DNA of 34,150 bases from Bacteroidota bacterium (GTDB lineage Bacteria > Bacteroidota > Bacteroidia > B-17B0 > Aurantibacillaceae), in NCBI GenBank assembly GCA_013816615.1, contig JACDED010000010.1, forward strand, positions 26,066-60,215, in the 5' to 3' direction. The position numbers and the translations under genes were made by a program. Of the stretch, positions 1 to 34,150 are shown one piece after another. Below the pieces are notes generated by a model. That model did not search any database. It was not told the origin of the DNA and was given only the letters and a program-made list of their open reading frames with translations. Positions within the stretch are counted from its first letter, which is position 1. Each line of letters starts with the position of its first letter.

Positions 1-2257
1 CCTCTGTTCTTCTGTCAGGATTTGTCATAATATATAATTCGCCAAAATAATTAAAGGTAGCACTTACATTCCAGAATTTTTTACCAACGTATTTATAAGT
101 AAAAGCACTAACCAGTTGCGGCGTGCCGCCAACATAATAATTTTTCCAATAAACAGTTCTGTTTGTATATAGTTCGGTATTGTTATTGGTTTGCCATGCT
201 TGTGCTTTAGGACGATTAGTGTAGTAATAATTTCCGTAACCAAAAACTCCCTGTAAAACATGCGATGTTTTTATTATTTTTTCAAGTGTAACTTCAACAC
301 CCTGGTGTTTTTCGTTTAAGCCGGTTAAAAAATAATTTACGTTAGCATTATAAACATCATACCAAAAAATACGCATGTTACTTTGGTTATTGATAGATGT
401 ATTGTAATAAGTTGCTCTTGCTTTAAATGCCGGCGATTTTAGAAGATAACTTAATTCATAACTCGCAACCTGTTCAGATGTTACGCCTTTTGTAATATCA
501 TTTCTTGTTTCAGGAGAAATGAACATGGTGTTTACTTCCGGCGGGCGTGTTAAAAAGCAACCGTTAGCTGTAATAAAATTTCTACCGTTGAGCTTATAAG
601 TTAAACCGCCCTTTATGCCATAATTTGTAAACGAGATCACATCACTTTTTCCCATACTTGTGGTTGGAAATTTTCCGTTCGCAACAAATCCTTCTCTCCA
701 AACCTGCATAGTTGAAAATTGAAGCCCTGCATAAGCATCAAACTTACCAACGCTGTATTCAGCTTGTGTCCATGCCTGCGCTTTATTAATATTGATATTA
801 AAATCATAACCAAATTTATCGCCTGCGTAAATTTTTCTGTCAGGATTATTAATATTATTTTGTTGAAAGGCCGAACTTACACCAAGGTTTGATGCGAACT
901 GATCGTAATCTAGCCAAAAAGTACCACCTAACAGATCACTCATAACTTTGTATTTATGATTACGGTAAACATTTCCGTTTATACCTGCACTGATAAATAA
1001 ATTTGCGATACGTTTATTGTAAACAGAACTAAAAACAAAATTTTTAAGATCTTCAACTCTGTCTTCAAGAATATATCTTGATCTTGTTTCTGTAGTATTT
1101 GTTCCTTGTCCAACCTGTGATGGTACAGTATATACATTATCCTGGTTCATCGCTATCATTCTGTCCCAGTTAAGTTGTTGTGTGTTCACATCATTTTGCC
1201 ACAAAGCTGTTTGTGCATCGCCCTGATCTGTTAAACCCTGGTTATAAAAATAGCTTGGAAAATATCTGTAATAATCCGGCCATGGGTTAGGAGAGTTGTT
1301 CCAGTTTATTCCAGACACGCTTGATTTTCCTGAATTATAAAATAAAGTACTCGTTAATTTTGAGCTGCTGTTTGGTGTTAAAATATGCGTTAATACAAAT
1401 GTTGGTCTTGTTGATTTACGAACAACCGAGTTTCTTACTTTTCCATCCTGGTAACCCCAGGCCCTGTTGTAATAGTGATCATTTGTAAGTTCGTAAGCTT
1501 CTAGTTGCGCGTTTGAACGGCCGCCAATTTCTGATGGAGAAAAATAGCCTGTTAAGGATAAAAGATTTTTACTGTTTATTTTTTTATCAAGCCCCACGTA
1601 AAAAGTATTTGATTGAATATATGTACCCGGAATGTACACCTGGTTGCCTGTAGTATTGCTTACCATTACTCTAAATGCCCAGCCGTTTTCCATCATTCCT
1701 GTTGAGTGTGTTATTGACATCCGATGTCTGTAATTTCTATTCGTGGTTCCGTATGCAATACGTGTGCCTTTTCTGAAAGAAGAAGCTTTTGAATCAAAAT
1801 TATTATATCCTGCCGGGCCTGAAAAACCATAACGCGAAGCACCGTTACCAAGCCTGTATTCGCTAAAAGGTGCGGCACCAAATAAGCCTCCCCACTCACC
1901 AAATGCTGCAAAACCAATTTCAGGATTATTAATATCAATTCCGTTGAGCATCATCATTAAATTTTCATTCGAATAACCTCTTATGCGATAACGTGCAGCG
2001 TTAAAATGATAAATGGCAAACTGAGCAAAAAGATCGCGACCGGATTGTAATAAAGAAGATGATTCTTGTTGACTGATATCAGAATCAATATCACCACCGG
2101 TTGCATTAAAAACTGGGATGTTAAATGAGTTATCTAAGCTATCTGATGCGCCTGATGTTAGTGTTGTATCAGCTTGTGTAACCTGCGCGAAAGTTGTTCC
2201 CGTAAAAAATAGTAATGCAAAACAAATTAAATGTTTGATAGTAGTAGATTTTATCAT
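1..2257 (-). CDS. TonB-dependent receptor, partial (3' end outside window)
   Basis: This is an outer-membrane receptor for energy-dependent uptake of an unidentified ligand. The reading frame is open from an ATG at 2257-2255 to the window edge, giving 752 residues with no stop. It starts with a signal peptide (MIKSTTIKHLICFALLFF, cleaved after FAQ). A short acidic linker follows, then a plug-like segment at about residues 45-120 containing ARYRIRGYSNENLMMMLNGI and NNPEIGFAAFGEWGG, which is typical of Bacteroidota receptors. The rest is rich in aromatic, alternating strands, as expected of a beta-barrel. I see no N-terminal carboxypeptidase-regulatory-like domain and no SusD partner in view. 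It is divergent from an exported phosphoesterase-like gene. The family call is firm; the substrate is unknown. Confidence 0.85.
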   Translation of the reverse strand, partial: MIKSTTIKHLICFALLFFTGTTFAQVTQADTTLTSGASDSLDNSFNIPVFNATGGDIDSDISQQESSSLLQSGRDLFAQFAIYHFNAARYRIRGYSNENLMMMLNGIDINNPEIGFAAFGEWGGLFGAAPFSEYRLGNGASRYGFSGPAGYNNFDSKASSFRKGTRIAYGTTNRNYRHRMSITHSTGMMENGWAFRVMVSNTTGNQVYIPGTYIQSNTFYVGLDKKINSKNLLSLTGYFSPSEIGGRSNAQLEAYELTNDHYYNRAWGYQDGKVRNSVVRKSTRPTFVLTHILTPNSSSKLTSTLFYNSGKSSVSGINWNNSPNPWPDYYRYFPSYFYNQGLTDQGDAQTALWQNDVNTQQLNWDRMIAMNQDNVYTVPSQVGQGTNTTETRSRYILEDRVEDLKNFVFSSVYNKRIANLFISAGINGNVYRNHKYKVMSDLLGGTFWLDYDQFASNLGVSSAFQQNNINNPDRKIYAGDKFGYDFNININKAQAWTQAEYSVGKFDAYAGLQFSTMQVWREGFVANGKFPTTSMGKSDVISFTNYGIKGGLTYKLNGRNFITANGCFLTRPPEVNTMFISPETRNDITKGVTSEQVASYELSYLLKSPAFKARATYYNTSINNQSNMRIFWYDVYNANVNYFLTGLNEKHQGVEVTLEKIIKTSHVLQGVFGYGNYYYTNRPKAQAWQTNNNTELYTNRTVYWKNYYVGGTPQLVSAFTYKYVGKKFWNVSATFNYFGELYIMTNPDRRTE

Positions 2258-2355
2258 TAAGCTAAATTATTAAATATTGTTTTATTAAAACTGTTAAATC
2301 GCTATTTACTTATTTGTTCTCTTAAATAAATTGGGATGTGTTTTATACCTGCTTT

Positions 2356-2431
2356 TCATCCTAATTATTGCTAACTAGTATGAAGCGGCTTCGGGCCTAT
2401 AAAGAGAACCTTTATATTACCTCAAGGATGA
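2356..2431 (-). promoter_or_regulatory. Structured leader or dyad upstream of the TonB receptor
   Basis: The 357-base gap between the divergent genes contains a nested set of inverted repeats. A 7-bp closing stem (2356-2362 with 2425-2431) encloses two hairpins. One has a 7-bp stem, TATAAAG/CTTTATA (2398-2404 with 2410-2416). The other is a short GGC/GCC stem with a TTCGG loop (2387-2397). On the minus strand this lies about 100 nt before the receptor ATG, a plausible 5' untranslated region. I do not recognise the core of any named riboswitch. The pairing is symmetric, so the plus-strand leader of the neighbouring gene is an alternative. The remainder of 2258-2614 is AT-rich and shows nothing else I can name. 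Confidence 0.35.
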
Positions 2432-2614
2432 TCACTTCTAACTAAATCGCGGTAAATATATAAATATTTGATTAGTGCATTATTAGCTAATTGTGAACAA
2501 CATATTACCAAATTTCAAGGCTTTTTTAATTAAAACGGTTTAAAATTTCAAAATATTCATTTAACATATCACCTCATATTATTTACTACTTTTAAGCCCT
2601 AATTAAATTTTATC

Positions 2615-3673
2615 ATGGTAATAAAAAATAAATTATTTTTCTTATTCGTTTTATTTGTGTGCTCTGTTAGCGCGCAAAAATTAGAAAAAGATAAAAAATA
2701 TTTCATCTCCGCAATAGGTTTTTGGAATGTAGAGAATTTATACGATACATTAAATGATCAATGGAAGAATGATGAGGAATTTACACCAAGCGGAAAAAAT
2801 GTTTGGAACGGCTCTCGTTACCGCACAAAGATCGATCATCTTGCGGATGTGATCTCACAAATGGCAACTGATGTAACGCCGGATGGTTTGGCAATTTTGG
2901 GTTTATGCGAAATTGAAAACAAAAGTGTTGTTGAGGATCTTGTAAATTCACCCCGTTTAAAAAAACGTAATTATAAAGTAGTGCATATTGAAGGTCCTGA
3001 TATTCGTGGCGTTGATCCTTCATTTATTTATAACCCAAGTTATTTTAAAGTTACAAGATCGGTTTCGTACCATGTAACTTTGGTAACAGATTCTAATTAT
3101 AAAACCCGTGATATTTTAGTTGTAAGCGGATCTTTTTTAGGAGAGCCTTTAACTGTTTTGGTAAATCACTGGCCTTCGCGTAGAGGTGGCGAGTTAAACA
3201 GCAGACCTAACAGAAATGGCGCTGCAAAAATGGCGCGTCATATTGCAGATAGCGTTACAACTGCAGATCCAACCGCGAAAGTTATTTTGTTGGGAGATTT
3301 TAATGATGATCCGGTTAATGTTTCAATTAAAGAAATAATAAACACTTGTGGTGATCTTAAAAAATGCGATGATGTAAAATATTATAATCCTATGGAAAAA
3401 TTATACAACGAAGGCACGGGCTCCATTGCATGGCAGGATAGCTGGAATTTATTTGACCAGGCAATTATGAATAAAAATTTTCTGCCCAAAAAATACGAAA
3501 GCTGGCAATATTACGCTGTAAGAATTTTTAATAAATCATTTTTAAAAAGTGATTATGGAAATAATAAAGGATATCCTTTTACAACCTATCAGTTTGGTAC
3601 ATATACCGGCGGTTACAGCGATCATTTTCCTGTTTTTGTTGTTATTGCAAAAGAGAATACTGCTAAAAAATAA
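2615..3673 (+). CDS. Exported endonuclease/exonuclease/phosphatase family protein
   Basis: This is a metal-dependent phosphodiesterase-fold protein (DNase I-like superfamily), 352 residues, beginning with a signal peptide (ends CSVSAQ). Conserved blocks appear in the expected order: GFWNVENLYD near residue 35, LGLCEIENKS near 95 (metal-binding Glu), NHWPSRRGGE near 185 (catalytic His), LLGDFNDDP near 228, and YSDHFPV near 335 (Asp-His pair). All the key residues of the fold are therefore present. The exported location suggests that it acts on extracellular or periplasmic nucleic acid or other phosphodiesters; the substrate cannot be read from sequence. It is transcribed away from a TonB-dependent receptor. 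The bidirectional terminator at 3881-3920 lies downstream. Confidence 0.88.
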   Translation: MVIKNKLFFLFVLFVCSVSAQKLEKDKKYFISAIGFWNVENLYDTLNDQWKNDEEFTPSGKNVWNGSRYRTKIDHLADVISQMATDVTPDGLAILGLCEIENKSVVEDLVNSPRLKKRNYKVVHIEGPDIRGVDPSFIYNPSYFKVTRSVSYHVTLVTDSNYKTRDILVVSGSFLGEPLTVLVNHWPSRRGGELNSRPNRNGAAKMARHIADSVTTADPTAKVILLGDFNDDPVNVSIKEIINTCGDLKKCDDVKYYNPMEKLYNEGTGSIAWQDSWNLFDQAIMNKNFLPKKYESWQYYAVRIFNKSFLKSDYGNNKGYPFTTYQFGTYTGGYSDHFPVFVVIAKENTAKK

Positions 3674-3746
3674 AAATTTTCTCAATAACAGAATTTGTGC
3701 GTACTAACTTCTTTTTTAATTAATCTTTTAATTCAGTTATTTTTTT

Positions 3747-3850
3747 GGGCGCCTTAACGGGCTGCTCCGGGCTCGGCTATCGCCTCGGCCTCCTCGCTAC
3801 GCAAGAGGCAGGCGTAGCTGTGGTGGCTAAACCCTACGCATCCCTGGCGC
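3747..3850. repeat. GC-rich extragenic palindromic element
   Basis: This is a roughly 100-base noncoding island that is much richer in G+C than its surroundings; I count 39 of 60 bases in 3781-3840. Its outer ends form an inverted pair, GCGCC at 3749-3753 and GGCGC at 3846-3850. Inside is a 7-bp inverted repeat, GCTACGC (3796-3802) with GCGTAGC (3812-3818). It resembles the REP-like intergenic elements scattered through many Bacteroidota genomes, but no second copy occurs in this window, so its repetitive nature is inferred. Confidence 0.45.
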
Positions 3851-3880
3851 AAATCAATACCTATAACTGAATATCTTCAT

Positions 3881-3920
3881 AAAAAAAGCCTTCCAGTTAC
3901 GAAAGGCTTTTTTGTTTTTT
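3881..3920. terminator. Bidirectional rho-independent terminator
   Basis: AAAAAAGCCTT and AAGGCTTTTTT flank a short loop, giving a stem with an A-tract on one side and a T-tract on the other. It can end transcription from both sides: the phosphoesterase gene on the plus strand and the giant adhesin gene on the minus strand, whose stop codon is about a dozen bases away. Confidence 0.8.
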
Positions 3921-3932
3921 AATAAGAACTAA

Positions 3933-6900
3933 TTATTGTTTAAGAAGGGTTACATGCCCAACATAATTCTTTTTATTATTTTCAAGATCAGATATTGTTA
4001 TTTTGTAAATGTAAACCCCATCTTGTCCTGTAATGTTTGTGCCTTTTACTTTTCCATCCCAACCTTTTCTAAACTCAGTGGAAGTAAAGATCAATTCACC
4101 CCAACGGTCAAAGATCTCCATCTTATAATTGTCCTCGCTGATACCATAACCATAAGGCATAAATACTTCGTTGCGTCCGTTATTATCAGGTGTAAATGCA
4201 TTTGGTATATACACACCCATATCCGGTGTAATTTCTATAGTTCCGGTTGCGGTGTCTTTACAGCCTTTAGTGTTTATAGCTACCAGGTAAATTTGGTACG
4301 TACCTGCATAACTGTATATATGATCCGGATTTATTGCGAACGATGAATTTACATTCGGGAATGTGTAATCTCCAAAATCCCATACATAAGCATTTGCGCT
4401 TGAAGATGTATTATTAAAATGAATGGTAGGTTCCATTAAGCTGGCGCTGCCCGGATTAGTAAAAAAGCTTGCAACCGGTACAGAAAAAGCTTCAGCAGCA
4501 GTTAGATCTGTTATAGTTTGTTGGCAGCCGTATTTATTTGTTACCGTTAAAGCTAATGAGTATGTGCCCGGATTTACATATGTAATTATTTGTGGATTTA
4601 ATACAGGGCTTGCTGTTTGTGGCACTCCGCCAAATGTCCAGAAGAACGGATTAAAGTTTGTAGTTGTAGAATCTCCTATACCATTATACATTACAGTTAA
4701 TGGCGCACAGCCTTCACTTCTAACAGGTGTAAAGGTTGCATTTGGTGCGGGGTTAACAATAACTGTAAATATTGCTTTTGCATTTGGTATTGAACAACCA
4801 TCGTCAATTACAACAGAATAAGTACTTGTTTGTGCCGCTATATAATTTGCAGTGATCACGGCTGAAGAACCAATAGCAGCATTACTCCATGAATAATTAT
4901 ATGGTCCGCCTTTACCCGGACTTGTAATTGTTGGGCTTAACGTTAATGTTTTAGTATCACAAATTGTACTTGTTGAACCTACTGCAAGAAGTGGTGGTCT
5001 TACCCCTACAACTATTGTCTGAGGTCCAGCCGAACATCCGTTAGCGTCAGTAACTGAAACTGTATACTGCGTTGACATTGTCAGCGTTGGCGTACTATTC
5101 ATCCCCCCCGGAGATTGGAGGGTTGTAGTAGTGTTAGAAGAGAGGTCTGTGAGAGTGTAGGTGTAAGGCGTGCTTCCCCCCGAGGCCTGTCCGTATATCT
5201 GGGCGATGTTGCCAAAGCAGATGGTTTGAGGCGGTGAAGGAATGAGGCCTAACACGTTAGGCTGAGTGATGTTTACCGTTGTGTAAGTCTTACAGCCGTT
5301 ATTATCAGTAATGGTAGCAGAATATACGGCAGGGCCAAGACCGTTAATAACAGCAGTAGAGATTCCCGAAGGACTCCAGTTATAAGTAAAAGGGCTTACA
5401 CCCAAAGGACTTAAAGTAGCACTACCATTAGCATAATTAAAACAGGTCACATTGCTTGAAGTAGCGCTAACCGAAGGCAGGATAGCAGCCGTAATATTTA
5501 CCGAAGCAGTGATCACACAACCTTTAGCATCGGTAGTGGTAAGCACCCAGTTGCCCGGGGGCAGACCAGTAGCATTAGGGCTAAGCTGGGCAGTAGAAGT
5601 ATTCCAGTTATAGCTAAAAGCAGGACTACCACCACTGATCACTACATTAGCCGTACCGTTGGCATTGCCGCAGGTAGCCTGGGTAGTAGCAGTAGACTGG
5701 ATGGTTAACACGCTTGGCTCAGTGATGGTGTATGGGTTTTGCACCTGGCACCCTTGAGCATCTATAACTGCTAGCGTATAATTACCAGCAACTAAATTTG
5801 TAATAACAGGATTGTTGGCCGGTTGAGCCGGTGTCCAGGTAAGGGTGTAACCAGGAGAGCCGCCACTCACGCTTGTGTTGATCTGGCCGGTATTGTTACC
5901 AAAACAATTGTTTTGGATCACCGTATTAGTAGTAATGATCAAAGGATTAGGTTGGCCAATGTTTACTGTTTTAGTACTGGTACAATTGTTAGCATCAGAT
6001 ACTGTACAGGTATAAATACCACTTACCACGCCTGTTAGCACAGAATTTGTTTGAGCGGAAGGCGACCATAAATATGTATAGTTTGGCGTACCACCATTAG
6101 ATAAGATCTGTGCGGCACCATTGAACTGGCCGCTACAGGCCACATTGGTCACAGAACCAATAGCAGTTACTAATTGTGTAGGCTGGGTAATATTAACAAC
6201 GGCCCCACCCACACAACCAGCCAAATCGGTCACAGTAATACTGTGCAGGCCGCCGGGTAAATTATTTACGTTTTGAGTTGTTTGCGCCAGGTAGCTCCAT
6301 AAAAAGGTATTGCCACCGGCCCCACCCGATACGCTTACTGTAGCCCCACCATTGGCCTGTCCATAACAAACCACAGCAGCAGTAGCAGTAACTACTACCA
6401 CAGGAGCAGCAATATTAGGGATGACCGTGTTGGTGCTTATGGTACAACCGTTAGCATCCTTTACAGTAACGGTATAAGCCTGGGCCACTACGCTGGTAAT
6501 ACCCGCGTTAGTGAAAGAAGGATTAGAGCTCCATAAATAAGTATATCCACCCGCACCGCCACTGGCAGCAACAGAAGAACTACCGTTAGCCTGTCCGCAA
6601 TTGGTTGGTACCACGGTGGTGATATTAGCCACTAACTGGGCAGGCTGGGTGATAGTAATTGTTTTGGTGATCTGGCAACCATTACCATCGGTTAAAGTAA
6701 CCGTATGGTTACCCGGGGCTAAATTAGCACCTGTGTTTTGGGTGGTGTATAAGCTTGGCTGCCATAAGATGTTAGGAATACCCGTACCACCGCTATAGCC
6801 TACATTACCAATACCATTGTTGGCATTAAAGCAGGTAACGTTGGTAGAAGTAGCATTAGCCGTTAAGCCGGCAGGCTGTGTAATATTAGCTAGGGTGGTA

Positions 6901-9900
6901 GCAGTACAGGATTTAGAATCCGTTACAGTAATAGTATAAGTACCTGCAATTAAATTATTGCTGGTAGCAGAGCTTTGTGAGTTGCTCCAGCTGTAAGTAT
7001 AGGCAGGAGTTCCACCATTTGGTGCGGCAGTAGCAAAACCGTTATTGCCCCCACTACAGCTTACCGATCCAATAGCACTTAAGCTCAGGGTCAATAAAGC
7101 CGGCTGGGTGATATTAACCACCGTAGTAGCAGTACAGGAGTTTTGATCTGTTGCCAGCATGGTGAACTGTCCTGCACAAAGATTGGCCACACTTTGTGTG
7201 GTCAATGGCACAGGCCCACCCGTCCAGAAATAAGATACCGCCCCTATGGCATTAGATGTTGAGGCCAGGGCTAAACCATTGCAGGCATTAAAACAAGTAA
7301 CATTGGTAGAGGCAATGGCCGATAACATTTGTGGGGGATTGGTCAGGGCTACCGAGCCTTGTATGATACATCCCTTACTATCGGTTACTGTTACACCATA
7401 ATTACCCGGTCCCATACCACTTGGTGTGGCACTGCTACCACCCGCGCCCGGTGCAGGCAGCCAGGCATAGGTATAACCCGGTGTACCACCACTTACCCCT
7501 GCGTTAGCAGTTCCGTTGGTAGCATTAAAACATTTTGGATTAGTACCGCTTACATTGATGGTCAATGAAGCAGGCTGAACAATGCTTACAGAAGCAGAAG
7601 CTTTACAGCCGGCCGCATCGGTAAGGGTTACAGTATAAACACCATTTAATAAATTGGTTGCCGTTCCGGTATTTTGTCCGTTGCTCCAGTTATAAACCGG
7701 GAATCCCGGTCCGGGCGTACCACCACTAATGGTGGTAGTAGCAATACCATTGTTGCCGCCAAAGCAGTTTGGGTTGGTAAAGCTGGACACACCTATGGCA
7801 GGCCCCGAAGCGTTAGGAACGGTAGCTGCCAGAACATATAAACACCCATTACCATCTTTTACCTGAACGGTGTATGTGCCGGCAAATACGTTAACAAGGG
7901 ATTGGCCTATAAAACCTGTGCTCCAGGTATAGCTATAGGCAGGCGTACCACCTGTGGCTGTTGCCGAGGCTGCCCCGTTAGACTGGCTACAGGCAGCCGT
8001 TAAGGTGCTGGTATTAATAGTTACTGAAGTAGGTTGTGTAATAGTAATTGTTCTTACCTGTACACAGTTATTGGCATCGGTTACCTGTATGCTGTAATTA
8101 CCTGCCGCCAGGCCCGGTGCTACTGTTGTGGTAGAGCCGTTAGGTGACCATAAGTAGTTATAGCCCGGTGTACCTCCTGAGGCGCTCACAGTGGCACTAC
8201 CGCTGGCCTGTCCAAAACAAAGTGCAGGTGAGCCAGCCGGGGTTACTGTAATAGAGCTTGGCTGTGTTATTGTGCCAACCGCTGTTGATTTACATCCATA
8301 AAAATCGGTTACCGTTACTGTATAGTTACCCGGTGCTAAGGGGCCTGCTGTTTGGTTAGTAGAGGTATTGCTCCATGAAAAGGTCAGTGGGGCAGTTACA
8401 TTACCCACCATGTTAGCTGTTAAGCTACCATTGGCTGCTCCAAAACAAGTTACATGAGTGGTATTGGTAATGACTGCTGTTCCTCCCGGTATGGCACTGA
8501 TAGTGGCCACTGCTGTTAAGGTACAGTTCTTGGTATCTTTTATCAATACACTATAAGTGCCTGCTACAAGTCCTGTTGTTTGTGCCCCGTTACCTCCAAG
8601 GGGAGACCAGGTATAAGTATAAATAGGTGTTCCGCCGCTGGCTGCTACAGAGCCGGAACCGTTAGCGCTTGAACAATTAGCAGCGATCGTGCTTAGTGTT
8701 GCCGTTATTGGCAAGGGCTGTGTTACAGCAATGGTCTGGCTGAATGTACAGCCCAGGTTATCGATCACTGTTACATTATAGGCTCCTGCTGAAATGTTGG
8801 TATTAAAAGTATTGCTCACCTGGTTAGGCCCCCCATTGATATTGAATTGATAAGGGCTGGTACCCCCGCCTGCTGTAGCGCTTACCGTACCGTTATTGCC
8901 ACCGTTACAGGGTGGCTGCAAGGAGCTTAAGCTAAGTGTTAAGGCTGCCGGCTGGCTAATGCTTGTTGTTACTGTGGTTACACAGCCTAATGCATCTTTT
9001 ACGTTAATGGTATAAACCCCTGCCCCCAGGGCGGTGAATATGCCAAAACCATTGGTAATGTTACCCGGTGTTAAGGTATAGTTATAACCCGGTGTACCAC
9101 CACTGGTGCTTACACTAAAGCCACCATTGGCACCCCCAAAGCAGCTTACATTGGTAAGGGTAGCTATGGCCGAGCTGGGTGAGCCCGTATTGCCAATAGT
9201 AAAATTAACCGTTAAAGTACAGGAGTTAACATCCTGTATCACTACGCTTTTTGGCCCTGCAAGCATACCTGCCTGTATACCGCTGCCTACAAAAGGCCCC
9301 CCGTTAAATGAATATTGATAAGCCGGTGAACCACCCGTAACACCTGTTACCGTGGCACTACCATTAGCATTACCGCATGCCGCCGCTGTTACTGCTATAG
9401 TGGCAGCCGTTGGGCCACTTACCATAGCCACATTGGCCGTTAGTGAAAACGTACAGCCGTTAAGATCGCTTACCGTAATAACATGTGGGCCAAATGACTG
9501 GCTGTTGACTACCGAGCCACTTGCCACGCCATTTACACTAAAGCTATACGCCGGTGTGCCACCACTTACACCAGTTATGCCTATTATCCCAGTATTGCCT
9601 ACACATGCTGTAGGGCTCGTGGTAAATGTAAGGTTGGTGGGAGGAGGTGTATTAACTAAGGTTACTGTTTTCGTGAAAACGCAGTTATTAACGTCCTTTA
9701 CCGTTATTACGTAACTGCCCGCAGGTAAGTTGGTAAGAGGTGGTGCGGCAGAGAACGGACCGTTATTAACGCTATATGTAAAAGGGCCGGTGCCTCCTGT
9801 TACGGTTCCTAAAACAATTGTACCATTAGAGTTACCACAGGCAGGGTTAGTAAAGGTTGTTGCTAAATTTGTTACACCTGGTGTATTAGCAATGTTGGTT

Positions 9901-11360
9901 ACTGATGATGTAATACAACCAAAGTTATTGGTAAATGCAATTGTATAAGCGCCGCTTGGTAAACCTGTTGGTGTTTGTGTAACAATAGCTGTTCCATTTA
10001 ACGAAAAACTAATAACCGTTTGGCCGGCAGGAGTAGTGTTATTTATGAAGATACTTCCATTACTATTACCGCATATGGCCGGATTAGGTACCAACGTTAA
10101 ACTCGGGTGCGGGCTGATACTAATTACCGAAGTAGAAAATGAAGTGCAGCCAGTAACTGTTACTTCGTGATAAACTGTATATGTACCAGGTGCTGTAAAA
10201 CTTCCGGGGCCGTAGTTGGCAGAAGATCCCGCAGCAGGGGCTCCGGCTGTGGGATTAAAAGTATAACTATGTGTGCCGCCAGGTGTTGAAGCTGCGAAAT
10301 TATAACTGTTACCAATTAAACACTGTGTTGCTGTTGGTACTGTATAAGCAGGATCAGGCCCGGGATTAATAGTAATATTACTTGTGACCGTATGTGAACA
10401 GACACCATTAGAGACCACGTGTGTAATAGTATAAGGCCCTGCATTGGCGAAGGACATGACGGGATTGGCAATATTAGGGGAAGTTATTGTTACACCTGTA
10501 GCTGGATTGGCCGACCACGTGTGCGTAACACCGGCAGTGCCGGTATGATTAAAATTAATAAGAGCATTGGTACAGGCATTTCCGCCTGTAAATGCGGCAG
10601 AAGGTGTTGTACCCACACTAACAGAAATTGTTTTTGTAATAGGTGTTTGACATGGCGCATTCACAGTAACAGAATAAATTGTAGTAATAGCAGGTGAAAC
10701 AACGATACTTGTAGCGGTAGAACCACTTGGCATCCATGAATAAGTGGTGTTACCGCAAGCCGATGTTGCAATATTGTTAATAGATAAGGTTGCCGAGTTT
10801 GGCGCACAATAATTAGGTGGTACGGCGGTAACACTAAAATTTAATGCCGTAAAGGCTCCCGGTACAACAAAAGATGTCATGGCAGACCAAGGCCCTGCGG
10901 GTGGAACAGCGGTACTACCTCCTAACCATTCCCTGGATCGTAAAAAATAGGTTTGCCCGGGACATAAATTAGTAAAAGGTATAAAAACAGCAGTATATGG
11001 CTCCAACACACATTGGTCAGGCCAATTATTTCCTATTGTATAATTTGGCACATTCAATAATCCAAAATACCATGGATGTGCATTATACGTAGTGCCGGGT
11101 CCGGCCCAGTTATCAATTGTGTTTTGAACTGCAGGTGATGGTAAACCAGTTAAACCGGCTGCCGTACAGGCAATCTCTACCTGCATCCAATATGGCCCGC
11201 AACCACATGTAGACGCATTGGACGAACCGTTAACCGTAACGCCTGTTGCACCAACAGTAACGTTGTAATTTACCAGAGGTAAACCGTGACATGCTTTAAC
11301 TTTAAAACTTACAAAAGTTAAAAAGAAAAATACAATTGCTAGCTGTAACTTTTTATTCAT
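3933..11360 (-). CDS. Giant SprB-repeat/PKD surface protein with gliding-motility (type B T9SS) C-terminus
   Basis: This is a 2475-residue secreted protein, probably a cell-surface adhesin exported by the type IX system. It has a signal peptide (MNKKLQLAIVFFFLTFVSF..KA), then an N-terminal region of Ig/fibronectin-like character to about residue 410. From about 418 to 2050 there are 21 clear SprB-like repeats, averaging roughly 77 residues. Each has a Cys-x(3-4)-Asn-Gly start, a GGTPxYxYxW core and a GxYTVTVTDxxGC end. A degenerate 22nd repeat has its Cys near 2048. PKD-like domains follow (about 2150-2380). The last ~94 residues begin YIPNAFTPDNNG and contain IFDRWGELIF and GWDGK, matching the gliding-motility-associated C-terminal domain. 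SprB in Flavobacterium is the mobile gliding adhesin; orthology here is not shown. Base composition changes along the gene (see findings). Confidence 0.88.
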   Translation of the reverse strand: MNKKLQLAIVFFFLTFVSFKVKACHGLPLVNYNVTVGATGVTVNGSSNASTCGCGPYWMQVEIACTAAGLTGLPSPAVQNTIDNWAGPGTTYNAHPWYFGLLNVPNYTIGNNWPDQCVLEPYTAVFIPFTNLCPGQTYFLRSREWLGGSTAVPPAGPWSAMTSFVVPGAFTALNFSVTAVPPNYCAPNSATLSINNIATSACGNTTYSWMPSGSTATSIVVSPAITTIYSVTVNAPCQTPITKTISVSVGTTPSAAFTGGNACTNALINFNHTGTAGVTHTWSANPATGVTITSPNIANPVMSFANAGPYTITHVVSNGVCSHTVTSNITINPGPDPAYTVPTATQCLIGNSYNFAASTPGGTHSYTFNPTAGAPAAGSSANYGPGSFTAPGTYTVYHEVTVTGCTSFSTSVISISPHPSLTLVPNPAICGNSNGSIFINNTTPAGQTVISFSLNGTAIVTQTPTGLPSGAYTIAFTNNFGCITSSVTNIANTPGVTNLATTFTNPACGNSNGTIVLGTVTGGTGPFTYSVNNGPFSAAPPLTNLPAGSYVITVKDVNNCVFTKTVTLVNTPPPTNLTFTTSPTACVGNTGIIGITGVSGGTPAYSFSVNGVASGSVVNSQSFGPHVITVSDLNGCTFSLTANVAMVSGPTAATIAVTAAACGNANGSATVTGVTGGSPAYQYSFNGGPFVGSGIQAGMLAGPKSVVIQDVNSCTLTVNFTIGNTGSPSSAIATLTNVSCFGGANGGFSVSTSGGTPGYNYTLTPGNITNGFGIFTALGAGVYTINVKDALGCVTTVTTSISQPAALTLSLSSLQPPCNGGNNGTVSATAGGGTSPYQFNINGGPNQVSNTFNTNISAGAYNVTVIDNLGCTFSQTIAVTQPLPITATLSTIAANCSSANGSGSVAASGGTPIYTYTWSPLGGNGAQTTGLVAGTYSVLIKDTKNCTLTAVATISAIPGGTAVITNTTHVTCFGAANGSLTANMVGNVTAPLTFSWSNTSTNQTAGPLAPGNYTVTVTDFYGCKSTAVGTITQPSSITVTPAGSPALCFGQASGSATVSASGGTPGYNYLWSPNGSTTTVAPGLAAGNYSIQVTDANNCVQVRTITITQPTSVTINTSTLTAACSQSNGAASATATGGTPAYSYTWSTGFIGQSLVNVFAGTYTVQVKDGNGCLYVLAATVPNASGPAIGVSSFTNPNCFGGNNGIATTTISGGTPGPGFPVYNWSNGQNTGTATNLLNGVYTVTLTDAAGCKASASVSIVQPASLTINVSGTNPKCFNATNGTANAGVSGGTPGYTYAWLPAPGAGGSSATPSGMGPGNYGVTVTDSKGCIIQGSVALTNPPQMLSAIASTNVTCFNACNGLALASTSNAIGAVSYFWTGGPVPLTTQSVANLCAGQFTMLATDQNSCTATTVVNITQPALLTLSLSAIGSVSCSGGNNGFATAAPNGGTPAYTYSWSNSQSSATSNNLIAGTYTITVTDSKSCTATTLANITQPAGLTANATSTNVTCFNANNGIGNVGYSGGTGIPNILWQPSLYTTQNTGANLAPGNHTVTLTDGNGCQITKTITITQPAQLVANITTVVPTNCGQANGSSSVAASGGAGGYTYLWSSNPSFTNAGITSVVAQAYTVTVKDANGCTISTNTVIPNIAAPVVVVTATAAVVCYGQANGGATVSVSGGAGGNTFLWSYLAQTTQNVNNLPGGLHSITVTDLAGCVGGAVVNITQPTQLVTAIGSVTNVACSGQFNGAAQILSNGGTPNYTYLWSPSAQTNSVLTGVVSGIYTCTVSDANNCTSTKTVNIGQPNPLIITTNTVIQNNCFGNNTGQINTSVSGGSPGYTLTWTPAQPANNPVITNLVAGNYTLAVIDAQGCQVQNPYTITEPSVLTIQSTATTQATCGNANGTANVVISGGSPAFSYNWNTSTAQLSPNATGLPPGNWVLTTTDAKGCVITASVNITAAILPSVSATSSNVTCFNYANGSATLSPLGVSPFTYNWSPSGISTAVINGLGPAVYSATITDNNGCKTYTTVNITQPNVLGLIPSPPQTICFGNIAQIYGQASGGSTPYTYTLTDLSSNTTTTLQSPGGMNSTPTLTMSTQYTVSVTDANGCSAGPQTIVVGVRPPLLAVGSTSTICDTKTLTLSPTITSPGKGGPYNYSWSNAAIGSSAVITANYIAAQTSTYSVVIDDGCSIPNAKAIFTVIVNPAPNATFTPVRSEGCAPLTVMYNGIGDSTTTNFNPFFWTFGGVPQTASPVLNPQIITYVNPGTYSLALTVTNKYGCQQTITDLTAAEAFSVPVASFFTNPGSASLMEPTIHFNNTSSSANAYVWDFGDYTFPNVNSSFAINPDHIYSYAGTYQIYLVAINTKGCKDTATGTIEITPDMGVYIPNAFTPDNNGRNEVFMPYGYGISEDNYKMEIFDRWGELIFTSTEFRKGWDGKVKGTNITGQDGVYIYKITISDLENNKKNYVGHVTLLKQ

Positions 11361-11797
11361 AAAACTTAATTTAAATATTAATTAACTATTTAAACTTTCG
11401 GCTACAACCACAAGCACATTTACTTATGCGCTTATTCAACTCCCCGAAAATTTATATAAACACTTCCAATTTTTGTTAAATTTAAAAACATATCTGATGT
11501 AGTCGAAATTATTCACTCATTTAAAACAGCTATTCAATAAGTGGCATGGTTGAATAACCTGTTTAAAACGTGTTAGAAGGGTGTTAACAACCCATAGCAA
11601 AACCCCTCGCAAGCCTCTGAAAACGCGGAAGTATCTAAAAATGGAGGAAAAAAAATTCCCGATCTGGGGAAGCTCTAAACTAAATTTTTAGATTTTTTTG
11701 TAGGCTTTTTGCGTCCTAAAAACACCCTGAAAATTCTCATTTAAATGCTTCAGGTTTTTGGGTAGATTCACAAAAATATCACAATAAAATATTTAGG
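11361..11797. other. Intergenic region between adhesin and ferritin genes
   Basis: This divergent gap holds no open frame that I can support. It contains several small dyads. TATTCAA (11531-11537) and TTGAATA (11550-11556) form a 7-bp inverted repeat with a 12-base spacer. TGTTAACA (11582-11589) is a perfect 8-base palindrome with partial outer symmetry. TTCCC/GGGAA forms a short hairpin near 11656-11672. Any could be an operator for the adhesin or ferritin promoter, but none matches a regulator site that I know. Confidence 0.3.
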
Positions 11798-11805
11798 TAT
11801 ATTTG
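11798..11805 (+). promoter_or_regulatory. Putative Bacteroidota -7 promoter element for ferritin
   Basis: TATATTTG matches the Bacteroidota sigma-70-type -7 consensus TAnnTTTG and lies 15 bases before the ferritin ATG. A TTTG -33 element is not visible at the usual spacing. No Shine-Dalgarno sequence is present, which is normal in this phylum. The leader would be very short. Confidence 0.4.
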
Positions 11806-11820
11806 TAAAAATTATAGATT

Positions 11821-12348
11821 ATGTTATCAGCTAAAGTAAGCGCAGCTTTAAATAAGCAAATAGAAATGGAAGGCTCTTCCTCACAATATTACCTGGCAAT
11901 GGCCAGTTGGGCAGAAACACAGGGTTTAAACGGCGTTTCGGCATTTTTATACACACATACTGATGAGGAACGTATGCACATGCTAAAGCTTTTAAAATTT
12001 GTGAATGAGCGCGGCGGCCATGGTATTGTACCTGCGTTAAAACAACCGCCTGTTACTTTTAAATCTGTAAAATCTGTATTTGAAGAAATTCTTAAACACG
12101 AAATGAAAGTTACTGCAGAGATCAATAACCTTGTTGAGATCACCCTTAAAGAAAAAGATTATACTACCCACAATTTTTTACAATGGTACGTTAGCGAGCA
12201 AATTGAAGAAGAAGCTTTAGCAAGACAAATTGTAGATAAATTAAAACTGATCGGTGACGATAAAAGCGGTTTGTATTTCTTTGACAGGGATCTTGAAGGA
12301 ATGGCTAAAATTGAGGCTGCTAAAGGCCCAAAGTCTTCTGAAAAATAA
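11821..12348 (+). CDS. ftnA: Non-haem ferritin
   Basis: This is an iron-storage protein that oxidises Fe(II) and stores the mineral inside a 24-subunit cytoplasmic cage. At 175 residues it is the usual length for bacterial FtnA. The ferroxidase-site residues fall at the same numbers as in E. coli FtnA: Glu17, Glu50, His53, Glu94 and Gln127, with Tyr24 nearby and Glu130 at the third iron site. The start ATG follows a -7-like element, and transcription appears to be monocistronic. It converges with the divIC-like gene, with only two bases between the stop codons, and its apparent terminator lies inside that gene. Confidence 0.93.
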   Translation: MLSAKVSAALNKQIEMEGSSSQYYLAMASWAETQGLNGVSAFLYTHTDEERMHMLKLLKFVNERGGHGIVPALKQPPVTFKSVKSVFEEILKHEMKVTAEINNLVEITLKEKDYTTHNFLQWYVSEQIEEEALARQIVDKLKLIGDDKSGLYFFDRDLEGMAKIEAAKGPKSSEK

Positions 12349-12350
12349 TT

Positions 12351-12635
12351 TTATTTAGTAACGAAGACATAAACGTCTTCGTTATCTTTTTTCATTAAAT
12401 ATTTCTCGCGCGCAAACGTTTCCAAGCTTTTTGTATTGGTTTGCAACTCGCTTAAATTAGTTCTGTTGTTTTCTATTTCAGCAATGTAATATTCTTTTTC
12501 TTTTTGAAGTTTGTTGCGTTTACTGATAAGATCTAATTGCGTAAACACATCATTCTTATCGAAAAAAAGAAGCCACACGATAATTCCAATTATCGTTAAA
12601 AAATATTTATTCTTAATGATCTTAAATAAAAACAT
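12351..12635 (-). CDS. Septum formation initiator family protein (DivIC/FtsB-like)
   Basis: This is a small bitopic cell-division protein of 94 residues. A short N-terminal cytoplasmic segment is followed by one transmembrane helix (YFLTIIGIIVWLLFF, about residues 11-26). A coiled coil follows (about 32-70, with heptad-like LQKEKEYYIAEIENN), then a C-terminal segment with FAREKYLMKKDNEDVYVF, which is typical of the DivIC/FtsB family (Septum formation initiator domain). In the divisome this family pairs with FtsL-like proteins to activate septal peptidoglycan synthesis. It stands alone here, without enolase or other frequent neighbours. Its 3' end doubles as the ferritin terminator. Confidence 0.85.
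   Translation of the reverse strand: MFLFKIIKNKYFLTIIGIIVWLLFFDKNDVFTQLDLISKRNKLQKEKEYYIAEIENNRTNLSELQTNTKSLETFAREKYLMKKDNEDVYVFVTK
12360..12392 (+). terminator. Ferritin terminator embedded in the opposing coding sequence
   Basis: AACGAAGAC (12360-12368) pairs perfectly with GTCTTCGTT (12375-12383) across a six-base loop, followed by ATCTTTTTT on the plus strand. The 9-bp stem and T-run are a classic rho-independent terminator for ferritin. The whole structure lies within the last codons of the convergent divIC-like gene. Confidence 0.75.
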
Positions 12636-12683
12636 ATTACATTAGTATTATAAAGATAGATAAGAAACCTCAGCGCTTTTAAA

Positions 12684-13442
12684 ATGAAAAAAAAGATTAT
12701 CAATACCTGCCTGTTAGTTATTCTTGTTTCCCTGTTTTCGTTTACCCCACGCTTTGATGACGGCTTTAAAACAGCCCAATTAGGCAATAAGCGTGTTAGA
12801 ACAGCTTACGATAAAAAATGGGTGGGTTTACAGGCCCAGCTTTTAGAAAAGAAAATTAAAAAGGATGATTTTGATCTCTACTTCCGCATTTTTAAGTTTG
12901 AAAAACAGTTTGAGCTTTGGGTAAAAAATAAAAGCGACCAAAAATATACTTTATTAAAAACACTTCCAATTTGTGCTTCCAGCGGCGATCTTGGTCCGAA
13001 AAGAAAACAAGGTGATTACCAGGTGCCTGAAGGTTTTTACGAAATAGCCACTTTTAATCCAAACAGCAGCTATCATTTGGCAATGAAAATAAATTACCCT
13101 AACGCCAGCGATCGTATTAAAAAATCTGCAACCGATCCGGGGGGTGATATCATGATCCATGGCAATTGCGTAACTATTGGCTGCATTCCATTAGAGAATG
13201 ATCCCATTGAAGAGGTTTATGTTTTAGCTACCGAAGCAAAAAACAAAAAACACACAACGCACATAGCCATTTACCCTTGTCGCTTTAACGAAAAAAATAA
13301 CACAATGCTTAAAAAGAGTTACGACGAAGAGAAAAATAAATTCTGGGAAACTTTAAAAAAGCCGTATGCTTATTTTGAAAACACCAATATCATTCCAAAA
13401 GTAAGCGTTTCTAAAACGGGTGATTATACTTTTACCGAGTAA
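12684..13442 (+). CDS. YafK-type L,D-transpeptidase family protein
   Basis: This is an exported YkuD-fold enzyme of 252 residues with an N-terminal signal or anchor (MKKKIINTCLLVILVSLFSF). The catalytic signature is IMIHGNCVTIGCIPL, with His159 and nucleophile Cys167. The upstream block GPKRKQGDYQVPEGFYEI is characteristic of the YafK branch (COG3034). Known activities of YkuD proteins are L,D-transpeptidation; E. coli YafK (DpaA) instead hydrolyses the peptidoglycan-lipoprotein link. Which reaction occurs here cannot be told, though a Braun lipoprotein substrate is not expected in this phylum. The stop codon is three bases before the DUF4296 lipoprotein gene, so the two are probably co-transcribed. 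Confidence 0.88.
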   Translation: MKKKIINTCLLVILVSLFSFTPRFDDGFKTAQLGNKRVRTAYDKKWVGLQAQLLEKKIKKDDFDLYFRIFKFEKQFELWVKNKSDQKYTLLKTLPICASSGDLGPKRKQGDYQVPEGFYEIATFNPNSSYHLAMKINYPNASDRIKKSATDPGGDIMIHGNCVTIGCIPLENDPIEEVYVLATEAKNKKHTTHIAIYPCRFNEKNNTMLKKSYDEEKNKFWETLKKPYAYFENTNIIPKVSVSKTGDYTFTE

Positions 13443-13445
13443 GTT

Positions 13446-13832
13446 ATGGCCTGCCCTTCATTTATAAAAATACTATTATCTGTCACGGTAATAACCGTTA
13501 TGGCTTCTTGTTTAAATAAAAACGATGAAACCCAATTGCCAGCAAATATTTTAAACGAAGAAGAATTTACAAAAGTGATCGTTGATTTTGCCCTTGCCGA
13601 AAGCACAAGTAACATAAATGTAAAAAATTTACCAGCTGATAAAATGGATTCGTTGTATACTTTTAATCCGCTTACGGAAAATAACGTTTCTAAAAGTCAG
13701 TACGATTCCACAATCACTTTCTATTCAAAACATCCTGCTTTATATAAAAAAGTGTACGACAACGTTTTAGAAGAATTAAGTAAAATGCAAATAAAAACGG
13801 ATAGCGCTAAAGTTGATCCGGCCGTAAAATAA
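13446..13832 (+). CDS. DUF4296 domain-containing lipoprotein
   Basis: This is a 128-residue putative lipoprotein. A hydrophobic leader ends in VMASC, placing the lipidated Cys at residue 22. The mature part contains EEFTKVIVDFALAES and a C-terminal YDSTITFYSKHPALYKKVYD block, matching the DUF4296 pattern that is widespread in Bacteroidota. No function is established for the family. It starts three bases after the L,D-transpeptidase stop, and its last 26 bases overlap the end of the convergent gene on the minus strand. Confidence 0.75.
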   Translation: MACPSFIKILLSVTVITVMASCLNKNDETQLPANILNEEEFTKVIVDFALAESTSNINVKNLPADKMDSLYTFNPLTENNVSKSQYDSTITFYSKHPALYKKVYDNVLEELSKMQIKTDSAKVDPAVK

Positions 13833-15378
13833 CAAATTTTTCAACCTTGGTGTTATTTAAATAAAGCACAATGTCAGTTGCGTTTTCTGCCTGGTAGGGC
13901 AATGGCACTGCATCAAAATTAGCATTATGATACAACAGTTTTTTATCCATAACTCCATTATTATCTATCGTGTACATTACAAGATTTGAATGCCAAAGAT
14001 TGGTTTCTTTTTTAAAACGATGGTAATTAAATTTATCGGTTTCTTTTTTAAAATTTGCGGGCGATTCTAAAACAACAACGTGTAATTTATCTTTAAAAAT
14101 AAAAGGCATGGCTTTGCCAATATTTTTAAAACGTGTGCGGCCTTTAAAAGAATATATTTTTCGTGGAATAATGTTTTGATGCAACACCTGCCCGGTTTTA
14201 GGATCGTTTTGCAATACTAAAAGCTCTTTGTAATAATAATCCTCTACCCGCTCCGTTAACACGTACTCTGTTGTAGCGGTATTTAAATTTGTAAGTAGCC
14301 TGTACTCTTTATATGCAGCGCTTTTATAATCTGTACCATCATAAAATGTAAGATTTTCTTTTATTGAACTATCTAATGGTATTATATAAGGCCTTGAAGT
14401 ATTCGTAAGGTCATTGTTGAATTTTTCATTTAAAAAATAAGTGCATATCTCTCCGCCCGGCTTTAGCGAAGAAAAATGTACGAGCGTTGAAACGGTTTCT
14501 TTTGAAGGAATTAAGCGAATGCTATTTACGCCCGTAAATCCATCTAAGAACATTTTATTTCGTACAGGAAAAGCTGCTTTGTTTAAAAAGCTTACTACTA
14601 TAAGCGAATCATAAAAAAACACGGGCACCTGCACCTGCTCATGATTTATATTTTTACGTTTATAAGAAACAATGTGAGCCTTTGCTAAAACAAAAAATAA
14701 ATCGTTAGTAGCATTAGCTTCAAAAGCCGTTGAATAGCCCGTAGCAGCATTTTCAATCGGAAGTTTTTTTGTAAGCACTACTTTTCGTTTTTCTACATCA
14801 AATATCAATACTGTTTTTTTAATTAAGAAAGTGCCATACGTTTGTGATGCAACAATTAAAATATTATTGTTGTATGTTCGTTTGTATTCAAAATCTATTT
14901 CGGTTACACCTTTTTCTTTCTCAAGCGCTGCTAATTCAATAAATCCTGATGCTTTACCAAGTGTATCGGTAATTTTAAGGTAGATGCTCTTTTTTGAGTT
15001 TAATACTTTTTCAAATAAGAAATAAGTATGATAGTTGTACTCAAAAAAAAGATAATCAAGGTTTTCGTAATTAAACCAGTCGGCATTTATGCTATCCAGC
15101 TTTAATGGTGTAAAAGAAACGATCTCAGCCGAAGGCTTTGCTCTTCTTTCAATAGTAATATCGTGCGCAGCTTTATTATAGCGCAATAAAAAAAAGTAAT
15201 TTGAATGATTATTTATGATGGCAAGCGGTACATTTTTTTTACGCGCTTCAAAATCCCTGCTATAAACGGGTTGCGAAAAAAATGAAGAACAATATGCAAT
15301 TAAAAAAGCAAATAGTGCTATTCTAAATATTTTATTCCACAGTAACACTTTTTGCAAGATTTCTTGGTTGATCAACAT
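13807..15378 (-). CDS. Hypothetical exported protein
   Basis: I do not recognise this 523-residue protein. It has a hydrophobic N-terminal stretch (IFRIALFAFLIAYCSSFFSQ), probably a signal peptide. The rest is rich in short beta-type segments with many aromatic residues and charged turns, compatible with a beta-propeller-like or WD-type periplasmic protein; that is a guess from texture. The ATG at 15378 lies 47 bases inside glmS. The signal peptide would fit better with a GTG at 15348 (residue 11) or the TTG at residue 8, so the start is uncertain. The close overlap with glmS suggests translational coupling. The 3' end overlaps the DUF4296 gene antisense by 26 bases. Confidence 0.65.
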   Translation of the reverse strand: MLINQEILQKVLLWNKIFRIALFAFLIAYCSSFFSQPVYSRDFEARKKNVPLAIINNHSNYFFLLRYNKAAHDITIERRAKPSAEIVSFTPLKLDSINADWFNYENLDYLFFEYNYHTYFLFEKVLNSKKSIYLKITDTLGKASGFIELAALEKEKGVTEIDFEYKRTYNNNILIVASQTYGTFLIKKTVLIFDVEKRKVVLTKKLPIENAATGYSTAFEANATNDLFFVLAKAHIVSYKRKNINHEQVQVPVFFYDSLIVVSFLNKAAFPVRNKMFLDGFTGVNSIRLIPSKETVSTLVHFSSLKPGGEICTYFLNEKFNNDLTNTSRPYIIPLDSSIKENLTFYDGTDYKSAAYKEYRLLTNLNTATTEYVLTERVEDYYYKELLVLQNDPKTGQVLHQNIIPRKIYSFKGRTRFKNIGKAMPFIFKDKLHVVVLESPANFKKETDKFNYHRFKKETNLWHSNLVMYTIDNNGVMDKKLLYHNANFDAVPLPYQAENATDIVLYLNNTKVEKFVILRPDQL

Positions 15379-17176
15379 TACAACCGCGCATTACCGCAAT
15401 GTGATATGATAATAATTGCAAAGGAATTACAGAAATAAGCGGCACTAAAAACTCATCTGTTTCAGGAATCTCGATGCAATAATCCGCTACACCTTTCACT
15501 TCAGTATCACCGGAAGTTACAACTGCTATTATTTTTCCTTTACGTGCTTTTACTTCCTGAATGTTGCTTACTACTTTTTCGTAGTTGGCACCTTTTGTTG
15601 CAATTACGAACACCGGCATTTCTTCATCAATTAAAGCAATAGGGCCGTGTTTCATTTCAGCTGCAGGATAACCTTCGGCATGAATGTAAGAGATCTCTTT
15701 TAATTTTAATGCGCCTTCTAAGGCCACAGGAAAAGAAACGCCTCTTCCTAAATATAAAGCGTTGCTTGTATCTTTATGTATAAAGGCGATCTCGCGCAAC
15801 TTATCATTTAATTTTAATACCTCTTCTATTTTAGAAGGAATTGCTTCCATCTCGTAACATAACTGGCGATAACGGCTTTCGGTTAAGGTACCGCGCACTT
15901 TTGCCATATGCAAGGCCATAAGCGTTAGTACTGTAACCTGCGCTGTAAATGCTTTTGTAGATGCCACACCAATTTCAGGACCGGCATGCGTATAACTACC
16001 GCCATGTGTTGCGCGTGCAATAGATGAACCTACTACATTACAAACACCCAATACGGTTGCGCCTTTTGATTTTGCCAATTCAATAGCCGCTAATGTATCT
16101 GCAGTTTCGCCACTTTGTGAAATAGCAATTACAATATCATCCTGGAAAAGAATTGGATTACGGTATCTGAACTCAGATGCATACTCCACCTCAACAGGTA
16201 CACGAGCAAATTCTTCGAATAAATATTCAGCTACGAGGCCTGCGTGCCATGATGTACCACAGGCAACAAAGATAATACGTTTTGCTTTTTCAAATTTTTT
16301 CTCGTGATCAACAATGCCACCCATTTTAATTTCGCCGGCATTTGCATTTAATCTTCCACGCATACTATCTAAAACAGAACGTGGTTGCTCATAGATCTCT
16401 TTCAACATAAAATGATCGTAACCACCTTTTTCAATGGATTCGATCTCTAATGTTAATTCCTGAACGTATGGCGTAACTACTTTATCTTTTAAATTACGGA
16501 TCTTTAATTCCTGTCCTCTTCTTAAAATAGCTACCTGTTCATCTTCAAGATATACTACGTTTTTTGTATACTCAACAATTGGCGAAGCATCAGAAGCAAT
16601 AAAAAAATCATCGGAGCCAATACCAATTACCATTGGACTTCCTTTTTTTGCAGCTATAATTGTGTCAGGATCGTTTTTATCCAACACAACAATAGCGTAT
16701 GCACCAATAACCTGTTTTAATGCTGCCTGCACAGCATGGCCCAATTTCATTTTTTCGTGCGTTTTAATTTCTTCGATCAAATGAATTAAAACTTCAGTAT
16801 CTGTTTGCGATAAAAATGTATGGCCGCGTTTTGTTAAACCTTCTTTAATGGCCGAATAATTTTCGATGATCCCATTGTGGATCATTACAAGATCTTTTGT
16901 TTGAGAATAATGCGGATGCGAATTTACATCGTTTGGCTCACCGTGTGTAGCCCAGCGTGTGTGACCGATACCAATATTACCGGTAGTATCTTCTTTATTT
17001 ACAAACGTCAAAAGGTCACTTACTTTTCCCTTGCGCTTATACACGTTAAGGGTTCCTTCTTTATTGATCATAGCAACGCCGGCACTATCGTAACCACGAT
17101 ATTCCAAACGTTGTAATCCTTTAATTAAAATAGGGTAAGCTTCGCGTTTACCAATATATGCTACAATTCCACACAT
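15332..17176 (-). CDS. glmS: Glutamine--fructose-6-phosphate aminotransferase (isomerizing)
   Basis: This cytoplasmic enzyme makes glucosamine-6-phosphate from fructose-6-phosphate and glutamine, the first step towards UDP-GlcNAc for peptidoglycan and LPS. At 614 residues it has the normal length. It begins MCGIVAYIGKREAYPILIKG, where Cys2 becomes the N-terminal nucleophile of the class II amidotransferase domain; RLEYRGYDSAGVA and GHTRWATHG follow. Two SIS sugar-isomerase domains occupy roughly residues 290-430 and 460-595 (CGTSWHAG, SQSGETADT). The C-terminus is the canonical LAKSVTVE. It lies downstream of rluB and yraN on the same strand and overlaps the following gene. I see no glmS ribozyme in the 47-base leader. 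Confidence 0.97.
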   Translation of the reverse strand: MCGIVAYIGKREAYPILIKGLQRLEYRGYDSAGVAMINKEGTLNVYKRKGKVSDLLTFVNKEDTTGNIGIGHTRWATHGEPNDVNSHPHYSQTKDLVMIHNGIIENYSAIKEGLTKRGHTFLSQTDTEVLIHLIEEIKTHEKMKLGHAVQAALKQVIGAYAIVVLDKNDPDTIIAAKKGSPMVIGIGSDDFFIASDASPIVEYTKNVVYLEDEQVAILRRGQELKIRNLKDKVVTPYVQELTLEIESIEKGGYDHFMLKEIYEQPRSVLDSMRGRLNANAGEIKMGGIVDHEKKFEKAKRIIFVACGTSWHAGLVAEYLFEEFARVPVEVEYASEFRYRNPILFQDDIVIAISQSGETADTLAAIELAKSKGATVLGVCNVVGSSIARATHGGSYTHAGPEIGVASTKAFTAQVTVLTLMALHMAKVRGTLTESRYRQLCYEMEAIPSKIEEVLKLNDKLREIAFIHKDTSNALYLGRGVSFPVALEGALKLKEISYIHAEGYPAAEMKHGPIALIDEEMPVFVIATKGANYEKVVSNIQEVKARKGKIIAVVTSGDTEVKGVADYCIEIPETDEFLVPLISVIPLQLLSYHIAVMRGCNVDQPRNLAKSVTVE

Positions 17177-17223
17177 AATTATTAATTCAAAAATGGTTTT
17201 CTATACTTTAAAAATACTAATTT

Positions 17224-18762
17224 TTATCCTATCATTTGCAAAAAGCCAATTTCTTTTGCCGTTAAAAAACGGTGTTTTCCACGAGGCAGATCTTTTTTAG
17301 TAAGGCCTGCAAATACAACCCTATCCAGCTTAATTACATCATAGCCCAGGTGCTCGAACAAACGGCGCACAATGCGGTTACGCCCACTGTGGATCTCGAT
17401 ACCGATCTCCTTTTTTCCTTCTCCTACAAAAGCAAGATCATCTGCTTTTACAATACCATCTTCCAGCTCAACACCTTCGGTTATGGCGCTAAAATCTTCT
17501 GTTTTTAAGCCTTTATTTAAACTAACGTGGTATACTTTTTTCACACCAAATTTTGGGTGTGTTAGTTTTGTGGTGATCTCACCATCGTTTGTAAACAGAA
17601 GCAAGCCGGTAGTATTTCTATCTAAACGACCTACAGGATACAAACGCTCTTTACAAGCGCCTTTAATTAATTCCATAACTGTTTTACGTTCCTGTGGATC
17701 GTCAACCGTAGTTATGTAATCTTTTGGTTTGTTGAGTAACAAATATACTTTGCGTTCGCTTTTTACGGGCGCATCACTATAAGTTACTTTATCTCCTTCT
17801 TTTATTTTGTATCCCAGCTGATCAATTACAACGCCATTTACTTTAACAACACCACTTTGTATCAACACGTCTGCATCGCGACGTGAGGCTATACCTGCGT
17901 TTGAAAGGTATTTATTTAAACGTGTTAAACCATCTGCGCTTGCCGTTTTCTTAACAAGGTTTGGTTTTTTAAAACTTTTTTTATCCCCTTCGCTTTTTGA
18001 AGCGTTTGAAAATGTTTTACCGTCTTCAAATTCATCAAACTTTACACGCTTGGTCTTATCTGAATCTTCATTAAAACTACGGCTGCTTTTACGTTGTGGT
18101 TTTTTATCTGATTTTTCAAACTTTGGTGAATCATCAAACTTTTTATCAAACTTTTTAAAAGATGATTCTTTTTTATCTCCGCCTAAATCTTTTTTGAAAG
18201 GTTTTCTGTCGCTACCACCATCAAAGCTTTTGCGGGGCTTATCGCCAAACTTAAAATCTTTTTTGTACGGTTTTTTCTCTTCTGATCCTTCCGAATCGCG
18301 TTTTGGTTTATAATCGTATTTTGATTCTTTTTCGTCGCCGTAACCTTTCTTAAAAGGTTTTTTCTCATCCGATCCGCCAAAATTTCTTTTTGGTCTATCG
18401 TTGTATTTAGAATCTTTGCTGAATGATTTTTTATCGTCAGAATTTCCGAAACTTCTTTTCGGTTTATCACTATACTTAGAGTCTTTATCAAAATCTCTTT
18501 TGTATGGCTTTTTTTCTTCCGAATCGCTATAGCTTCTTTTTGGCTTATCGTTGTAATTAGAATCGCCAAATTCTTTTTTAAATGGCTTTTTATCCTTGCC
18601 GCTGTAATTACTTTTGTAAGATCCTTTTTCCGGTGCTTTTTTATCGCCTCTGTCGGAAAATGAATTGTCATCTTTTTTTACCCTATCGCTGTTTGATTTT
18701 TTACTGAAAGGTTTTTTAGTCTTGCCGCCCGCACCGGACCTGCTATTGTTGATTTTGCGCAT
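17224..18762 (-). CDS. RluB-type pseudouridine synthase with long charged repeat N-terminus
   Basis: This is an rRNA/tRNA-type pseudouridine synthase of the RsuA/RluB/E/F family, with 512 residues from the ATG at 18762. A TTG six bases upstream is possible but less likely. An S4 RNA-binding domain starts near residue 279 (LNKYLSNAGIASRRDAD). The catalytic domain follows, with GRLDRNTTGLLLF (catalytic Asp381), LLNKPKDYITT and GRNRIVRRLFEHLGYDV. Residues 1-275 are low-complexity: a run of about 24-residue units rich in Lys, Asp, Ser, Gly, Tyr and Phe (KKPFKKD, KYNDKPKRSF), probably disordered. Extensions of this type occur in other Bacteroidota members of the family. It is the second gene of the yraN-rluB-glmS run. 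Confidence 0.9.
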   Translation of the reverse strand: MRKINNSRSGAGGKTKKPFSKKSNSDRVKKDDNSFSDRGDKKAPEKGSYKSNYSGKDKKPFKKEFGDSNYNDKPKRSYSDSEEKKPYKRDFDKDSKYSDKPKRSFGNSDDKKSFSKDSKYNDRPKRNFGGSDEKKPFKKGYGDEKESKYDYKPKRDSEGSEEKKPYKKDFKFGDKPRKSFDGGSDRKPFKKDLGGDKKESSFKKFDKKFDDSPKFEKSDKKPQRKSSRSFNEDSDKTKRVKFDEFEDGKTFSNASKSEGDKKSFKKPNLVKKTASADGLTRLNKYLSNAGIASRRDADVLIQSGVVKVNGVVIDQLGYKIKEGDKVTYSDAPVKSERKVYLLLNKPKDYITTVDDPQERKTVMELIKGACKERLYPVGRLDRNTTGLLLFTNDGEITTKLTHPKFGVKKVYHVSLNKGLKTEDFSAITEGVELEDGIVKADDLAFVGEGKKEIGIEIHSGRNRIVRRLFEHLGYDVIKLDRVVFAGLTKKDLPRGKHRFLTAKEIGFLQMIG

Positions 18763-18775
18763 GTACAAATATACG

Positions 18776-19147
18776 CTACTTTATTGATGGATAAAAGGCT
18801 CCCTCTAAATGTTTTACCTGTAAGGTGTTATTAAGTTGTAAAACCGAAATAATATCAAACCTGCTTTCGAGCTCAATATTTTTTGAGACTAAATACTCGT
18901 GTGCAGCATGCACCAAAAAACCCTGCTTCTTTTCAGTTACAAATAATTCGGGTTCTCCAAAATCGCTGGTACTGCGGGCTTTTACTTCAACAAAAATAAT
19001 GAGGTTATTATGAGTGGCAATTATATCTACTTCGTACTTTTTAAACCGCCAATTTTGCTCTAATATCTCATAACCCTTCTCTAAAAGATGTTTTTTGGCT
19101 ATTTTTTCTCCTTCTATGCCAAAATTATGTGAATTTTTGTCTTTCAT
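18776..19147 (-). CDS. yraN: YraN family protein (UPF0102, nuclease-like fold)
   Basis: This is a small cytoplasmic protein of 123 residues with a restriction-endonuclease-like fold. The N-terminus NFGIEGEKIAKKHLLEKGYEIL, followed by NWRFKKYEVDIIA and IIFVEVKARS, gives the G-E-x-x-A and E-x-D...E-V-K metal-site pattern of the UPF0102 family, which resembles Holliday-junction resolvases. Its biological role is not firmly established. The stop lies 13 bases before the rluB ATG, consistent with one transcript continuing to glmS. The 53-base gap upstream is shared with the divergent DUF4412 gene and must hold both promoters. Confidence 0.9.
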   Translation of the reverse strand: MKDKNSHNFGIEGEKIAKKHLLEKGYEILEQNWRFKKYEVDIIATHNNLIIFVEVKARSTSDFGEPELFVTEKKQGFLVHAAHEYLVSKNIELESRFDIISVLQLNNTLQVKHLEGAFYPSIK

Positions 19148-19200
19148 TGTAGTAATATTCCCGAAAATACATAATTTAGTACTCTATTTAATCCTTTAAA

Positions 19201-19839
19201 ATGAAAAAGATTTTATTTGCCCTTAGCCTTTGTTTTGGTTTAACCCAAATTACTGCGCAAAACTTTAATGGAAGTATTGAGTTTAAGTATGCAACTCAAA
19301 AAGATACTACCACAAATATTTATCTTGTAAAAGATAATATAATTAAGCTTGACCAGTATGGTAAAAAATCGGGTGCTATTGAAGGCAGTTTTATTTTTGA
19401 CCTTACCACCAGCAAGATAAAATTTGTAAACCCAAAACGTAAAGTATGGGGTGAGCATAAAAGCGAAACGCCACCAGTAGTTAAAGGTGTTTGTACTGTA
19501 ACAAAAGGCGCAAGCACAAAAAACATACAAGGTATTAAGTGTACTGAGTATACTGTAAAAAATACAGATGAAAATACAAGCATTACTTATTGGGTAGCCG
19601 AAAACAAATTTGCTTTTTTTACGCCTGTAATTAAATTATGGAACCGTAAAGACAAACAAAGCATTTATTATAATCAAATTAAAGATCTGCCTGAAGGTTG
19701 TATGCCTTTATTAAGTGAAGAAAAACAATTAAGCGATGGCAAATTACTTACAAAATTAGAAGTTGTAAAAATTGGCCGTAAAGTGCCGGATGAGGCTAGT
19801 TTATCGGTGCCACCAAACTATAATAAATTCGATCAGTAA
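19201..19839 (+). CDS. Exported DUF4412-like protein
   Basis: This is a 212-residue protein with a clear signal peptide (MKKILFALSLCFGLTQITAQ). The mature part starts NFNGSIEFKYATQKD and continues with alternating strands, including IYLVKDNIIKLDQYG, GIKCTEYTV and ITYWVAENKFAFF. This arrangement (substance-in-beta-sheet, then an IxGxxCxxY block) is that of DUF4412 proteins, a lipoprotein-carrier-like fold of unknown ligand that is common in Bacteroidota. The protein is periplasmic or surface-located. It is transcribed alone and is followed by a terminator. The DUF number is from pattern memory; the export signal is certain. Confidence 0.7.
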   Translation: MKKILFALSLCFGLTQITAQNFNGSIEFKYATQKDTTTNIYLVKDNIIKLDQYGKKSGAIEGSFIFDLTTSKIKFVNPKRKVWGEHKSETPPVVKGVCTVTKGASTKNIQGIKCTEYTVKNTDENTSITYWVAENKFAFFTPVIKLWNRKDKQSIYYNQIKDLPEGCMPLLSEEKQLSDGKLLTKLEVVKIGRKVPDEASLSVPPNYNKFDQ

Positions 19840-19866
19840 AATTTATTTGTAAATAAAATTAAAAGG

Positions 19867-19895
19867 AAGAGGATCACATTGGTCCTCTTTTTTTA
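19867..19895 (+). terminator. Rho-independent terminator after the DUF4412 gene
   Basis: AAGAGGA (19867-19873) pairs with TCCTCTT (19883-19889) across a nine-base loop and is followed by a run of T. It lies about 30 bases beyond the stop codon. Confidence 0.75.
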
Positions 19896-19946
19896 TTTGG
19901 GCTGGAATCTTGTTGTTCATCTTTCACATAAAGTATTTTTCACCGC

Positions 19947-19964
19947 TTCCGATACCTATCGGAA
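19947..19964. repeat. Short palindrome TTCCGATA-CC-TATCGGAA
   Basis: This is a perfect 8-bp inverted repeat with a two-base centre in the convergent gap between the DUF4412 and holin-like genes. The adjacent CACCGC and CCCTGACGG make it locally GC-rich. It has the look of the short extragenic repeats found in Bacteroidota, but a single copy cannot prove that. A protein-binding site is an alternative. Confidence 0.4.
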
Positions 19965-19995
19965 CCCTGACGGAATGTTTATATAAAAAAGCTAA

Positions 19996-20361
19996 TTAAT
20001 CTTCTTCTCTTTTTTGTTTATCATTAACACCAAACAGCATATTTAAAATGCTTGTGCATATTGATAAAATAAGGCTAAAGAAAAGTGCGGCCCAAAAACC
20101 GTTCACATAAAAGCCATCAACCAACTTACCGGCAAAAATAATGATCACTGCATTTATTACCAGTAAAAAAAGCCCCAAGGTAACAACCGTTATAGGAATG
20201 GTAAGTATGGTTAAAATTGGTTTTACAATTGTATTTAAAAAAGCAAGTACAACTGCTACTAATAATGCAGTTAAATAATTATCTATTCGTACGCCCGGTA
20301 AAAGATGTGCAACAATAAATACTGCAAGAGCTGAAACAATTATTTTTAAAATGAAATTGAT
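19996..20361 (-). CDS. Phage holin family-like small membrane protein; start codon non-standard
   Basis: The open frame encodes about 121 residues with four hydrophobic helices: KIIVSALAVFIVAHLLPGV, TALLVAVVLAFLNTIVKPI, TIPITVVTLGLFLLVINAV and FWAALFFSLILSICTSILN. The order and the VKPILTILTIPIT and GFYVNGFW motifs match the phage_holin_4_2 family, which is common on bacterial chromosomes with no prophage. The usual N-terminus MNFILK appears here as I-N-F-I-L-K, with ATC at 20361-20359 where ATG is expected. No ATG, GTG or TTG lies between the upstream stop and the TTG at 20178, which would remove half the protein. The coordinates assume initiation at ATC. Function in chromosomes is unknown. 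Confidence 0.7.
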   Translation of the reverse strand: MNFILKIIVSALAVFIVAHLLPGVRIDNYLTALLVAVVLAFLNTIVKPILTILTIPITVVTLGLFLLVINAVIIIFAGKLVDGFYVNGFWAALFFSLILSICTSILNMLFGVNDKQKREED

Positions 20362-20444
20362 GGCGTAAAAATAATGCTTTTATTAATTGATATTAAATAA
20401 AATATAAAAAATCTATCTACCCTTTGTAAAGGGGGAATTAGAAA

Positions 20445-21710
20445 TTATGTTTTTTGTTTTTTCTTTTTTGCTGCCGGAAATAAAATATTATTTAAGATCA
20501 AACGGTAGCCCGGCGAATTTGGATGCAACGAAAGATCAGTTGGCGGCTCTTCTACTCTATGCTCATAATCCTCAGGATCGTGGCCGCTAAAGAATGTCCA
20601 GGTGCCTTTACCAATATCACCATGAATGTACCGTGCTTCGCTAAAAGCCTTTGCTTCACCCATAATAAGAACATTTTTTTTAATGTATTTTTTGTCGAAG
20701 GCGGCTGTTTGTCCCCAAAAGCCGTTAATAGTATTAGTATGGTTTTGACAAAGCATTGTTGGCACGGGATCCCACTTGGCAGAGAATTCAAATAAAGTAA
20801 AAAGATCTGTTTTTTGGGTCATACCATAATTACGGCGCGAGAAATAGGTATCAATAGTTGAGTATTCATATTCATACGGGTTTGGCTTTAACTGGTAGTT
20901 TTCAAACGCAAAACTTTTTGAATAATCCAGTTTTGCAGTTCCATTCTTATCTGCAGGATCGTGATCGAACATACTCTCGCAAATATCAACGCCCTCTGCA
21001 GCTAACGCAATATCATAACTATCAGTTGCGCTGCACATCGCAAATAAAAAACCACCACTAAAAACAAAATCCTTTATTTTTTTTGCGCTGTTTAATTTCA
21101 TTAAAGAAACTTTTGTGAAGCCTAATTTTTTTGCAAGTGCTTCGTTTTCTTTTACATCGTTTTGATACCAGGCCGCATTTTGAAATTGCGCAAAAAATTT
21201 ACCATATTGTCCCGTAAAATCTTCGTGATGTAAATGCAGCCAATCGTAATCTTTTAATTTATCTAAATAAATTTCTTCATCATAAACAATGTCGTAAGGA
21301 ATTTCTGCATACTTTAAAACCAGCGTTACGGCATCGTCCCAGGGCTGTTTACCTTTTGGTGAATAAACAGCAATGCGTGGTGCTTTTTCTAATTTCACTG
21401 CATCCATATTCACTTCCGGGTTTGCAATTTCGGCAAGAATAGAATTTCCCTGCGCATCAGAAATTGTTTCGTAACTAATACCTCTTATTACACATTCGTT
21501 TGAAACTGTTTTTCCATTAGGGATCATAAAGCTTCCACCGCGATAGTTCAATAACCAGTGGATCTCTAACTCACCTTTTAATGCCCAGTAGGCAAGGCCG
21601 TATGCTTTTAAATGATTTTTCTGCTCTTCATCCATAGGAATTAAAATGTAAGCTGCAAAACTGCGGCTTACAAAAAAGAATACAAAAATTATGGCAAATA
21701 ATCGCTTCAT
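20445..21710 (-). CDS. Exported GATase1-like protein (often labelled asparagine synthetase B)
   Basis: This is a protein of about 421 residues with a signal peptide (MKRLFAIIFVFFFVSRSFA). I prefer the ATG at 21710; a TTG two codons upstream is open but gives a poorer leader. The central region APRIAVYSPKGKQPWDDAV, then the GGFLFAMCSATDSYD segment near residue 230, suggests a class I glutamine-amidotransferase/DJ-1-like fold with a nucleophile-elbow-type Cys. Proteins of this kind in Bacteroidota are commonly named asparagine synthetase B, but I see no ATP-pyrophosphatase motif and it is exported, so that name is doubtful. The C-terminus is highly basic (AAKKKKQKT). Function unknown. Confidence 0.6.
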   Translation of the reverse strand: MKRLFAIIFVFFFVSRSFAAYILIPMDEEQKNHLKAYGLAYWALKGELEIHWLLNYRGGSFMIPNGKTVSNECVIRGISYETISDAQGNSILAEIANPEVNMDAVKLEKAPRIAVYSPKGKQPWDDAVTLVLKYAEIPYDIVYDEEIYLDKLKDYDWLHLHHEDFTGQYGKFFAQFQNAAWYQNDVKENEALAKKLGFTKVSLMKLNSAKKIKDFVFSGGFLFAMCSATDSYDIALAAEGVDICESMFDHDPADKNGTAKLDYSKSFAFENYQLKPNPYEYEYSTIDTYFSRRNYGMTQKTDLFTLFEFSAKWDPVPTMLCQNHTNTINGFWGQTAAFDKKYIKKNVLIMGEAKAFSEARYIHGDIGKGTWTFFSGHDPEDYEHRVEEPPTDLSLHPNSPGYRLILNNILFPAAKKKKQKT

Positions 21711-21788
21711 TAGCAAATACTAATTTAAGGATAATTGAATGAATTTTAAGGAAATGGTTTTGGAAAAAAAGTTAAATGTGTAGTCGTA

Positions 21789-22622
21789 TTAAACTGCGCC
21801 AGCAGTAAGCTTGGTTCTTAAGATAGTTACCTTTTCACTTATTGTCTTGATCGTTTCAAGGTTTTGAACCGTATTGGCTTCAGCTGCTTCAAAAGCATCG
21901 CGAATAGTTTTAAGATCAGCAACAATAAATTTACCGGCTTCTGATAAATTAGAAGCTTCAAGCATTATTATCAGATTTTTTAATGATTCACCTTGTTCAA
22001 TAATTGTCGGCACTATTCTTTCACCACTTGGCGTTTTTGCGATCTGGCAAGAAACATACATACCTTCTACCCAGCAACCTGCAAGAATTACAGCTGATGT
22101 AGCAGGACGGTTATTAACTTTTAAGATCTCATCTGCTTTTTTAAATGCGCCAGTAATAATTTCTAATGTTGAATCTTTGTTCGAACGGTTGGCTTCCATA
22201 CGATCAAACATTGCCTGATCGAAGGCGCCGTTAACACCAATATTTGCTGCTAAAGAGTTAACGCATTTTAAAAACACCATACTTTCTTGTGTTTGATCAA
22301 ATGAGTTGGCAATACTTAGATCTGAACCGTAAATACCTAAATTGGCTGCTTTATAAAATTCGATCGTGTATTTTGAAACTGAGTTAGGATCATTTAAAAA
22401 ATCGGGGTTGTACTCAATCTTATTATCATCAATTAGTTTCAAAATTATTTGCCTGTCAGGCATTGAATTAAATACGTTTTGTGCATTTAATTTTGTTTCC
22501 TGAACGGCCTGTTTAGTGCTTTCATCAACAACAATATTGTCTTCCTGTTTTTCTGCATTACCGCATGAAACAAATGATAACGCAAATGCTATTATAACTA
22601 TTTTAAAAACTGATCTGATCAT
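21789..22622 (-). CDS. Hypothetical lipoprotein
   Basis: This is a 277-residue protein that I cannot assign to a family. The N-terminus is a lipoprotein signal with lipobox LSFVSC, Cys20. The mature part begins with an acidic linker (GNAEKQEDNIVVDEST) and then appears all-helical, with long amphipathic stretches such as SEAGKFIVADLKTIRDAFEA and a Gly-rich turn at AGCWVEGMYVSCQIA. It lies between the YwqK-repeat gene and the GATase-like gene on the same strand, with gaps of 37 and 78 bases, so a shared transcript is possible. The gene itself looks real from its leader and even coding texture. Confidence 0.7.
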   Translation of the reverse strand: MIRSVFKIVIIAFALSFVSCGNAEKQEDNIVVDESTKQAVQETKLNAQNVFNSMPDRQIILKLIDDNKIEYNPDFLNDPNSVSKYTIEFYKAANLGIYGSDLSIANSFDQTQESMVFLKCVNSLAANIGVNGAFDQAMFDRMEANRSNKDSTLEIITGAFKKADEILKVNNRPATSAVILAGCWVEGMYVSCQIAKTPSGERIVPTIIEQGESLKNLIIMLEASNLSEAGKFIVADLKTIRDAFEAAEANTVQNLETIKTISEKVTILRTKLTAGAV

Positions 22623-22659
22623 AACTTGTACATTACAAATATAACAAAAAAAACTGCAC

Positions 22660-24414
22660 TTATTTTTTTACCCCGTTTTCATAAGTAATTCTATTTATTT
22701 CTTTGCCGCTTTTGTCGTAAAATACCCATAAACCATGAGGAACACTTTGTACTTTACCTTTCCTTCTATCATTTACAATTTTATAATTGCATTCGCTTTG
22801 TAGTTTGGCATTTGTATAATACGATAAACTTGTGCCGCTTAGCTTGCCATTTTTAAAGTGTTGAATGCGATTAATTCCTCCGGTTTCATAATAATAGGTC
22901 CACTCGCCATGTTGATGTCCTTTACGGTATTTCCCTTTTGTGTCAACAAAGCTTCCTTTTTCAAACCATTGGATATAATTCCCATGTTTTATACCGTTTA
23001 CATACGAACAGGTTTCACGCGACTGCCCATTTTCGTAAAAATAATCCCATTTTCCCTGTTTTTTACCCTTACTGTTGTAATTTCCGGCATAATTTTGCTT
23101 TCCGTTAATGAACCAGCCCTGCCAATTATCTACCAAAAGTGCGTCTTTAAACGTACCCTCATCTTTTTTTGTACCGTTATCCCACCAACTTGTCCATAAA
23201 CCATTTTCTTTTCCTAAAACATAAGGGCCTTCCTGTAATTTCTTTCCATTTTCGAACCAAGTTACCCAAATACCCGCTTTTAATCCGGTATCATAATTTC
23301 CCTGGCGCCATTTTTCGCCGCCACGATAAAAATAATTCCAGGTAGCTGTTTGTTTATCATTTAAGTAATACCCTTCGCTTTCAATTTTTCCATTAGAGTA
23401 ATAGTAGGTCCATTTATCATCGCGCAGATCATCTTTTAAAGTGCCTATCATTTCGGGCTTGCCTTCAGGCGTATAAAATTTCCAAACCCCATTCTTCTTG
23501 TTATTAATAAATTCTCCTTCACTTTTTACTTTGTGGTTTGCAAAATAAGAAGAGTAATAACCGTTTAATATACCGTTAGCATAAGTTGCTTCATAATCTA
23601 ATTCGCCATTGGCATGAAAGAAACGCCATACACCATCCTGCAAACCATCTTTATAAAAGCCCATTGCTTTTACAACACCGTTATCATAGTTTGCAGTAAT
23701 GCTTCCATTACCACCCGATACAAGCTGTTTGCCCTGGTTATTCCAAAGATCTATCAGGTAAAGTGTACTATCTTTATATTCTTTTACAAATTTCTTTTGT
23801 CCGTTATCGTAATATTCTTCCCAACGGTTGCAGGCTTTGCCGTTACAATACTCCTGTATGGCCAATAACTTACCGGTTTTGGTATAAGTTTCAACTTTAC
23901 CATTACGTTTATCTTTTTCAAAAGCGCCTTTACTTTCAAGCTGACCATTATCAAAATAATAGGTCCACTCACCTTCTTTAATGCCATTTACAAAAGGCTC
24001 CCGGCTTTTTACTTTGCCGTTCTCATGAAAAGAGGTCCAGCTGCTATCTGCTTTATTATCCACAAACCTTGTCAGCTGCGAGATCTTTCCGGATTTAAAA
24101 TAATACACATTCGTTCCATTTTTTTGACCTTTATTATAGCGCTCAACGGCTTTTTTGCCGCCATCTTCATAATAAAATGTCCAAATACTATCTTCTTTCC
24201 CTAAGAAATGACTTAGCTTGCCCGAATAATAATACCCTTTTGAAAGTATACCACCGTTTTGATAATATTCAGTATAAGCACCATAAGGAACGCCTTTATA
24301 ATAATCGGTTTCGGATTTTAGTTGTGATTCTTTAGCATCGTAATACTCTTTTTTTAGTTGGGAAGAAAGAGAAAGGCTAAAGGCAAGAAGGAAAATTAGG
24401 TTTAAAAATCGCAT
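22660..24414 (-). CDS. Exported YwqK/MORN_2-repeat protein
   Basis: This is a 584-residue protein with a signal peptide (MRFLNLIFLLAFSLSLSSQ) followed almost entirely by about twenty repeats of 22-24 residues. The repeat pattern is G-x-W-x-x-Y/F-Y-x-N-G-x-x-x-x-x-x-x-Y-x-x-G-x-x-x-G, for example GEWTYYFDNGQLESKGAFEKD. This is the MORN_2/YwqK repeat. Automatic pipelines often call such proteins a toxin-antitoxin YwqK antitoxin, but no toxin is adjacent and the protein is exported. The repeats should form an elongated beta-hairpin array; the ligand is unknown. It lies 80 bases after the SGNH-like gene on the same strand. Confidence 0.85.
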   Translation of the reverse strand: MRFLNLIFLLAFSLSLSSQLKKEYYDAKESQLKSETDYYKGVPYGAYTEYYQNGGILSKGYYYSGKLSHFLGKEDSIWTFYYEDGGKKAVERYNKGQKNGTNVYYFKSGKISQLTRFVDNKADSSWTSFHENGKVKSREPFVNGIKEGEWTYYFDNGQLESKGAFEKDKRNGKVETYTKTGKLLAIQEYCNGKACNRWEEYYDNGQKKFVKEYKDSTLYLIDLWNNQGKQLVSGGNGSITANYDNGVVKAMGFYKDGLQDGVWRFFHANGELDYEATYANGILNGYYSSYFANHKVKSEGEFINNKKNGVWKFYTPEGKPEMIGTLKDDLRDDKWTYYYSNGKIESEGYYLNDKQTATWNYFYRGGEKWRQGNYDTGLKAGIWVTWFENGKKLQEGPYVLGKENGLWTSWWDNGTKKDEGTFKDALLVDNWQGWFINGKQNYAGNYNSKGKKQGKWDYFYENGQSRETCSYVNGIKHGNYIQWFEKGSFVDTKGKYRKGHQHGEWTYYYETGGINRIQHFKNGKLSGTSLSYYTNAKLQSECNYKIVNDRRKGKVQSVPHGLWVFYDKSGKEINRITYENGVKK

Positions 24415-24494
24415 TAGGTAAATTTACGGAGCATAACGCAAAAGCTGGCCTATAGTTACAGCATTTGTGAACAATGTTTGCGTTGATAAAGTAG

Positions 24495-25403
24495 CTACCT
24501 GGATTCTAAATAATTATTAAACCAAATACTCAATTGCCTGGCGCCGTTTTTATTTAAATGGTTGTAGTCAGCAAAATTGCTGCTGTTACAAAAAACACTA
24601 TCGGGAGGGATAATACAGGTAGCGTAAGTTAAATACTCTTTTTGAAGCGCCGGCCTTTTATAAACATTACCAAACGAAGGAATGTATAAAAAATAAAGCT
24701 TCACGTTTTTTTCGTCACAGGCCTTTTTAATTTTTTCAAAATAAAATTCCGAGTTGCGGTTCATTTTTTTTTGAGGTGTTTCGGTCAATAATTCCAAACT
24801 ATCTTCCACTCTTTTTGCAGTTATTGCAATGAGATCGGGATCTGTAAGGTTTGCCCAAAAACCATATTGCACCTTGGTTTCAAAAACAGTAGCATCCTCT
24901 ATAGTAAAAATTTTACTTCTTGTAAATTTTAAATTGCAAAGCCATTTGTTGTAAAGATTACTAATCACATCTCCATCGAGCGTATAAAAATCGTTGGCAA
25001 TTTTAGAAACCGGCATTAAAAAAGGTGTTAAAGGATGTGAGTTGCTTCCTTCTTCTGATCTAACTTCTAAAATAATTTTTTTTGGCTGATGTGTTTTTAA
25101 ATATTCTTCAATAAAAAAAGCATCCAGATTTCTTCCAAACCTGCAGTAACCCAAATTTAAAATTTTATTTTTGCCAAAAGCAGAATCGTAAACGCCATTC
25201 ATGATACGCGAAGAACCGAATAAAACAACATCCGCCTCTTTTTTATCTGTGTATAAAGCATTGTACATAAATTGTGCGCGGCCACTACAATCACCCAGCG
25301 CATTTTTAAATAAAAATTCTTTGTCAGGTACAATAAAAAGAACAGCAAAAAATAATAAGACCATTGTGCCACAAAAAATTATATATACTGTTCTTCTCTT
25401 CAT
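24495..25403 (-). CDS. SGNH/DltD-AlgJ-like membrane-anchored protein
   Basis: This is a 302-residue protein with one N-terminal membrane anchor (YIIFCGTMVLLFFAVLFIV, residues 7-25). A periplasmic domain with SGNH-hydrolase-like features follows. FGSSRIMNG contains candidate nucleophile Ser65, and DYNHLNKNGA near the end gives the Asp279-x-x-His282 pair. It shares a 1-nt stop/start overlap (TAATG) with the upstream MBOAT gene, implying translational coupling. Paired MBOAT and SGNH-like proteins (AlgI/AlgJ, DltB/DltD, PatA/PatB) pass acyl groups to extracellular polymers, so this is probably the acyl-transfer partner. The overall similarity to named families is weak, and the call rests on motifs plus context. 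Confidence 0.7.
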   Translation of the reverse strand: MKRRTVYIIFCGTMVLLFFAVLFIVPDKEFLFKNALGDCSGRAQFMYNALYTDKKEADVVLFGSSRIMNGVYDSAFGKNKILNLGYCRFGRNLDAFFIEEYLKTHQPKKIILEVRSEEGSNSHPLTPFLMPVSKIANDFYTLDGDVISNLYNKWLCNLKFTRSKIFTIEDATVFETKVQYGFWANLTDPDLIAITAKRVEDSLELLTETPQKKMNRNSEFYFEKIKKACDEKNVKLYFLYIPSFGNVYKRPALQKEYLTYATCIIPPDSVFCNSSNFADYNHLNKNGARQLSIWFNNYLESR

Positions 25404-26788
25404 TAAAATTGAAAATAAATAAAGCTTGGTGCGTTCTCGAAAACCGAAAATAAAAGTATAGCAATAAGTATTAAAAAATTACCGATCATATTATATTTAT
25501 ATTTAGATAAACCCTTTTTGTTATACTTTGATATCTCAAATAAAACAAATAACAAAAATGGTATAATGAAAAATAATTTACCGGTTATTAAATGAATAAC
25601 TCCTATGCCCGAAGTGTTATTAAAAGAAAGCAAAAGTTGCATATAGTTCACGAAATCGTAAAAGGACGCCGCCCTGAATAATGTAAACAATACGGCCACA
25701 AATAAGAAAACTAAAACTCCGGAAAGTACTTTTGGCAATCTAATTTTATTCAGGCTCTTCTCACCAATTAAACCCAGGCCATGAAAAAAGCCCCATAAGA
25801 TAAATGTAAAATTAGCGCCATGCCAAAATCCGGATGCTATAAATGTTATTAATAAATTAATGTTACGTTTAAATTTGGATATTTTATTTCCTCCTAAAGA
25901 AATATAAACATAATCTCTAAACCAGGTTGAAAGAGATATATGCCAACGCGACCAAAACTGTTTTAAGCTGGTTGAGAAATATGGAAAATAAAAGTTCTTA
26001 GAAAGCTTAAATCCTAATAATTGCGCCGTTCCTCTTGCAATGTCGCTATAACCACTAAAATCTGTATAGATCTGAATAGCAAAAGCGATCATCCCTAAAA
26101 ACAAAATTTCTGGACCATGATCTTGTGGATCAGCGTGAAGCTCATCCACGATCAAAGCGAGATTATCTGCAATAACTATCTTCTTAAAAAACCCGTAAAG
26201 AATTAAATTGATGCCCGTTTCAAAATACAAAAAGCTAAACTGTTTTTCTTTTTTAAATTGAGGTAATAGTTTTTTAGCGCGCTCAATTGGGCCTGCCACC
26301 ATTTGTGGAAAGAAACAAATAAAAGCAAAGTAATGCAGAGCAGATCTTTCAGGTTTAATTTTACCGCGATAAACATCAGTTACATAAGCAATAGATTGAA
26401 ATGTATAAAAGCTGATGCCCACCGGTAAAATTATTTTTAGTGTAGTAAATGAGGGGTGAAAACCAAATATATTTAAAAGATCAATAAACGATTCGGCAAA
26501 AAAATGATAATATTTAAAAAAGCCCAGTATAATTAAATTAATTAATACCGATGCAATTAACCAGGTTTTTTTTGCCTTTTGGTTTTCTGATTCGCCTATT
26601 TTTTGAGCAGATAAAAAATCAACGCCACTGGTAAAGAACAATAAAATTAAAAAGCGCCAATCCCAACAACCATAAAAGATACAGCCAGAAAGTAATAAGA
26701 TCCACACTTTGTGCTTTTTAAACACAAACCAATAAAGAATGTAAACACAAATAAAGAAAACTAAAAACATTGCTGAGTTAAAAAGCAT
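25403..26788 (-). CDS. MBOAT family O-acyltransferase
   Basis: This is a polytopic membrane O-acyltransferase of 461 residues, the AlgI/DltB/PatA type that moves acyl groups across the membrane to modify surface polymers. The family signature is intact: FFPQMVAGPIERAKKLLPQF, then QIYTDFSGYSDIARGTAQLLG, FWSRWHISLSTWFRDYVY and SGFWHGANFTFILWG, with the catalytic His at residue 323. Around ten hydrophobic helices are visible. The TAA stop overlaps the ATG of the SGNH-like gene, and its start is 12 bases after the GT39-like gene, making a tight three-gene unit. The acceptor polymer is unknown; acetyl is the commonest donor in the family. Confidence 0.93.
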   Translation of the reverse strand: MLFNSAMFLVFFICVYILYWFVFKKHKVWILLLSGCIFYGCWDWRFLILLFFTSGVDFLSAQKIGESENQKAKKTWLIASVLINLIILGFFKYYHFFAESFIDLLNIFGFHPSFTTLKIILPVGISFYTFQSIAYVTDVYRGKIKPERSALHYFAFICFFPQMVAGPIERAKKLLPQFKKEKQFSFLYFETGINLILYGFFKKIVIADNLALIVDELHADPQDHGPEILFLGMIAFAIQIYTDFSGYSDIARGTAQLLGFKLSKNFYFPYFSTSLKQFWSRWHISLSTWFRDYVYISLGGNKISKFKRNINLLITFIASGFWHGANFTFILWGFFHGLGLIGEKSLNKIRLPKVLSGVLVFLFVAVLFTLFRAASFYDFVNYMQLLLSFNNTSGIGVIHLITGKLFFIIPFLLFVLFEISKYNKKGLSKYKYNMIGNFLILIAILLFSVFENAPSFIYFQF

Positions 26789-26799
26789 ATTACTTTGCT

Positions 26800-28215
26800 T
26801 TACTTTTGAATATCATAAATGGTATAATCAGGATTAGATAAAAGCTGTTTGTACTGCAAGGAAATTTCGTTTCCAAAAGCTTTCTTCAGAATTATAATAT
26901 ATTTTAATTTCTTTTTTCTTAGGCTTTCAATATAAGCTGTATCTGCAATAAGCTCATTCTTTTCTATCCAACCCTTGCGATGCGCAAAATAAACCGGCGT
27001 TGGCACTTCGCCGCTATTTATAAGTATGAGGTCGGTTGGCTTGCTAAACTGATCAAGATCTTTTTCGAGATTGAGAATGGCCAGGTTTTTTTCTTTTATA
27101 TAAAAATCACTGTTACTAACAAGTATACATTCCGCTGCAATTAATGCCAAAAACACAACAGTAAGTTTGTTGTTTTTAATAAGAGAAAGGCCATAAGCGC
27201 AAATAAAGGCCATAACAGGTGCAAACGGTACAATATAATATGTGTGATTGTAAAATGTTGCGCCGCCTTTAAAAACTATTACTAAAAATGCAAAGAAACA
27301 TAATCCAAAAACCAATAAAACATTTTTCTCTTTTCTTTTTATGGCTACAAATAATGCGCAAATAAATAGTATAAACCCCGTATATCCTACAGCGGCGTTA
27401 TAAAATTTTTGCAGTGCTTTATTTAAATTCGAAAAGATCTCAACCATTCCTTCAACTATTCCTTTGCCCATAAAAAAATGGTCGAAGCCATGCTCTTTTG
27501 TTATTCGCGGCACCCAATAAAAATAATATACTGAAACAAACGACATGATCACTAAAGAAATAATTATGAAAAGACTTTTATTTAAAATTGGAATTTTTTT
27601 ATCGAATAAAAACACAATCATTACAACTAAAAGATAACCTGAGGGTAGCTTGGATAATATACCTGCCAATACCAATGTAAAATAAAGTAAAAGGTTTTTT
27701 AAACTGTTTTTCTGGTCAAAATAATTACTCCCATAATATATTCCCGCTATTACAAGCGACATTGAAAATGTATCGGGCATTATTTTTCTTGAATACGTAA
27801 ACCACACTGAGAATAAAAGAATAAAGGTTGCTTTAAATGCTATGGATATATTAAAATATTTATGAACGAGCTTATAAAAATACCACAAACCAAAACACGA
27901 AAAAACAAGGGTAATAAGTCTGCCATACCAGTGCGCATAACCAAATACAAGTGAAACTAAATAAATTAAGTAATTAAGTATTGGAAACTCCATACCGGTA
28001 ATGCCGGTTTTTTCTCCTGCAAAATCTACTTTAGGAAGAAGGATATTATTCTCGCCCTCAAAAAAATTACGGGCAGGCATTGTTACTGTTGTTTGTCGCC
28101 AGTTATGCGAAACTTCTAATGGAGGATTAGTAATATGAAAAAGCCGAACTATAAAAAAAAGAAAGATCCAGAACCGGATATCGCCTAGGATGCTTTTCAT
28201 TTGCATTGTCTTCAT
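26800..28215 (-). CDS. GT39/ArnT-like membrane glycosyltransferase
   Basis: This is a 471-residue polytopic protein of the GT-C fold, related to the dolichyl-phosphate-mannose mannosyltransferase (PMT)/ArnT group. These enzymes take sugar from a polyprenyl-phosphate donor on the periplasmic side. The first extracytoplasmic loop has EVSHNWRQTT (His37 and Arg40) and GMEFPILNYLIY, the usual acidic/HxWRQ block of Bacteroidota members. About ten transmembrane helices follow and then a soluble C-terminal part. It begins 42 bases after lepA and ends 12 bases before the MBOAT gene, so it may be read with both. The sugar and the acceptor (protein, lipid or glycan) cannot be told. Confidence 0.82.
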   Translation of the reverse strand: MKTMQMKSILGDIRFWIFLFFIVRLFHITNPPLEVSHNWRQTTVTMPARNFFEGENNILLPKVDFAGEKTGITGMEFPILNYLIYLVSLVFGYAHWYGRLITLVFSCFGLWYFYKLVHKYFNISIAFKATFILLFSVWFTYSRKIMPDTFSMSLVIAGIYYGSNYFDQKNSLKNLLLYFTLVLAGILSKLPSGYLLVVMIVFLFDKKIPILNKSLFIIISLVIMSFVSVYYFYWVPRITKEHGFDHFFMGKGIVEGMVEIFSNLNKALQKFYNAAVGYTGFILFICALFVAIKRKEKNVLLVFGLCFFAFLVIVFKGGATFYNHTYYIVPFAPVMAFICAYGLSLIKNNKLTVVFLALIAAECILVSNSDFYIKEKNLAILNLEKDLDQFSKPTDLILINSGEVPTPVYFAHRKGWIEKNELIADTAYIESLRKKKLKYIIILKKAFGNEISLQYKQLLSNPDYTIYDIQK

Positions 28216-28257
28216 TTTATAGTCAGGCTAATATAAATAAAACAATGCTCCTGTGCA

Positions 28258-30048
28258 TTAATCGTTCAGTTTTAAAACCGCCATGAACGCACTTTGTGGA
28301 ATCTCTACATTCCCAACTTGCTTCATACGTTTTTTACCTTCTTTTTGTTTCTCTAATAATTTACGCTTACGGCTAATATCACCACCATAACATTTTGCGG
28401 TAACGTCTTTACGCATAGCGCTTATTGTTTCACGAGAAATGATTTTTGCACCGATAGCAGCCTGGATTGGGATCTCGAACTGTTGTTTCGGAATTAGTTC
28501 TTTTAATTTTTCGCAGATCTTTTTGCCAAACTGGTATGAATTACTTCTATGAATTAAACATGATAAAGCATCTACCGGCTCGCCTTTTAAAAGTATATCT
28601 AACTTAACAAGATCAGAATCGCGCATGCCTGTTGGATGATAATCGAACGAAGCATAGCCTTTTGAAATAGATTTTAAACGATCAAAGAAATCGAACACAA
28701 CTTCGCCCAATGGCATTTCAAATACTAACTCTACACGGTCTGCCGTTAAATAATTTTGTGTTACAATTTGTCCGCGTTTTTCGATACATAAGCTCATTAC
28801 CGGACCAATAAAATCAGATTTGGTAATAATGTTTGCTTTAATATAAGGTTCTTCGATACGATCAATACGACCCGGATCCGGAAGATCACTTGGATTATTT
28901 ACAGTTACAACATCGCCGTTGGTTTGATAGGCAATGTACGATACGTTAGGAACGGTTGTAATAACCGTCATATTAAACTCACGCTCTAAACGTTCCTGAA
29001 CAATTTCCATGTGCAGCATTCCTAAAAAGCCGCAACGAAATCCAAAGCCCAAAGCTAAAGATGATTCCGGCTCCCAGGTTAAAGAAGCATCATTCAGTTG
29101 CAGCTTCTCCATACTGTAACGCAGCTCTTCAAAATCTTCGGTGTCTACCGGGTAAATACCAGCAAATACCATTGGTTTTACTTCTTCAAAACCATGAATC
29201 CCTTCAGTGCAGGGACGGTCAAAATGTGTAATGGTATCTCCTACTTTTACTTCTTTTGCACTCTTAATTCCAGAAATAATATATCCTACATCGCCCGTGC
29301 TTAGTTCAGGACGAGGCTCCGGCTTTAATCTTAAAACACCTACTTCATCTGCATTATAAAATGCACCTGTATTTACGAATTTTACTTTCTCACCTTTTTT
29401 TATGGTGCCATTAATAATTTTAAAATAGGCGATGATACCACGGAACGAATTAAATACAGAGTCGAAGATCAATGCCTGTAAAGGCGCATTAGGATCACCA
29501 ACCGGTGCTTTTATTCTTTCGATAATGGCAGAAAGAATTTCTTCAATGCCCATTCCTGTTTTTCCGCTGGCAGGAATAATATCACTTCTTTCGCAACCAA
29601 TAAGCTCAACAATCTGATCCATTACCACTTCCGGTTCTGCACTTGGCAGATCCATTTTATTTAAAATAGGAATGATGTGAAGATCGTGTTCTAATGCTAA
29701 ATATAAATTAGAAATAGTTTGTGCCTGGATTCCCTGTGCCGCATCTACAATTAATAAAGCGCCTTCGCACGCAGCAATAGAGCGGGAAACCTCGTAACTA
29801 AAATCCACGTGGCCGGGAGTATCAATTAAATTCAAAACAAATTTTTCGCCTTTGTATGGGTAATCCATTTGAATGGCGTGACTCTTAATAGTAATGCCAC
29901 GTTCTTTTTCAAGATCCATATCATCGAGTACCTGCGCCTGCATATCGCGTTTATTTACAGTTCCAGTATATTCTAATAAACGGTCTGCTAAGGTGCTTTT
30001 ACCATGGTCAATATGTGCAATAATACAAAAGTTACGAATGTTCTTCAT
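28258..30048 (-). CDS. lepA: Elongation factor 4 (LepA) GTPase
   Basis: This ribosome-associated translational GTPase binds stalled or initiating ribosomes at the inner face of the membrane. At 596 residues it is a typical length. The G-domain motifs are complete: [10 protein letters not shown] (G1), RGITIKS (G2), DTPGHVDF (G3) and NKMDLPSA (G4). The EF4-specific region [20 protein letters not shown] is present, as is the C-terminal domain ending in [20 protein letters not shown], which is diagnostic of LepA. The next gene downstream starts 42 bases away on the same strand, and the phosphatase gene lies 95 bases upstream. Confidence 0.97.
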
Positions 30049-30143
30049 TTCCGATCTGATCTGTTTTTAGGGACACAAATATAGTGAATTCAAGTGATTT
30101 GTGGCCGGAAGATATGCTTTAAACGCATGATTTTTAAGTAAAA

Positions 30144-32045
30144 TTACAACCTTATGCCTATGATACACACATCGTCTACCTGCTCCAATTGGCCTTTCCA
30201 CACTTCAAAGGCTTTTTCAAGAGCCTGAGATTGTTCATTAATTGGCAGTTTGTGGTTTTTAAGTAATATCTCTTCAAGCTGTTTGTATTTAAATTTTTTG
30301 CCCTTTGGCCCACCAAACTGGTCTGCAAAACCATCGGTATAAAAGTAAATACAATCTCCTTTCTGGTGCTCGATCGTATAAAGATTAAACGACTCGGTTC
30401 TTTCGCCTTTTCCTACAGGCATTTTATCTGCTTTCATTTCAACAAATGCATTATTGCGAATATGCACCGGTTTGTTATGTGCTGATGCATATGTGATCTT
30501 ATCTTTTTCAAATCTCACCAAAGTTGCATCCATGCCATCTTGTCCATCCATATTTTTTATAAGACGCTCGCGCACATGATCTAACACTTTATTTGGTTCG
30601 TGAATGTTTTTTTCGTTAATGGCCTCATTTAAAAAAGAAATATTCATAAGACTTACAAACGCACCCGGAACCCCATGCCCTGTTGAATCACAAACTGCCA
30701 GGTAAAAGCCGTATTCTTTTTTTGTGGCCCAATAAAAATCGCCGCTGACAATATCTTTTGGTTTAAATAACACAAAATGTTCATTTAAATTCTTTTTTAA
30801 AAATTCAGCAGGTGGAAGTAAAGCAAACTGAATGCGTTTTGCATAGTTTATAGAATCTATAATTTCTTTTTGTTTTTCTTCTACCAAATGTTTTTGCTGT
30901 GTAATAACAAGGTTGGCTTTTTTCTTGGTAAAATAACTTTTCACCGCCAGGTAAACGCTAATTGCCAGAAGCAAGCTTAAGCCAACAAAAAAATAAATGA
31001 TTATTTGTTTTCGCTTTGCTTCTTCATCCTGCAATTCTGAATTTTTTTTAAGAATTGAAATGTCTTTTTCTCTTTCTTCGGTCTTATACTTCGTATTTAA
31101 TTCGTTAATGGTTTTATTTTGTTCGTTCTGAAAAGACATGATCGTTCCTTCAAAAAATTTCTCAAAATATTTTTCAGCCGAGTCGGGCTGATTAAGATGC
31201 AAATAACTGCGCGCCATACTTAGATGAATATCTGTTCTTACCGAAGGATGTTCATCACTATTAAATAAACCAAGAGTATAAATTGCCTGCTTAATAGCTT
31301 CACTATAATTTTTTGAATCGCACATTGCCTGGGCAATATTGCTGTTACAAAGTAGTATTGGATACCTATTACCCTTTAAAAGGTGTATACTTAGTGCTTG
31401 TTTATAAAACAAAATTGCCTTTGAATACTTTTGCTGACGTTGTAAATTTACCGCCATATTATTATAACATTGCGCCAATGTAGAGGAATCGCCTGCAGCA
31501 GTTACAAGCGGAATTGCTTTTTCTAAAAAATAAATAGATGAATCGACCCTGTGCTGACCTTCAATAAAAATTGTGCTTAAAGTAATGTACGCACTATACA
31601 ATAAATAGTTTGTTTTTTTTGTTATCAGCGCTAAATGAATTGCCTCTCTTACTTCGATAGAGGCAGCATCAAAGTTTTTAATTTCCCGATAGATATCGGC
31701 ATTACTTTTATGCGCTTTAATAAGCATTAAAGTATCCTTTCTTTCAGTTGAAAGCGAGATACAATTAATTATATGTTTGGTAGCAGTTTTAAGATCGCCT
31801 TTGTCGAATGCTATTTTTGCTGCTTTAAGATAAGATTGACATAACTTCTTATGTAAACTATCGCTTACCGAGTTTTTTTTAAATTCTGTTACCTCTGTAT
31901 AATAACCAAAAGCAGAATCTGCATTATCGAGCTTATCGAACTCAGTGGCCTTGTTATATTTTTCAAGAAAGTTTTTATCATTTTGCGACATAATTAATAA
32001 TGGTGCAAAACAAAAAGAAAAAATAATTAATTTAAATAGTTTCAT
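30144..32045 (-). CDS. TPR-containing SpoIIE/PP2C-type phosphatase
   Basis: This is a membrane-anchored serine phosphatase with a periplasmic sensor. I choose the ATG at 32045, which gives a clean signal peptide (MKLFKLIIFSFCFAPLLIMSQ) and 633 residues. An ATG 42 bases upstream would add a hydrophilic extension. Several TPR-like helical pairs follow (about residues 30-320), then one transmembrane helix (about 347-369) and a short coiled coil. The SpoIIE-type PP2C domain runs from about 410 to the end. Metal-binding blocks FKPKDIVSGDFYW, VCDSTGHGVPGAFVSL and YFYTDGFADQFGG are present. Such proteins usually act on anti-sigma or anti-anti-sigma partners; none is encoded nearby. It is divergent from the GH18 gene. 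Confidence 0.92.
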   Translation of the reverse strand: MKLFKLIIFSFCFAPLLIMSQNDKNFLEKYNKATEFDKLDNADSAFGYYTEVTEFKKNSVSDSLHKKLCQSYLKAAKIAFDKGDLKTATKHIINCISLSTERKDTLMLIKAHKSNADIYREIKNFDAASIEVREAIHLALITKKTNYLLYSAYITLSTIFIEGQHRVDSSIYFLEKAIPLVTAAGDSSTLAQCYNNMAVNLQRQQKYSKAILFYKQALSIHLLKGNRYPILLCNSNIAQAMCDSKNYSEAIKQAIYTLGLFNSDEHPSVRTDIHLSMARSYLHLNQPDSAEKYFEKFFEGTIMSFQNEQNKTINELNTKYKTEEREKDISILKKNSELQDEEAKRKQIIIYFFVGLSLLLAISVYLAVKSYFTKKKANLVITQQKHLVEEKQKEIIDSINYAKRIQFALLPPAEFLKKNLNEHFVLFKPKDIVSGDFYWATKKEYGFYLAVCDSTGHGVPGAFVSLMNISFLNEAINEKNIHEPNKVLDHVRERLIKNMDGQDGMDATLVRFEKDKITYASAHNKPVHIRNNAFVEMKADKMPVGKGERTESFNLYTIEHQKGDCIYFYTDGFADQFGGPKGKKFKYKQLEEILLKNHKLPINEQSQALEKAFEVWKGQLEQVDDVCIIGIRL

Positions 32046-32170
32046 GTAAACATTCAATTTGTTCGAACACTCTATTGCTAAAACCATTTAATTTATAATT
32101 AACACCGGCAAACTTGCTTGGGATACTTTTTTAAGTAATTTTAAAAAATATTTCTCAAAATAACTAATCC

Positions 32171-33976
32171 GTGAAAAAAATATTTTTTTTTCTTTTACTT
32201 ACTCAGCATTTTGGAATTGTTAATGGCCAACAATTTAAATCCATTATGCAGGAGCAGAGCGAATATTACGGATCTCTTAACCTTAAAACAGATGCTCAAT
32301 TTGATAGCTTAAGAAAAATTGAAAACAACGAATTTTCAACTTTAGATCAAAAACCCGGAGCGCTTAATTCACCCACTTGCACTTTAAATAAAAAAGTATA
32401 CGGCTGGCATCCTTATTGGGTAGGTTCAACCTACACCGCTTATCAATGGAATTTATTGAGCGATCTTTGTTATTTCAGTTACGATGCATCGCCATCAACC
32501 GGTAATAATACCAACAGTTCCTTTGCATGGACCACCGCAAGTGTTGTTACAGTTGCAAAAAATAACGGCGCCAAGATCCACATCTGTGCTACAATGTTTA
32601 GCAACCATTCTACCTTTTGGGCAAGCACAACCGCTCAAACAACTTTCATCAATAACATTGTTTCGTTATTAAATGCAAGGGGCGGAGATGGTGTGAATAT
32701 TGACTTTGAGGGCATGGGCTCATCAGACAAAGTGCCGTTTGTAACATTTATGACCAACCTTAACAATGCATTGAATACGGCTAACCCAAATTATAAATTA
32801 TCGGTTTGTTTATATGCGGTTGACTGGAGTACAGCATTTAATATTCCTGCATTAAATACTATTGTTGACGATTTTACAATTATGGGTTATGCTTATTATT
32901 ATGCAGGAAGTGGACAGGCAGTGCCTTCGGATCCATTATATAATTTTCAAACCGGTTACAATTACACACTTTCAAAAACTATCACCTATTATTTAAAAGC
33001 AGGCGCTACTCCTTCAAAGCTTTTAATGGGCTTGCCTTACTACGGGCAAGAATGGGAAGTTGCCGCTAATACTTTACCTGCAAATACAACCGGAAATTTT
33101 TCTTCATCACGTACCTTAAGTTATATCAATAACAACAGCAGTACTTACAGCGCAGCAAATAAAAATTGGGATGGCACAAGCTATACGCCTTATTATTCTT
33201 ATTTAAATGCGGGTAACTGGCGCCAATGTTTTATTGATGATGCTTATAGCTTAGGCAGAAGATACGATATGGTAAATCAGCGCGGGCTTGGTGGTATCGC
33301 TATTTGGGCGCTTGGTTATGATGCAGGAATGACAAGTTACTGGACACTGATACAAAATAAATTTAGCAGTTGCGCGCCCGTGGTTTGTAATGATAGCATT
33401 TTTGATATGGGCGGACCAATGCGTAATTATTACGATAGCGAAAGTTATGCATATACACTTTCGGCCCCAACAGGAAGTGTTGTAAAATTACAGTTTAAAA
33501 GTTTTGGTACTGAGCAGGGTTATGATTCGCTATTCTTATACAACGGTTCGTCAGCTGCCGCAGCTTTAATTGGAAGTTATACTGGAACAAATTCTCCCGG
33601 AACCATTACTTCATCTGGACAAAATTTAACCTTACGTTTTAAAAGTGACGGCTCTACAGTAACATTTGGCTTTAGGGCGATTAAAACCTGTACACCACAA
33701 ACAATTATAACGCATCTTGCAGACAATAAAATAACAAGTGATGTATTAATTTATCCAAACCCAACTATCGGAAAATTATTTTTAAATACAGAAAAAATAA
33801 GGTCGCTTCAGTTATTTGATGCGCAGGGAAAATTAATTTTAACTAAAGAAGTTTCTGGTGAAGATGAAACTATACTGGATCTTAATTTATTGAACATAAA
33901 AAAAGGATTATACTTCATTAGCTTAACTCAAACCAATGGTATAACCCATTTTAAGAAAATAATCTATTCTGATTAG
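32171..33976 (+). CDS. Secreted GH18 glycosidase with CUB domain and type A T9SS sorting tail
   Basis: This is a 601-residue extracellular enzyme starting at GTG (32171), with a signal peptide (MKKIFFFLLLTQHFGIVNG). The GH18 catalytic domain, about residues 75-400, carries the DGVNIDFEG motif with catalytic acid Glu180 and the two upstream Asp residues (173, 178). YAVDWS and FTIMGYAYYY strands of the TIM barrel are also visible. A CUB domain lies at about 411-512 (CNDSIFDMGG to FGFRAIKTC). The last 75 residues, starting VLIYPNPTIGKLFL, are a type A T9SS sorting domain. It probably cleaves chitin- or peptidoglycan-like beta-1,4-GlcNAc polymers outside the cell; endo-N-acetylglucosaminidase is an alternative. 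Confidence 0.9.
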   Translation: MKKIFFFLLLTQHFGIVNGQQFKSIMQEQSEYYGSLNLKTDAQFDSLRKIENNEFSTLDQKPGALNSPTCTLNKKVYGWHPYWVGSTYTAYQWNLLSDLCYFSYDASPSTGNNTNSSFAWTTASVVTVAKNNGAKIHICATMFSNHSTFWASTTAQTTFINNIVSLLNARGGDGVNIDFEGMGSSDKVPFVTFMTNLNNALNTANPNYKLSVCLYAVDWSTAFNIPALNTIVDDFTIMGYAYYYAGSGQAVPSDPLYNFQTGYNYTLSKTITYYLKAGATPSKLLMGLPYYGQEWEVAANTLPANTTGNFSSSRTLSYINNNSSTYSAANKNWDGTSYTPYYSYLNAGNWRQCFIDDAYSLGRRYDMVNQRGLGGIAIWALGYDAGMTSYWTLIQNKFSSCAPVVCNDSIFDMGGPMRNYYDSESYAYTLSAPTGSVVKLQFKSFGTEQGYDSLFLYNGSSAAAALIGSYTGTNSPGTITSSGQNLTLRFKSDGSTVTFGFRAIKTCTPQTIITHLADNKITSDVLIYPNPTIGKLFLNTEKIRSLQLFDAQGKLILTKEVSGEDETILDLNLLNIKKGLYFISLTQTNGITHFKKIIYSD

Positions 33977-34029
33977 TTCGAAGCCTTTAAAAAGCAGGTT
34001 TCTTAAGAAGAACAAAACAAATAGCCACG

Positions 34030-34085
34030 AATTACACTAATCTCACAAATTATTAATTATTGCTTTCGTATTGTTTTGTGTAATT
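34030..34085. repeat. Extragenic inverted repeat, AATTACAC...GTGTAATT
   Basis: The 174 bases after the GH18 gene contain no coding sequence. AATTACAC (34030-34037) and GTGTAATT (34078-34085) form an 8-bp inverted pair. The wider AGCCACGAATTACAC stretch resembles a short interspersed element that I associate with intergenic DNA in several bacteria; no second copy occurs in this window. Confidence 0.4.
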
Positions 34086-34087
34086 TA

Positions 34088-34119
34088 TATTGTTCGGGAC
34101 AAAATTGTCCCGAACAATA
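34088..34119. repeat. 15-bp perfect palindrome near window end
   Basis: The left arm runs from 34088 to 34102 (core GTTCGGGACAA) and pairs perfectly with 34105-34119 across a two-base centre. It would fold into a very stable hairpin in either strand. No T-run follows on the plus strand, so it is not a classic terminator for the GH18 gene. It could be part of the adjacent extragenic repeat, an operator, or the terminal repeat of an element outside the window. Confidence 0.55.
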
Positions 34120-34150
34120 ATTTCACCAATCAAATCTACCACATTTAGAG

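Follow-up and report, generated by a model that had tools for sequence, protein, structure and literature searches.

Introduction

PMC12148441 names several MBOAT-SGNH pairs, all acting on polymers, among them the PatA-PatB peptidoglycan O-acetyltransferase and the AlgI/AlgJ/AlgX and WssH/WssI systems of alginate and cellulose acetylation. The same source defines the C-terminal acyl-shuttle motif FXYXXF; the shuttle itself has been shown for PatA, and one is also described for DltX. The locus analysed here lies in a window of 34,150 nucleotides (the whole stretch of DNA under study) from a draft Bacteroidota genome (G000) and holds genes for a GT-C membrane glycosyltransferase (GT), an MBOAT acyltransferase and an SGNH-like protein. 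Like PatA-PatB, it combines an MBOAT bearing a catalytic His with an SGNH-like partner, carries FXYXXF with its Tyr at the MBOAT C-terminus and has Ser and Asp-x-x-His in the partner; unlike PatA-PatB, it has a GT-C gene upstream, lacks a third esterase gene alongside, and its SGNH-like protein is too diverged for any Pfam match. The logic of the Alg and Wss systems is likewise shared, but no polysaccharide-synthesis family was found by Pfam among six other ORFs scanned at 20.4-34.0 kb (two of the six matched nothing), and the SGNH family showed no hhalign relation to an AlgX-type protein.

DltB-DltD, which serves teichoic acid D-alanylation, supplies the nearest curated model and the nearest solved structures for the window MBOAT (DltB structures at about E 5e-32, among them PDB 6bug at 4.9e-32), whereas the shuttle motif lies on the MBOAT itself and not on a DltX microprotein. 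D-alanylation was rejected as the function, since the MBOAT reaches 158.3 bits against the DltB model TIGR04091 (cut-off 375) and DltA has no above-cut-off match in the same genome (best 77.2 bits against 559.85, in a draft of 97.4% completeness).

In gtr-type O-antigen cassettes, gtrA flippase and gtrB synthase genes lie beside the GT gene, and Shigella Oac proteins belong to the AT3 type. The Shigella flexneri O antigen can be glucosylated, O-acetylated or given phosphoethanolamine (PMC3728103); these optional changes, made by exchangeable genes, are used here as an analogy only. Unlike that system, the window GT has lepA and the MBOAT gene as direct neighbours, with no gtrA- or gtrB-like gene next to it, and a phage-borne cassette was rejected after PHROGs returned no match.

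Gene layout of the locus

A preliminary description of the window had proposed three adjoining, tightly packed membrane-protein genes, and this arrangement was confirmed by ORFs, Pfam matches and residues at their expected positions (Table 1). The one-base overlap of the MBOAT and SGNH-like genes was as described, while the gap between the GT and MBOAT genes is 11 bases and not 12; 42 bases separate lepA from the GT gene and 80 separate the SGNH-like gene from the MORN gene. A crude hydropathy scan gave eight segments in the GT, six in the MBOAT and one, N-terminal, in the SGNH-like protein. Promoter and terminator scans stayed at the shuffled (chance) level for the locus, and co-transcription is therefore suggested by the spacing. 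The arrangement goes beyond chance, because it recurs in a second species (G007) with its order and location unchanged.

Table 1. Features of the locus and its borders (coordinates within the window)
Feature	Position	Strand	Remarks
GT-C membrane glycosyltransferase gene	26800..28215	-	471 aa, PMT_2 type, HxWRQ...EFP subclass
MBOAT acyltransferase gene, DltB-like	25403..26788	-	461 aa, His323 in GFWHG
MBOAT C-terminal acyl-shuttle motif F456-I-Y458-F-Q-F461 with stop codon	25403..25423	-	from sequence
SGNH-like acyltransferase partner gene	24495..25403	-	302 aa, one N-terminal anchor; Ser65, Asp279, His282
lepA, slot border, not a machine component	28258..30048	-	Pfam LepA_C and GTP_EFTU; synteny
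MORN_2/YwqK-repeat protein gene, opposite slot border	22660..24414	-	Pfam MORN_2

The predicted acyl-transfer pair

The MBOAT matches Pfam PF03062 at 95.8 bits (cut-off 27), and its catalytic His323 is invariant in 10/10 aligned members. Its extreme C-terminus, FIYFQF, fits the shuttle motif FXYXXF, which terminates all 59 full-length MBOATs and none of 674 other ORFs of at least 250 aa. In the adjacent, anchored partner, G63, S65, D279, H282 and G287 are invariant throughout the 17-member family alignment. The residues named in the preliminary description (His323 in the MBOAT; Ser65 and Asp279/His282 in its partner) are thus intact and correctly placed and, together with the terminal motif and its Tyr, bear out the claim of an acylation machine; the two proteins are predicted to form a typical MBOAT-SGNH acyl-transfer pair.

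The fold assignment of the partner rests on motifs. DUF1574 is matched by one of the 17 family members, PDB matches for the window protein reach only E 0.15-0.7 (a GDSL-like lipase, AlgX weakly at E 0.31, and two chains named acetyltransferase), and AlphaFold2 modelling of the protein alone gave a pLDDT of 39.6. By hhalign, the family is related to a protein that matches DUF1574 and is encoded next to another MBOAT (E 7e-18). In its genomic context, an MBOAT gene lies directly upstream of the SGNH-family gene at 9/9 wide-flank loci outside the genus and likewise in G037, and among six narrow-flank loci it is present in four (L109, L111, L112, L114) and not visible in two (L110, L113).

The glycosyltransferase and its association with the pair

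The GT matches Pfam PMT_2 (48.5 bits, E 1.5e-12, cut-off 26.1) and also the Alg9-like Glyco_transf_22 (34.6 bits, cut-off 23.8), with no match to the canonical PMT model PF02366 at E 0.1; the transferase assignment holds, but the earlier label "GT39" is looser than this evidence. In GT39/PMT enzymes, the first external loop carries a catalytic motif of acidic residues. The window GT lacks the textbook DE motif in that loop, and E34, D64 and E76, invariant in 9/9 aligned members, are candidate catalytic acids. A PDB search with the GT gave nothing at E 1, and a genome-contig scan with it yielded one weak relative (L064).

Among 395 genomes of the class, with the best four or five first-look candidates per genome scored, 53 have the close GT family and 16 the SGNH family, and the window's own is the one genome with both; the SGNH family is absent at E 1e-5 from 52 of the 53 GT-positive genomes. 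No MBOAT occurs within the 1.5-kb flanks of any of the 29 GT loci read (from the 52 other GT-positive class genomes), and in four sister genomes the lepA-MORN interval retains the GT together with a GH16 gene, with neither MBOAT nor SGNH. The trio order is kept in G000 and G007, yet the trio is intact in just these two of the 40 genus genomes; a third (G062) carries a deletion relic of the pair, preceded by a sulfatase-type gene in place of a GT.

An obligate three-gene module is rejected on the class-wide counts and the 29 loci. The GT is routinely found without the pair, which is one of the two outcomes, the other being the lack of a shared transcript, that the preliminary description had together set against its joint unit; of that proposal, the pair and the tight trio in a second species stand, and the fixed three-gene module does not. 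The GT is an optional neighbour of the pair, mostly found without it in related bacteria.

These data bear on two opposed accounts. In the joint pathway originally proposed, the sugar placed by the GT would serve as the substrate for acylation by the MBOAT-SGNH pair. The gene order kept in G000 and G007, whose GTs are sisters in the tree (97/99), speaks for such a pathway, but the mostly separate occurrence of the two families across the class (within the candidates scored), the sister genomes with a GT and no pair, and the relic that follows a sulfatase-type gene all weigh against it. Alternatively, the neighbourhood may be accidental: a pair gained by lateral transfer and an orphan GT would have ended up in one permissive site downstream of lepA, functionally unlinked. 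The varied, MBOAT-free contexts of the GT relatives (29/29 loci) are in keeping with such chance adjacency, as is the tree position of the window MBOAT, which groups with MBOATs found in other families of the class (support 80/96, short of the starred threshold; 96/95 for the wider clade); the close spacing of GT and pair in two diverged species is not.

A second trio in the same genome

Both accounts are further affected by a second trio of other lineages, GT542-MBOAT468-SGNH347, at a CoA-transferase locus of the same genome, which has nine MBOATs, seven of them listed by place and read. GT542 belongs to the same subclass as the window GT (hhalign E 1.6e-17). SGNH347 owes its name to motifs, because hhalign matched the window SGNH family to its N-terminal part only (probability 54.9%). 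It was matched in 34 genus genomes, but in four (G031, G010, G002, G020) the contig stops short upstream; of the 30 that can be read, 16 have the GT immediately upstream of the MBOAT and 14 do not. An origin of either trio as a copy of the other was rejected, as they fall in separate clades, the GT tree carrying a long-branch warning.

The recurrence of this arrangement counts against chance adjacency and partly rescues the idea of coupled glycosylation and acylation. For the joint pathway, it adds a rough chance of 0.022 that at least one of the eight further MBOATs in the genome would have an upstream PMT_2 neighbour, an estimate that assumes 1,100 bases per gene and ignores strand and clustering; against it stand the 14 genomes in which the second pair has no GT directly upstream. 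On balance, a joint pathway is considered unlikely.

Variable content of the lepA-MORN interval

The coupling idea is also rescued in part by the interval itself. It was read in 38 of the 40 genus genomes, G031 (no MORN match) and G020 (MORN gene at a contig end) being left out, and 14 more were excluded from the counts for want of lepA beside the interval (G029, G035, G002, G016, G027, G026, G014, G015, G033, G036, G032, G024, G008, G062). In the 24 genomes with both borders, the slot contains a PMT_2 GT in 16, GH16 in 15, a sulfatase-type membrane protein in two and the MBOAT-SGNH pair in two, and it is empty (no ORF of at least 80 aa called) in five. Outside these counts, the MORN gene is accompanied in G029 by GH16 and a 607-aa ORF of sulfatase-protein size, in G035 by a GT and GH16, and in G062 by the sulfatase gene and the pair relic, the last of which indicates turnover at the slot.

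The GT and the SGNH-like protein evolve fast, with dN of 0.29 and 0.30 against 0.015-0.056 for lepA, the MORN gene and the next two genes. GH18, outside the slot, is also fairly fast (dN 0.15), which counts against the slot reading. A neutral insertion site is also a possible reading of the slot, given that several occupants fall in no assigned family (G010, 451 aa; G003, 364 and 216 aa; other ORFs in G028, G021 and G001) and that one in G018 is a kelch/secretion-tail protein. The slot's acceptance of many different genes likewise suits functionally unlinked neighbours, an account we regard as possible but doubtful: apart from the G018 protein, all occupants with an assigned family are glycan or envelope enzymes. 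In the titles and abstract openings of the literature, no report was recognised of the slot after lepA or of a GT-C plus MBOAT-SGNH unit, although this does not prove that none exists.

The MORN gene belongs to the core set of the genus, whether or not the trio is there: it occurs in 39 of the 40 genus genomes, also where the interval is empty. The suggestion that the exported YwqK-repeat protein is a partner accordingly found no support, and a dedicated role in the trio is rejected. The same distribution weakens a further alternative, protein O-glycosylation with an acylated glycan, by which the PMT-like GT would act on exported proteins such as this one. The PMT_2 similarity of the GT and the MORN_2 repeats (Pfam) and signal-like N-terminus of the adjoining protein would fit, but polymers are the substrates of the MBOAT-SGNH pairs that PMC12148441 names, and we judge this alternative very improbable.

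Proposed mechanism and implications

The reading we favour, with moderate confidence, is that the lepA-MORN interval is a swappable slot holding extracytoplasmic glycan-modifying enzymes, occupied here by a GT-C transferase and an MBOAT-SGNH acyl-transfer pair. Under this reading, His323 of the MBOAT would take an acyl group, the likeliest being acetyl donated by acetyl-CoA, and the MBOAT would carry it over the inner membrane to Tyr458 of the C-terminal FIYFQF; the anchored SGNH-like protein would accept it on Ser65, in a putative triad with Asp279 and His282, and pass it on, presumably to a surface glycan. On the same, probably periplasmic, side of the membrane, the GT may add a sugar from a polyprenyl-phosphate donor. 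Its target is probably of the same glycan class as that of the pair, and might even be a shared acceptor, yet the GT would remain independent and optional.

More tentatively, the interval may be a genus-wide slot for surface-glycan diversification, in which GH16 enzymes, LtaS-like sulfatase-fold transferases, unrelated GT-C transferases and an MBOAT-SGNH pair interchange to remodel one shared glycan; the version in the window would join sugar and O-acyl addition and, together with the second trio, represent a recurring optional decoration module. This broader proposal is possible but doubtful.

A standard MBOAT-SGNH pair with an intact shuttle motif can stand away from recognisable polysaccharide genes and near optional sugar transferases. 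By way of a small exchangeable slot after lepA, surface-glycan chemistry may vary among close species, and if the occupants share one glycan, the slot would provide a bacterial group that has received little study with a chromosomal counterpart of phage-borne serotype conversion.

Anatomy of the acylation pair

All three genes of the trio proposed in the preliminary description, encoding a GT-C glycosyltransferase (GT), an MBOAT acyltransferase and an SGNH-like protein, lie as open reading frames (ORFs) at the positions it assigned; the MBOAT and SGNH genes overlap by one base, as it reported, but the GT–MBOAT gap is 11 bases rather than 12. The end of lepA lies 42 bases from the GT start, and the SGNH stop codon 80 bases from the start of the MORN gene.

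Features of the window locus and of the related regions (L, loci read)
Feature	Position	Strand	Pfam
GT, membrane glycosyltransferase, 471 aa	26800-28215	minus	PMT_2
MBOAT, 461 aa	25403-26788	minus	MBOAT
SGNH-like protein, 302 aa	24495-25403	minus	no match
MORN, neighbour of SGNH-like gene	22660-24414		MORN_2
Interval lepA–MORN (slot)	window 22660-30048; L077-L081, L145-L175		
CoA-transferase region (MBOAT–SGNH-like pair, often with a GT)	L095:4695-10216; equivalents in L066-L091, L187-L206		

The window MBOAT is DltB-like (158 bits against TIGR04091, under the cut-off of 375; E about 5e-32 against DltB structures), its His323 is invariant across 10/10 aligned MBOATs, and it ends in FIYFQF. Bacterial MBOATs encoded with SGNH proteins are reported in recent work to carry a C-terminal FXYXXF in which the tyrosine accepts the acyl group and hands it on to the serine of the SGNH partner (PMC12148441). 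Across the loci collected here, this motif closes 59/59 full-length MBOATs and 0/674 other ORFs of at least 250 aa, the 59 including the window's own protein, which also contributed to the profile that found them. The SGNH-like protein has a single N-terminal hydrophobic segment, and its G63, S65, D279, H282 and G287 are invariant in 17/17 relatives; outside the genus, an MBOAT stands directly upstream of this family in 9/9 wide loci, as well as in genome G037, and is visible in 4/6 narrow ones. By this anatomy (His323, C-terminal motif, SGNH residues and MBOAT adjacency) the acylation pair claimed earlier is secure, and the two proteins have the appearance of a typical MBOAT–SGNH pair. Since no DltA scored above its cut-off in the genome, the likeliest acyl donor would be acetyl-CoA.

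Association of the glycosyltransferase with the pair

Among 395 Bacteroidia genomes, with the best four or five candidates scored per genome, the close GT family (E up to 1e-60) occurs in 53 and the SGNH family (E up to 1e-5) in 16, both together only in the window's genome; additionally, no MBOAT lies within the 1.5-kb flanks of any of 29 GT loci read. Of the three-gene unit proposed earlier, the pair stands, whereas the GT as a fixed part does not. In four genus genomes (G023, G010, G009, G003) a window-type GT accompanies a GH16 gene in the lepA–MORN interval, where the pair is missing. When the SGNH protein was searched for in all 40 genomes of the genus, it was whole only in the window's genome (G000) and in G007, and because their GTs are sisters (tree support 97/99), the trio in these two is an inherited unit. 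The GT is an optional neighbour of the pair; that the two keep company by chance is possible but doubtful.

A second trio occurs in the same genome on contig C209 (L095): a 542-aa GT, an MBOAT and an SGNH-like protein of 347 aa, in that order, flanked by CoA-transferase A on the GT side and CoA-transferase B on the SGNH side. This GT scored 21.6 bits against PMT_2 (under the cut-off) in one scan and 27.6 bits (over it) in another; it is about 24% identical to the window GT and shares its HxWRQ...EFP subclass (hhalign E 1.6e-17), the exact EFP being missing in 2/6 sampled sequences. The 347-aa protein is present in 34/40 genus genomes; the pair sits, often together with a GT, between the genes for the two CoA-transferase subunits, and both of these could be seen in 26 of those 34. 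The MBOATs of the CoA-transferase locus are a clade apart (99/92), and the window MBOAT clusters (80/96) with the MBOATs that accompany its own SGNH family, inside a broader clade (96/95). The association of a GT with an MBOAT–SGNH pair thus either arose at least twice or is very old.

A joint pathway of the GT and the pair is possible but unlikely. Where the upstream side is readable, the second pair has a GT directly upstream of its MBOAT in 16/30 genomes and lacks one in 14/30; several of the latter have another PMT_2-type gene (GT529 type) slightly downstream. In G062, beside MORN (L207:1820-2046), the first 39 MBOAT residues are fused directly to the last 37 of SGNH, either a relic of the pair with a deleted middle or a fault of an assembly 81% complete in 710 contigs; the ORF upstream on the same contig is of the sulfatase type rather than a GT, which counts somewhat against a joint pathway.

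The variable lepA–MORN slot

The MORN neighbourhood was read in 38/40 genus genomes, and both lepA and MORN border the interval in 24. The slot is empty in five (G034, G017, G004, G005, G025), and holds a PMT_2-type GT in 16, GH16 in 15, a sulfatase-domain membrane protein, probably LtaS-like in layout, in two (G006, G022) and an intact MBOAT–SGNH pair in two; Pfam scans covered 10/16 GTs, 5/15 GH16 genomes and both sulfatases, the remainder being assigned by similarity. Slot GTs fall into three groups by BLAST or profile, and a fourth (G012, G011, G013) matches no reference of these. Further occupants include a kelch/secretion-tail protein (G018) and several of no assigned family. An EIDxxE-type motif is present in 14/21 ORFs of GH16 size; one of the seven without it, from L177, is a GT87 protein.

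Some neighbouring observations may be recorded here. GH16 is again in the company of an MBOAT–SGNH pair at L177 and L179 (another genus of the same family), where the pair adjoins GH16 and fatty-acid-hydroxylase genes (Pfam on L177). The MORN gene of G005 (L174) is split by a stop codon into ORFs of 313 and 263 aa, and several loci read in related genomes match parts of a 2475-aa ORF at window 3933-11360.

Between sister species (window 24495-28215 vs L077:8892-12605), dN is 0.29 for GT, 0.30 for SGNH and 0.12 for MBOAT, against 0.015 for lepA, 0.03-0.06 for the MORN gene and the two that come after it, and 0.15 for GH18 beyond lepA, all rough values at a dS of 0.8-2.1. GT and SGNH, whose dN is at least five times that of any of these genes other than MBOAT and GH18, have changed fast.

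The window locus is a real, typical MBOAT–SGNH pair with an optional GT neighbour, and the variable slot is a more interesting by-product than the pair itself. The data fit a slot that would serve extracytoplasmic glycan decorations, alike in spirit to the Shigella O-antigen, for which exchangeable glucosylation, O-acetylation and phosphoethanolamine genes are described (PMC3728103), and the occupants of the slot may act on one common glycan.
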